Below are positions 1 to 42,133 of a stretch of 42,133 nucleotides of DNA, in pieces. Made by a program: the position numbers and the translations under genes. The notes below the pieces were generated by a model. The model saw only the letters and a list, made by a program, of their open reading frames with translations. It was not told the DNA's origin and made no database searches. Location: NCBI GenBank assembly GCA_016219925.1, contig JACRJU010000008.1, positions 1 to 42,133 of the forward strand, in the 5' to 3' direction. How positions within the stretch are numbered: position 1 is the stretch's first letter; each line of letters begins with the position of its first letter. This DNA comes from Candidatus Uhrbacteria bacterium (GTDB lineage: Bacteria > Patescibacteriota > Patescibacteriia > UBA9934 > GWF2-40-263).

Positions 1-118
1 CGCTCTGTTCTGAATCGTGCTCGTGGTTGTCGGACTCCTGAATCACTCATTCACTGGATTACGGCCTTTCTCTGGTTCCATCCGACAGTGAAATGTCGAC
101 CAAAGTTACCAACAGAAA
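1..118. other. Left edge, no confident gene
   Basis: No complete gene is visible here. On the minus strand an ATG at 48-50 opens a frame that stays open to the window edge for 16 codons, starting MSDSGVRQPR. It could be the start of a gene that runs off the window, but it has no clear ribosome binding site. I see no RNA gene or convincing terminator in this stretch. Confidence 0.3.
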
Positions 119-496
119 TTAAGCGTTAATGCCGCATATGAACAAGACGGTATACATGAGCACAAGCCACCGCATCCATACGCCAAGTTCACGGGCGAGC
201 GGTCCCATGTTCACGACGAGCGAAGTGCTCATGATGAGCATGATCACGAGAAGACCGAGGTTGAGGTGGTGCAGGATGATCCACAGCCCCGCGGAAGCGA
301 GACCAGCGGAGGCGAAACTCGCGCTGACGTCCTTCAGATTTGCTCGCGGTGGGGGCAGAAGAACCATGAGGAAGAAGACGGTGTTGACTATGACGACGCA
401 CAGCATTGGGTCACGCACGCCCAGAAAGCGGGTCGCGTAGAAGACCGCGAGGTTGAAGATGATGGTCACGGCGCATCCAAAACCGATTTGACGCAT
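119..496 (-). CDS. Small hydrophobic membrane protein, unknown function
   Basis: This encodes 125 residues that are mostly membrane helices. I see about four hydrophobic stretches, near residues 5-25, 28-47, 60-90 and 105-123, separated by short charged loops such as PPPRANLKD. A GGAG sequence lies seven bases before the ATG and supports the chosen start. It begins 35 bases after the MFS stop on the same strand, so the two are probably co-transcribed. I do not recognise a family. A role beside the transporter is possible but is only inferred from position. Confidence 0.65.
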   Translation of the reverse strand: MRQIGFGCAVTIIFNLAVFYATRFLGVRDPMLCVVIVNTVFFLMVLLPPPRANLKDVSASFASAGLASAGLWIILHHLNLGLLVIMLIMSTSLVVNMGPLARELGVWMRWLVLMYTVLFICGINA

Positions 497-531
497 GGCA
501 CGCTCCAGCGAATTTCTCGCGAACCATTATG

Positions 532-1737
532 CTAGTCGTCTTTTGGGGCTTCGTCAAGCGAAGGCGGAGTTTCTCGGATTCGCCACAGAAAGAAAAACAC
601 CGATCCCACTAGAAGAAAACTCCCACAGACGATCCACACGGTGCCGATCGTACCGGGAGTGTTAGGGGCATCCCGAATGGTGATCCAGACAACAAGCGGC
701 ACAACAGCAAACCCCACGCGTCCAAACAAAGACTGCAAAGAGCCAAAGGTGGCGCGGTATGAGGAGGAGACCCGGTGATGAACAAACGCGTCGGTGAGCG
801 GCTGAAACAATCCCCGGCCAAACTCGTGAATCATCACAGCTCCAATGGAGAGCAAGAGGCCGCCTGTCAGAGGGATGAGCAGAAGACCCAGTCCAGTCAG
901 AAGCAGGGCCAGCACGATGTGATGTGCTTCGTGGGAGGTCTTAACTGGAAGTCGGCGCACCAATAGCCCTGCAGGCAAACAGGTCAAATAAATGATGGCC
1001 CAAACCCACGACAGGCCGAGCGTCCCCACCTTGAGCTGGAAGTATGGCGTCCAAAAATGGTTGAAGGAAACAACAGCGCCAAAGAGAATAAGCGCCCCCA
1101 CCACCCATTTAAGCGCCCGGCTTCCACGCAGATGTTGCCAGCTCTTTGCAAAGGCCTCCCATTCTCCGATCCGTTCAAGCGGTTCGCCTTGCCCATCCAT
1201 TTTGATCGCACCGAATACCACGGCGGCAAGAGAGGTCACGATGACAGGCACCCAGATCAGTCGATAACTGATCAAGGCAAGCAAAGACCCACCCAGGCCA
1301 CCGATGATGAACAGAGCGGCTTTGATGATGGTCTCAGTCGCAAAGACGTGCCGAAGTTGGCCCGCGCGACCTTCGCGCTCAAGCGCGTCAGCGATCCACG
1401 CCTGCTGGGCGCCAGAAAGAAAGGCCATACCGATCGCAATAAGCCCTTCGGAAAACAAGGCACCCCAAATTCCAGATGCCAGCAGATAGGAAAGCCCACC
1501 GATCGCATGGAATACCGCGCCGGCTTTGAGCGAGTAGGCGCGAGATCGCCCGTCGGCGAGCATGCCGGTAGGGAGTTCGCTGACGATGATGACCGCCCAA
1601 AATAAAGCATTCACCAGGGCGACCTGCCCAAGGGTCAGCCCGATCGAGAGGAGAAAGGGAACGTATACAGTGACTGTGGCTCCGAGTCCCATCCCAATCA
1701 AGGCACTGAACGTGTAGTAGATGCGTGTTGCCGACAT
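532..1737 (-). CDS. Major facilitator superfamily transporter
   Basis: This encodes a 401-residue polytopic membrane protein of normal length for an MFS permease with twelve helices. The loop between helices 2 and 3 carries the family signature, here ELPTGMLADGRSRAYSLKAG, and the helix pattern repeats in two halves joined by a charged central loop near residues 180-200. MFS proteins move small solutes across the cytoplasmic membrane, driven by ion gradients; this subgroup often contains exporters, but the substrate cannot be read from the sequence. The start is supported by AGAGGAGCG just upstream. A strong minus-strand terminator at 1757-1784 ends the proS transcript only about 20 bases before this ATG, so this gene needs readthrough or a promoter that I cannot identify with confidence. 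Confidence 0.85.
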   Translation of the reverse strand: MSATRIYYTFSALIGMGLGATVTVYVPFLLSIGLTLGQVALVNALFWAVIIVSELPTGMLADGRSRAYSLKAGAVFHAIGGLSYLLASGIWGALFSEGLIAIGMAFLSGAQQAWIADALEREGRAGQLRHVFATETIIKAALFIIGGLGGSLLALISYRLIWVPVIVTSLAAVVFGAIKMDGQGEPLERIGEWEAFAKSWQHLRGSRALKWVVGALILFGAVVSFNHFWTPYFQLKVGTLGLSWVWAIIYLTCLPAGLLVRRLPVKTSHEAHHIVLALLLTGLGLLLIPLTGGLLLSIGAVMIHEFGRGLFQPLTDAFVHHRVSSSYRATFGSLQSLFGRVGFAVVPLVVWITIRDAPNTPGTIGTVWIVCGSFLLVGSVFFFLWRIRETPPSLDEAPKDD

Positions 1738-1749
1738 AATCGCTCCTCT

Positions 1750-1784
1750 GAAAAGAAACGACCCAGGGGTCTTCCCGGGTCGTT
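1750..1784 (-). terminator. Rho-independent terminator after the proS transcript
   Basis: On the minus strand AACGACCC at 1757-1764 pairs with GGGTCGTT at 1777-1784, and the stem is followed by TTCTTTTC. It ends transcription coming from proS and lies just before the MFS ribosome binding site. Confidence 0.75.
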
Positions 1785-1806
1785 TTGGAGCTGATACATG
1801 ATGCGA

Positions 1807-1878
1807 CTACACGATCAATGCCATGCCACACGGGAAATCGAAAACCATCGGGGCGTCGGTATCGACGCCGAAGGTCAT
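1807..1878 (-). CDS. Possible 23-residue peptide between proS and the terminator
   Basis: A tiny frame lies between the proS stop and its terminator. From the ATG at 1878 it encodes MTFGVDTDAPMVFDFPCGMA plus LIV, and it is preceded by AAGGAAATCTCT, a reasonable ribosome binding site. The frame also extends to an ATG at 1908, seven bases after proS, which would give 33 residues. I do not recognise it. Its place inside a transcribed unit and its binding site favour translation, but chance is possible at this length. Confidence 0.3.
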   Translation of the reverse strand: MTFGVDTDAPMVFDFPCGMALIV

Positions 1879-1915
1879 AGAGATTTCCTTGTAGCACCAG
1901 TTATTCATATCTGTA

Positions 1916-3208
1916 TTAAGCGTGCGCGGTTTTTGTCTTTCTGTCAAGGAAGGTCACCTCATTAATCTCCTCGATGATATCCGCAAGCTTCACGAATCGA
2001 CTCTGTGTTTCGCTTCGCTCTTTCCATTCGACTGATTCCTCTGCGAGTGTTTTCTCTGAAACCACAATGCGCAAAGGAATCCCAATCAAATCCGCATCAG
2101 CAAATTTTTCCCCTGCTCCTGCATCGCGGTCGTCCCAAAGCACCTCCACCCCACTCGCTTCAAGATCCTTTTCTAAAGACGCACACGTTTCTTCAATGTT
2201 CTCGCGCAAGGTCGCGTCTTTGCTCGACAACGAAATCAACTGCACCGCAAACGGAGCGGTCTGTTTAGGCCAAATCATCCCGCGCTCATCATGATGGACT
2301 TCCACAATCGAACCCATCACCCGCGAGGGGCCAATCCCGTAGCACCCCATCACCACTTCCATCATTTCATTGTTTGGCCCAGCGACCTTAAAACCAAACG
2401 CATCGGTAAAACGTGTTTTGAGAGGAAAGATGTTTCCCACTTCGATCGTTTTGATTTCTTCAATGATCCCTTTTTGACACGACGGGCAAGGGTCGCCCGC
2501 TTTCACTTCAGCAATTTCACGATTCTGCGCAAACCCGCAAGCACATCGATACACCAAATCTTCTCCATTTTCCGTCGCGACTTGAAACTCATGGCTGAAT
2601 TTGGAAAAAACTCCACCACCTGCTTCGACAATCATGGCGTCCAACCCGCACCGACGAAACACGTTCAAGTAGGCCTGTTTCGCCCGCTCATAAAATTGCA
2701 AAAAATCTTCTTCGCTTGTGTGAAAGCTGTACAAATCCTTCATGGAAAACTCGCGTCCACGCAATAAACCGGACTTAGCGCGCGGCTCATTGCGAAATTT
2801 GTCTTGAATCTGATAAACCGCCATGGGCAAATCTTTGTACGATCGGATGTACTGCTGCACAAGCGGGGTCACAACTTCTTCGTGTGTCGAACCGAGCGCA
2901 TACTCTTTCTCGCCATGTCCCTCAAGTTTGAACAGCACATCGATTTTGTCCCATCGTCCGGTCGTATCATAGATGTCTTTGGGGTGAAGCGCAGGCATGT
3001 AGATTTCTTGCGCGCCAAGAGCGTTCATTTCGCCGCGCACAATGTCCTGAATCTTTTTGAGCACGCGCAAGCCGAGTGGCAGATAGGTATAGACGCCGGC
3101 CATCAACTGGTTGATAAATCCAGCTTGCGTGAGCAAGCGAGCGTTGGTTGATTGAGCATCATGTGGAGCGGACTTGGTGGTTTTACCAAACAGGGTTGAG
3201 TATTTCAT
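1916..3208 (-). CDS. proS: Prolyl-tRNA synthetase, short form without the insertion domain
   Basis: This class II aminoacyl-tRNA synthetase charges tRNA-Pro with proline in the cytoplasm. The N-terminal half holds the catalytic core: motif 2 is visible as FRNEPRAKSGLLRGREFSMK near residues 138-157, and motif 3 ends in CYGIGPSRVMGS near residue 290. The C-terminal 120 residues resemble the anticodon-binding domain. At 430 residues it is well short of the roughly 570 of standard bacterial enzymes, and the spacing between motifs 2 and 3 leaves no room for the usual editing insertion. Its ATG overlaps the stop of the upstream aspartoacylase-like gene as ATGA, which implies coupled translation. 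There is no separate ribosome binding site. Confidence 0.95.
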   Translation of the reverse strand: MKYSTLFGKTTKSAPHDAQSTNARLLTQAGFINQLMAGVYTYLPLGLRVLKKIQDIVRGEMNALGAQEIYMPALHPKDIYDTTGRWDKIDVLFKLEGHGEKEYALGSTHEEVVTPLVQQYIRSYKDLPMAVYQIQDKFRNEPRAKSGLLRGREFSMKDLYSFHTSEEDFLQFYERAKQAYLNVFRRCGLDAMIVEAGGGVFSKFSHEFQVATENGEDLVYRCACGFAQNREIAEVKAGDPCPSCQKGIIEEIKTIEVGNIFPLKTRFTDAFGFKVAGPNNEMMEVVMGCYGIGPSRVMGSIVEVHHDERGMIWPKQTAPFAVQLISLSSKDATLRENIEETCASLEKDLEASGVEVLWDDRDAGAGEKFADADLIGIPLRIVVSEKTLAEESVEWKERSETQSRFVKLADIIEEINEVTFLDRKTKTAHA

Positions 3209-4092
3209 ACGGTTTTAGTCGCAAAGTAACACACGGGAGAATTGACCTTCCAGTGTTCTTTTATTTTAGGAAAAACGATGACCCCCTCATAAGGAGCGAA
3301 CACGGGTTCCTCACCGGCAAACCCGATAGTCTCGCCTTTCACAAAAGGTTCAAACGATGAGAGCCCTTTGCGGGGAGCGAAACGGAAACCATCTGTCGTG
3401 AGAAGAACCGCGCGCTCAAGTTCATAAAAAGTTTTATAAGGATAGGTTGGGCTCGGTTCTACGCCATCTTGGAGCATCCCTTGCTCGCGCAGAACGTTCA
3501 TGATCGAAACCATCACTTGCGGAACCCTCGCGAGATCGGTCGCTTGCCCGGCTTCATAACACATCCCGATCCCTCCGTTTTGATCCACAAAATCGTCCGT
3601 CGTGACCGGCTCTCCCCCCAGCACGAATCGCGGATCCGCGAGCACGAGTTCGCAATCAAACCATTTGTACAACTGGACATGACGCGGAGTCGCACGCCCA
3701 CAGATGAGCGGGGCGGATGGCTTGTTGGTCGAATGAATGTCCAGAGAAAAATCGGCCTTTGCCAACAGAGGCGCCAACGTCTTGGCCCGATCATCTTCAG
3801 CACTCCCATCACTCACGCGCGTCAGAACGTCTGAAGTAAATCGCCGATTCAAATCCGCGTGCTGTGAAGAACCGCGCATTCCTTTTTCAACCGCTCGTGG
3901 GTTTCCCATCATGAAAAAAACGGTTCCTCGAGCTAAAGAGAGCTGGTGGTTCTCCCCCATCTGAACAAACCTGTGGATCATCTCAATGCCAGTCATTTCA
4001 TTTCCGTGTGTCCCTCCAATGACGCAAACCACAGGCCCTGTTTCTGGAGCCGATAATTGCCAGACCTGCTGTGCCACCTGATCGAAGGCCAT
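3205..4092 (-). CDS. Succinylglutamate desuccinylase/aspartoacylase family protein
   Basis: This is a zinc carboxypeptidase-like deacylase of the AstE/AspA family, which removes acyl groups from amino acids. The zinc motif is GGTHGNEMTGIEMI, with His and Glu ligands, about 25 residues after the start, and the third ligand lies in LDIHST. A longer frame runs upstream to 4242, but its first 50 codons contain a good minus-strand promoter (-35 at 4125-4130, -10 at 4102-4107), so translation must start at the ATG at 4092, giving MAFDQVAQQV and 295 residues. The -10 is only nine bases from that ATG, so the mRNA should be nearly leaderless. The stop overlaps the proS start by four bases. The true substrate is unknown. 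Confidence 0.85.
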   Translation of the reverse strand: MAFDQVAQQVWQLSAPETGPVVCVIGGTHGNEMTGIEMIHRFVQMGENHQLSLARGTVFFMMGNPRAVEKGMRGSSQHADLNRRFTSDVLTRVSDGSAEDDRAKTLAPLLAKADFSLDIHSTNKPSAPLICGRATPRHVQLYKWFDCELVLADPRFVLGGEPVTTDDFVDQNGGIGMCYEAGQATDLARVPQVMVSIMNVLREQGMLQDGVEPSPTYPYKTFYELERAVLLTTDGFRFAPRKGLSSFEPFVKGETIGFAGEEPVFAPYEGVIVFPKIKEHWKVNSPVCYFATKTV

Positions 4093-4101
4093 AACGCAGT
4101 T

Positions 4102-4130
4102 ATCATAAAGAAAAACCTTGCGAGTTTCAA
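4102..4130 (-). promoter_or_regulatory. Promoter of the AstE-like/proS operon, near-leaderless
   Basis: On the minus strand TTGAAA (4125-4130) and TATGAT (4102-4107) are 17 bases apart. Only nine bases separate the -10 from the ATG at 4092, so transcription would begin about three bases before the start codon. There is no Shine-Dalgarno. Confidence 0.8.
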
Positions 4131-4154
4131 ACGGCCGTGATAAAAAAGAGAGGT

Positions 4155-4208
4155 ATGTTACGTGTCGCCATGACAAAAAAGGCCAAGAAGGACTGCCCGG
4201 ACGGGTAG
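4155..4208 (+). CDS. Possible 17-residue leader peptide
   Basis: A tiny plus-strand frame encodes MLRVAMTKKAKKDCPDG. A possible promoter, TTGCGA at 4118-4123 and TAAAAA at 4141-4146 with 17 bases between, ends eight bases before this ATG, as in the near-leaderless genes elsewhere in the window. It is followed by a 9-bp hairpin, a terminator and then a frame with a strong ribosome binding site. That order resembles an attenuator leader, but the frame is short and the -10 is weak, so I report it with low confidence. Confidence 0.2.
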   Translation: MLRVAMTKKAKKDCPDG

Positions 4209-4213
4209 GTTTC

Positions 4214-4242
4214 TTGGTTTGCGTCACGTGCATGCAAACCAA
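4214..4242. repeat. Inverted repeat of 9 bp
   Basis: TTGGTTTGC at 4214-4222 is perfectly complementary to GCAAACCAA at 4234-4242, with an 11-base loop. It could form a hairpin in RNA from either strand, directly next to the terminator at 4244-4267. Confidence 0.7.
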
Positions 4243-4243
4243 A

Positions 4244-4276
4244 GGGCCGATCCGTCAGGATCGGTCCTTTTGTTTT
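4244..4276 (+). terminator. Terminator hairpin, better on the plus strand
   Basis: GGGCCGATCC (4244-4253) pairs with GGATCGGTCC (4258-4267) around the loop GTCA, with one G-U pair. On the plus strand it is followed by TTTTGTTTT. On the minus strand it is followed by TTTGGTTT, a weaker tail, but it could still end the minus-strand transcript from the promoter at 4578-4606. Confidence 0.75.
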
Positions 4277-4297
4277 CTCTCACCTTCAGGAGGCCCC

Positions 4298-4513
4298 ATG
4301 AACGATATCGTCTACCTTTCCGGTCCCGAACTGCTTACGCTCAATGGACGCTGGTACACCCAGGTCGAGGCAATCACTCGACAGGAAGTTCACCTGCTTC
4401 CCAAGACACGCCATGAACTAGAACCGGCGGCGCGTTGCCGCGAACTGGTACCACAGTGCAGCTTGCGCCACCTTGCCGGACAGGAACTCGTAGGCTTTCA
4501 TGTTTCCTCCTGA
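4298..4513 (+). CDS. Hypothetical 71-residue protein
   Basis: The frame starts MNDIVYLSGPELLTLNGRWY and is preceded by AGGAGGCCCC directly before the ATG, the same ten bases that precede the zinc-ribbon gene at 18492. That match is the best reason to think it is translated. No promoter is visible between the terminator at 4244-4276 and the ATG, so expression would need readthrough. Its 3' half lies opposite a 27-residue frame on the other strand that has a much better promoter. I do not recognise the protein. One strand of this locus may be antisense to the other rather than both coding. Confidence 0.4.
   Translation: MNDIVYLSGPELLTLNGRWYTQVEAITRQEVHLLPKTRHELEPAARCRELVPQCSLRHLAGQELVGFHVSS
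4418..4501 (-). CDS. 27-residue peptide with a strong promoter and ribosome binding site
   Basis: The peptide reads MKAYEFLSGKVAQAALWYQF then AATRRRF, with a hydrophobic middle and a basic C-terminus. It is preceded by AGGAGGAAAC and the ATG, an almost ideal ribosome binding site. A consensus-like promoter lies 76 bases upstream at 4578-4606. The 76-base leader can form a hairpin of CCTCCAT with ATGGAGG. The transcript would run through the antisense of the 4298 frame to the hairpin at 4244-4267. I know no homologue. A small membrane-active peptide, an antisense control RNA, or both are open possibilities. Confidence 0.5.
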   Translation of the reverse strand: MKAYEFLSGKVAQAALWYQFAATRRRF

Positions 4514-4577
4514 ATGACTCTCTCGAGCCGATGCGGCCAGAGGCCTGTTGACTCCTCCATCCAATGGAGGCGCCGCA

Positions 4578-4606
4578 AGTGTATCTCTTTTTTTCAAAAA
4601 TGTCAA
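4578..4606 (-). promoter_or_regulatory. Strong sigma70-type promoter for the 27-residue peptide
   Basis: On the minus strand TTGACA (4601-4606) and TACACT (4578-4583) are separated by exactly 17 bases. The match to the consensus is among the best in the window. It points toward the frame at 4501. Confidence 0.85.
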
Positions 4607-4860
4607 CAATTCTTTGATTTCGTTGATTGAATCCTTGACGCCAAGCCAAAGACATGTTCCAATAGTACCGGGCGGCTCGATCCCTACGAACTCCAAACAC
4701 TCCCTCAAAGCATCCCCCCAATTCGTGCGCGGTGAGCAACGCTACGCACGTCAAACTCGTCGTGTTCAACGCTTCGCCACGGTCGCTCTCATCGTTAGGG
4801 AGTGATGGCGGCCTGCTTGCATGCAACGAAGAAGCATCACGACGACTCTCCTATTAGGAC
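4607..4860 (-). pseudogene. Possible decayed gene fragment
   Basis: No intact gene is seen here. On the minus strand, from about 4736 to 4575, one frame without an ATG reads like real protein (NWGDALRECLEFVGIEPPG and onward through SINEIKELLTFLKKR). A second frame just upstream reads SLTCVALLTAHELGG. The two join near 4725 as if one gene had suffered a frameshift. The promoter for the 27-residue peptide lies inside this stretch. Chance cannot be excluded, so confidence is low. Confidence 0.25.
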
Positions 4861-4866
4861 CGCTCA

Positions 4867-4903
4867 AACCCCCTTCCATTCTCTCGGTTCGGGGTCTTTT
4901 TTT
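4867..4903 (+). terminator. Possible terminator beside the ZIP gene
   Basis: ACCCC near 4868-4872 can pair with GGGGT at 4891-4895 and is followed on the plus strand by CTTTTTTTATC. The stem is only five pairs with a long loop. On the minus strand the tail is poor, so it is a weak candidate for the end of the ZIP transcript. Confidence 0.3.
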
Positions 4904-5513
4904 ATCTCACCGCATTTTGAAAAAACATCAAACCCACACTCACACACAAAAAGACCAGCTGCAAAAGAGACTTTCTTTTCCAAAAACTGGCCAAGCCAAC
5001 GAAAATAAAAGCTCCGCCAGAAAAAGCAAGCGCAACCGGGAGGATGAGATGAAAATTTGGAAGGAACCAGAGCGTGACACCCAGGCTTGCGTAGAGGAGA
5101 ATAAAACCCACAATAGAGATGCGAAGAGAATGACGGGTTGTGGAACCAGCCCCTTTCATCAAGGCCATGGCCGCAAAAAATTCCGGAAGGATATGAAGGG
5201 TCATGGCGACAAAAATCAGACTACCAAACGTTTGTGAAATGCTGAAAGACAGCCCGGTAACCAAGCCTTCTAAAACCGAATGAAACCACAAGGCTAGGGC
5301 AGTCAAAAAAGGCAGAGCTGGCTGTTTGAACTTTGGTAAAATACGTTTGATAGCCCACCAGACAAGGTAACCTGCCAGCATCCATAGGATCGTTTGAATG
5401 ATCCCGAGGTCTTTGCTGGCCTCCGGCAAAACATCAAAAAAAGCTCCACCGATAAAAATCCCAGCGGCCAACGAGACGAGGAAGTCTGTGTTGAAACGTG
5501 ATGCGGAAGACAC
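4902..5513 (-). CDS. ZIP-family divalent metal transporter
   Basis: This encodes a 203-residue polytopic membrane protein of the ZIP family, which carries zinc, iron or other divalent metals into the cytoplasm. The diagnostic metal-site motifs are both present: HSVLEGLVTG in one helix near residue 88 and HILPEFFAAM in the next near residue 117. About eight hydrophobic segments are visible, which is the normal number, although the protein is shorter than many members because the His-rich loop is absent. The frame starts with GTG at 5513. An extended -10 (TGTTATCAT, minus strand, 5539-5547) lies 25 bases upstream. It stands as a single gene between the tiny-ORF locus and the tRNA pair. The metal cannot be deduced. 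Confidence 0.85.
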   Translation of the reverse strand: MSSASRFNTDFLVSLAAGIFIGGAFFDVLPEASKDLGIIQTILWMLAGYLVWWAIKRILPKFKQPALPFLTALALWFHSVLEGLVTGLSFSISQTFGSLIFVAMTLHILPEFFAAMALMKGAGSTTRHSLRISIVGFILLYASLGVTLWFLPNFHLILPVALAFSGGAFIFVGLASFWKRKSLLQLVFLCVSVGLMFFQNAVR

Positions 5514-5560
5514 AAAACGGCGTTGTTAAGTCTGTTTAATGATAACACGAGTTGAATCAA

Positions 5561-5590
5561 AAAACCTGTCACGCGGAGCGACGGGTTTTA
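5561..5590 (-). terminator. Terminator after tRNA-Lys
   Basis: On the minus strand AACCCGTC pairs with GACAGGTT (plus coordinates 5563-5587, one mismatch) and is followed by TTTTG. It lies 12 bases after the tRNA-Lys CCA end. Confidence 0.7.
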
Positions 5591-5601
5591 TATATCTGTT
5601 T

Positions 5602-5676
5602 TGGTGCGCCGGGAGGGATTCGAACCCACGACCAAGAGATTAAGAGTCTCCTGCTCTACCCCTGAGCTACCGGCGC
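5602..5676 (-). tRNA. tRNA-Lys (anticodon CTT)
   Basis: The minus strand folds as a complete cloverleaf with acceptor GCGCCGG/CCGGCGC, a GCTC/GAGC D-stem and the anticodon loop CTCTTAA, giving anticodon CTT. The T-loop is TTCGAAT. The 3' CCA is encoded. The T-stem has one U-U mismatch at the second pair. It is divergent from tRNA-Arg, about 90 bases away. Confidence 0.95.
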
Positions 5677-5764
5677 ATAATGCTCATACATCTCATTTAC
5701 AACGCCACAATTCTGCCAGATACATTGACAGGAGTCAATATTTTCAGTAGCATTTGCGCGTTGG

Positions 5765-5841
5765 GCGGGCGTAGCTCAGTTGGATAGAGCATCTGTCTTC
5801 GGAACAGAGGGCCGGGGGTTCAAATCCCTCCGCCCGCACCA
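5765..5841 (+). tRNA. tRNA-Arg (anticodon TCG)
   Basis: The plus strand folds as a cloverleaf with acceptor GCGGGCG/CGCCCGC and the anticodon stem TCTGT/ACAGA around the loop CTTCGGA, giving anticodon TCG for CGN codons. The T-loop is TTCAAAT and CCA is encoded at 5839-5841. Confidence 0.95.
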
Positions 5842-5842
5842 C

Positions 5843-5878
5843 AAAAACCCCATGGCACGTGTCATGGAGTTTTTGTTT
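5843..5878. terminator. Bidirectional terminator between tRNA-Arg and rnc
   Basis: AAAAAC and CCATG (5843-5854) pair with CATGG and GTTTTT (5863-5875) around the loop GCACGTGT. Runs of T follow on both strands, so it can end tRNA-Arg on the plus strand and the rnc operon on the minus strand. Confidence 0.8.
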
Positions 5879-5883
5879 CTCGT

Positions 5884-6579
5884 TTACCAATCTTTTTCTT
5901 TAAGAGCCGCTTCAGCGGCGGCAACCTGCGCTTCGTGCTTGGATGTCCCGAGCCCTGTGGCCACCAAATCCTTGCCCAGATACACGCCGACTTCGAAACG
6001 CTTCGCGTGATCCGGCCCCTCCTCTGACAACACCTTATACGAAGGCGTCACGTTCACATGCTCTTGAGCCGCCTCTTGAAATCGACTCTTGGGATCAATA
6101 TAAAGCCGCTCTTTGAGCACGCGCGGAAGTTCGCTCAAGACGCGCTGTTCGATAAAAACTTTGGACCCGTCCCATCCTTTGTCCAAATAGATCGCCCCGA
6201 TAATCGCTTCAAACGCATTAGCTAAAATATACTTGCGGGCTTTGGAATCGCTGTCTTTTGACTCTCCGCGCGACAAGTGCAAATACGGTTCGATCTCAAG
6301 CAGTCGGCACAAATCGGACAACATATCCGCATTGACCAAAGCCGCTCGCCAGTTTGTCAGCTCCCCTTCTGGATTTTCGTAATTCAGGTACAAATGTTCT
6401 GTCACGACCAGTTCGAGCACCGCGTCTCCCAAAAACTCCAGCCGTTCATTGTGGCCGAGCGGAAAATCGGGATGTTCGTTTAGGTATGACCGATGAACAA
6501 GCGCCTGTCGTAACGTGTCTTTGTTGCCAAACGTGACACCAAGCGTCTGTTCCAAGTCCTCAAGTTGTTCTTTGGGCAT
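5884..6579 (-). CDS. rnc: Ribonuclease III
   Basis: This endonuclease cuts double-stranded RNA, including rRNA precursors. The 231 residues show the catalytic domain with the signature NERLEFLGDAVLELVVTEHL near residues 43-62, holding the metal-binding Glu and Asp, and a second acidic site in NAFEAIIGAIYLDKG near residues 120-134. The C-terminal 70 residues are a double-stranded-RNA-binding domain ending in the usual Ala-rich helix. Length and domain order are normal. It starts two bases after nusB ends and is the last gene of the minus-strand block, before the shared terminator at 5843-5878. Together with nusB it fits an rRNA-maturation operon. Confidence 0.95.
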   Translation of the reverse strand: MPKEQLEDLEQTLGVTFGNKDTLRQALVHRSYLNEHPDFPLGHNERLEFLGDAVLELVVTEHLYLNYENPEGELTNWRAALVNADMLSDLCRLLEIEPYLHLSRGESKDSDSKARKYILANAFEAIIGAIYLDKGWDGSKVFIEQRVLSELPRVLKERLYIDPKSRFQEAAQEHVNVTPSYKVLSEEGPDHAKRFEVGVYLGKDLVATGLGTSKHEAQVAAAEAALKEKDW

Positions 6580-6581
6580 AA

Positions 6582-7037
6582 TTACGTTGTTGGATTTTTA
6601 TCAACTTCTTTGATTTCTCCTTTTACGACCATTTCCTTAAACACGGCTCCGAGCACGCCATTAACGAACTTCCCCGAGGATGGTCCGCCAAATCCTTTGG
6701 CCAGTTCAATAGCTTCATTGATCGCCACCTTCGCCGGAATCGCATCGGAAAATTTCAACTCATAAACCCCGAGCCGTAAGATGTTGCGATCAACAATGGA
6801 GAGCATCTCAAACGGCCAGTCGGGCGCGAAACGTATGATGATGTCGTCTATCTCCGTCCGATTCTTGATGACCCCGTTCACAAGCGTTTCAATAAATCCT
6901 TCGTCATCAAACTGCGGAGCAAACTCCACACGATTGAACGCCATAATCTCTGACATCTTTCCTTCAGGCATGCCTAAAAAGTCCCACTGATACAGTGACT
7001 GCATGGCGATCGTGCGGGAAAGATGGCGGTTGGACAT
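6582..7037 (-). CDS. nusB: Transcription antitermination factor NusB
   Basis: NusB binds boxA RNA with ribosomal protein S10 and supports antitermination on rRNA operons. The protein is all-helical, with the typical start [20 protein letters not shown] and the C-terminal signature [20 protein letters not shown] followed by KFVNGVLG. The frame is open further upstream, but those extra residues overlap rpmF and do not resemble NusB, so I place the start at 7037, giving 151 residues. No ribosome binding site is visible. The gene lies between rpmF and rnc on the same strand with very short gaps. Confidence 0.92.
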
Positions 7038-7066
7038 AAAGAAAGGACGAAAAGAGCGGAAAGGTT

Positions 7067-7222
7067 TTAGGCCTTGTAGGCCCCACAGGATGGACAGGCG
7101 CGGTGAGACATCTTGGGAGCGTTGCAGGCTTTGCACACGCCGGGGGCTTTGGCCTTGAGCGCATCATGCGATCGGCGGCGTCGGCCGGAAGCATTGGATT
7201 TTTTTCTGGCTGGAACTGGCAT
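7067..7222 (-). CDS. rpmF: 50S ribosomal protein L32
   Basis: This 51-residue protein starts [20 protein letters not shown], the conserved basic start of bL32, and carries the zinc-ribbon cysteines as CKAC and CPSC in its C-terminal half. It is a structural protein of the large ribosomal subunit. It sits between gyrA and nusB on the same strand. The upstream gap of 48 bases contains short direct repeats of AGTTAGA of unknown meaning. Confidence 0.95.
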
Positions 7223-7270
7223 AGGGGAAGAGTGAGAAGCGAGAAGTTAGAAGTTAGAAGTAATGATATA

Positions 7271-9769
7271 TCAGATTAAAGTCACACTGGCAACCGTATC
7301 GTTCTCTTTTTTGAATCGCATCACGCGAACACCTTGAGTCGCGCGCCCGAGTGATGGGATAGAAGAAAGGACAGATCGCACCACCTGTCCCGCGCTCGAA
7401 ACCACGAACAAATCGCGCGGGTCTTTGCTCTCAACCATGTGGGCCGAAACAATTGCACCGGTCTTTTTGGTGATATTGGCTGTCTTGATTCCGGAACCTC
7501 CGCGATTCTGTAATTTGTATTCGGTCAAATCTGTGCGTTTGCCGTACCCATGCGACATCAAGACGAGGAGCTCATACTGGCCAGATTTTTTGGCCGCACT
7601 CGAAGGAATCATTCCCATGCCGACGACTTGATCTTGTCCTTTAAGCCGAATGCCACGCACACCGGACGCCACGCGCCCCATCGGACGGGCATTCTTTTCA
7701 GAGAAACGAATCGCTTGCCCTTGTGTGGTGATGAGTACGACTTCATCAGATCCCGTTGTGGGTCTCACCCATTCCAAATTATCTCCTTCTTTGAGCTTAA
7801 TCGCAATGAGACCGGAGCGACGGATATTCTCAAACTCTTCAAGCGACGTTTTCTTGACCGTGCCTTTATTGGTAACCATCAACAAAAATTTTGCTGAATC
7901 GATGTCATCAACCGCGTAGGTCGCTGAAACAGACTCGCCCGGCGATAGTTGCAGGAAGTTGACGAGGGCTTGGCCTTTGGCAATACGCGAGGCCTCGGGA
8001 ACATCGTACGCCTTGAGACGAAATACGCGGCCGCGCGTGGTAAAAAACATGAGTTCCTTATGCGTGGTTGTCGAGAAAACTTGCTCCACCGTATCTTCCT
8101 CTTTTGTGGTGAGTCCAGAAACCCCTTTGCCGCCACGCTTTTGCGTTTTGAAAAGATCAGGCGGAACGCGCTTGATGTACCCCGCGCGCGTAATCATCAC
8201 CACCGTTGCAGAATCTGGCACCACGTCTTCAATCGAAAATTCTTTGATGCCTTGTTTGACGATCTGCGTGCGCCGACCGTCGCCATTTTTCGCTAGGAGA
8301 TCCTCGACTTCTTTGGCGATCACGCCAAGCATGCGCTTCTCTGACGCCAAAATCGCTTCAAGCTCTTTGATGAGGGTCATTTTTTCGTTGTACTCCTGTT
8401 CCACTTTGAGCCGCTCAAGATTGGCAAGTTGTTGGAGGCGCATTTCCAAAATGGCGACGCTCTGCACTTCGGTGAGTTTGAATTTTTTGATCAGGTTCTC
8501 CCGAGCTTCGTCTTTGTCTTTGGATTTTTTGATGGTCTCGATCACTTGATCGATCTTCAAAATGGCGATACGCAAGCCCTCCAAAATGTGGGCACGCTCT
8601 CGCGCTCGCGAAAGATCAAACTGTGTGCGTCGGCGCACCACTTCACGGCGATGTTTGATATACTCCTCCAAAATCATCTTCAAATTAAGCACGCGTGGTT
8701 GGATACCGTCGACGAGCGCAAGCATGTTGTAATGGAAGGTCTCTTGCAGTTGGGTTGCCTGATACAGACGGTTCAACACTTTTTTGGGATAAGCGTCTTT
8801 TTTGAGTTCAATCACAATACGCACATCGCCTTTGGAGGACTCATCGCGCAGATCGCGAATCCCCTCAATCTTTTTCTCATGCACAAGCTCCGCAATCCTC
8901 ATGAGCAAACTCGCTTTGTTTACCTGATAGGGAATTTCACTCACCACAATCATGAAATCGCCCTTTTTGTTTTCGACAATTTCTGTCTTGGCGCGCACCA
9001 CCACCCCCCCGCGCCCCGTCGAAAATGCTTGCTTGATGTCCTTCACGTTATAGACGATGCCGCCCGTCGGAAAATCCGGCCCTTGAATAATATCGGAAAG
9101 CTCGTCCACGCTGGCGTCTTTGTTTTTGATGAGATGCAAAATGGCGGTACAAACTTCGGTCAAATTGTGCGGCGGAATATTCGAAGCCATTCCAACCGCA
9201 ATGCCAAGCGTCCCATTAATGAGCAGGTTTGGAAGTTTGGCTGGAAGCACCTTGGGCTCTTTATGCGTCCCGTCAAAGTTTGGCATGAAGTCCACGGTCT
9301 CTTTCTCGATATCCGACAAGAGCTCTTCGGTGATCGCCTTGAGTTTTGCCTCGGTGTAACGATAAGCCGCCGCGGCATCTCCATCCAAAGATCCAAAGTT
9401 CCCTTGTCCGTAAACGAGTGGATAACGGAGCGAAAAATCTTGTGCCATGCGCACGAGGGAATCATACACAGCTGAATCACCGTGAGGATGATATTTCCCG
9501 AGCACATCTCCAACCACGGTCGCGCATTTTTTGAATTTTGCTCCGGCTCGCAAACCCGTCTGCCACATCGAATACAAAATGCGCCGATGCACTGGCTTGA
9601 GCCCGTCGCGAATATCCGGCAGAGCGCGCCCAACAATCACCGACATCGCGTAATCCAAATACGCGGTCTGCATCTCATCGGTCAGATTCTGTTCAATCAC
9701 ATTTCCGATCGAGACCATCCTCGGCTCTTCAGGTTGTTTGTGGTCTTCTTCCTTTTTGGATTTAGCCAT
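7271..9769 (-). CDS. gyrA: DNA gyrase subunit A
   Basis: This type II topoisomerase subunit cuts and rejoins DNA to introduce negative supercoils, together with GyrB, which is not in the window. The 832 residues have normal order: the N-terminal breakage-reunion domain with [19 protein letters not shown], the active-site Tyr in [10 protein letters not shown], a coiled-coil tower, then the beta-pinwheel C-terminal domain. The GyrA box, here QKRGGKG, separates it from ParC. The Ser and Asp residues where fluoroquinolone resistance usually arises are the susceptible type. It starts two bases after the stop of the MBL-like gene, whose final codons supply a weak AGG, so the two form an operon running on to rpmF, nusB and rnc. 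Confidence 0.95.
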
Positions 9770-9771
9770 AC

Positions 9772-10407
9772 CTAATGAGTGAGATTCACAATCAACATAT
9801 CTTCTTCAGGAAGATCTTTACGCGTCACCTTATACTTGTTCATGTCCTCTTTTCGGCACACGCCCATTTGTTTACAAAAAGCGTCAACGGTCTCATAGCG
9901 CGTTTTCAAACTGGGAAGATGATGCGTCATCGGGATCACCACACGCGGCTCAACTTGTGCAATAACTTCTGCAGCCGACGATGGAGATAACACCCCAGCC
10001 CCGCCGACCGGAACCATCAAAATATCAATGTTGGACAAGCGTTTGAGTTCTTCATCAGTGAGTTCGCGGTCAAGCGCGCCCAAATGCGCCAAATGCATTC
10101 CTTCGGTTTCGATGCGGTAGATGATGTTTAAGATGCCGCGCTTGAGGGTCGCGCCAATACCAAACACAAAAACCCCGCGGATTTCAAATTCGCCGGGGAT
10201 ATCAATGATATGAGGAGACCCTGTGATTGCCGACACGTTGTTGGCATCGGGCTCATCATGAGAAACGAGCGTCATCTGCGCTTCGAGCGTTCGGGGTAAG
10301 CGCAAACCGGTCTGGCCGTCATACGGATCCGTCACCAAGACGACTTCGCCACTGGCGTTTTTGGTTGTCATCTCAAAAGCAGAAAGTCCAAGCCAAGAAA
10401 TTTGCAT
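9772..10407 (-). CDS. Metallo-beta-lactamase-fold protein, UlaG-like, with a degenerate metal site
   Basis: This 211-residue protein has the start [13 protein letters not shown] and the strand order of UlaG-like metal-dependent hydrolases. The usual HxHxDH motif is not intact: the matching stretch reads [13 protein letters not shown]. Other fold elements remain, including [28 protein letters not shown] and the late histidines in PMTHHLPS. It may have lost or changed metal use. Proteins like this are common in CPR genomes next to housekeeping genes, as far as I recall. It is the first gene of the operon with gyrA, driven by the promoter at 10444-10472. Its substrate is unknown. Confidence 0.8.
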
Positions 10408-10443
10408 AGAAAAACAAGAATTTCAGACACGAAAGCCGCCTCC

Positions 10444-10472
10444 AGAATAGCACGGCCGAGGCTTTAAAACAA
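10444..10472 (-). promoter_or_regulatory. Promoter of the MBL-like/gyrA operon
   Basis: On the minus strand TTGTTT (10467-10472) and TATTCT (10444-10449) are 17 bases apart, leaving a leader of about 30 bases to the ATG at 10407. The -35 overlaps the T-run of the terminator of the upstream gene. Confidence 0.6.
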
Positions 10473-10497
10473 GAGGCGAGCCCCGAAGGGCCGCCTG
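10463..10497 (-). terminator. Terminator of the kinase operon
   Basis: On the minus strand AGGCGGCC pairs with GGCTCGCCT around CTTC (plus 10474-10497), followed by CTTGTTTTAAA. It directly follows the stop codon of the hypothetical gene at 10499. Confidence 0.7.
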
Positions 10498-10498
10498 T

Positions 10499-11179
10499 TT
10501 ATTCTTCTGGATGGAAAGTCTCCTGCCAGTATTCGATTTCCTTTTTGACCTCCCCTAAATCCGGATCCGGCTCAGTAATGAGGAACCCCTCTCGATAACG
10601 AGCCACCTTTCCTTTAATCTCCGCCTGTTGATTCTCATCCCCCTGACTTGCAAGCGCCTCCAGCTCATCAACCGCCTTCTGAATATCACCTGCTTGCGCC
10701 TTCCACTTGGCCACCAAACGCTCATAAGAGGCTTCATCTTCAGAGACCTCGCCTTTAAGCGCATCCGCGAGTTTACTGCTCGCGACCAAAATGCCATCTT
10801 CGACCTGATAACGTTGCTCGGGAGTTAATTGCGACTCAAACAGATCGCTCTTCACCAGTTCTTCAAGCCCGACCCCCGAATCGAGATACGGTTTGATAAC
10901 CCCGCGAACGGTTTCATCCACGTGCTCAAGCACCAACGCTTTGAGCCGTTCGTTGGCTTTGCCTGAAGTCAATTCTTGATAGGCTCGTCGGTAGGGATAT
11001 TCCAAAACGCCAATTTCATAAAACGCCCGCTTGATCCTCGCCTCATCGGCCTCTGGATCCGCTTTTAATTTCTCCAAAACGTCCGTGGCTTGCGCCTTAA
11101 TCTCTTTTGGAAGCGTAGGGACGAAATGCCGAATGGCAATAGCAAACTCATCAAGCAGCAATTGGAAGGAATGTATCAT
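10499..11179 (-). CDS. Conserved hypothetical protein, helical and acidic
   Basis: The protein is soluble, strongly charged and probably almost all helix, with a Glu-rich C-terminus ending EYWQETFHPEE. I place the start at the ATG at 11179 (MIHSFQLLLDEF, 226 residues; an ATG at 11182 would add one residue), because the longer frame begins with an unlikely His- and Asn-rich stretch. It overlaps the 3' end of the kinase gene by 29 bases, so the two are translationally coupled and probably act in one process. It could be a kinase partner or substrate, but that is inference from overlap alone. I do not recognise a domain. Confidence 0.7.
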   Translation of the reverse strand: MIHSFQLLLDEFAIAIRHFVPTLPKEIKAQATDVLEKLKADPEADEARIKRAFYEIGVLEYPYRRAYQELTSGKANERLKALVLEHVDETVRGVIKPYLDSGVGLEELVKSDLFESQLTPEQRYQVEDGILVASSKLADALKGEVSEDEASYERLVAKWKAQAGDIQKAVDELEALASQGDENQQAEIKGKVARYREGFLITEPDPDLGEVKKEIEYWQETFHPEE

Positions 11180-12236
11180 CATAGGATTGTGATTGTGGTG
11201 ATTTGATGTCCCACATGAATGGAATTTCATTAAGAGCCTCGGGGTATGTTTTTGCGACTTTGTCTTTGAAAGCTTGAAACACCTCGATGGCCGACTGATA
11301 ACGATCTTCCGGATCTTTCTCTAGCAATTTCATCACAATATGTTCGAGCCATTTTGGTTCCTCGGTGATCCCCAAATCCGCGAAAGGCTTCGGATCATCC
11401 ATAAGTTGTTGTCGCAAGGTGTCCTCCCCGGAAAAAGGGAGCCGTCCCGTTGCCATCTGATAGAGGACAATCCCGAGAGAATAAAGGTCACTACGATGAT
11501 CAACGGCTTTCCCCCCCACGGCTTCGGGGGACATAAAAGCCGGCGTTCCTACAATATATCCGACCTTCGTAAGACGATCTTGTGTTACCAAATCTCCAGA
11601 CGTCGAAGACCCCTCGGGACCCATGGGCTGTTCACCATCCGAAACAATGCCAAAGTCCCCGATGCGCACAAATTGTTCTCCATTGGGCTGAACTTGCAAA
11701 AAAATATTTGCGGGTTTGATGTCACGATGAACAATCCCCGCTCGGCGTAAGGCTTCCAGACCGAAGGCCATTTGCCCAGCTAAAATTGAAAGCTGTTTGG
11801 GTTCGATGGTGCCGCGCGTTTGAATTTCTTTTTGCAGTGTTGGCCCTTCAACAAGTTCCGTAAAAAAACCCGGAACGCGCTCTCCGCCAATCTGAAAATA
11901 GGTCAAGTGTTCCGGAAATAAGATAAACGGATTCTTGAGCTTAACGAGCGCTTCGATCTCCTTTTGGAAGTGTCGAATATACATCTGATCCTGTCGGTGG
12001 CGCGAGTTCATAAACTTCACAGCTCTCTCCAAACCGGTTCGCTCATCACGCACGCGAAAAACGCCACCCATTCCCCCCTCACCGAGTTTTTCTAAAATGG
12101 TGTAGTGATCGCCATGTTCATCTTCCATTTCGGCCCCGACCTTAATCTCGACGGTCGTCACTTCGTCTTTTTCTCGCCGGTCTTTTTGTCTTTGCGCGGC
12201 TTCGGGAGTTTCTGGCCTTGTTCCATCTTCAATCAT
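11151..12236 (-). CDS. Hanks-type serine/threonine protein kinase
   Basis: This 361-residue cytoplasmic kinase transfers phosphate from ATP to Ser or Thr. The glycine-rich loop is LGEGGMGGVF near residues 51-60, the ATP-anchoring Lys is in ERAVKFM near 74, the catalytic loop is IVHRDIKPANIF near 165, the metal-binding motif is GDFGIVSDG and the activation segment ends VGTPAFMSPE. All key residues are present. Unlike PknB it has no membrane helix or PASTA repeats. A sequence TAAAAT lies nine bases before the ATG, so the mRNA may be nearly leaderless, although the -35 is weak. It overlaps the following hypothetical gene. Its targets are unknown. Confidence 0.93.
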   Translation of the reverse strand: MIEDGTRPETPEAAQRQKDRREKDEVTTVEIKVGAEMEDEHGDHYTILEKLGEGGMGGVFRVRDERTGLERAVKFMNSRHRQDQMYIRHFQKEIEALVKLKNPFILFPEHLTYFQIGGERVPGFFTELVEGPTLQKEIQTRGTIEPKQLSILAGQMAFGLEALRRAGIVHRDIKPANIFLQVQPNGEQFVRIGDFGIVSDGEQPMGPEGSSTSGDLVTQDRLTKVGYIVGTPAFMSPEAVGGKAVDHRSDLYSLGIVLYQMATGRLPFSGEDTLRQQLMDDPKPFADLGITEEPKWLEHIVMKLLEKDPEDRYQSAIEVFQAFKDKVAKTYPEALNEIPFMWDIKSPQSQSYDDTFLPIAA

Positions 12237-12287
12237 AGTGACCTTATTTTAGCCGGTTTAATAACCTTTGGCCATGGAGGCTGTTTC

Positions 12288-12316
12288 TTGACCTTTCACG
12301 CTGTTTTCGCTACACT
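12288..12316 (+). promoter_or_regulatory. Promoter of rpsA
   Basis: TTGACC (12288-12293) and TACACT (12311-12316) are 17 bases apart. The leader to the GTG start is about 70 bases and can form a small GCCGT/ACGGC hairpin just before the start, which has no Shine-Dalgarno. Confidence 0.85.
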
Positions 12317-12391
12317 CGGCATGCTTCTTTATTCATAGCCCCGTCGGATCGCCAAGCTGAAACATGTGGAAGCCGTCTGACGGCAATCTCT

Positions 12392-13543
12392 GTGTCAAAA
12401 CCACAAATACAAACGGAGTTCGAAAAACTCCTTGAGGGGGGACCTTATCTTAGCATCCCGAAAATCGGAGATGTCGTAAAAGGAAAAGTCATCAGCCAGG
12501 GTCGTCGAGAGATCCGTTTGGACATTGACGGTATCACAACGGGCGTGGTGCGCGGCCGCGAGCTGTTCACCGAAAGCACTGAATATAATAACTTGATGCC
12601 TGGCGAGGAAGTTCAGGCAACCGTGATCGAACGCGAAAACGAAAACGGCGAAATGGAGCTCTCGTTCCGCTTCGCGGGTCAGCAACGCGCCTGGGAAGAG
12701 TTGCGTCGTCTGTTCACGACTGGCCAAACCGTCGAAACAAAAATCTTGGAAGCGAATAAAGGAGGTTTGCTTATCCGCGTGGCCAACATCAGTGGGTTCC
12801 TTCCGGTATCCCAGCTGTCTCCTGAGCACTATCCGCGCGTTTCCGGCGGAGACAAAAACAAAATTTTAGATAAATTGAAATCCTACGTCGGCGAAAAAAT
12901 GCTCGTTCGCGTGATTGACGTCAATGAACCTGAAGAAAAATTGATCGTCTCGGAAAAGGCGGTCTGGGAAGACGAGCAAAAAAGCGTCATCTCGCAATAC
13001 AAAGTTGGCAATGTGATCGAAGGAGAGGTGACGGCTGTTGCCGATTTCGGGGCGTTCGTGAAGTTTGATTCGCTGGAAGGTCTCGTACACATCAGCGAGA
13101 TCGCTTGGCAACGAATTGATCATCCTCGCGATATCCTTAAGATCGGGGAAAAGGTCAAAGCCGAAATTATCGGCATCGAAGGAAGCAAGATTTTCCTCTC
13201 GATGAAAAAGCTGGTTGAAGATCCTTGGGCGAACGTTGAAAAGCGCTACAAGATCGGCGATCTCGTGAAAGGAACCGTTCTCAAGGTCAACCCCTTTGGA
13301 TTCTTCGTGGAGTTGGACACAGAAATCCACGGTCTTGCCCATGTCAGCGAACTCTCGGAAAATCCAGTCGAAGACGTCACTACGATCGGCAAACCCGACG
13401 ATGTCCTCACTTTCCGCGTGGTCTCGATTGAGCCGACCGAACACCGTCTGGGCCTTTCGCTCAAAGCGGTTGATGAAACGATCTGGAAAAAAATGAATGA
13501 AAAAGAAACTGAACAGGACGCTGTATCCGAGCAGACCTCTTAA
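12392..13543 (+). CDS. rpsA: 30S ribosomal protein S1
   Basis: S1 binds mRNA on the small ribosomal subunit and helps initiation. The 383 residues contain four S1 (OB-fold) repeats, starting near residues 20, 105, 190 and 275; the last two carry the clear signatures VADFGAFVKFDSLEGLVHIS and VNPFGFFVELDTEIHGLAHV. Four repeats is fewer than the six of Escherichia coli and is usual outside Proteobacteria. It starts with GTG and ends in an acidic tail. The strong promoter at 12288-12316 drives it, and ftsH follows after 21 bases. Several genes here lack a Shine-Dalgarno, so S1 may be important for choosing starts; that is inference. Confidence 0.95.
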   Translation: MSKPQIQTEFEKLLEGGPYLSIPKIGDVVKGKVISQGRREIRLDIDGITTGVVRGRELFTESTEYNNLMPGEEVQATVIERENENGEMELSFRFAGQQRAWEELRRLFTTGQTVETKILEANKGGLLIRVANISGFLPVSQLSPEHYPRVSGGDKNKILDKLKSYVGEKMLVRVIDVNEPEEKLIVSEKAVWEDEQKSVISQYKVGNVIEGEVTAVADFGAFVKFDSLEGLVHISEIAWQRIDHPRDILKIGEKVKAEIIGIEGSKIFLSMKKLVEDPWANVEKRYKIGDLVKGTVLKVNPFGFFVELDTEIHGLAHVSELSENPVEDVTTIGKPDDVLTFRVVSIEPTEHRLGLSLKAVDETIWKKMNEKETEQDAVSEQTS

Positions 13544-13564
13544 CCCTCACCATGCTCTTTGCCT

Positions 13565-15373
13565 ATGAAACCGCTTTCCAAAAACATCATCATTGCTCTT
13601 ATCAGTTTGCTTGCGCTTAGCGCCATCTTTTCGAGCCTGCAGTTGGGAACGCCCAAACCGGAGATTATCTCCATGACCACACTCTCCCAACAAATCGAAC
13701 AAGGCCTTGTGCAAACAACGGAGGTTGAGGGCTCGGATGTGTCGATCACCCTCAAAGACGGCACCAAAGAAAAATCGCGCAAGGACGGATCTGTCGCCCT
13801 CGAGCAAGTGCTCGGTCAATATGGCCTCTCTGCAGACAACATCCGCGAGGCCAACATCGCGATCAAAGACCGCGGCGCGCGTTCCTATTTTCTTGGAGTT
13901 ATTTTGCCATCCCTCCTCCCCTTGTTTCTTTTGATCATCGTATTTTGGTTCATGATCCGCCAGATGCAAGGCGCCAACAACAAAGCTCTCTCGTTTGGCA
14001 TGTCCAACGCGCGAGAAATCAAGGACACCAAACAAAAAGTGACCTTCAAAGACGTCGCTGGATCGAGGGAAGCGAAAGAAGAATTGCAAGAAATCGTGCA
14101 GTTTTTGAAGGATCCAAAAAAATTCGCAGACCTTGGGGCTAAACTGCCAAAAGGCGTCCTGATGATGGGCCGTCCGGGAACAGGGAAAACCCTCATGGCC
14201 CGTGCCGTGGCCGGCGAAGCGGGTGTGCCATTCTTTCACATGAGCGGATCGGAATTCGTAGAAATGTTCGTCGGTGTTGGAGCCAGTCGTGTGCGCGATC
14301 TGTTCACGCGCGCAAAAAAATCCGCTCCCTGCATTGTCTTTATTGATGAGATTGATGCGGTTGGACGCCAGCGCGGCGCCGGCTTGGGGGGAAGCCATGA
14401 TGAGCGCGAACAAACCCTCAATCAAATTTTGGTCGAGATGGATGGATTTGATCCGAACATCGGCGTTATTGTCATCGCGGCAACAAATCGTCCAGACGTC
14501 TTGGACCCTGCGCTTCTTCGCCCAGGCCGTTTCGATCGACGGGTGGTTCTTGATCTGCCCGACATCAACGAACGTGAAGAAATTCTTGGCATCCATGCCA
14601 AAGGGAAGCCTCTGGCCTCCGAAGTCACCATGCGACGTGTCGCCGAGCGCACTCCTGGATTTTCCGGAGCCGATCTCATGAACCTGCTCAACGAAGCGGC
14701 GATCCGCGCCGCACGTTTTGATCGCAAAGAAATCACGCAAGAGGACGTACTGGATTCTATCGAAAAAGTTCTGTTGGGCCCGGAGCGCAAGAGCTTTATC
14801 ATGAATAAGGAAGAGAAAAAAATCACGGCCTATCATGAAGCCGGTCATGCTCTGGTGGCACGCATGTTGCCTAACGCGGATCCGGTTCATAAAGTGTCTA
14901 TTATTTCGCGTGGTTCGGCTGGAGGATACACTCTCAAACTTCCTAGCGAAGACCGTCGTCTGCACAAACGCGCGGAATTCCTTGACGACATGGCCGTGAT
15001 GCTCGGTGGATTCATTGCTGAAAAAGAAACGTTCGGGGATGTTACCACAGGAGCCTCCGATGACTTGCGTAAATGCACACGCCTCGCCCGAGAGCTCGTC
15101 ACCCGCTACGGCATGAGCGACGTCCTTGGCCCGCAGGTATTCGGTGAGCCGCAAGAGATGGTTTTCCTCGGTCGGGAAATCCACGAACAACGCAACTACT
15201 CTGAACGCACGGCCGAGGCAATTGATGCAGAAGTACACACCCTCGTCTCTCGCGCGATGGAAGTGGCTCGTGGTATTATTCAAAAAGAAAAAACCTTCCT
15301 TGATAAAGTCGCCGGAATCTTGCTTGAAAAAGAAACGATTGAAAAAGAAGAGTTCGCTGCCATCTTTGCTTAA
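13565..15373 (+). CDS. ftsH: ATP-dependent zinc metalloprotease FtsH
   Basis: FtsH is a membrane-anchored AAA+ protease that degrades unassembled membrane and regulatory proteins. From the ATG at 13565 it has 602 residues, the usual length. Two membrane helices lie near residues 8-24 and 110-130, with a short external domain between. The AAA domain has Walker A GRPGTGKT near 207, Walker [13 protein letters not shown] and the arginine-finger region [20 protein letters not shown]. The zinc site is [11 protein letters not shown]. Walker A has Arg where most family members have Pro (GPPGTGKT). The gene follows rpsA closely and is followed by a membrane-protein gene after 18 bases. Confidence 0.95.
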
Positions 15374-15391
15374 AACGTATCTTAGGAGGAT

Positions 15392-16369
15392 ATGAAAAAA
15401 ACCGCACCGATTTATCGCCAACTTCTGCGCGACGCTTGGAGTGTCACGTGGGAACGCAAATCGCTGTGGGTTTTTGGTTTGCTCGCCGGGATGATCTCAA
15501 CAGGCGGTGTTGTGGATGTGGCCATTTCTGGAATGCGTCGCGCGGCGCTGGCCGGTTCCCTGTTCAAAAATCTCCTGGACCAATCGTTCATCGGCTACGC
15601 CTACGCCTCGCAATTCTTCCTTCAACTCCAGAAAATTGACCCACGCGAAGCCACTGGTTTCTTTACGGTCGTCGTCTTAGTCATCATCGGGCTGGTCTGC
15701 ACAGGCATCATCTCCCAAGCCGCCCTCATCCACGGCAGTGGCGCAACGCACCTGCCCCCATATCTTCTTCGTCGCCATGTCCTTCCTCATTTTTGGAATG
15801 TTCTGCTCATTGATCTTGCAACCAAAGCCATCAGCGTGATGCTTATTTTTGTGACTTCCCTTCCCGTCTTTTCTTTTCTCTTGCAACGAGACGGCCTCTC
15901 CTCAAGCGTGCTTTTTTTGCATTTTCTCATTTTTATTCCAACCATTATTATCCTCCATATCTTAAGTATGCTCGCGTTGGTCGCAACGGTTGAAAAAAAC
16001 CAGGGGGTTTTGGCAAGCATCGAACAGGCTTGGGATCTCTTCCGCCGCCAATGGCTTGCAACGTTGGAATATGGTTTTCTGCTCTTTCTTATCGTCTTGA
16101 TCGGCGGACTTTTGCTTGCCGCAGCGCTCACCCTCGGCGCCATTCCGTATGGAGCCCTCTATGCCCTTGCGGCAACGTCAGGTTCCATCCCGCTTTTCTT
16201 TACGATCAATACCCTGTCTGCCCTCGGCGTTCTTATTTTACTTTTCCTTTTTGGATCGGTCGCCATCACTTTTCAATACAGCGCCTGGCGCCAATTTTAT
16301 AAACGGGCTGAGCATCGGACCTTTGGACAAAGAACATTTTCAAAAATTCGTCGGACGTTATTTGCCTGA
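15392..16369 (+). CDS. Polytopic membrane protein, unknown function
   Basis: This 325-residue protein has about six long hydrophobic segments, near residues 25-42, 85-110, 145-165, 180-205, 230-260 and 270-300. The N-terminal YRQLLRDAWSVTWERKSLWV and the pattern LDLFRRQWLATLEYG-like (here AWDLFRRQWLATLEYGFLLF) recall membrane proteins of the glycerophosphodiesterase-membrane-domain or DUF975 type, but I cannot assign a family with confidence. The start has a perfect AGGAGG five bases... the binding site CTTAGGAGGAT ends at the ATG. It is the third gene of the rpsA-ftsH transcript and could be linked to membrane quality control only by position. Confidence 0.75.
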   Translation: MKKTAPIYRQLLRDAWSVTWERKSLWVFGLLAGMISTGGVVDVAISGMRRAALAGSLFKNLLDQSFIGYAYASQFFLQLQKIDPREATGFFTVVVLVIIGLVCTGIISQAALIHGSGATHLPPYLLRRHVLPHFWNVLLIDLATKAISVMLIFVTSLPVFSFLLQRDGLSSSVLFLHFLIFIPTIIILHILSMLALVATVEKNQGVLASIEQAWDLFRRQWLATLEYGFLLFLIVLIGGLLLAAALTLGAIPYGALYALAATSGSIPLFFTINTLSALGVLILLFLFGSVAITFQYSAWRQFYKRAEHRTFGQRTFSKIRRTLFA

Positions 16370-16390
16370 AGCGACAAAACCCCATAAACT
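16362..16390 (+). promoter_or_regulatory. Candidate promoter of pilB
   Basis: TTGCCT (16362-16367) and TAAACT (16385-16390) are 17 bases apart. The -35 overlaps the last codons of the preceding membrane-protein gene. Transcription would start inside the hairpin at 16393-16408. Confidence 0.55.
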
Positions 16391-16392
16391 AT

Positions 16393-16417
16393 GGGGGAAG
16401 ATTCCCCCTGTTTTTTT
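16393..16417 (+). terminator. Terminator hairpin directly before pilB
   Basis: GGGGGA pairs with TCCCCC at 16393-16408 and is followed by TGTTTTTTT. The ATG of pilB comes immediately after the T-run. It ends the rpsA-ftsH transcript, and the promoter at 16362-16390 would place the same hairpin in the pilB leader. Confidence 0.75.
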
Positions 16418-18154
16418 ATGGCAGACGACATTCAAAGCATTGAAGATCTCCTGAATCTGACGGGAGCAAAGTCCGCACAAAAAACCGTAGCTGGCGCGCC
16501 AAGCGTTCAAGAGGTGTTCGCGGAAAAAATGTCCGAGGTACGCCTCAAAGAAAAGGAGGCGCAAGCTGAACACCAAGCCAAAACGCTCAAGGTGCCGTAC
16601 GTCAATTTGAGTGGTTTTCCGATTTCTCCTGAATCGCTCCGTCTGGTTCCAAAAGATCAAGCGATCGCCCTCAGCGCGGTCCCATTTTTGTTTACAGGCC
16701 CCGAAGTTCGTTTGGGTTCCACTCAACCGACCGCTCCTGCCGTTAAAGAACTTCTCTTCCAACTTGAAGAACGCAACAAGGCTCACGGCGGCGTGTATCT
16801 GATTTCTGAAGAGAGTTTGCGTATCGCGATCAAAGCCTATGACTCCCTCCCCCAAATCAAACAAATCGTCAAAGGAGTGAAGGTAACGGACGAAGAGCTA
16901 GAACAATTCCAAAGCCAGCTCAAAAGTTATCAGGACATCCAGAAAGTCATCCAAGCTTCTTCCATTACCGACATCATCACGATCGTGATGGCCGCTGGAC
17001 TGCAATTTGGAACCAGCGACGTGCACATCGAAGCCGAACAAGAAAAAATCGTGATCCGTTTTCGTATTGACGGCATTCTGCAAGAAGTCGCTTCGCTCCC
17101 GCATGAGAATTGGAAAAAAATCATTGCGCGCATCAAGCTCATCAGCGGTCTGAAAATCAATGTCACCGAACGTCCGCAAGATGGCCGATTCACTATTTTT
17201 CTTAAGACCGGTGATACGGATGTTCGTGTTTCAACGATTCCAACCACGTGGGGGGAATCGGTGGTGATGCGTATTTTGAAGCCGAGTGCGATCAATGTGG
17301 AATTCGAACAGCTCGGTTATCGGCCACTGGCCAAAAAAAAACTCCTCAAAGAAATCGAGAAGCCGCACGGCATGGTGATGACCACCGGACCAACGGGATC
17401 AGGAAAAACCACAACCCTTTATGCGATCCTGCGCAAACGCAACACCTCCGACGTCAAGATCGTAACACTAGAAGATCCTATTGAGTACAAACTTGAAGGT
17501 ATCAACCAATCGCAAATCGACCATAGTAAAAATTATACGTTTGCCAACGGTTTGCGTTCCATTCTCCGACAAGACCCGGATATTGTCATGGTTGGGGAAA
17601 TTCGCGACCTCGAGACCGCGGAGGTGGCAATCAACGCCGCACTCACCGGACACTTAATGCTCTCCACTTTGCATACGAACGATGCCGCCGGTGCCATTCC
17701 GCGTTTTATTTCCATGGGCGTCAAACCATTTCTCTTGGCCCCAGCTCTCAATGCGATCATCGGACAGCGTCTCGTCAGAAAAGTCTGCGAGAAATGCAAA
17801 GATGTCGTATCGCCATCGGCCGAGGAGTTGGCGTTTGTGAAAAAAGTGGTCAGTGAAATTCCAGAGACCTCCGGAGAAAAAACGTCGCCCGAAGCGCGGT
17901 GGAAGTTTTATAAAGGCAAAGGGTGTGAGGTATGCAACAACACGGGATACAAGGGCCGTCTTGGCATTTATGAAATTCTGGTGATGAGTGATCAGATCAA
18001 AGCCGCTATGTCGGAATCCATTTCTGAATACCAAGTGCGCGAACTCGCAAAACAACAAGGCATGACGACCATGCAACAAGACGGGGTGCTCAAAATTCTC
18101 GATGGACTTACGACGGTCGAAGAAGTGTTGCGTGTGGCAGGCGAAGGAGCCTAG
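16418..18154 (+). CDS. pilB: Type IV pilus assembly/type II secretion ATPase (PilB/GspE family)
   Basis: This hexameric cytoplasmic ATPase powers pilus extension. From the ATG at 16418 (MADDIQSIEDLLNL) it has 578 residues, normal for PilB. An N-terminal regulatory domain covers roughly residues 1-160. The motor domain follows with Walker A GPTGSGKTTTLYAI near 326, an Asp box with LEDPIEYKLEG, Walker B RQDPDIVMVGEIRD and the His box LMLSTLHTNDAAGAIPR. The zinc tetracysteine motif is present as CEKC and CEVC near 455-510. The longer frame upstream passes through the terminator hairpin and is rejected. No other pilus genes are in the window, so its partners lie elsewhere. Type IV pili are common in CPR bacteria and are used for DNA uptake or attachment. 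Confidence 0.93.
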   Translation: MADDIQSIEDLLNLTGAKSAQKTVAGAPSVQEVFAEKMSEVRLKEKEAQAEHQAKTLKVPYVNLSGFPISPESLRLVPKDQAIALSAVPFLFTGPEVRLGSTQPTAPAVKELLFQLEERNKAHGGVYLISEESLRIAIKAYDSLPQIKQIVKGVKVTDEELEQFQSQLKSYQDIQKVIQASSITDIITIVMAAGLQFGTSDVHIEAEQEKIVIRFRIDGILQEVASLPHENWKKIIARIKLISGLKINVTERPQDGRFTIFLKTGDTDVRVSTIPTTWGESVVMRILKPSAINVEFEQLGYRPLAKKKLLKEIEKPHGMVMTTGPTGSGKTTTLYAILRKRNTSDVKIVTLEDPIEYKLEGINQSQIDHSKNYTFANGLRSILRQDPDIVMVGEIRDLETAEVAINAALTGHLMLSTLHTNDAAGAIPRFISMGVKPFLLAPALNAIIGQRLVRKVCEKCKDVVSPSAEELAFVKKVVSEIPETSGEKTSPEARWKFYKGKGCEVCNNTGYKGRLGIYEILVMSDQIKAAMSESISEYQVRELAKQQGMTTMQQDGVLKILDGLTTVEEVLRVAGEGA

Positions 18155-18159
18155 ACTCA

Positions 18160-18193
18160 CAAATAAAAAACCAGGCGCTTCGCTCAAGCAACC
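18160..18193 (-). terminator. Terminator of the zinc-ribbon cassette
   Basis: On the minus strand CCAGG and GCTT pair with AAGC and CCTGG (plus 18169-18193), followed by TTTTTTATTT. The 5' arm of the stem lies in the last codons of the gene at 18184. Confidence 0.85.
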
Positions 18194-18492
18194 TGGCAAG
18201 CTGGAAATCCATCGTCGTTGTCGATGGTGAATTTCGTCACAGTGACTGGTTCCCCAACGGAAAGACAGCGCGGGCACCCTTCGAACCGGAACACGACACC
18301 GGTTCGGTCGATCTCAATCCCTTGAGCCGCGAAGAGCTCTTGGGCTTGGGCGAGCGTCAGGCGCAGACGCACCTTGCAGTGGGTGCAGTATGTCCGCACC
18401 TCCTGCGGATGAGAACACTGCGTGCACAGCAGAACCCCGACGTGGCCCTGCTGGCACGTGTCCTCGCAGACCGCGCAGAGAACCGTATCCAT
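18184..18492 (-). CDS. Small zinc-ribbon-like protein, accessory cassette
   Basis: This 102-residue protein has four CxxC knuckles at residues 6-9, 23-26, 36-39 and 73-76, enough to bind two zinc ions. The stretch between the third and fourth, LTLAQAQELFAAQGIEIDRT, looks like a helix. I know no exact family; nucleic-acid or protein binding would fit but is not shown. Start and control are unusually clear: the promoter at 18522-18550, a 29-base gap, and AGGAGGCCCC directly before the ATG. Codon use is richer in G+C than in pilB or tsaE nearby, with AAG and CTG preferred. The terminator overlaps the stop codon. It looks like a self-contained gene placed between operons. Confidence 0.75.
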   Translation of the reverse strand: MDTVLCAVCEDTCQQGHVGVLLCTQCSHPQEVRTYCTHCKVRLRLTLAQAQELFAAQGIEIDRTGVVFRFEGCPRCLSVGEPVTVTKFTIDNDDGFPACQVA

Positions 18493-18521
18493 GGGGCCTC
18501 CTATGCAACAATGGACCGATG

Positions 18522-18550
18522 ACTCTATCCTCTTTTGAAAAGTTTGTCAA
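18522..18550 (-). promoter_or_regulatory. Promoter of the zinc-ribbon cassette
   Basis: On the minus strand TTGACA (18545-18550) and TAGAGT (18522-18527) are 17 bases apart. Exactly 29 bases separate the -10 from the ATG at 18492, including AGGAGG. The same spacing is seen at 25671-25699 and 31393-31421. Confidence 0.85.
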
Positions 18551-18554
18551 TCAT

Positions 18555-18590
18555 AAAACCGCCATTCGACAAGCTCAGGGCGGTTTTTGA
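18555..18590. terminator. Hairpin ending the tsaD-tsaE transcript
   Basis: AAAACCGCC (18555-18563) pairs perfectly with GGCGGTTTT (18579-18587). T-runs follow on both strands. It lies 17 bases after the stop of the gene at 18605. The loop contains CGACAAGCTCAGG, a motif I recall as widespread in environmental bacterial genomes. Confidence 0.75.
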
Positions 18591-18604
18591 TTCACAATCA
18601 ATCT

Positions 18605-19150
18605 CTACGCAGCCAACTCTTCCATTTGTTCCTCAAGTTTGCTCGCCACCATTCCGCCAAATTTTTCTACTTGTGCCAAAAACGCATTTTCGTTTTCCGA
18701 TGGGTCTGTCACTTCTGGAATAATCACATCAGCCTTCCACTCATCTTTGTTTGGATTCTTCGTGACATCAAGCGTCACAATGAGGCGTTTGCCATCAGGA
18801 GTCTGGTATTCAATCCAACCATCAACTCCATGGTAAACATCCGCGGGCGTTCCCACCGCGGTATAGAATGTCACCCGTTCCAAATCTTCATCCGTTTCTA
18901 GACCCAACGCGTCCGCAACCGCCAAACGCAGTTCACTCGCAAATGGTTTTGCAGGCTGATGAGGATCCTGATTCGTATAGCGTCGAACCAGATCAAATGA
19001 AGCTCCATACGGAAGGTAACCCCTTTCATTCGCACGCTCCTGATAAGCTCTGCGAAATTCCGGCGTGAGCGGCGCGGCTCCAAGAACGTCGCGTTCGTTC
19101 ATTTTTCCGGTATAAAATTCGCGCGGTCCGCGCGTGTCGCCTCGTGACAT
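18605..19150 (-). CDS. Conserved hypothetical protein downstream of tsaE
   Basis: This is a soluble protein of 181 residues without signal peptide or membrane helix. A central core, VYHGVDGWIEYQTPDGKRLI followed by VTLDVTKNPNKDEWKADVII, reads as beta strands and resembles a core I associate with CPR-specific hypothetical proteins, although I cannot name a family. The C-terminus is a charged helix ending KLEEQMEELAA. It starts five bases after tsaE ends, so it belongs to the tsaD-tsaE operon, which is its only functional hint. The start MSRGDTRG has no clear ribosome binding site, and the ATG at the internal MNERDVLG is an alternative. Confidence 0.7.
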   Translation of the reverse strand: MSRGDTRGPREFYTGKMNERDVLGAAPLTPEFRRAYQERANERGYLPYGASFDLVRRYTNQDPHQPAKPFASELRLAVADALGLETDEDLERVTFYTAVGTPADVYHGVDGWIEYQTPDGKRLIVTLDVTKNPNKDEWKADVIIPEVTDPSENENAFLAQVEKFGGMVASKLEEQMEELAA

Positions 19151-19155
19151 AGCTC

Positions 19156-19572
19156 TTAGAATGTTATGGCTCTCCCCTCTGGAATCACCTTAAAACTGAC
19201 TTTACGATACCCCACCTCCAAAAATGGTTCAAGAAGTTTTGACCACTCGACCAATAGAATGGACCCTGCATCAAGTTGTTCCTCTAAAGAGAGTGGTGTG
19301 AGTTCAGAAGCGTTTTTGAGGCGATAGAGGTCCATGTGAATAAGACGCTTGATCGTTGGATGTGAGGTCGGATAGATATTCATGATGGAGAACGTCGGAG
19401 AGCGAATGGCTCCTTCACAGCCCAAAGCTTCCGCCACGCCTTGCACAAAAGTCGTCTTGCCAGATCCCAAATCCCCTTCAAGCAAAATCACTTCACCGCC
19501 CGTGAGAGTTTTTGTAAATGCGGCGGCGATTTGTTTAGTCTGTTCGGGAGAGGAAGATATGGAGAGAGACAT
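19156..19572 (-). CDS. tsaE: tRNA threonylcarbamoyladenosine biosynthesis protein TsaE
   Basis: TsaE is the small ATPase that works with TsaD and TsaB to make the t6A37 modification of ANN-decoding tRNAs. The Walker A motif is GDLGSGKTTFVQGVAEALG, followed by the family signature SPTFSIMNIYP and HMDLYRL, and the acidic LLVEWSKLLEPFL near the C-terminus. From the ATG at 19572 the protein is 138 residues, normal for TsaE. The frame is open for 11 codons more, but that would overlap tsaD, whose stop lies immediately upstream. It is translated directly after tsaD. TsaB and TsaC are not in the window. Confidence 0.93.
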   Translation of the reverse strand: MSLSISSSPEQTKQIAAAFTKTLTGGEVILLEGDLGSGKTTFVQGVAEALGCEGAIRSPTFSIMNIYPTSHPTIKRLIHMDLYRLKNASELTPLSLEEQLDAGSILLVEWSKLLEPFLEVGYRKVSFKVIPEGRAITF

Positions 19573-19573
19573 A

Positions 19574-20572
19574 CTAAGTGAGGCGCAGGTTAGCATCGGC
19601 AACAAGCGTGAGGGGATCCGTCATGTGTCCAGCTTCAAAACGAAAGGCGCCGGCAAGGGCGATCATGACCGCATTGTCACCAGTAAGAGACAGCTCTGGA
19701 GCAAAAAAAGAAATTTTCATATCGGCCTGCTGGAGCGCTCTTTCAAGAGTGGTTCGGAGAAGACGATTGGCCGATACACCGCCGGTTAAAATCAAACATT
19801 TTGGATGAGTCATCCCAACCGCACGCAACGTTTTTCCAACGAGCGTATCAACGACGGCTTGTTGGAACGACGCGGCGATCTCTGCCCTCTCTGCCCTCCC
19901 TTCCCATGCGACCTTCACGGCCGTTTTGAGTCCAGAAAAACTAAAATCAAGATTAGGACTATCCATCATGGGTCGAGGAAAATGAATGGCTGTCGGGTCA
20001 CCCTCAAGGGCGAGCCGTGCGATTTCCGGTCCGCCTGGATACGGTAAGCCAAGCAACTTGGCGACTTTATCAAAGGCTTCACCCGCGGCATCATCGCGCG
20101 TCATTCCCAACAGTTCATACACGCCATGATTACGCATCAAAACCAATTCTGTGTGCCCGCCTGAAACCAACAAACACAGCGCGGGAAACACCGGCGTTTT
20201 CTCTGCAAGCCACACACTATAAATATGCCCTTCTAAATGATTAACCGGCACAAGCGGTTTGCCCCAAGTCCACGAAAGACTTTTCCCAAGCTCAACTCCT
20301 ACTCGTAAAGCGGGAACAAGACCCGGCCCGCAGGTGACGGCGACCGCATCAATCCCTGCTCCAGAACGCTCGACCCCTATCTGCTCAAGTAAAGGAAAGA
20401 TGTGGGCGATATGCTCGCGCGCCGCGACTTCCGGAACCACTCCACCGGTACGCGCATGAACAGCTACCTGTGAAGCCAAGACGTTTTGTTCAACCATAAG
20501 ACGTCCGTCTCGTTTGGTCACGACGGCGAGAGCGGTTTCATCGCAAGAAGATTCGATTCCTAAAATGCGCAT
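19574..20572 (-). CDS. tsaD: tRNA N6-adenosine threonylcarbamoyltransferase TsaD
   Basis: TsaD transfers the threonylcarbamoyl group to A37 of tRNA. The protein is 332 residues, normal for the family, and starts MRILGIESSCDETALAVV. The metal site is HLEGHIYSVW near residue 108, with the third ligand in a later GDNAVMIA. The glycine-rich ATP-grasp parts VSGGHTELVLM and LTGGVSANRLL are also visible. It is the first gene of the operon with tsaE and the hypothetical at 18605, and is divergent from the phosphotransferase at 20631. No clear promoter could be assigned on the minus strand. Confidence 0.95.
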   Translation of the reverse strand: MRILGIESSCDETALAVVTKRDGRLMVEQNVLASQVAVHARTGGVVPEVAAREHIAHIFPLLEQIGVERSGAGIDAVAVTCGPGLVPALRVGVELGKSLSWTWGKPLVPVNHLEGHIYSVWLAEKTPVFPALCLLVSGGHTELVLMRNHGVYELLGMTRDDAAGEAFDKVAKLLGLPYPGGPEIARLALEGDPTAIHFPRPMMDSPNLDFSFSGLKTAVKVAWEGRAERAEIAASFQQAVVDTLVGKTLRAVGMTHPKCLILTGGVSANRLLRTTLERALQQADMKISFFAPELSLTGDNAVMIALAGAFRFEAGHMTDPLTLVADANLRLT

Positions 20573-20587
20573 AAGCGATAAGAACGC

Positions 20588-20618
20588 TTCACATCCTAAG
20601 ATGGACCTGCTATATAAT
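20588..20618 (+). promoter_or_regulatory. Candidate promoter of the phosphotransferase gene
   Basis: A perfect TATAAT at 20613-20618 lies 12 bases before the ATG at 20631. The best -35 is TTCACA at 20588-20593 with a long 19-base spacer, so the -35 is uncertain. Confidence 0.5.
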
Positions 20619-20630
20619 GCAAGAAGAGCT

Positions 20631-21665
20631 ATGAGTTACCCTCGACACCGGACACCGATAGATTTCGATCAAATGAGTGAAACACTGGTTGATTTATTCG
20701 GTTGTGACCGTGTCGAAGAATACGTTTCCGTCCGTAAAGGTATGCTTGGAGAAAACCATAGGGTCAACACAGCGGTTGGCCCGTTTTTTTTAAAACGCTA
20801 CCGCGAACGAATTAGTACAGTCGTTCATGAAATAAAAATGGCAGAAACGTACTTCTTCGAAAACGGTCTCCCGGTCATTATCCCGATACGGGATCGATTT
20901 GGGCGTGAAGCTTTTTGGCTGGATGAATGCTGGTATTCACTCTACCCATTCATCGACGGCGAAAGCCCGAGCCGTGCGCAGATGACCCCCGATCTGTTGC
21001 GTTCCATGGGCGCGCAGCTCGCAATGTTACATGTCGCCGGTGACCGATTTTTTCATCGCCCTTTTCAGATGATTCGAATCGGTAATGCGCTCAAACTCCA
21101 CATGGAACTCACGGAACTCCGCTATCACATCTTAAAAAAATCCTCCCCAACTCCACAGGAACAAGAAATCATCGAGACGCTCAACTTAAAAGAGCAGACG
21201 TCTCAAACCCTCCAGACTATCCCTTCTTCTGTTCATCTAACCTATGACACGCTTCTGCATGGAGATTACCAACACTTCAATCTCTTCGCGAACATCAATC
21301 GGGTCACACATCTTTTCGATTTGGAACGAACGGCTCTGGGACCTTCTGCATATGAACTTGTGCGCGCGATCTTTCTGGATTGTTTCGAGGATTGTTGGGA
21401 AGAAAAAAATTTCCAAGATGCGCGCTTGTATCTGGAAGCCTACCGAGAAATTCATCCGATCACGTTTGAACCCTTCCTTGCCGCTACCCATCTGTATTTA
21501 TTTAACATGGTTCACAACACTTGGCTCGAGGCTTCACTTGTCATTTATGATTCGGATACTCTCATCGGAGCTCTTCAAAACCAAGTTAAACGCATTCAAT
21601 ATCTTCTTCAGAGTGGGCCGGAAGAATTTGCGAGACGTGTTTGGAATAAAAAAATCGGGTGGTGA
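20631..21665 (+). CDS. Aminoglycoside phosphotransferase/homoserine kinase-like protein
   Basis: This 344-residue protein has the APH-type kinase fold. The catalytic loop is LHGDYQHFNLFANINRV near residue 208, with the catalytic Asp and the Asn for metal, followed by the second metal site in THLFDLERTALGPSAYELVR. The N-lobe has FFLKRYRERIS with the likely ATP Lys. Members phosphorylate small molecules such as homoserine, choline, sugars or aminoglycosides; the lack of a close match here prevents a choice, and drug resistance should not be assumed. I chose the ATG at 20631 (MSYPRHRTPIDFDQ) because the -10 at 20613 excludes the earlier part of the frame. The end of the gene overlaps the terminator of the accessory gene on the other strand. 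Confidence 0.85.
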   Translation: MSYPRHRTPIDFDQMSETLVDLFGCDRVEEYVSVRKGMLGENHRVNTAVGPFFLKRYRERISTVVHEIKMAETYFFENGLPVIIPIRDRFGREAFWLDECWYSLYPFIDGESPSRAQMTPDLLRSMGAQLAMLHVAGDRFFHRPFQMIRIGNALKLHMELTELRYHILKKSSPTPQEQEIIETLNLKEQTSQTLQTIPSSVHLTYDTLLHGDYQHFNLFANINRVTHLFDLERTALGPSAYELVRAIFLDCFEDCWEEKNFQDARLYLEAYREIHPITFEPFLAATHLYLFNMVHNTWLEASLVIYDSDTLIGALQNQVKRIQYLLQSGPEEFARRVWNKKIGW

Positions 21666-21670
21666 ACCCG
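21645..21670 (-). terminator. Terminator of the accessory orphan gene
   Basis: On the minus strand CGGGT pairs with ACCCG (plus 21656-21670) and is followed by ATTTTTTTATT. It lies inside the last codons of the convergent phosphotransferase gene. Confidence 0.7.
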
Positions 21671-21683
21671 AGGGTGAAGGAGG

Positions 21684-22478
21684 TCAATAGACCGTCGTCT
21701 GATTGTGCAAAACGACAGCGTTGACTGAAGCGTACCAGCGCAAGCTGGTCGTCGTATGGTTGCAGATGACCGCGCCGCGTTGGACCATCAGCTCCCCAAA
21801 GCATTGGTACTGCGCGGCGACGTGGGCCGTGCACCACTTGCGGATACTTGAGGGGTGATCGGGGTAGCCGATCTTGTTGTACAGAGGGGCGCGACTCCCG
21901 GTATCCAGGACGAGTTGCATGTGCGTCCCGTGGTCATCGAGCAAGGTCTGCGCTCGCGCGCTGATCATCTCTTCGAATCCGGGAAAAATCTCCGTGAACG
22001 CTCGGACATCCCACCCGTGTGGCACAGCCGCTCGCAAGGCCGCCAGCGAACCGGTGATATTGCGTTCGAACTCGTCGTCCGGCACCTTCAGGACGCCGCG
22101 CAGATTTTGCAAGGCGCGTTCGTGATCAGCGAGCAAAATCGTGATCTGCGCGTCTGGAAGCACTTTGAGCACGCGCTCCAGAAAATCACAATGCTTCATG
22201 AACAGGAGAGGCACGCCATCGCTCATCCCGCGAAACGTGTACTTCCCGTCTGCATGCGAGTAGGCTGGGCACACTGGCGTGAACACGCGCAATGGGCCTT
22301 CCAGCATCGTGCACCCGAGGCGGTAGATGGCTTTACGCGATTGCGTCGCGTATCCGCACAGAGGGAGAAGCCTGTAAAGCTGTGTGAGCACACGCCCCAC
22401 CAGCACGGGATCGATGCCGCGCTGACGCGCGTACTGGGCGAGTCCTCGGCGGACTCGCCGCCAAGGATGCTTGCCCAT
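21684..22478 (-). CDS. Hypothetical protein of 264 residues, accessory gene
   Basis: I do not recognise this protein. It has no membrane helix or signal peptide. The middle, LPDAQITILLADHERALQNL, looks like a Rossmann-type strand and helix, and the C-terminal third (AAQYQCFGELMVQRGAVICN and YASVNAVVLHNQTTVY) looks like closing strands. Cyclodipeptide synthase was considered because of the general layout but the active-site Ser and Tyr pattern is not evident. The N-terminus is basic. A GAGGGTCC sequence precedes the ATG. A TTGACA lies upstream at 22573-22578 but no good -10 follows at 17 bases. Codon use is G+C rich, unlike the phosphotransferase gene it faces. Confidence 0.65.
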   Translation of the reverse strand: MGKHPWRRVRRGLAQYARQRGIDPVLVGRVLTQLYRLLPLCGYATQSRKAIYRLGCTMLEGPLRVFTPVCPAYSHADGKYTFRGMSDGVPLLFMKHCDFLERVLKVLPDAQITILLADHERALQNLRGVLKVPDDEFERNITGSLAALRAAVPHGWDVRAFTEIFPGFEEMISARAQTLLDDHGTHMQLVLDTGSRAPLYNKIGYPDHPSSIRKWCTAHVAAQYQCFGELMVQRGAVICNHTTTSLRWYASVNAVVLHNQTTVY

Positions 22479-22628
22479 GATGGACCCTCATGTGTAAGTG
22501 GAAAAGTGAATGTGTAGTCACGCAGACCTCCGACTGAATGCGCATTCATACCGAACCACGAGTAGACGATCATGTCAAGCAAAACACCTTGACTCCTGCT
22601 CGTTTTAGCCATACCATATCGCCCTGAA

Positions 22629-22703
22629 GGCCCCATCGTCTATCGGTTAGGACATCAGGTTTTCATCCTGGTAAGGGGGGTTCGACTCCCCCTGGGGTCA
22701 CCA
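22629..22703 (+). tRNA. tRNA-Glu (anticodon TTC)
   Basis: The sequence folds as a cloverleaf with acceptor GGCCCCA/TGGGGTC (one G-U pair), anticodon stem TCAGG/CCTGG around TTTTCAT, giving anticodon TTC, and T-stem GGGGG/CCCCC around TTCGACT. CCA is encoded at 22701-22703. Confidence 0.96.
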
Positions 22704-22738
22704 ACTAAAACACTCAGCATTCGCTGGGCGTTTTAGTT
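22704..22738. terminator. Long bidirectional hairpin after tRNA-Glu
   Basis: AACTAAAAC and CTCAGC pair with GCTGGG and GTTTTAGTT across 22704-22738 around the loop ATTC, with one mismatch. It can terminate tRNA-Glu on the plus strand, and possibly the regulator at 22759 on the minus strand. Confidence 0.75.
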
Positions 22739-22758
22739 TACCTAAACAACAGGGTTTT

Positions 22759-23745
22759 TTATTTTGCCTCTTCTGTTGTAAACACAAACGGACGGAAGAA
22801 AATATATTTCCGATTCGCGAAAATCGGGACCATCTCTATCTGAACCAAATCTCCGCCAAACTGTTCATACAGCTCCCCAACAATTTGTGTGATCTGCTGA
22901 GGTTGTTCCACTTCAACACCAATTTCAAAATCCCACGAAGCAATACATTCAATAAGATGAACGACATGAGGATGACGGTTCGCCCATGCGCGAATCTTTT
23001 TTTCCAAATCGCCATAGAGGCCGTTCGTGTAAACGTGCAAATTATAAAACGTATACCCAAGGGCTCCGGTATCCAGAGAAAAAAGTTCCCCCAAATAGAT
23101 CCCGTCGGCTTTCAATCTGCGCAACCGGTGATGCCAGGTTGAATCAGGGAGTCTGATCCGCTTTGCTTGTTGGCGTGAAGTCAGGGCGGGATGGTTCGTC
23201 ATGGTCAACAAAATGGTTTCATCAAGCGCATCACATTTCATCTGGCGGTCCATTACCCCAAAATCCAAATGTTCTTTCGTGACGCCGCGCCCCAAGTACG
23301 CCCGATTGTATCGGGTGAACCGTTTGGTAATACGAACGATTTTTTTAATCGTTGCTCCTTCAAACAAGGCACGTAAGAACTCCAAAAAAACGACGAACTC
23401 TGAAACGCTCTGGGAAAATATGGCGACGCCATACTGATACGGTCCCCCAAGCTCACCGACCCAGGTGACGCACGGATGCGCCATCAGTTTGCGAAAGGCT
23501 TGCGAGATATCGCGAGCAGGACCTGGAGAGGTCAGAGAAAAAAAGACGACGAAATCGGTAAAACCTAGCGGATACATATTTACAAACGGAACCCGTTGGA
23601 TGATTCCACGAAATTGCAACTTTTGTAGGGCATAACGAATGCTGTTTTTGCCAACCCCAGAACGCTCCTGAAGCTCATCTAAACTGGCATCCGCGTGAAG
23701 CTCGCATGCGGCTAAAATCTGTTTCTCTTGATCGCTAAGTTTCAT
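22759..23745 (-). CDS. Lrp/AsnC-like transcriptional regulator with two winged-helix domains
   Basis: The first domain starts MKLSDQEKQILAACELHADA and reads as an Lrp/MarR-type winged helix (residues 1-55, recognition part GKNSIRYALQKLQFRG). A second copy lies near residues 170-225 (LDETILLTMTNHPALTSRQQ then WHHRLRRLKADGIY). Between and after them are strand-rich segments like the ligand-sensing RAM domain of Lrp proteins. At 328 residues it is about twice the size of an ordinary Lrp, as if two were fused. It is divergent from the VUT transporter at 23844, and the AT-rich gap holds repeats of TTGTAAA that overlap its own promoter, so autoregulation and control of the transporter are likely. 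The ligand is unknown. Confidence 0.8.
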   Translation of the reverse strand: MKLSDQEKQILAACELHADASLDELQERSGVGKNSIRYALQKLQFRGIIQRVPFVNMYPLGFTDFVVFFSLTSPGPARDISQAFRKLMAHPCVTWVGELGGPYQYGVAIFSQSVSEFVVFLEFLRALFEGATIKKIVRITKRFTRYNRAYLGRGVTKEHLDFGVMDRQMKCDALDETILLTMTNHPALTSRQQAKRIRLPDSTWHHRLRRLKADGIYLGELFSLDTGALGYTFYNLHVYTNGLYGDLEKKIRAWANRHPHVVHLIECIASWDFEIGVEVEQPQQITQIVGELYEQFGGDLVQIEMVPIFANRKYIFFRPFVFTTEEAK

Positions 23746-23756
23746 ATTGCGTAATT

Positions 23757-23785
23757 AATTTATCAAAAATTGTAAAAAATGTAAA
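23757..23785 (-). promoter_or_regulatory. Promoter of the Lrp-like regulator gene
   Basis: On the minus strand TTTACA (23780-23785) and TAAATT (23757-23762) are 17 bases apart, and the -10 is 11 bases before the ATG at 23745. The -35 is part of one of the TTGTAAA-like repeats. Confidence 0.65.
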
Positions 23786-23815
23786 AGAATTGTAAAGACT
23801 TAACGAATTGTACAA
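23770..23815. promoter_or_regulatory. Putative operator with TTGTAAA-like repeats
   Basis: The gap between the regulator and the transporter has TTGTAAAA at 23770, ATGTAAAA at 23779, TTGTAAA at 23790 and the palindrome TTGTACAA at 23808-23815. The first three are 9-11 bases apart, about one helical turn, so a protein could bind them on one face of the DNA. The regulator encoded next door is the obvious candidate. Confidence 0.55.
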
Positions 23816-23843
23816 AAATGAGGCATAAATCTAAAAAAACTCT

Positions 23844-24518
23844 ATGCGCCATAGCTTTCTGTTTGTTCTGGTGACCGTCATCTACGTCACGTCTCTCTTG
23901 CTTGCCAATACGGTCGCCTCAAAACTCGTCGAACTGGGACCATTCATTGTGGCAGGGGGTATTATCATTTTTCCCATCACCTACATTTTTGGAGATATTC
24001 TGACGGAAGTGTATGGCTATCGTGAATCGCGAAAGATCATCTGGCTCGGTTTTTTTGCTCAACTCATTATGGTGACTGGTTATATCGTTGTCCAACATCT
24101 GCCCGCTCCCCCATTTTGGACCAATCAAACCGCTTACGAAGCCATCCTCGGATTTGTGCCTCGCATTGTCGGAGCCTCGATGATTGCTTATCTGTGCGGC
24201 GAATTCGCAAACTCGGTTGTTCTTTCACGCATGAAAGTGCTTATGAGCGGAAAATACCTTTGGATGCGAACGATCGGATCTACTCTTGTGGGCGAAGGAG
24301 TAGACACCATTATTTTCGGATTCGCCGCCTTCGGTGGGCTTTTTCAAATGAACCAACTTTGGACATTGATTTTGTCCGGATATCTTCTCAAAGTAAGCTA
24401 TGAAGTGATCGCTACGCCACTCACCTATGCCATCATCAGGGCTCTGAAACGCAAAGAACAAATCGATGTCTATGACACGCATGTAGACTACAACCCATTA
24501 AATTTAATAGACGCTTAA
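23844..24518 (+). CDS. Queuosine-precursor transporter family protein (YhhQ/VUT)
   Basis: This 224-residue membrane protein has about six helices and the family signatures NTVASKLVELGPF and ITYIFGDILTEVYGYRESRK near residues 20-65, plus the later GSTLVGEGVDTIIFGFAAFG. The Escherichia coli member YhhQ imports the queuosine precursors preQ0 and preQ1 into the cytoplasm. That substrate is likely here but not proven, since no queuosine genes are in the window. The C-terminus is a short hydrophilic tail. The start at 23844 has no ribosome binding site. It is divergent from the Lrp-like regulator and shares its operator region. Confidence 0.88.
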   Translation: MRHSFLFVLVTVIYVTSLLLANTVASKLVELGPFIVAGGIIIFPITYIFGDILTEVYGYRESRKIIWLGFFAQLIMVTGYIVVQHLPAPPFWTNQTAYEAILGFVPRIVGASMIAYLCGEFANSVVLSRMKVLMSGKYLWMRTIGSTLVGEGVDTIIFGFAAFGGLFQMNQLWTLILSGYLLKVSYEVIATPLTYAIIRALKRKEQIDVYDTHVDYNPLNLIDA

Positions 24519-24524
24519 GACGTC

Positions 24525-24548
24525 AAAAAAAAGACCGCTGTTGCGGTC
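24525..24548 (-). terminator. Terminator of the PRPP-synthetase-like cassette
   Basis: On the minus strand GACCGC pairs perfectly with GCGGTC around AACA (plus 24533-24548), followed by eight Ts. It begins at the stop codon of the gene at 24547 and is convergent with the VUT gene. Confidence 0.9.
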
Positions 24549-25641
24549 AAGTGTTCTCGATACCGCGCGTCTCGCGGACATCGAACCCCCAGTGCACGTT
24601 GTAGATCACCCATGCCGCATCATCGCGCCAGGACAGCACCCGCAACCGTCCGGATTCAAGCAACGGACGAAGCTCCAAACGAAGCTCCGGTGGAATGGTG
24701 TCCATGATGTAAAGCCGAGCGATGAGCGAATTCGGCGCGGCGAACAACGTTGGAGCGTTTGCACAGAGCACTCCGTGCGTCACCGCCGACCAGATTTCAC
24801 GCGCTCCAACGTTGTGTAGCTGTTCAGCGGCTTTCATCTGTGTGACTCCGCTGGCTGTCTCATCATCCAGCTGAATCACCAAGGCGCCATCTACCGCGTC
24901 TAGATCCCCGCCGATCCCATCGATCGTTTTACGCTCGGCATCCACCCGATCGGCAGAGGCGTAGACGATCTGTAGATTCTGCCCCAGATCCTTCCTCAAC
25001 TGCTTCAAAGCTGCTTTGAAACGCTTACGCGCCGAAGGGTCTGGAAACGCGAGCACGACCTTATCGGAGACGGCTTGCGCTTCTTGGTACACGTGTTTGA
25101 GCAGGCGATAGGTGAGCCACACTGGCGTGATGAGGCCCGTATGACCGACCATCGTGCTTTGATCCGAATGCGGATCCAGACACACGATGCGACGAAGCAA
25201 TCCTTGCGAAAGAACCAGCCACTTGGTCACCAAGATGGGCGGGATGGCGAACACATTGTGCTCGTCCCGATCCGAGCGTCCTTGGGGGAAGTAGCCGAAC
25301 ACGATCGTGATGCGCGAAGCCTTGTGCCCAGCCAGATAGGCGAGCAGATAGTCCATCTGCCCAGTCATCTCATAGGTCCCGGGACCGCTGGCTAGGACGA
25401 ACACATCGTGGGCGTCGAGGTGACGTTTCCCGAAGACGAGATACGGCTCGCCACTCGGACGAAACTTGAACGTGGGGATGGCCACATCAACGGGAGTTCG
25501 GTATTCCCCGTCTCTATTACTCTTTTCCAGGATCAAACCTGCCAGCTCCTCGGCGCGCGATTCGAATCCCGGCATCGGAACGAGCGTGAGGCCACCGTGT
25601 CTACAAAACGGATCCCCATTCCTGTCCAATTGCGGCTCCAT
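24547..25641 (-). CDS. Ribose-phosphate pyrophosphokinase-like protein, divergent
   Basis: This 364-residue protein aligns by eye with PRPP synthetase over most of its length. Matching parts are ASRITIVFGYFPQGRSDRDE (compare the ITAVIPYFGYARQDR region), IVCLDPHSDQ with the conserved His, and VIQLDDETASGVTQMKAAEQ, the PRPP-loop region, followed by EIWSAVTHGVL. The loop differs from the usual VDDMIDTGGT, and there is a longer N-terminus and an extra C-terminal stretch. Normal PRPP synthetases are about 315 residues. It may make PRPP or use the fold for another pyrophosphoryl reaction. The gene has its own promoter (25671-25699), GGAGGAG before the ATG, G+C-rich codons, and a terminator at its stop. 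Confidence 0.8.
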   Translation of the reverse strand: MEPQLDRNGDPFCRHGGLTLVPMPGFESRAEELAGLILEKSNRDGEYRTPVDVAIPTFKFRPSGEPYLVFGKRHLDAHDVFVLASGPGTYEMTGQMDYLLAYLAGHKASRITIVFGYFPQGRSDRDEHNVFAIPPILVTKWLVLSQGLLRRIVCLDPHSDQSTMVGHTGLITPVWLTYRLLKHVYQEAQAVSDKVVLAFPDPSARKRFKAALKQLRKDLGQNLQIVYASADRVDAERKTIDGIGGDLDAVDGALVIQLDDETASGVTQMKAAEQLHNVGAREIWSAVTHGVLCANAPTLFAAPNSLIARLYIMDTIPPELRLELRPLLESGRLRVLSWRDDAAWVIYNVHWGFDVRETRGIENT

Positions 25642-25670
25642 GTCTCTCTCCTCCCAAGAAGAACACTGCC

Positions 25671-25699
25671 ACTATGATCCTCAGACTGATGATCGTCAA
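25671..25699 (-). promoter_or_regulatory. Promoter of the PRPP-synthetase-like cassette
   Basis: On the minus strand TTGACG (25694-25699) and CATAGT (25671-25676) are 17 bases apart. Exactly 29 bases separate the -10 from the ATG at 25641, with GGGAGGAG inside. Confidence 0.75.
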
Positions 25700-25706
25700 T
25701 GAGCCC

Positions 25707-25735
25707 TTGACGGATAGCAAAAAGACTGTTAAAAA
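25707..25735 (+). promoter_or_regulatory. Candidate promoter of the first Cys-rich gene
   Basis: TTGACG (25707-25712) and TAAAAA (25730-25735) are 17 bases apart and point toward the gene at 25807. The -10 is weak. It lies back to back with the promoter of the PRPP-synthetase-like gene. Confidence 0.45.
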
Positions 25736-25806
25736 CAGACGTCGCGGTCTGCAACGCGATTGCGTCAATCGGATCATTTCGGCTGCCGTAGCCGATGGAG
25801 TTCGTC

Positions 25807-27597
25807 ATGTTTTCGTTCTCGCGCCATCTCATCCTCGTCCTCGTTCTCCTCTTCGCCTGTCCACTCTGGACGTCCGCGTGCTCAACGGATAGCGAAGTCG
25901 TTGGTCCAACCGGACCGACCCTCGTGACGGATGGGTTGGGTCTCGAAGTCCCAACCCAGCCCGACGCGGCTAGCAACGAAACGCCTGTCGCCGATGCCGC
26001 ACTCGACAACGTCGAAGACACGGAACTTCCTGACGCTCCCACCGAGGTCAGCGCCCAGGACGCTCCTGAAGTCGACACCGCACCAGCCTGCACAAACAAG
26101 GAGGATTGCGACGACAAGAACGCCTGCACGGAGGATGGATGCAACCAGCTCACCGGGCAGTGTGCGCACGTCGTCCAGATCTACTTTTCGTGCGACGACA
26201 AGAACGCCTGCACGCAGGACGATCGCTGTAACGAACAGGGCGAGTGTCTGGGCAATCAGAAGACGTTGTGCTTCGACGGGAATCCCTGCACCCTCGACAC
26301 CTGCGACAAGAACGGCGGCTGTGTCTTTTCCAACATCGACGTTCCGTGCAACGACAACAACGCGTGCACGAATGACGATCAGTGCCAAAACGGCGCGTGC
26401 GCTGGAGTTCCTATCGTCTGCGACGACAAGAACCCCTGCACGGCTGATACGTGCAACCCCAAGACAGGCTGCGTCTTCCAGCAGGAGAACAATGTCCCCT
26501 GCGATGACAACAACGCCTGCACCAGCGCGGACCAGTGTGCTTCGGGCATCTGCAAAGGCTCGCCCATCAACTGCGGGGATGGAAACAGCTGCACCGTTGA
26601 CAGCTGCGACAAGCAGAGCGGTTGCTATTCGACGCCGGCCGTAAACAACACAACCTGCTCGGACGGCGACGGTTGCACGCTCAAAGACGTTTGCATTGAC
26701 TCAGTGTGCAAGTCGGGCGCCAAGAAGAACTGCGACGACAACAACGTCTGTACGAACGATGCCTGCGATTCCTCGGACGGCCAATGCCTCCATGAGGTTC
26801 TGCCGGGCATCCACTACTGCGACGACAACAATGCCTGTACCAACACGGATACCTGCAAGTTGGGGGTCTGTACGGGCAAGATCGTCCAGTGCTACGACGG
26901 CAACGACTGCACGCTCGACACCTGTGACATGAAAGCGGGATGCCTTTTCCTGGCTCAAGACAAGGCTCCCTGCGACGATGGAAACAAGTGCACACTCGGA
27001 GACATCTGCGCCCAGACCAAATGCGAAGGCAAGGTGATCTCCTGCGATGATGGCAACGTCTGTACCAACGATACGTGCGACCCGGCGGTCGGGGCCTGCA
27101 ACCATACCGCCGCCACAGGCTACTACTGCAATGACGGAAACGCCTGCACGATCGGCGACGTTTGCGAAGGGGCCACATGCGTTGGCAAAACCCTGGCCTG
27201 CACGGACGGCAATCCGTGTACGGACGACAGCTGCAACCCCAAGACTGGATGCTTCTTCGTCCCAACGCCCAACGCCCCGTGCAACGACGGCAACTTGTGT
27301 ACGAAAGACGACATCTGCAACCAGAGCGTCTGCGTAGGCAAACCGATCTCGTGCGATGACAGCAACTCGTGCACGCTCGACTCATGCGACAAGACAACCG
27401 GCGTTTGCCAAAACGTCCAACTCAAGGACGGCTACGCCTGCAACGACGCCGACGCGTGTACCTACGGCGATTCGTGCAGTGCGGGCAAGTGCGTCGGGAT
27501 TGTCAACGACTGCGACGACATGGACAAGTGCACGAAGGACGCCTGCAATCCCCAAACTGGGAAATGCGTTCATGCGCAAATCCCCAACTGCTCCTAG
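25807..27597 (+). CDS. Secreted Cys-rich repeat protein with alternating CTDC-type modules
   Basis: The product is exported: residues 1-25 (MFSFSRHLILVLVLLFACPL then WTSAC) form a signal peptide, with Cys18 or Cys25 as a possible lipid anchor. After a linker of about 70 residues rich in Asp, Thr and Pro, the rest is 19 short modules. They alternate strictly between CxDxxxCTxDxC and CxDxxxCTxxDxC, ten of the first and nine of the second. They resemble the Dictyostelium CTDC repeat also seen in myxobacterial surface proteins, as I recall. The many Asp and Asn residues suggest calcium binding, and the Cys pairs suggest disulfides. I start at the ATG at 25807 because GGAG lies six bases before it. 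The protein has 596 residues. A role in attachment is inference. Confidence 0.85.
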   Translation: MFSFSRHLILVLVLLFACPLWTSACSTDSEVVGPTGPTLVTDGLGLEVPTQPDAASNETPVADAALDNVEDTELPDAPTEVSAQDAPEVDTAPACTNKEDCDDKNACTEDGCNQLTGQCAHVVQIYFSCDDKNACTQDDRCNEQGECLGNQKTLCFDGNPCTLDTCDKNGGCVFSNIDVPCNDNNACTNDDQCQNGACAGVPIVCDDKNPCTADTCNPKTGCVFQQENNVPCDDNNACTSADQCASGICKGSPINCGDGNSCTVDSCDKQSGCYSTPAVNNTTCSDGDGCTLKDVCIDSVCKSGAKKNCDDNNVCTNDACDSSDGQCLHEVLPGIHYCDDNNACTNTDTCKLGVCTGKIVQCYDGNDCTLDTCDMKAGCLFLAQDKAPCDDGNKCTLGDICAQTKCEGKVISCDDGNVCTNDTCDPAVGACNHTAATGYYCNDGNACTIGDVCEGATCVGKTLACTDGNPCTDDSCNPKTGCFFVPTPNAPCNDGNLCTKDDICNQSVCVGKPISCDDSNSCTLDSCDKTTGVCQNVQLKDGYACNDADACTYGDSCSAGKCVGIVNDCDDMDKCTKDACNPQTGKCVHAQIPNCS

Positions 27598-27600
27598 GTG

Positions 27601-27637
27601 AGCGGCTTGGTTACGACCCAGGCCGTTTTTTTATTCT
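27601..27637 (+). terminator. Terminator of the first Cys-rich gene
   Basis: GCGGCTTGG pairs with CCCAGGCCG with a bulge (27602-27625) and is followed by TTTTTTTATTC. It begins three bases after the TAG stop. Confidence 0.8.
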
Positions 27638-27645
27638 CTAGACAG

Positions 27646-27702
27646 TTGACAAAACGATCTTTCTGTGAAAAAGTCAAAGACACTCATTCGCCGTTTGAAT
27701 GA
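27646..27702 (+). promoter_or_regulatory. Candidate promoter and leader hairpin of the second Cys-rich gene
   Basis: TTGACA at 27646-27651 has AAAAGT at 27669-27674 after 17 bases, a weak -10. A 7-bp hairpin, CTCATTC with GAATGAG, covers 27683-27702, just before the ribosome binding site GGAGAAAG of the gene at 27716. Confidence 0.45.
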
Positions 27703-27715
27703 GCGGAGAAAGCTC

Positions 27716-29308
27716 ATGCGCTCTTTTCTCGTTCTCCTCATCTGCGGCTTGTTGATGGCCTGTACGGACGCATCGTCGAGCCAGACTCCTCCCACCACAG
27801 TTCTCGACACCATCGCCACGTATGACGCTTCCCCGGGAATGGCCGAGACTCATCAAGACGCGGACAGTCTCCAAGACCAGTGGAGTGACGCCTTGATTGA
27901 ACCTGGTGACTTCGGCTCTCCTTGTCTAGGGAACAGCGACTGCAACTCAGGCTTCTGCATCGAAGCCTCGCAAGGGAAGGTGTGCTCGCGCGCCTGTGTC
28001 GTTGACTGTCCGTCGGGATTCCAGTGCGCGAACGTCTCCGCGACGGGACCAGACGTGCTCTACATCTGCGTCTCCCGTTTCGTCCGACTGTGCGACCCAT
28101 GCAAACAGCACAGCGACTGCAACGCGCCAGGCACCGCCGGAAATCTCTGCGTGAGCCAAGCGAGTGCGGGGAGCTTCTGCGGAGTCGCCTGCCTACCCAC
28201 GCAGAATGACTGTCCGACCGGCTACACATGTCAACTCTCCACAGACGCCAAAACCGGCGTGAGCTTGATGCAGTGTTTGCCAAAGGGTGGAGCCTTGTGC
28301 ACCTGCTCGCCGCGGGCGACCCTCTTGGGCCTCTCAACCGCCTGTGCCAACAAGAACTTCTACGGAACATGCGCGGGCGAACGCACCTGCACCGTGCAGG
28401 GACTCACCAACTGCATCGGACAAATCCCGGACGTCGAAACGTGCAACAACCTCGACGACAACTGCGATGGCCAGATCGACAACGTCGATGCCTCGTTTTT
28501 GGGAAGCGCGTGCAAGCGCACGAGTCTGTTTGGCACCTGCACAGGCAAGGTCATGGGCTGCGCGAAAGGATCTCCCATCTGCGACGCTCCCGAACCAACC
28601 CCCGAGGCCTGCAACGGCATGGACGACAACTGCAATGGGGTCACGGACGAAGGCCTCTGCGACGACGGCAACGAGTGTACAACCGACGCGTGTAACACCG
28701 ACGGTTCGTGCAAGCACACCAAGCTGACCGGAACCGCTTGCAACGACCAAAACGTTTGCACCGCCTTCGACCAGTGCGCGTCCGGAGTGTGTCTGGGAGG
28801 AAGCCTTCTGGACTGCAACGACAACGACCCGTGTAGCATCGACTCGTGTGATCCCTTCACGGGGTGCAAGCATCTCCCTGCTTCGGAAGGAACATGCGCG
28901 GACGATGGCAACGCCTGCACGCAAGATGTGTGCAAGGCTGGATCCTGTACCCATCCCAGCATCAAGGATGGAGCTCCGTGCGCGACTGATGGCGAAGTGT
29001 GCACGACGGACATCTGCAAGTCCGGAGCGTGCGAACACCTTGCCAACACAGTCGCGTGCAATGACGGAAATCCCTGCACGCTCAACGACACCTGCAAGGA
29101 CAAGACCTGCTCCGTCTTTGTTCCAAAAGTGTGCACGGACAACAATCCCTGCACGCTCGACGAATGCGATCCCAAAATCGGGTGTGTGTTCAAACCCAAT
29201 CCTTCATGGAAGGACGGGGCGCCCTGTCCCGACGATGGCAACGCCTGTACCGACGACATCTGCAAAGGATCGACGTGCGCGCACGTCCCGATCCCCAACT
29301 GCAACTGA
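27716..29308 (+). CDS. Cys-rich lipoprotein with MopE-like and CTDC-type repeats
   Basis: The start at 27716 gives MRSFLVLLICGLLMAC, a clear lipoprotein signal with the lipobox LMAC, so the protein should be anchored on the outer face of the membrane. It has 530 residues. After a Ser/Thr/Asp linker come a Cys-rich part (CLGNSDCNSGFC), then two MopE-type metal-binding motifs (ETCNNLDDNCDGQIDN and EACNGMDDNCNGVTDEG), then about eight CTDC-type modules such as CDDGNECTTDAC. MopE-type motifs bind copper or calcium in known proteins. The frame from the GTG at 27665 is longer but lacks a binding site and would spoil the signal peptide. It is a relative of the gene just upstream and likely came in with it. 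Confidence 0.85.
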   Translation: MRSFLVLLICGLLMACTDASSSQTPPTTVLDTIATYDASPGMAETHQDADSLQDQWSDALIEPGDFGSPCLGNSDCNSGFCIEASQGKVCSRACVVDCPSGFQCANVSATGPDVLYICVSRFVRLCDPCKQHSDCNAPGTAGNLCVSQASAGSFCGVACLPTQNDCPTGYTCQLSTDAKTGVSLMQCLPKGGALCTCSPRATLLGLSTACANKNFYGTCAGERTCTVQGLTNCIGQIPDVETCNNLDDNCDGQIDNVDASFLGSACKRTSLFGTCTGKVMGCAKGSPICDAPEPTPEACNGMDDNCNGVTDEGLCDDGNECTTDACNTDGSCKHTKLTGTACNDQNVCTAFDQCASGVCLGGSLLDCNDNDPCSIDSCDPFTGCKHLPASEGTCADDGNACTQDVCKAGSCTHPSIKDGAPCATDGEVCTTDICKSGACEHLANTVACNDGNPCTLNDTCKDKTCSVFVPKVCTDNNPCTLDECDPKIGCVFKPNPSWKDGAPCPDDGNACTDDICKGSTCAHVPIPNCN

Positions 29309-29311
29309 CCG

Positions 29312-29345
29312 GTCCCCATGACGTGTGGGGATTTTTCTTTTTGAG
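29312..29345 (+). terminator. Terminator of the second Cys-rich gene
   Basis: GTCCCCA pairs with TGGGGAT (29315-29331) around TGACGTG and is followed by TTTTCTTTTTG. It is convergent with ribH. Confidence 0.85.
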
Positions 29346-29348
29346 AAA

Positions 29349-29747
29349 TTACTCCAACATTTTCGCCGTGGCGGCAACGGCCGCGCGCGCGTACCCATCC
29401 AATCGTGGCGGGATTTGTTCTGGTAAAATTTCAGGACCTAAAATACCGAGCCCAATCGGTTTCATAAACTCGAGCTGAAGTTTGATAATCGCGTCGTAAA
29501 CAACCTGGCCCATGACAAGACCATGTTTTGTTTCACCGCGTTCGATGATTCCTAAAACAGCCGCGCCGTCGATGTCATCTCGCAAAAGCAAACGTTTGAG
29601 CGCGAGGGGTTTTTCAATCGAACCGGGCACCCAGACTTCCTCGACGATTTCAAGTTCGTGCTTTGCGGCTTCCTCACGCGCGGCCATGAGCATTTGATCA
29701 GCTTCCTTTTTATGAAAGGAACCGAGAACAATGGCAATACGTTTCAT
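29349..29747 (-). CDS. ribH: 6,7-dimethyl-8-ribityllumazine synthase
   Basis: This enzyme joins the ribitylaminopyrimidine with 3,4-dihydroxybutanone phosphate to make lumazine, the direct precursor of riboflavin. The 132 residues match the short form of the family: MKRIAIVLGSFHKKEADQML at the start, VWVPGSIEKPLALKRLL for the substrate site, AAVLGIIERGETKHGLV for the next loop, and MKPIGLGILGPEILPEQ. Bacterial members are often about 155 residues, so this one is compact, as in archaea. Its start overlaps the stop of the riboflavin synthase gene by four bases, and the two form an operon. No ribA, ribB or ribD is in the window. Confidence 0.92.
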   Translation of the reverse strand: MKRIAIVLGSFHKKEADQMLMAAREEAAKHELEIVEEVWVPGSIEKPLALKRLLLRDDIDGAAVLGIIERGETKHGLVMGQVVYDAIIKLQLEFMKPIGLGILGPEILPEQIPPRLDGYARAAVAATAKMLE

Positions 29748-30361
29748 AGCTTTTGCGTTTTAAGATAAGTCTCAATGGTTTCCACAATGGTTTGTGTGGT
29801 CGAATCGATTTCCACATTCACGCGATCCCCCACCCCTTTCTCTCCAAACCGTGTCAGCTGAAGCGTTTCAGGGATGAACCACACTTGAAATGTCCCTTTT
29901 ATTTTGTCCGCATCGACAACGGTAAGGCTCGCGCCATCCAACGCGATAAATCCTTTTGAAAAAATAAACTTCATCCACTCGGGGTCTCCCTTGAATGTGA
30001 CGGCCCGATTGTTTTCGTGATCATCAATCGCAACGATCTGTGCGGTTGTTGAGATGTGCCCACTCACGACATGCCCGCCAATCTCGTCGCCCATACGCGC
30101 GGACCGCTCGATGTTCACGACGTCGTTGGGTTTGAGTTCACCGATGGTCGTCTTGCGAAGCGTCTCTTCCATCGCATCAAAACCAATGCGGTCCGCCCCT
30201 ATACGCGCGACCGTCAAACAAACGCCATCCACCGCGACACTCGCGCCCAGAGCGATCCCCTCCATCAACACAGAAGGAAGAATAACCTCAAAGCGACGCA
30301 AACCGGGTTCGTCTTTTATAGAGGCGATAGGAAATTTTCCACGAACAATGCCTGTGAACAT
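29744..30361 (-). CDS. ribE: Riboflavin synthase, alpha chain
   Basis: This enzyme converts two molecules of lumazine to riboflavin. The start MFTGIVRGKFPIASI and the two repeated halves are typical: the first half has VDGVCLTVARIGADRIGFDA and the second GFIALDGASLTVVDADKIKG, with GGHVVSGHISTTA between. The ATG at 30361 gives 205 residues, close to the usual 200-215; the frame upstream to 30415 passes through the promoter and is rejected. The promoter at 30371-30400 has its -10 nine bases from the ATG, so there is no room for an FMN riboswitch. It overlaps ribH by four bases. Confidence 0.94.
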   Translation of the reverse strand: MFTGIVRGKFPIASIKDEPGLRRFEVILPSVLMEGIALGASVAVDGVCLTVARIGADRIGFDAMEETLRKTTIGELKPNDVVNIERSARMGDEIGGHVVSGHISTTAQIVAIDDHENNRAVTFKGDPEWMKFIFSKGFIALDGASLTVVDADKIKGTFQVWFIPETLQLTRFGEKGVGDRVNVEIDSTTQTIVETIETYLKTQKL

Positions 30362-30370
30362 ATATGGATA

Positions 30371-30400
30371 GTTATAGTCGCAGAGTTGGAGAAACGTCAA
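30371..30400 (-). promoter_or_regulatory. Promoter of the ribE-ribH operon, near-leaderless
   Basis: On the minus strand TTGACG (30395-30400) and TATAAC (30371-30376) are 18 bases apart, and the -10 is nine bases before the ATG at 30361. Confidence 0.75.
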
Positions 30401-30401
30401 G

Positions 30402-30425
30402 AAAAAAAGACCCACAGGGGTCTAG
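30402..30425 (-). terminator. Terminator of the DHH-like cassette
   Basis: On the minus strand AGACCC pairs perfectly with GGGTCT around CTGT, followed by seven Ts. It overlaps the stop codon of the gene at 30422 and touches the ribE promoter. Confidence 0.9.
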
Positions 30426-31363
30426 GGAGCGCGCAGGTTGTGATCCTGCAAGAAGGCGTTGATGGTCGTCGTGATTTGCTCGGGCGAACGCACTGAGCCG
30501 TTGCCGCGCGCGTTGCCAAACACAACGTCGCCACCGCCGAACTGGTCGGAATCTGCCTCTTCACGGTTGAGGTGTGCACAGATCTCCGGCACAGGGAACC
30601 AGAAGACGTAAGGGCTCTGCCGGCACACCGTGTAGACCCAGCGGCCATCCGTTTTCTGACGAGCCGCCACGAACGCGCGCACGCCACGACGCGCCATCTT
30701 CATGCGCGCATGCGGTCCGAGCTCGCGCACCATCCTCCAGTCAGCGCCTCCGCCGAGCTCGTCGTAGCGATCATCAATCGCGAGTTCGCGCGGACGACCC
30801 GCCACGAACTCGTTGATCCGATGAGTCACGTCCCGCAACACGCCCATGTGCGCGAGGGCGTTCTTTTGATCGAGCGCGCCGCTTGTGCGGTACTGCCAGT
30901 AGGGCTGGAAGATGAAGGCTGCTTGCCGAACGATTGGCATATCGCGCGGAACGTCGAGCAGGCCACTCATCTTGTCCATGTCCTGCACGTGCCCGAACAG
31001 ACGGTGGATCGCCGGATTCACCCGTCCGCGCACGATCCAGTGATACTCAAGCGCGTAGAGCGAGAGCCCAACGTCCGGGTCGCAGTCATTCATCCACACA
31101 AGGACATCTTCGTCTCCTGTGGGCATGAACAGGTCGAGCAGGCCGGTACGTACAGCCTCAAGCACCTGCATGGCCGTGCAGAGCATGTCGCTACGAGGTG
31201 GACCGCGATGGTGGTCGAAGTTGCGGTACAGACGTACCGCGTCGAGTGCTGGAGGCGCGTCGACAAAGCCATCGAGCGCAATCGAACGCGCGGGCATCTG
31301 CGCGCAAAAGCCATCCCAGGACATCGGGATGATGTCCGGACGCATCTGGGCGATGATCGGCAT
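30422..31363 (-). CDS. DHH-motif protein, possible phosphoesterase, accessory cassette
   Basis: From the ATG at 31363 (MPIIAQMRPDIIPMSW) the protein has 313 residues and no signal peptide. It has RNFDHHRGP, with a DHH triplet at residues 50-52, and an acidic motif NDCDPDVGL at 92-100, both spaced as metal-binding parts of a DHH-type phosphoesterase. The rest does not match RecJ or NrnA, and the glycine-rich DHHA1 motif is absent; the late GGGDVVFGNARGNGSVRS near residues 280-300 may play that part. The start is supported by ACGGAGGTCTCC directly before the ATG and by the promoter at 31393-31421. Codon use is G+C rich and differs from the adjacent riboflavin genes. The substrate is unknown. 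Confidence 0.7.
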   Translation of the reverse strand: MPIIAQMRPDIIPMSWDGFCAQMPARSIALDGFVDAPPALDAVRLYRNFDHHRGPPRSDMLCTAMQVLEAVRTGLLDLFMPTGDEDVLVWMNDCDPDVGLSLYALEYHWIVRGRVNPAIHRLFGHVQDMDKMSGLLDVPRDMPIVRQAAFIFQPYWQYRTSGALDQKNALAHMGVLRDVTHRINEFVAGRPRELAIDDRYDELGGGADWRMVRELGPHARMKMARRGVRAFVAARQKTDGRWVYTVCRQSPYVFWFPVPEICAHLNREEADSDQFGGGDVVFGNARGNGSVRSPEQITTTINAFLQDHNLRAP

Positions 31364-31392
31364 GGAGACCTCCGTGACAAGAGCGAAAATAG

Positions 31393-31421
31393 ACTCTGCC
31401 ACAACTCGACCTTATCATCAA
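31393..31421 (-). promoter_or_regulatory. Promoter of the DHH-like cassette
   Basis: On the minus strand TTGATG (31416-31421) and CAGAGT (31393-31398) are 17 bases apart. Exactly 29 bases lie between the -10 and the ATG at 31363, including GGAGG. Confidence 0.7.
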
Positions 31422-31443
31422 AACCACAGACATCTCAACTTTC

Positions 31444-31452
31444 TGTTATACT
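31444..31452 (+). promoter_or_regulatory. Extended -10 promoter of the membrane protein gene
   Basis: TGTTATACT is an extended -10 element. It ends eight bases before the ATG at 31461, and no clear -35 is seen. The mRNA would be nearly leaderless. Confidence 0.55.
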
Positions 31453-31460
31453 AAAAGCAT

Positions 31461-32153
31461 ATGTTTTCTTTTTTAGATCTCTCCCTCTTCCTTTTTATTA
31501 TCTGGATCGCTTTTCTTTTATTTTCTCGCTCCACAAGAAAAGAACAAATCTTCATGAGCTTCGTGGGAATCGTGCTGACCCCGGCCATTCTTCTCATGGC
31601 AACAGGCGACTATCAAAACATGATGGTGTCATCCACAGCGAGCATCGGATTGGAGGATTTTCTTTTCGCGTTTTCCCTGTTTGGCATCGCGGCCATCATC
31701 TATCAAGTCGTTCTTGGCAAACACCTACATCGCATTAAAGGTGAGCGCCTACGCCACGCGCATCCCGCGGCTCATTGGTACATTCATCTGGTGATTGTTT
31801 TGGGGCTCTGGGTCTTCGCCTCACTTGTGCTCATTGATGTCCTCGAACTTGTTCCCTTGCAAGCGCTCATCGTCAGTGGACTCTTGATTGGCATGTATGT
31901 GATCGCCGATCGCCACGATCTTTTGCTCGATGGTCTCATCTCGGGCTTGCTCACCGTGGTGCTGGTATTGATCGTTGAGGAAGTGATCTTTCTGCGATTG
32001 TTTGCTTCTGGAGGAATCGGTTTACAGACCGTTTCTAAAATGATAATGCCGTTTGCTGGAGGTCTGCCCGCACAAATGATCATCTGGACTGCCCTCGTGG
32101 GTTTCACAATTGGCCCGCTGTACGAATGGCTTAGACACTACGAGCTTAAATAA
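31461..32153 (+). CDS. Polytopic membrane protein, possibly lycopene-cyclase-domain-like
   Basis: This 230-residue protein has about seven hydrophobic helices spread over the whole length. The stretch IGLEDFLFAFSLFGIAAIIY near residues 61-80 recalls the P-x-E-(E/D)-x-L-F-F motif of small heterodimer-type lycopene cyclase domains, although the proline is missing. This resemblance is from memory and weak, and no carotenoid gene is nearby, so I treat the function as unknown. The start is set by the extended -10 just upstream. It is divergent from the DHH-like cassette and followed 36 bases later by hsp20. Confidence 0.7.
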   Translation: MFSFLDLSLFLFIIWIAFLLFSRSTRKEQIFMSFVGIVLTPAILLMATGDYQNMMVSSTASIGLEDFLFAFSLFGIAAIIYQVVLGKHLHRIKGERLRHAHPAAHWYIHLVIVLGLWVFASLVLIDVLELVPLQALIVSGLLIGMYVIADRHDLLLDGLISGLLTVVLVLIVEEVIFLRLFASGGIGLQTVSKMIMPFAGGLPAQMIIWTALVGFTIGPLYEWLRHYELK

Positions 32154-32189
32154 TGCGGGCGCTAAAAAAAAGTGCTAAAGTGATGGATC

Positions 32190-32588
32190 ATGAGCAACAC
32201 GCCAAAACAATCTGCCAAATCCTTTCTGGATTCCCAATGGCTCTCGACCCCCGAGGGCCAACTTGCGATTGATGTTCATGAAACCCCAACGCATTTAATC
32301 GTGCGCAGTGCGATCGCGGGTATTCAAGCCAAAGATATTGAAATCACTCTTACCGACGATACGCTCACCATCCGCGGACAACGTCATCACGAGCAAAAAG
32401 AAATGCGCGGACAGACCACGCATGTTCAAGAATGTCACTGGGGAGCCTTTTCTCGCTCGATTATTTTGCCCGCACACGTCGATCCTGATCGAGTGGAAGC
32501 CACGCTCAAACGCGGGATCATCACCATCACTCTGCAAAAAATTGAAAGTGATCGCCGAGTTCCGATTATCGACCTTGGCGATGTGTAA
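32190..32588 (+). CDS. Small heat-shock protein, Hsp20 family
   Basis: This chaperone holds unfolded proteins in the cytoplasm. The 132 residues contain the alpha-crystallin domain, with LAIDVHETPTHLIVRSAIAG at its start, LTDDTLTIRGQRH in the middle, and the C-terminal signature RSIILPAHVDPDRVEATLKR followed by GIITITLQK. The final IxI-type tail is present as VPIIDL. Upstream, TAAAGT lies eight bases before the ATG, which again suggests a near-leaderless mRNA. The sequence AGTGCTAA, like half of a CIRCE heat-shock operator, overlaps this -10, but the other half is missing. The VanW-family gene follows after three bases. Confidence 0.92.
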   Translation: MSNTPKQSAKSFLDSQWLSTPEGQLAIDVHETPTHLIVRSAIAGIQAKDIEITLTDDTLTIRGQRHHEQKEMRGQTTHVQECHWGAFSRSIILPAHVDPDRVEATLKRGIITITLQKIESDRRVPIIDLGDV

Positions 32589-32591
32589 GCT

Positions 32592-34442
32592 ATGGAAGCG
32601 CTCGAACCGCACACACAACTGACAACCCACCTGGGCATTGGCGTTGTCGTTTTTTTGATTTGTGCCGCTGGAGCCTCGCTCATCTGGGCCGAACAATATC
32701 GTGGACGTATGGCTCCTTATGTCACGGTCGGTTCTGTGGATGTCAGTGGCCTGGATCCCCAAACTGCACGCACACTGGTACAAACAAAAATTGATGCCCT
32801 CCTGACAAACGGTATGACGGTGGCGATCGATGGAGAGATCAAGCCTTTGCCTCTTTCGCACGTCATTTCAGGAGATGTCGTTGAAGATGTGAACTTCGAT
32901 TTAGATGCCGCCATCACGGAAGCCACCCACGCCCGCCGATCACCTTGGCGGGTCATGGATGCGGGGCTTCTGCTAACCCATATCTGGCACAGACAACAGA
33001 TTGTCCTTCCGGTTTCGCTTTCAGAAAATTCCATCAAACAAGAAATCTACCAACAATTTCCTCAAACCGAAACGCTTGCGCGTGATGCGGGATTTATTTT
33101 CACCCAAACCCCAACAGGATGGGAAGGTACGATCCGCCCGTCCATCAACGGAAAAGAATTTCAGTGGAACGAATTCTTTCCTGATCTCAACAAGGCCCTC
33201 GAGCAACTCACCCCCTCGCAAGTAGAATTGAATCTGGTTGCAAAAGCGGCTGAAGTTACAAACGAACGAGCCGAGGCGCTCCATGAGCAGGCTCTCTTTC
33301 TGCTCTCTCAACCTCCTTTCATTTTTACGGACACGGACGAGCGAGGAGAACAACACACCTGGACCCTCGATGACCACGCCTTATCGCTCATGCTCTCGCC
33401 TACAGCTCAAGATGATATTACGGCTGATCGCGACGCGTTTGAAATCTTCCTTGCTCCCATCGCGACGGCAACGGAGCAAGCCGCCCAGAACGCGCGGTTT
33501 TCTGTAAACCAAGGTCGTGTCGTTGAATTCGCCCAAAGCCATGATGGACGCAAACTGGATCGTGATGTCTTGTTTACCACGTTCACGCAAGCCCTCATCT
33601 CAAACACACGAAACCCCATTTCCCTCCCGTTTATAATCGAAGAGGCACACACCAAAACAGCCGACGTGAATGACCTTGGTATTGATCAAATTCTCGGAGT
33701 GGGCACATCTTCCTATCGTGGGAGTCCAGCCAATCGAAAAAAGAACATCCAAAATGGGGTGAACTTGCTTAATGGTCTTCTGATTGCCCCGGGGGAGACT
33801 TTTTCCCTGCTTGATGTGCTCAAACCCTTTGATACCGATAACGGCTACCTGCCAGAACTCGTCATCAAGGGAAACAAAATCACCCCCGAGCTCGGGGGCG
33901 GCCTGTGCCAAATTGGGACGACGACATTTCGAGCGGCTTTAAACTCCGGATTGCCCATCGTCGAGCGTAGCAACCACTCGCTGGTCGTCTCCTATTACAA
34001 TGATCCTGCAAACCATAACCCCGGAACGGACGCCACGATCTATGATCCCTCCCCAGATCTTAAATTCCTCAACGACACTGGACACGCTATTCTGTTCCAA
34101 GCAGAAAACCTGACACAAACCCAAGAACTCCGGTTTACTTTTTGGGGAACGTCTGACGGACGCAAGGGCTCTTACGAACCTCCAACTGTTTTGCGATGGA
34201 TTCCGGTTGGTGATCCTCAACGCACAGAAACAACGGATCTCAAACCCGGAGAAGAAAAATGTCAGGACGCCCATATCGGCGCTGACGCAAGTTTCGTATA
34301 CACGATTAAACGACCAGACGGCACTGAAGAAAAAACGACATTCACCTCGCACTACCGACCTCTGCCGCGCATGTGTCTTGTTGGTGTTGAAACACTCAGC
34401 GAACCGCCGCCGCTAGATCAAACGAATCTATCCACAGAGTAG
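32592..34442 (+). CDS. VanW-family cell-surface protein
   Basis: This 616-residue protein has a single N-terminal membrane helix (residues 15-33, LGIGVVVFLICAAGASLIWA), so most of it should lie outside the cell. Two repeats resembling the peptidoglycan-binding domain PG_binding_4 cover roughly residues 45-330, for example VTVGSVDVSGLDPQTARTLV. The VanW domain follows near 390-510, with LLIAPGETFSLLDVLKPF, ELGGGLCQIGTTTFRAAL, and NHNPGTDATIYDPSPDLKFL. VanW itself is of unknown biochemical function; relatives such as YoaR are linked to the cell wall. It probably shares the hsp20 transcript. It is convergent with the 6S-like RNA, whose 3' end meets its stop codon. Confidence 0.88.
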   Translation: MEALEPHTQLTTHLGIGVVVFLICAAGASLIWAEQYRGRMAPYVTVGSVDVSGLDPQTARTLVQTKIDALLTNGMTVAIDGEIKPLPLSHVISGDVVEDVNFDLDAAITEATHARRSPWRVMDAGLLLTHIWHRQQIVLPVSLSENSIKQEIYQQFPQTETLARDAGFIFTQTPTGWEGTIRPSINGKEFQWNEFFPDLNKALEQLTPSQVELNLVAKAAEVTNERAEALHEQALFLLSQPPFIFTDTDERGEQHTWTLDDHALSLMLSPTAQDDITADRDAFEIFLAPIATATEQAAQNARFSVNQGRVVEFAQSHDGRKLDRDVLFTTFTQALISNTRNPISLPFIIEEAHTKTADVNDLGIDQILGVGTSSYRGSPANRKKNIQNGVNLLNGLLIAPGETFSLLDVLKPFDTDNGYLPELVIKGNKITPELGGGLCQIGTTTFRAALNSGLPIVERSNHSLVVSYYNDPANHNPGTDATIYDPSPDLKFLNDTGHAILFQAENLTQTQELRFTFWGTSDGRKGSYEPPTVLRWIPVGDPQRTETTDLKPGEEKCQDAHIGADASFVYTIKRPDGTEEKTTFTSHYRPLPRMCLVGVETLSEPPPLDQTNLSTE

Positions 34443-34637
34443 TCTTGCGCATCGTGAAACACAGGAGTAAGCCATAGAGGAGCTTACACGAAACTTAAAA
34501 GCAGTAACCTGCAGGCAAGAAATTTCATTTATGGGAAGGTCAAGTCCGAGAACCAGAACTTCCATAAAGTGAAATCCCATGCTTGTCGTGCCTGCAGATC
34601 ACTGCTGTCAAGATGCGCACAAAATAGACTCAGGTTG
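34441..34637 (-). ncRNA. ssrS: 6S-like regulatory RNA
   Basis: This stretch of about 197 bases has no ORF and folds as one long imperfect hairpin. The closing stem pairs TGCGCATC (34612-34619, read on minus) with GATGCGCA (34446-34453), with AGTC/GACT beyond. Inside, GCAGT, CTGCAGGC and the 17-base arm around TTTATGGAAG each meet their complement, leaving a loop near 34545. Read on the minus strand, the 3' side of the open region has a small hairpin GTAAGC/GCTTAC, as in 6S RNA. A good promoter at 34645-34673 points into it. 6S RNA binds RNA polymerase by mimicking an open promoter. I rely on shape, length and promoter, not on sequence identity. Confidence 0.6.
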
Positions 34638-34644
34638 ACACCCG

Positions 34645-34673
34645 AGAATACCAGGGTACGCGAAAATTGTCAA
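34645..34673 (-). promoter_or_regulatory. Promoter of the 6S-like RNA
   Basis: On the minus strand TTGACA (34668-34673) and TATTCT (34645-34650) are 17 bases apart. It lies just downstream of the clpP terminator and upstream of the structured RNA. Confidence 0.75.
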
Positions 34674-34718
34674 GAATCTTCACCAACTCAATGTTACTCT
34701 TATTTGACAGGTCGTGCA

Positions 34719-34753
34719 AGAAAAAGGACTTTCCCTAGAAAGTCCTTTTCTTT
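34719..34753. terminator. Terminator of clpP
   Basis: AAGGACTTT (34724-34732) pairs perfectly with AAAGTCCTT (34739-34747). T-runs follow on both strands. It ends the minus-strand nrnA-clpP transcript about 50 bases after the clpP stop. Confidence 0.85.
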
Positions 34754-34799
34754 TTGTCAAAATGACCTAAAATATCCACGTTTTATCCAGAGTTTATCC

Positions 34800-35378
34800 C
34801 TATTTGATGACCTTATCGACCAAGCCATATTTTACGGCTTCGACCGCGTCAAGAAAGTAATCGCGCTCTGTATCCTCTTCAACCTTCGCCATTTTTTGTC
34901 CGGTATGTTTGGCAAGAATTTGGTTGAGACGATCCTTCATTTTCAAGATGCGCTCGGCATGAATTTTGATGTCTGTCGCCTGCCCTTCAATCCCTCCAAG
35001 CACTTGGTGAATCATCACTTCAGAATTTGGTAAGACAAACCGCTTGCCTTTAGCCCCTGCCGTCAGAAGAACCGCACCCATAGAAGCGGCCATGCCAACG
35101 CAAATCGTGGAAACATCCGGTTTCACATACTGCATTGCATCATAAATCGCCATGCCAGAGGTGACTGATCCGCCCGGGGAGTTGATGTAGAGTTTAATGT
35201 CTTTCGATTTATCTTGACTCTCCAAAAAAAGCATCTGGGCGATAATCAAGTTTGCAACCATATCGTCAATAGCCGTGCCAAGAAAAATGATGCGGTCTTT
35301 AAGCAGACGCGAGTAGATATCATAGGCGCGCTCGCCCATGTGTGTTTTTTCAATAACTGTTGGAATGAGGATGGACAT
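34800..35378 (-). CDS. clpP: ATP-dependent Clp protease proteolytic subunit
   Basis: ClpP forms the tetradecameric serine-protease chamber that works with ClpX or ClpA. The protein is 192 residues, normal length. The catalytic Ser99 lies in [11 protein letters not shown], the catalytic His124 in [10 protein letters not shown], and the oxyanion region in [17 protein letters not shown]. The start [20 protein letters not shown] is typical. An AAAGGAG sequence lies 11 bases before the ATG. It follows the DHH phosphoesterase gene by 36 bases on the same strand and probably shares its promoter. No clpX is in the window. Confidence 0.95.
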
Positions 35379-35414
35379 AGATTTGATGACTCCTTTGCTA
35401 CTCTACTCCTCTGT

Positions 35415-36383
35415 TTATCCTTTTTCAACCCGCCAACATCCGTTGTCTCCGCACACCAGTTTAGCGTTCTCGATCGTATACCCTGCGGCGCGCTCATGCC
35501 CCCCCCCGCCGTTTTCCCGAGCCACCGCGCTGACATCGCGAACAGAGGAACGCATGCTCACCTTGACCCCTCCTTGTTCTGTTTCACGCAAAAAATAAAG
35601 CGTGTCGGTATCTGTGGTGAGGCTAAGAAAATTCGATAGACCGCCAATCTCTTCGTCATCCACCCCATGCTCATCCATATCTTTTCGCGTCACGCATGTC
35701 ATCACACAATCGAAAGCCGAATTAAAATGCAATCGTTCAAGCGCTGTTCCCCAGAGCCGAAGAGACGGTACAGATCGATTCTGATACAAAGATCTCACAA
35801 TGTCGTGAATGCTTGCGCCAAGCAACACAAGTTCAGATGCGGTTTGAAGAACTCGATCGTTTGTGGCGCTATTAGAAAAGGCAGTCGTATCAAAACACAT
35901 CCCTGTGAGCAAACACGTCGCCGCTTCCCGGCTGGGAACGACCCGATTGTGTTCAAAAAAACGATAGACGACTTCCGCGGTTGCGGCCGCTTCCACATCC
36001 ACAAGATGGATGTCTCCATAGAGCGGATTCGTTTTATGATGATCGATGTTGATAACGCACGCGCTTCGGGGAGCGTGTGAAAGCAGGCGCTCCACATACA
36101 GACCATCGGAACAATCAAAAACAACGATCAGATCAACCTCGGAATTTGCCAGGACTTGGTTTTGATCCGTACAAATATCCAAATGCGGCAGGTGATGATA
36201 CATTTCAGGAATGGGACCGCTGACGTGGATCATAGGCCAATCACGACCAAGACCATGCAACAGATCGGCCACAGCAAGCGCCGCCCCAAGACTGTCGCCG
36301 TCAATCCGTTCGTCGCACACAAACACCGGATGGCGCGCAACCATGAGTTCCGAATAAATTTTCTGGCTGATCAACTGTTCCAT
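35415..36383 (-). CDS. DHH/DHHA1 phosphoesterase, NrnA-like
   Basis: This 322-residue protein belongs to the family of NrnA, which degrades short RNA fragments or pAp to mononucleotides. The first metal motif is DERIDGDSLGAALAVADLL near residues 24-42, the second VVFDCSDG, the DHH motif is NIDHHKTNPLYGD near 111, and the DHHA1 signature GGGGHERAAGY is near residue 295. All main motifs are present and the length is normal. Its promoter at 36393-36421 has the -10 nine bases from the ATG, with no ribosome binding site. It is divergent from the SMC-like gene and co-directional with clpP. Confidence 0.92.
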   Translation of the reverse strand: MEQLISQKIYSELMVARHPVFVCDERIDGDSLGAALAVADLLHGLGRDWPMIHVSGPIPEMYHHLPHLDICTDQNQVLANSEVDLIVVFDCSDGLYVERLLSHAPRSACVINIDHHKTNPLYGDIHLVDVEAAATAEVVYRFFEHNRVVPSREAATCLLTGMCFDTTAFSNSATNDRVLQTASELVLLGASIHDIVRSLYQNRSVPSLRLWGTALERLHFNSAFDCVMTCVTRKDMDEHGVDDEEIGGLSNFLSLTTDTDTLYFLRETEQGGVKVSMRSSVRDVSAVARENGGGGHERAAGYTIENAKLVCGDNGCWRVEKG

Positions 36384-36392
36384 AAGCGGGAT

Positions 36393-36421
36393 ACTCTACA
36401 AAACGTCTTGCCAAGCGTCAA
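36393..36421 (-). promoter_or_regulatory. Promoter of the DHH phosphoesterase/clpP operon, near-leaderless
   Basis: On the minus strand TTGACG (36416-36421) and TAGAGT (36393-36398) are 17 bases apart. The -10 lies exactly nine bases before the ATG at 36383. Confidence 0.85.
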
Positions 36422-36424
36422 CCA

Positions 36425-36433
36425 TGTTATAAT
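36425..36433 (+). promoter_or_regulatory. Extended -10 promoter of the SMC-like gene
   Basis: TGTTATAAT is a perfect extended -10 element, 27 bases before the ATG at 36461. A clear -35 at normal spacing is not seen. It overlaps the region of the divergent DHH promoter. Confidence 0.65.
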
Positions 36434-36460
36434 CGTTCACACATGTGAGTTCGGCTCTCT

Positions 36461-38644
36461 ATGCACCTCGAACGCCTCGAAATTCAAGGGTTCAAAACCT
36501 TCGCCAAGAAGACGATTTTAACGTTTCTCCCTCCGCACGACAACCATTACCCGATCACGGCCATTGTAGGCCCAAACGGAAGTGGCAAAAGCAACAGCGC
36601 GGATGCGTTGCGTTGGGTTTTGGGTGAACAGAGCTTAAAACTTCTTCGCGGCAAACAATCAGATGATGTCATCTTTTCGGGATCCGAAGGGAAAAGCCGA
36701 TCGGGATTCGCCGAGGTGACGATCGAACTCAACAACGAAGATCAAGCCATGCCAATTGACTATGCGCGCGTAGCGATCACCCGACGACTCTATCGCGATG
36801 GCACCTCCGAGTATCTTCTCAACGACCGCCCTTCCCGCCTCAGTGACATCCAACTGCTCTTAGCACAGGCAAATATCGGTCAGCGATCTTATGGAGTGAT
36901 TGGCCAAGGAATGGTCGATCACATTTTGGTCGCTTCCCCAGAAGAACGCAAAGCTTTTTTCGATGATGCCACGGGGGTCAAGCCGTTTCAGATAAAACGA
37001 CACGAATCCGTGCTTAAACTGAAACGCACAGAGGAAAACCTCGCGGACGTTCGCTTGGTGCTCCAAGAGATTGAACCGCGCATGCGTCTATTGAAGCGAC
37101 AAGCCTCGCGTTTGGAACAACGCGCCGAGATCGAAGCTGATTTGCATGGGCGCGAAGAAGCCTACTACGGCACCCAGTGGTGGGAACTCACCGATCAAAG
37201 AAGCAAGGAGGAAAAAGGCCGGGCTTTGGTTCAAGAAAAAATCACCACTTTAGAAGCACATCTACACGTCCTGGAGGAAAACGTCCGTCACATTGCCGAG
37301 CAAGACGGAGAAGATGCCGGGCTTTCTGCTCTGCAACGTTCCTATCGCGCCGCCCAAAAATCGCTCGACGATATGAGGCATGCGCATTTCGCGACGGAAA
37401 AAGAAATTGAGCTTACTAAAGTCCGCGCGCAATCAAACTGGGCGCCTCTCCCCCTCTCTCACATCATCGAGGAAGTTAAAACCGTTGTCGAAGAACTGGG
37501 AAGGCTGAAAAAATTGAGCGATGTGAAAGCTCTGCATGAGGCCATTCAAAAAATTTTCTCGCGCTCAACCTCTCTTGCCAAACGTTTAGAGCGTCCAAGC
37601 CCGGAGGACATCAAACCCGATCCGACTCTGCTCGCCAAACTTAAAATGTTTACCGAACAGGAGGCAACACAGGCCAAGGTGCTATCAGAAATTGAAAAAC
37701 AGATTGATGCGTACACCGCCAAAGAACACCAAGTCCGCGCCGAGCTCATTCAGATCCAAACGGCGTTGCGCGAAAAACAACATGAGCGCCACACCCTCGA
37801 ACAGGAACAAAATCGTTTTGAAATCGAACAGGCGCGGTTGGAGGAGCGCGCACAAGGTCTGATCAAAGAGATGGATGAGTTTATGAAAGCACGTGCGGTC
37901 AATGTGCGTCTCGCGCGGCCGACACATCTGGCAACAACAACCACCGAGGCCTACCCCGAAATCCAGCGACTGCGCGATAAGCTGGAACTGATTGGTGGGA
38001 TTGATCCTGAAACAATCAAAAAATACGAGACAACAAAAGAGCGGTATGAATTCCTGGATGAACAAGCCACGGACCTCCAACAAGCCATTCGCTCCACACA
38101 AAAAATCATCGAAGAGCTAGATGAACAGATTGAAAAACAATCGAAAAAAATTTTCGGAGAGATTAATAAAAAATTCCAATGGTATTTCAAAATGCTCTTT
38201 GACGGCGGAACCTGCGAACTGATCAAACTAACCGCAAGTGTAAAACCATCGGAAGACGAACAACCCCCTGAAACAACCCCAGAAGGCGTCGAGATCCAAG
38301 CGACTCCACCAGGCAAACGTTTAAAGGCTCTGAACCTCCTTTCCGGCGGAGAGCGAGCGCTGACCTCCATCGCCCTTCTGTGCGCCATTATGGACGTGAA
38401 CCCTTCGCCGTTTGTGATGCTCGATGAGGTGGATGCGGCGCTGGATGAATCCAATACAATTCGTTTTGCCGCAATCCTCGATGAACTGTCACACAAAAGC
38501 CAATTCATTATTATCACCCACAACCGCGCCACCATGGAAAAAGCGGATATTCTCTATGGGGTCACCATGGGGGACGACGGCATCTCCAATTTGCTAAGTA
38601 TCCACTTAGAAGACATCGCCCAAAGCGGCACGGCGCGACGCTAG
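36461..38644 (+). CDS. Short SMC-like chromosome segregation ATPase without a hinge
   Basis: SMC proteins are ATPases that organise and segregate the chromosome. Both head halves are clear: [17 protein letters not shown], Walker [10 protein letters not shown] (residues 37-45), [20 protein letters not shown] near 155, then at the C-terminus the signature [20 protein letters not shown] and Walker [16 protein letters not shown]. The protein is only 727 residues against about 1150-1200 for normal SMC. Between the heads lie about 400 residues of mostly coiled coil, with a break near [14 protein letters not shown] and another near [13 protein letters not shown], but no globular hinge with conserved glycines. 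It is therefore a mini-SMC. The frame is intact, so it is not a truncation by mutation. It starts without a ribosome binding site. Confidence 0.9.
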
Positions 38645-38664
38645 CAGGAATGTTCGTAGAGGTC

Positions 38665-38693
38665 TTGACGGAACAAACAAAACCCATTACTGT
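38665..38693 (+). promoter_or_regulatory. Promoter of rpsP
   Basis: TTGACG (38665-38670) and TACTGT (38688-38693) are 17 bases apart. The leader of about 60 bases is pyrimidine-rich near the start and has no Shine-Dalgarno. Confidence 0.75.
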
Positions 38694-38759
38694 TCTGGCA
38701 CCGTCAAACACTCAAAGACAAGCAACAACTCCTTTACTACTCTCCTACTCTTCTCTCCT

Positions 38760-39143
38760 ATGCTCACCATCCGATTCTCCCGTGTGGGAAAAAAGAAGGC
38801 ACCTGTCTACCGCATCGTTGTGCAGGCCAAGCATCGTGACCCATGGTCACCAGCCGTCGAAATTCTTGGACACTACAACCCGCTCAAGACACCAAAAGAA
38901 TTTGTTATCAAAGAAGATCGAACGAAGTACTGGATCGGCCAAGGCGCTCAACCGAGCGACACGGTCTGGAACCTGCTCGTCGAGAATAAAATCGTCGAAG
39001 GCGAGAAACGCTCAACCACACACATCAGCAAGAAACATACCGGACGTATTGAGCAAAAAGCCACAGAGGCGAAAGCGAAAGCCGATGAGGTTGCTGCAAA
39101 AGCGCAGGCCGCCAAAGAAGCCACAAAAGAACCAGCCGCCTAG
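38760..39143 (+). CDS. rpsP: 30S ribosomal protein S16
   Basis: S16 is a structural protein of the small subunit. The start MLTIRFSRVGKKKAPVYRIV and the motif VEILGHYNPLKTPKEFVIKE are typical, and the core ends near residue 85. The C-terminus is extended by about 40 residues rich in Lys, Ala and Glu, to 127 residues against the usual 80-90. In most bacteria rpsP heads the operon with khpA, rimM, trmD and rplS; here it is alone and convergent with trmD. It has its own promoter at 38665-38693. Confidence 0.95.
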   Translation: MLTIRFSRVGKKKAPVYRIVVQAKHRDPWSPAVEILGHYNPLKTPKEFVIKEDRTKYWIGQGAQPSDTVWNLLVENKIVEGEKRSTTHISKKHTGRIEQKATEAKAKADEVAAKAQAAKEATKEPAA

Positions 39144-39158
39144 GCTGGTTCTTTATTT
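39130..39158. terminator. Shared terminator between rpsP and trmD
   Basis: AACCAGCC (39130-39137) pairs perfectly with GGCTGGTT (39143-39150), followed by CTTTATTT on the plus strand. The stem overlaps the rpsP stop codon. On the minus strand it follows the trmD stop by only a few bases. Confidence 0.8.
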
Positions 39159-39818
39159 GCGCGCATGATCGTCCCGCCACGCTTTGATTTTTTTGTGATC
39201 GCCTGAAAGCAAGACCTCGGGAACTTTCCATTTTTTATAAACCTCTGGTTTGGTGTATTGTGGATATTCCAAAACACCTTCGGCGTCATGAGATTCACTC
39301 TGAAGCGACTCTTTTGAACCCAGCACTCCGGGCACCATGCGCGCGATGGCATCAAGCATCACAAGGGCTGGCAGTTCTCCCCCTGTGAGCACATAGGGTC
39401 CGATTGAAAGACTCTCATTAGCCACATGTTCTTCCACGCGATGATCAATCCCTTCATAACGGCCGCAAATAAAAATCACTTGATCATATTTTGCAAGTCG
39501 CCGGGCGTCCTTTTGCGTAAACAACTTTCCGCTCGCTGCTGTGAGAATCACTCTTATTTTTTTCGCCCTTTTTGCCCTGATCTTCTTCACAGCCTTTTCA
39601 ATCGGATCCACCTTCATAAGCATCCCGGCTCCTCCGCCATAAGGGGTGTCATCAACTTTGTGATGTTTATCCGTGGCCCAATCGCGTAAGTCATGAGCTC
39701 GAATTTCGATAAGCTTCTTTTTCTGCGCGCGGCCCAAAATAGACGCCTGCGCGTACGGAGCAATCGTCTCTGGAAAAATCGTCACGAGATCAAACTCACG
39801 TTTCTTTTGTTTTGACAT
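39153..39818 (-). CDS. trmD: tRNA (guanine-N1)-methyltransferase
   Basis: TrmD methylates G37 of tRNAs that read CUN, CCN and CGG codons, using S-adenosylmethionine. The knot-forming motifs are clear: DTPYGGGAGMLMKVDPI near residue 55, FICGRYEGIDHRVEEHVANE near 110, and SIGPYVLTGGELPALVMLDA near 130. The C-terminal part KWKVPEVLLSGDHKKIKAWR is typical. From the ATG at 39818 (MSKQKKREFDLVTIFPE) it has 221 residues, normal length. A terminator hairpin for khpA ends only a few bases before this ATG, so trmD needs readthrough or a hidden promoter. rimM, its usual neighbour, is absent here. Confidence 0.95.
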   Translation of the reverse strand: MSKQKKREFDLVTIFPETIAPYAQASILGRAQKKKLIEIRAHDLRDWATDKHHKVDDTPYGGGAGMLMKVDPIEKAVKKIRAKRAKKIRVILTAASGKLFTQKDARRLAKYDQVIFICGRYEGIDHRVEEHVANESLSIGPYVLTGGELPALVMLDAIARMVPGVLGSKESLQSESHDAEGVLEYPQYTKPEVYKKWKVPEVLLSGDHKKIKAWRDDHARK

Positions 39819-39819
39819 A

Positions 39820-39850
39820 TAAAAACCGACCATGCCTTAGCATAGCCGGT
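39820..39850 (-). terminator. Terminator of khpA, directly before trmD
   Basis: On the minus strand ACCGGCTATGC pairs with GCATGGTCGGT (plus 39825-39850, G-U pairs included) around TAAG, followed by TTTT. The trmD ATG comes two bases after the T-run. Confidence 0.8.
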
Positions 39851-39868
39851 TTTTCTTTTTCGTTCTAG

Positions 39869-40243
39869 TTAAATCCCGAGATCATCTACGGAAGCCTCAT
39901 CTGCGGTCGAATGATACGCTGGAGCCTGGCTTGCGCTCGAATCATTGCGTCCGGCATACCCCTCGGCACGTGGACGTGGACCACGCGATCCTTCTGGTTC
40001 GAAGATTTTGAGATTGACGCGCGCATTTTCCTTGGCGCCAACAATCTTCAAAAGCGTACGAACCGCACGAGCGGTCTGGCCCTGACGACCAATGACGTAC
40101 CCCATGTCCTCTGGATTGATATGCAGAGTGATGAGCACGCCGCGCTCGTCGACAATGCGGTCGGTGCGGACGTCATCCGGATGGTTGACGATCGCGCGCA
40201 CGACGTATTCGACGAACTCCTGGTCAAACAATTTGTCTGCCAT
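39869..40243 (-). CDS. khpA: KH-domain RNA-binding protein KhpA-like
   Basis: KhpA is a small KH-domain protein that binds RNA in the cytoplasm. The start MADKLFDQEFVEYVVRAIVN is typical, and the KH GxxG loop is GYVIGRQGQTARAVRTLLKI near residue 50. The usual protein is about 77 residues; this one has 124, with a tail rich in Gly, Arg, Ser and Pro after residue 80. The ATG at 40243 is preferred to the one at 40255. The promoter at 40340-40368 gives a leader of about 90 bases, which contains an 18-codon frame from 40280 (MTGRRYEIVVYRYGRQIV) overlapping the khpA start. It is next to trmD, as in the usual rpsP operon. Confidence 0.88.
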   Translation of the reverse strand: MADKLFDQEFVEYVVRAIVNHPDDVRTDRIVDERGVLITLHINPEDMGYVIGRQGQTARAVRTLLKIVGAKENARVNLKIFEPEGSRGPRPRAEGYAGRNDSSASQAPAYHSTADEASVDDLGI

Positions 40244-40339
40244 ATCTGTATACAACTATTTCGTAACGTCTTCCTGTCATCTGAGTGCCTGTCGACCAAG
40301 CGCGCGGGTGCGTGCCAGACAGACAACAGGAGCCTCTTG

Positions 40340-40368
40340 ATGATACGAAATCTTTCTTGTGGTGTCAA
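40340..40368 (-). promoter_or_regulatory. Promoter of khpA
   Basis: On the minus strand TTGACA (40363-40368) and TATCAT (40340-40345) are 17 bases apart, close to consensus. It lies between the hypothetical gene at 40375 and khpA. Confidence 0.85.
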
Positions 40369-40374
40369 TCAGGA

Positions 40375-40905
40375 TTAGGCCGCGAGTTCTTGATCACCAA
40401 AGTAACTTTCGCCTGTGGCCGCTGTATAAAGACGATCAAGGGCTCCTTCCAAAACCTCTTTGGCTTTCAAATCGTTTTTTATTCCTTGGGTAAAAAAATC
40501 CATCCCAATTTGACCGTTCAAAAAACGTGTTACATTCGATGGATCGCGCAGGAGTCCAAGAACGGGCTTCATGACTGGACGGGAAAAACTCCATGTCAGT
40601 AGTCCAGAAAACTCTTGAGCTAACACATGATTGAGATCTTCTCTCTTTTGAAGAGCCATCTTCTGTTCCACGGGAATGACAGGTTCGCGCTTCTCATCCG
40701 CGCGCGGCTCTTGTTGCGGTCGTTCGTGGGCTTGCTCCAACCTCGCAAGATTTTCACGCAAATCCGCCCGCTCGATCATGGCGTCAATGGATTTTGGATG
40801 ATCTTTTCCAAAGGCATCAATGATTTCATCCAAAACGCTCAAACGATCTTTGAGTTCTTTTGGACTACGTTGAGCTTGTTCAAAGCCTTGGCCTTCTCTG
40901 GTCAT
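40375..40905 (-). CDS. Hypothetical protein of 176 residues
   Basis: I do not recognise this protein. It has no signal peptide or membrane helix. Residues 1-100 are charged and mostly helical, with a Pro- and Glu-rich linker (ERPQQEPRADEKREPVIPVE). The C-terminal part, including LLTWSFSRPVMKPVLGLLRD and QIGMDFFTQGIKNDLKAKEV, is more conserved-looking and may be a small helical domain. TAAAAT lies eight bases before the ATG at 40905, so the mRNA is probably nearly leaderless. The khpA promoter starts immediately after this gene, and no terminator is visible between them. Confidence 0.7.
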   Translation of the reverse strand: MTREGQGFEQAQRSPKELKDRLSVLDEIIDAFGKDHPKSIDAMIERADLRENLARLEQAHERPQQEPRADEKREPVIPVEQKMALQKREDLNHVLAQEFSGLLTWSFSRPVMKPVLGLLRDPSNVTRFLNGQIGMDFFTQGIKNDLKAKEVLEGALDRLYTAATGESYFGDQELAA

Positions 40906-40980
40906 AGGTCTTTATTTTACCTGAACCGAAGACATCGAAAAAGCCCCCATTTTATGCCCAAAATATCCCCCTCCCTGGCC

Positions 40981-41009
40981 TTGACAGGTTGTCAGGACTT
41001 TTATAAAAT
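40981..41009 (+). promoter_or_regulatory. rRNA operon promoter
   Basis: TTGACA (40981-40986) and TAAAAT (41004-41009) are 17 bases apart, a near-consensus promoter. It lies about 160 bases upstream of the 16S gene. The 264 bases between the hypothetical at 40905 and the 16S hold this promoter and the leader hairpin, and I see no gene there. Confidence 0.85.
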
Positions 41010-41116
41010 GCCACCGCTACTAGTTGAAAGCACCCAAATTTCGCTAGAAGTTCATTACAACTGAATAAACGATCATACAATTTCTCTATTGTGTGATTGC
41101 AACGTTTTGTTCCAAA

Positions 41117-41138
41117 CTCATGAGGTTTTCCTCATGAG
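41117..41138 (+). other. Hairpin in the rRNA leader
   Basis: CTCATGAGG (41117-41125) pairs perfectly with CCTCATGAG (41130-41138) around TTTT. It is followed by no T-run, so it is not a terminator. A role in rRNA processing, for instance as an RNase III site, is possible. Confidence 0.6.
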
Positions 41139-41169
41139 ATCACAGAGTCTTGAAACTTTTCTCAGGATT

Positions 41170-42133
41170 TTTACTGAGAGTTTGATCCTGGCTCAGGACG
41201 AACGCTGGCGGCAGGTCTAAGGCATGCAAGTCGTACGGACGATTTTTTCTTCGGAAGGGATCGTTAGTGGCAAACGGGAGAGGAACACATTGGTAACCTA
41301 CCTCGAGCTCGCGAATAACTCACCGAAAGGTGGACTAATACGCGATATAGATGGGGGGACTTCGGTCATTCCCATTGAAAGCTTCGGCGGCACGAGAAGG
41401 GCCTATGGCCTATCAGCTTGTTGGTGGGGTAATGGCTCACCAAGGCTATGACGGGTACCGGGCGCGAGAGCGTGGCCCGGCTCACTGGGACTGAGACACG
41501 GCCCAGACACCTACGGGTGGCTGCAGTCAAGAATATTCCTCAATGCACGAAAGTGTGAAGGAGCTATGCCGCGTGATGGATGAAGGCCTTCGGGTCGTAA
41601 ACATCTTTTATAAGGGACGAACTAATGACGGTACCTTATGAATAAGGGGCTGCTAATCACGTGCCAGCAGCAGCGGTAATACGTGAGCCCCAAGCGTTGT
41701 CCGGATTTATTGGGCGTAAAGCGTCTGTAGGCGGTTTGATAAGTCGCGCGTCAAATCTTCAGGCTCAACCTGAAGGCTGCGTGTGATACTGTCAGACTAG
41801 AGGGCGGGAGAGGTGCACGGAATTGTCGGTGTAGCGGTAAAATGCGTTAATATCGGCAAGAACACCAAAGGCGAAGGCAGTGCACTTGAACGTTCCTGAC
41901 GCTCAGAGACGAAAGCGTGGGTAGCGAATGAGATTAGATACCTCAGTAGTCCACGCTGTAAACGATGAATGCTAGGTTTCGGGAGTATCGAGCCTCTCGG
42001 AGCCGACGAAACAAGCTAACGCATTAAGCATTCCGCCTGGGGAGTACGGTCGCAAGACTAAAACTCAAAGGAATAGACGGGGACCCGCACAAGCGGTGGA
42101 GCGTGCGGTTTAATTCGATGATAAGCGAGGAAC
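41170..42133 (+). rRNA. rrs: 16S ribosomal RNA, 5' part
   Basis: The gene begins just before AGAGTTTGATCCTGGCTCAG at 41177 and runs off the window at about Escherichia coli position 980. The conserved blocks are present in order: the ACTGGGACTGAGACACGGCC region near 41485, the 530 loop at 41661-41680, the 790 region at 41933-41952 and the 900-970 region near 42060-42120. I see no intron or large insertion in the visible part. The 530 loop reads GTGCCAGCAGCAGCGGTAAT and the 790 region ATTAGATACCTCAGTAGTCC; both differ from the usual bacterial sequence by one base, as in many CPR lineages. The block GGAATAGACGGGGACCCGCA also fits CPR. Confidence 0.97.

Follow-up and report, generated by a model that had tools for sequence, protein, structure and literature searches.

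A strictly alternating array of two four-cysteine module types in a probably lipid-anchored protein of Candidatus Uhrbacteria

Cysteine-rich tandem repeat proteins have been described from several distant organisms. The CTDC proteins of Dictyostelium are matrix proteins, some of which act as signals (PMC4931340), and the Cys-rich region of Myxococcus TraA (TIGR04201), whose resemblance to PF00526 was noted, has been proposed as a rigid stalk for cell-cell contact (PMC3325183). The eggshell protein CREMP is built from two types of four-cysteine module, in strict a-b alternation in some sequences and in all-a or a-b-b order in others; it forms fibres, and an a-b-a-b fragment with eight disulfides, folded in buffer with 1 mM EDTA, was a well-ordered, anisotropic protein (PMC3068167). 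The Cys-rich region of the Entamoeba lectin heavy chain HgL consists of four-cysteine pseudo-domains of 20-35 residues, joined first to fourth cysteine inside and by the second and third to neighbours; as worded, C3(i) pairs with C2(i+1), the second binding the previous domain and the third the next (PMC12948311). Among CPR bacteria, Peribacteria have large Cys-rich extracellular proteins of ~1,655 residues with signal peptides, proposed for attachment and weakly similar to Myxococcus Cys-rich repeats, and one disulfide-formation protein was noted there (PMC4736985). Given the Dictyostelium, TraA, CREMP and Peribacteria precedents, the type of protein, the two-type alternation and the idea of attachment are already known, while the open-licence literature yielded no description of the b module or of the ba grammar, nor of the rules for capping and co-loss given below.

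The present study analyzes two adjacent genes, A and B, in a 42,133-nucleotide stretch of DNA from Candidatus Uhrbacteria bacterium (contig JACRJU010000008.1), hereafter the window. Gene A is the ORF at 25807-27597 (+), encoding a signal, a Cys-free spacer and then 19 four-cysteine modules that continue to the protein's last residues (Table 1). Its start at 25807 is preferred over an in-frame ATG at 25795 on account of a GGAG seen by eye a few bases upstream of 25807. When the cores are called by non-overlapping parsing the module order is a(ba)9, with core lengths of 12, 13, 12 ... 12 residues, 0/19 exceptions, and the formulas CxDxxxCTxDxC (a, 12 residues) and CxDxxxCTxxDxC (b, 13 residues) holding in the gene, which confirms the strict 12/13 alternation of the initial annotation. 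For 10 a and 9 b modules the fully alternating order is one of C(19,9) = 92,378 and was matched by 0/2,000 shuffles, figures that are no true test of independence because duplication relates the modules to one another. The array divides naturally into units of b then a (51-54 residues, n=9, 26191-27594), with a single a module ahead of them. Pfam matched the protein to Dicty_CTDC (PF00526) at 243.8 bits against a gathering cut-off of 27 (E 6e-74), NCBIfam gave no family match, and in the PF00526 genome search at E<=0.001 the a modules were reported in 10/10 cases and the b modules in 0/9. No tip, adhesive or receptor domain was recognised in the Pfam scan, and gene A reads as a pure array.

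Table 1. Features of genes A and B (positions in the window).
Feature	Position	Strand	Basis
Lipoprotein-type signal of gene A, MFSFSRHLILVLVLLFACPLWTSA/C; lipid-acceptor Cys is residue 25	25807..25881	+	Sequence; same kind of signal in L108-L110; Lgt and LspA in genome
Asp/Ala/Pro/Thr/Glu-rich, acidic, Cys-free spacer from anchor to array, residues 26-94	25882..26088	+	Sequence; similar spacers in orthologues
N-cap motif C-x5-C1, Cys residue 95; proposed partner C3 of module 1	26089..26106	+	Motif recurs where a C2-less module interrupts other arrays
Module 1, type a	26107..26190	+	Module parsing
b-a unit 1, 52 residues	26191..26346	+	Module parsing
b-a unit 2, 51 residues	26347..26499	+	Module parsing
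b-a unit 3, 52 residues	26500..26655	+	Module parsing
b-a unit 4, 54 residues	26656..26817	+	Module parsing
b-a unit 5, 51 residues	26818..26970	+	Module parsing; AlphaFold2 fragment 26818-27441 begins here
b-a unit 6, 52 residues	26971..27126	+	Module parsing
b-a unit 7, 51 residues	27127..27279	+	Module parsing
b-a unit 8, 53 residues	27280..27438	+	Module parsing
b-a unit 9, 52 residues, with C-cap Cys residue 595 (27589-27591); proposed partner C2 of module 19	27439..27594	+	Module parsing; trailing-Cys parity in complete arrays
Terminator-like hairpin 3' of gene A, 11 pairs then T-run	27600..27628	+	Consensus match only
Gene B, encoding another lipoprotein-type protein (MRSFLVLLICGLLMA/C) with a Cys-rich N-terminal part, a short CTDC array and two sub-threshold MopE-like metal motifs	27716..29308	+	Sequence, Pfam; orthologues adjoin A in L108, L109, L110
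Terminator-like hairpin 3' of gene B	29311..29333	+	Consensus match only

Gene A shares with the Dicty_CTDC proteins (PF00526; EcmA/EcmB, PsiA/PsiF, PdiA) a signal, Cys-rich tandem repeats and the HMM match (PMC4931340, PMC4406040), but is bacterial, probably lipid-anchored and without PA14, and contains b modules that the PF00526 model does not report. Cys-rich tandem repeats are likewise common to gene A and the TraA stalk, yet a TraA-type receptor identity was rejected, PA14, TIGR04201 and MYXO-CTERM all being absent in Pfam and NCBIfam scans at E<=1. The published CREMP spacing, C-X4-C-X5-C-X8-C-X6, is close to the C2-x4-C3-x5/6-C4-x8-C1-x5 of gene A; however, the two types of CREMP module are told apart by the linker (6 or 11) and those of gene A by both the C2-C3 loop and the linker, and CREMP arrays are highly uniform whereas that of gene A is diverged. 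The Peribacteria proteins, compared by description only, are larger than the gene A product and have no module grammar described.

Whether alternation is a rule was addressed over 4,837 parsed modules, transitions being counted between clean neighbours only. The closest proteins outside the phylum were mostly from Myxococcales and other deltaproteobacterial MAGs. Strict alternation occurs in some arrays (L021, 29 modules; L022, 38; L028, 47; L038, 35; L074, 15), others have aab order or are all or nearly all a (L078, L079, L081, L084), and CPR arrays cover the same range of alternating, aab and all-a. Alternation is thus strict in gene A and in some arrays but is no general rule of the family. 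Clean transitions were ba 1361, bb 47, bc 3, ab 1366 and aa 530, so that a followed b in 1361/1411 clean cases (96%), whereas a was followed by b or a. The linker after C4 was 8-10 residues long in 99% of a-to-b transitions, 6-7 in 94% of b-to-a and mostly 6 in a-to-a. Judging from these sequences, b is a dependent module that stands in front of a, its loop type coupled to linker length. As b is nearly always followed by a, the building block is the b-a pair, and arrays of PF00526 are built from 'ba' and 'a', gene A using only 'ba' past module 1. The two-module structural unit first proposed for this gene is supported accordingly by the family, and the random mixing of module types that would have spoken against it, sought among myxobacterial and CPR homologues, was not seen, b occurring almost only before a. 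L193 (an ORF on the - strand) has many copies of a third form of module, whose C2-C3 loop is longer and rich in Gly (e.g. CTGAGGSDVC), at regular intervals between a modules.

In the same family, three species that belong to another genus (L108, L109, L110) carry adjacent orthologues of A and B, to which the window proteins are ~48-52% (A) and 52-61% (B) identical. The lengths of the b-a units of gene A, 52, 51, 52, 54, 51, 52, 51, 53 and 52, are identical in 9/9 units in L109 and differ only in the last in L110, and unit i of gene A mostly finds its best match in unit i of the orthologues. L108 is one unit short but its alternation is intact, the change of number having preserved the two-module unit. 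Inside gene A the b-a units have 35-56% of residues and 58-76% of bases in common. The ninefold array of the initial annotation is thus a set of nine diverged b-a units whose order and lengths are kept in another genus, and the DNA-level alignment it proposed for tracing duplication points to an old array. Order and lengths kept across genera mean that the ordered array either existed before the genera diverged or was transferred between them in its ordered form. A unit-length signature common to gene A and myxobacterial proteins was not found, save for a weak partial match in L061.

Patterns of cysteine co-loss were used to approach disulfide pairing, counted with a template parser, as counting by HMM was too noisy owing to the one-residue shift between a and b. 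Clean co-loss within a module affected C1 and C4 in six cases, while between neighbours C2(i) and C3(i+1) were lost together three times and C3(i) and C2(i+1) never; the C2(i)/C3(i+1) co-losses stem from all-a arrays, not alternating ones. Single losses of C1 or C4 were counted often but reflect variant spacing to a good extent, so the case for C1-C4 rests on the clean examples. An ordinary module came next after 0/30 C2-less modules, as against 3296/4155 of those bearing C2 (Fisher p 4e-21), a p value to be taken as a guide and no proof, since the modules are related and the C2/C3 cases only three. Rather, the 30 C2-less modules were followed by at least 10 new C-x5-C starts (an extra Cys five residues before C1), by two C3-less modules under the strict pattern (a third, in L079, was read by eye) and by two array ends; several fall in the 'other' class, with variant starts next. 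Seventeen apparently C3-less modules after a C2-bearing module were discarded, reading by eye having located C3 further off in longer loops, as were several apparent losses of C4 and the next C1, which were also longer loops with the cysteines kept. In complete arrays ending in a C2-bearing module the number of trailing cysteines was odd in 37/39 and zero in 0/39. The 78 extracellular cysteines of gene A after the lipobox fit 2 x (19+18+2), i.e. 39 bonds, exactly, and the 70 of L108 fit 2 x (17+16+2), i.e. 35 bonds. Taken together these patterns imply that bonds would run C1-C4 within a module and C2(i)-C3(i+1) between modules, with the N-cap Cys predicted to pair with the first C3 and the last C2 with the C-cap Cys. 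C2-less modules followed by a fresh C-x5-C start were observed in L078, L079, L081, L084, L120, L142, L161 and L166, and look as if they were built in to divide a single protein into disulfide chains that are each closed separately.

AlphaFold2, run on a four-unit fragment with 79 sequences, returned pLDDT 96.2 and pTM 0.67, with one beta-hairpin predicted per module and a turn tighter in b than in a. For the whole array the values were pLDDT 88.0 and pTM 0.35, and this combination of high pLDDT with low pTM gives confidence in the modules while leaving the overall course, rod shape and length not established by the model. The structure prediction suggested at the outset, run here on the protein, yields confident hairpin modules. 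In the PDB nothing matched by sequence, Entamoeba HgL included (sequence at E<=1; two profiles at E<=1 and E<=10). By Foldseek only the Entamoeba Gal/GalNAc lectin heavy chain lay below E 0.001 in the PDB, in five entries (9gja-9gjg), matching the full array at E 7e-7 to 4e-5, prob 0.92-0.99 and TM 0.07-0.12, with the next match at E 0.8; a viral fold library gave no match at E<=0.001. Over all queries TM was 0.07-0.21 and rmsd very large; low TM-scores are to be expected of a bent rod, and the HgL match is therefore local only. The C1-C4 bonds inside and C2/C3 bonds between neighbours described for the HgL arm are close to the scheme predicted here for gene A, but their stated direction is the reverse of the C2(i)-C3(i+1) proposed, and the lectin, which also comprises further domains and a light chain, has no sequence match to gene A.

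A lipobox-type signal is present in 4/4 orthologues (gene A and L108-L110), those of L108-L110 ending in SAC, CAC or AGC followed by S and an acidic or polar residue. The export signal whose absence would have weighed against the initial annotation is therefore there, in gene A and throughout the orthologous set, and the gene A product is probably a lipid-anchored surface protein. The genome encodes Lgt and LspA for lipoproteins and, for disulfides, two VKOR and three DsbA-like Thioredoxin_4 proteins, making both a lipid anchor and oxidative folding feasible. The source assembly is 0.87 Mb at 93% completeness, against ~0.7-1.6 Mb for the listed relatives and phylum-mates, bearing out the small genome expected of an ultra-small organism and in keeping with membership of the CPR/Patescibacteria.

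On the reading that we favour, and hold to be moderately probable, gene A encodes a lipid-anchored, disulfide-chained rod which with B would act at the cell surface as a stalk or matrix protein, its likeliest role being contact or attachment. The product would be exported and anchored by lipid, its folded part a single rod of 19 four-cysteine beta-hairpin modules, daisy-chained from C2 of one module to C3 of the next and closed by C1-C4 inside each, with the extra cysteines ahead of module 1 and past module 19 predicted to close the ends. The alternating C2-C3 loop (4 or 5 residues) and linker (6-7 or 8-10) probably set a fixed geometry along the rod. The disulfide-linked rod of the initial annotation is well supported in this form, its bonds and fold being drawn from cysteine coevolution and the AlphaFold2 models. 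That A and B serve a small-genome, probably epibiotic bacterium in contact or attachment is a guessed step, and the contact fibre a plausible one.

An alternative explanation for the alternation could be recent tandem duplication of one b-a unit, giving a by-product of no structural meaning. Tandem arrays do spread in this way, L108 is one unit short, and arrays that do not alternate exist. Against this, divergence among the units of gene A is 44-65% at the protein level and 24-42% at the DNA level, unit order and lengths have been preserved across genera, two b modules hardly ever stand in succession, and the loop type goes with linker length over ~4,800 modules. Recent duplication is largely refuted by the divergence of the units and their order kept between genera, and we consider it very improbable. 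It is possible, if on the unlikely side, that A and B are matrix or coat proteins like EcmA/EcmB or CREMP, stiffening the surface or an S-layer with no role in binding cells. The pure array without a tip domain, the matrix proteins of Dictyostelium with PF00526 (PMC4931340) and the fibres and ordered, anisotropic fragment of CREMP (PMC3068167) are consistent with such a coat, whereas the patchy presence of the family (4/60 relatives) would be odd for a basic coat component and a long, lipid-anchored rod is well suited to reaching out from the cell. Distinctly unlikely, in our view, is a calcium-dependent adhesin or metal sponge, in which D3, N5 and D10/11 with backbone would form a putative site in each module. 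Position 10/11 is occupied by D in 91-94% of modules and position 5 by N in 55-77% (the search pattern itself called for D or N at position 3), and gene B carries MopE-like metal motifs that fall short of the Pfam cut-off, but conserved Asp and Asn can equally cap turns and the CREMP fragment, with a similar Cys pattern, folded in 1 mM EDTA (PMC3068167).

Extending the favoured disulfide-chained rod to the family, CTDC arrays could be one ancient interlocked disulfide rod made of an N-cap, modules and a C-cap or C2-less stop, with b only before a, used by CPR and myxobacteria, shared by descent with slime-mould matrix proteins, the Entamoeba lectin arm and CREMP, and exchanged among CPR as a two-lipoprotein cassette for host-contact stalks. 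This wider proposal is offered tentatively and as a whole is rather doubtful. PF00526 is known only as a 'slime mold repeat', with no solved structure found by sequence here, and the co-loss rules would link it structurally to the arm of a major adhesin of amoebae.

Gene B scored 77.8 bits for Dicty_CTDC (PF00526) against the cut-off of 27 in the Pfam scan, and has its own lipobox and a Cys-rich N-terminal part of a different kind. It also aligns at full length with the myxobacterial protein L061 (38% over 576 columns). Separate terminator-like sites lie behind A and B, so that an operon is only a possible arrangement. In the window the pair lies between a prs-like gene and ribH, whereas in the other genus it lies between murC and murB-raiA-secA (genes named by sequence, order shared by blastp). 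The gene adjoining A, at 24547-25641, is a divergent phosphoribosyl-pyrophosphate-synthetase-like gene barely over the Pfam cut-off. At E<=0.001 PF00526 was present in 4/60 genomes of close relatives (the source genome included), 39/381 of the class and 19/380 of the phylum. Codons ending in C are used more in both A and B than in their neighbours (in A, GAC 59/78, AAC 44/52, TGC 66/80; in the other genes, 119/305, 96/171 and 29/51), and GC3 is 77 in A and 73 in B, as against 50-57 in most neighbours and 67 in the prs-like gene. High use of C-ending codons and high GC3, with the patchy presence and the changed site, suggest recent transfer of the A-B pair, or else unusual codon selection. The pair would make a compact, probably mobile candidate surface contact device, with lipoprotein and disulfide machinery in the same genome and attachment only a candidate role. 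In another family of the class, long-array and short-array CTDC lipoprotein-like proteins stand side by side (L129:4024-7183 and L132:2-4379), and pairing of the A-B type may be general among CTDC proteins.

The co-loss rules offer predicted pairings for a repeat that is patchy across one small-genome phylum and occurs a great many times within single genomes of myxobacteria or deltaproteobacteria. Up to ~3,000 first-look CTDC candidates were seen in such single genomes (G752-G761, behind L078, L079 and others). Many CTDC proteins of myxobacterial type also occur on CAMDBH01 contigs (L015, L023, L027, L063, L064, L075) of a MAG titled Klebsiella pneumoniae, a label that is probably wrong. Within the phylum of gene A, G532:C1 ~130000-149900 (L200) holds an open frame that is 7,015 residues long and has matches to CTDC.

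Follow-up and report, generated by a model that had tools for sequence, protein, structure and literature searches.

A conserved rod-shaped small RNA of Patescibacteria, possibly a 6S/Ms1-like RNA

The window, a stretch of 42,133 nucleotides from a Candidatus Uhrbacteria contig, contains an intergenic space at 34443-34799 that is bounded on one side by a VanW-family gene (32592-34442, plus strand; PF04294 and PG_binding_4) and on the other by clpP (34800-35378, minus strand; PF00574), and that holds a non-coding, strongly structured element. The VanW-family gene converges on this element, clpP lies upstream of it on the same strand, and a terminator hairpin with T-runs on both sides (34722-34749, assigned to neither strand) stands between clpP and the RNA gene. 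These coordinates bear out the original prediction, which had placed the element between a clpP terminator and a convergent VanW-family gene. Insertions and deletions of 1-3 bases in loop lengths among relatives exclude a small coding ORF. Elsewhere in the window, a single plus-strand ORF (36461-38644) encodes an SMC-like protein of 727 amino acids, which is presumably shorter than a usual SMC. The window also carries, at 34429-34436, the sequence TATCCACA, which resembles a DnaA box. In 26 of the 30 family loci (L001-L030) the RNA is followed by TGTGGATA, and DnaA-box-like sites are most concentrated at a distance of 100-200 nt behind it (19 loci).

Upstream of the element, a −35 hexamer TTGACA (34668-34673) and a −10 hexamer TATTCT (34645-34650), the latter with an extended −10 TG, are both found on the minus strand. 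The TTGACA-17-TATTCT promoter that had been predicted does exist, TG before the −10 included, with its strand now specified as minus (34673-34645). The RNA is therefore read from the minus strand, with an inferred transcription start near 34638. A second, weaker promoter-like site (TTGCAC...TAACAT; 34691-34719, minus strand) lies further upstream and recurs in the family by eye only. Within the set of 74 class sequences described below, TTGACA-17-TAnnnT is conserved upstream of most members, typically with a perfect TTGACA, and 78% of the sequences have an upstream promoter-like score of at least 10 of 12, compared with 4% of mononucleotide shuffles.

The minus strand also folds far better than expected, with 34441-34638 reaching -76.2 kcal/mol versus -48.6 for shuffled sequences (z -7.05, none of 200 shuffles as good). 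The plus strand was rejected as the RNA, since its fold (34441-34673) reaches a z of -3.40 versus -7.05 to -7.23 on the minus strand, and the class-wide covariance model R2 gives it 21.3 bits versus 102.3. Read on the minus strand, the structure shows 111 G-U against 33 A-C combinations over 41 pairs, 60 of the 111 G-U coming from two invariant G-U pairs. We are close to certain that a small-RNA gene lies on the minus strand of the window.

Promoter, rod and terminator are all present in relatives. The closing stem runs directly into a T-run in many of them, and in others a separate terminator hairpin follows the stem; at this place the genome of the window has a weak terminator-like hairpin after the core (34467-34487, minus strand). 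Transcripts are estimated at a median of 172 nt in the 62 of 74 class sequences that could be scored, and the gene in the window probably yields an independent small RNA that is about 150-190 nt long. A riboswitch or leader is excluded by the RNA's own promoter and terminator and by its changing neighbors. Behind the RNA, 16 of 30 family loci, L003, L008 and L023 among them, carry an antisense promoter-like site that faces it (TTGCNN, spacer, TAAGAT), compared with about one expected over 149 shuffled loci, and an antisense transcript at the locus is possible.

A DNA search at a loose threshold (E <= 1) matched 89 of 95 related genomes, and the 30 best loci, that of the window among them, were brought into one orientation and aligned (alignment A1). 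When scored against a specified structure, A1 had 93.2% of its cells paired versus 83.4% when shuffled, 18 pairs changed on both sides, and a covariation of 0.281 versus 0.113 shuffled (0 of 500), with structures slid along the alignment giving 0.041-0.077. From these 30 sequences we built the covariance model R1. A wider alignment of 74 matches (A3), drawn from 60 class-diverse stretches and 11 family loci, had 92.4% of cells paired versus 63.5% shuffled and double changes at 40 of 45 pairs; because A3 was fitted to R1, these pair counts lean towards the R1 structure. Its covariation was 0.742 versus 0.201 shuffled (0 of 500), and slid structures reached at most 0.148. The comparative fold thus supplied the compensatory changes whose absence from relatives had been named as grounds for abandoning the prediction. 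Together with the fold z of -7.05, this covariation strongly supports the claim that a CPR (Patescibacteria) genome encodes a structured small RNA.

The shape of the RNA differs from the one first proposed. The original prediction described a single hairpin of 197 bases, but what is conserved is a rod of only 133 bases (34619-34487, minus strand), the stretch matched by both R1 and R2. Neither the outer closing stem of the longer fold (GUGCGCAU/AUGCGCA) nor its 3'-side hairpin (34487-34467) has a counterpart in relatives, where the place of the hairpin is usually taken by a separate intrinsic terminator (22 aligned family members, by eye), and we rejected the 197-base structure as a fold of one sequence.

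The rod begins with a closing stem of about 20 pairs, whose sequence covaries freely among class members; a 5' central bulge comes next, followed by the upper stem, which ends in a terminal hairpin. At the bulge lies a 14-nt block, CACGACAAGCAUGG (34577-34590, minus strand), of which 10 nt (34579-34588) are unpaired in the main register. This block is almost constant in all 74 sequences, single positions differing in 0-4 of them, and the 7 nt before it, which form the 5' arm of the adjoining helix, occur in 32 variants. The 3' strand facing the bulge (34509-34519, minus strand) comprises CUUG and the closing-helix arm CCUGCAG, and the 3' partner of the block is mostly UUCUUG across the class. 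Two registers are possible, since CUUG has two potential partners, the CA..GG edges and the CAAG within the bulge. Class members show hardly any 3' opening opposite the bulge, this side of the rod being closed. The terminal hairpin (34542-34554, minus strand) carries a near-invariant wobble (GG..CU), which is G-U in 68 of 73 scored cells. Variation of this plan is seen in the sister lineages f140 and f155 (L293, L294 and L295), where the bulge measures only about 3-4 nt and hardly any bubble is left, and in two distant members, L297 and L299, which have a 3'-side hairpin. Families f35 and f91 also include genomes with a tandem second copy of the RNA: L100 (1777-1910 and 2001-2131), L149 (1786-1916 and 2001-2131) and L126 (2001-2187 and 2258-2370), the second copy of L126 having a changed bulge.

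A nearly invariant, unpaired 10-nt stretch presented by a stable rod could be the seed of a trans-acting RNA that base-pairs with a conserved mRNA or rRNA target. However, the strand opposite is also invariant, which a seed would not need, and the two best sister lineages lack a comparable single-stranded stretch. We therefore consider such a seed function unlikely.

In the class carrying the RNA, which we take to be ABY1 of GTDB, R1 at E <= 0.001 matched 320 of 380 genomes (250 of 292 by genus), a search set that includes some of the genomes from which R1 was built. Matching class genomes almost always carry one locus, and the second R1 matches in G000 and G011 are a weaker antisense reading of the same element. 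In a sample of the phylum, R1 matched 30 of 379 genomes, and R2 at E <= 0.1 matched 41 of 379, namely 32 of the 33 that belong to the class and 9 of the 346 that do not. The best R2 matches outside the class (G510, 3.8e-13; G471, 1.5e-11; G497, 1.1e-8; G579, 5.0e-7) retain promoter and terminator as well as a CUGUAGGCA-type closing helix, but lack the class-specific bulge. A pattern scan of named genomes found at least 113 stretches. The 80 pattern matches listed came mostly from Uhrbacteria, Falkowbacteria, Magasanikbacteria, Buchananbacteria, Kerfeldbacteria, Komeilibacteria and unnamed Patescibacteria, and at least six of those listed are chance matches in unrelated taxa, which were kept in the 155-locus neighbor count and dropped from the 149-locus set. 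The RNA was not found behind clpP of G020 (L310), and the contig of G033 stops just past clpP. The RNA is thus single-copy and nearly universal in one large class of Patescibacteria, which are tiny bacteria that have not been cultured, with diverged relatives elsewhere in the phylum.

Across the class, the most conserved neighbor of the RNA is the VanW-family gene. In the set of 155 distinct loci, which includes the six chance matches, a VanW homologue was present in 131, lying convergent behind the RNA in 113 and in other orientations in 18, and ClpP and Hsp20 were present in 64 and 42 loci, respectively. Adjacency of the RNA to VanW has been retained far more often than adjacency to clpP. 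RuvB, searched for with a query protein identified as RuvB by TIGR00635, was found in 19 of the 155 loci, always divergent upstream of the RNA. Beyond the class, VanW follows the RNA in convergent orientation in L293 and L294, L295 is flanked by RuvB before the RNA and VanW behind it, and RuvB stands upstream, divergently oriented, in L297, L299 and L301. Downstream of the RNA, L296, L297 and L299 share a convergent, mutually related protein resembling a pilus/type II secretion ATPase (named by eye). These conserved neighbors support the weak model matches; L297, for example, matched R2 at an E of only 4.9e-4 and occupies the same place.

The frequency with which VanW converges on the RNA, the intrinsic terminators around it and the opposite-strand promoter-like sites in 16 of 30 family loci would all be compatible with an element acting in cis, for example one that regulates the convergent VanW gene in antisense or serves it as a shared terminator, or a clpP 3' UTR. 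Yet the RNA has its own strong promoter, clpP is present at only 64 of the 155 loci, and VanW takes other orientations in 18 loci and was not found beside the RNA in L296, L297, L299 or L301. Moreover, the structure far exceeds a terminator, and the sense strand is the one that scores much higher (102.3 vs 21.3 bits). We give a role in cis very little credence.

The original prediction identified the element as 6S RNA and named a match to another RNA family as a result that would speak against it. No Rfam 15 family lay over the element in a scan of the whole window at the gathering threshold. At relaxed thresholds, the window region and 30 related loci gave only sub-threshold matches at the element, namely three miRNA models (23-25 bits), AaHKsRNA41 (23.4 bits, gathering threshold 97) and IsrM (19.4 bits, gathering threshold 376), and none of these was 6S. 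The 6S covariance model RF00013 itself failed to match the window's sequence (0 of 1) or its relatives (0 of 59, E <= 1), and so no other 6S RNA was found in these 59 genomes either. As RF00013 matched only 5 of 14 positive-control genomes, this model misses many phyla. In the open-licence literature, papers on CPR, Patescibacteria or Parcubacteria together with 6S, SRP, structured or small RNAs contained nothing on the present RNA, and none linked 6S RNA with CPR/Patescibacteria, in keeping with the earlier remark that no such example was known.

Another widespread RNA, the bacterial SRP RNA (RF00169, RF01854), shares with the element a hairpin rod, a strictly conserved asymmetric loop and a single copy per genome. 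A strongly diverged SRP (4.5S) RNA would account for near universality, and also for the failure of searches in relatives to detect any SRP RNA by model (RF00169, 0 of 59; RF01854, 0 of 39), a motif pattern matching 1 of 59. However, the conserved loop lies mid-rod here versus at the apex in SRP RNA, and the apical GNRA loop with AGG/AGCA of the SRP domain IV motif is absent from the small RNA. Furthermore, the Ffh (SRP54) M domain (PF02978) exceeded the cut-off in none of 29 relatives, compared with 14 of 14 controls, and the sole weak match reads like a PilC/GspF protein. Because the order also seems to be without the RNA-binding domain of the SRP protein, an SRP RNA is highly improbable here, and we ruled out this identity on the basis of the SRP models, the motif and the M-domain searches. 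A separate observation is that neither SRP RNA nor the Ffh M domain was detected in the order of the window's genome, with positive controls; judged from these sequence searches, the order seems to lack a signal recognition particle.

How far does the RNA resemble 6S? A study of lactic acid bacteria (PMC8414754) describes 6S RNA as present in nearly all bacteria, with a canonical layout of a closing stem, a large 5' central bulge holding the product-RNA start, an apical stem and a hairpin opposite. The present RNA agrees with 6S in its size range, its wide spread and its long rod with closing and apical arms, and one large 5' central bulge lies between the two helical arms as in that layout. 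The double-stranded rod of 160-200 nt is matched here by one backed by covariation, with the median of 172 nt (62 of 74). Likewise, both have their own strong promoter and terminator, and tandem copies occur in some genomes (here L100, L126 and L149). A conserved block at the presumed product-RNA start corresponds to the 14-nt block next to a varying helix, and a constant block adjoining 32 different 7-nt 5' arms is what would be expected if a product-RNA start were constrained. A further parallel is the invariant A adjoining a possible C start, as PMC8414754 notes a conserved A upstream of the start.

Other features fit less well. The 3'-side hairpin of 6S is seen here only in the distant members L297 and L299, the 3' side of the bulge is closed, and the bulge is nearly lost in two sister lineages; CAAG and CUUG could moreover pair across the bulge, against an open bubble. 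A conserved neighborhood is common to both, but its members are RuvB, VanW or clpP here, and RuvB differs from the RarA of 6S, whose gene adjoins rarA in lactic acid bacteria (PMC8414754). The study also describes product RNAs whose first 11 nt are conserved, with GG at positions 4/5 or 5/6. The complement of the invariant block, CCAUGCUUGUCGUG, has no GG from plausible starts, and the candidate product RNA (AUGCUUGUCGUG) has neither GG at 4/5 or 5/6 nor AA at 9/10. Thus, size, rod, 5' bulge, promoter and tandem copies fit the 6S identity; a match to RF00013 and the GG signature are absent, and the 197-base shape is not conserved. The 6S label is plausible but unproven. A precedent for a lineage with a 6S-like RNA other than 6S is Ms1 of Actinobacteria, which PMC9130861 presents as lineage-specific, structurally 6S-like and traced by synteny. 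Ms1 binds core polymerase and is about 300 nt long with two extra end hairpins, and the length and end hairpins of the small RNA do not fit it.

The lack of any 6S family match also fits a different kind of RNA, unlike 6S, that would belong to a new housekeeping ribonucleoprotein of Patescibacteria and in which the loop (CACGACAAGCAUGG vs UCUUG) and the wobble hairpin would bind one or two proteins with the RNA as scaffold. Invariant letters on both loop strands and the wobble (G-U in 68 of 73) resemble protein or tertiary recognition, and in sister lineages the loop has been replaced, as if the partner had changed. On the other hand, the layout fits 6S as well, and loop conservation alone cannot tell the two readings apart. 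We regard this scaffold role as possible but somewhat doubtful, and we are similarly hesitant about the fuller proposal of an undescribed, phylum-wide Patescibacteria housekeeping RNA with a class-specific loop, forming the core of a new RNP other than 6S in hosts seemingly devoid of SRP.

By analogy, we tentatively read the small RNA as a 6S/Ms1-like polymerase-binding RNA, an identification that we hold to be quite possible while stopping a little short of calling it probable. Under this 6S/Ms1-like reading, the small RNA would be made in quantity and would act like 6S or Ms1 RNA, its rod mimicking a promoter inside the DNA channel of RNA polymerase and its 5' central bulge (CGACAAGCAU) lying at the active site. 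The rod would keep polymerase in reserve, and the enzyme would be freed once the bulge had been copied, as a template, into a short product RNA.

CPR/Patescibacteria make up a large part of bacterial diversity. With its single copy, own promoter, covariation and presence in most genomes of a class as well as in sister lineages, the RNA is a candidate for their missing global regulator, or else for a new RNP. The apparent absence of SRP RNA and the Ffh M domain from the order is a second testable surprise. On either reading, the RNA can enter Rfam and be sought in existing metatranscriptomes.
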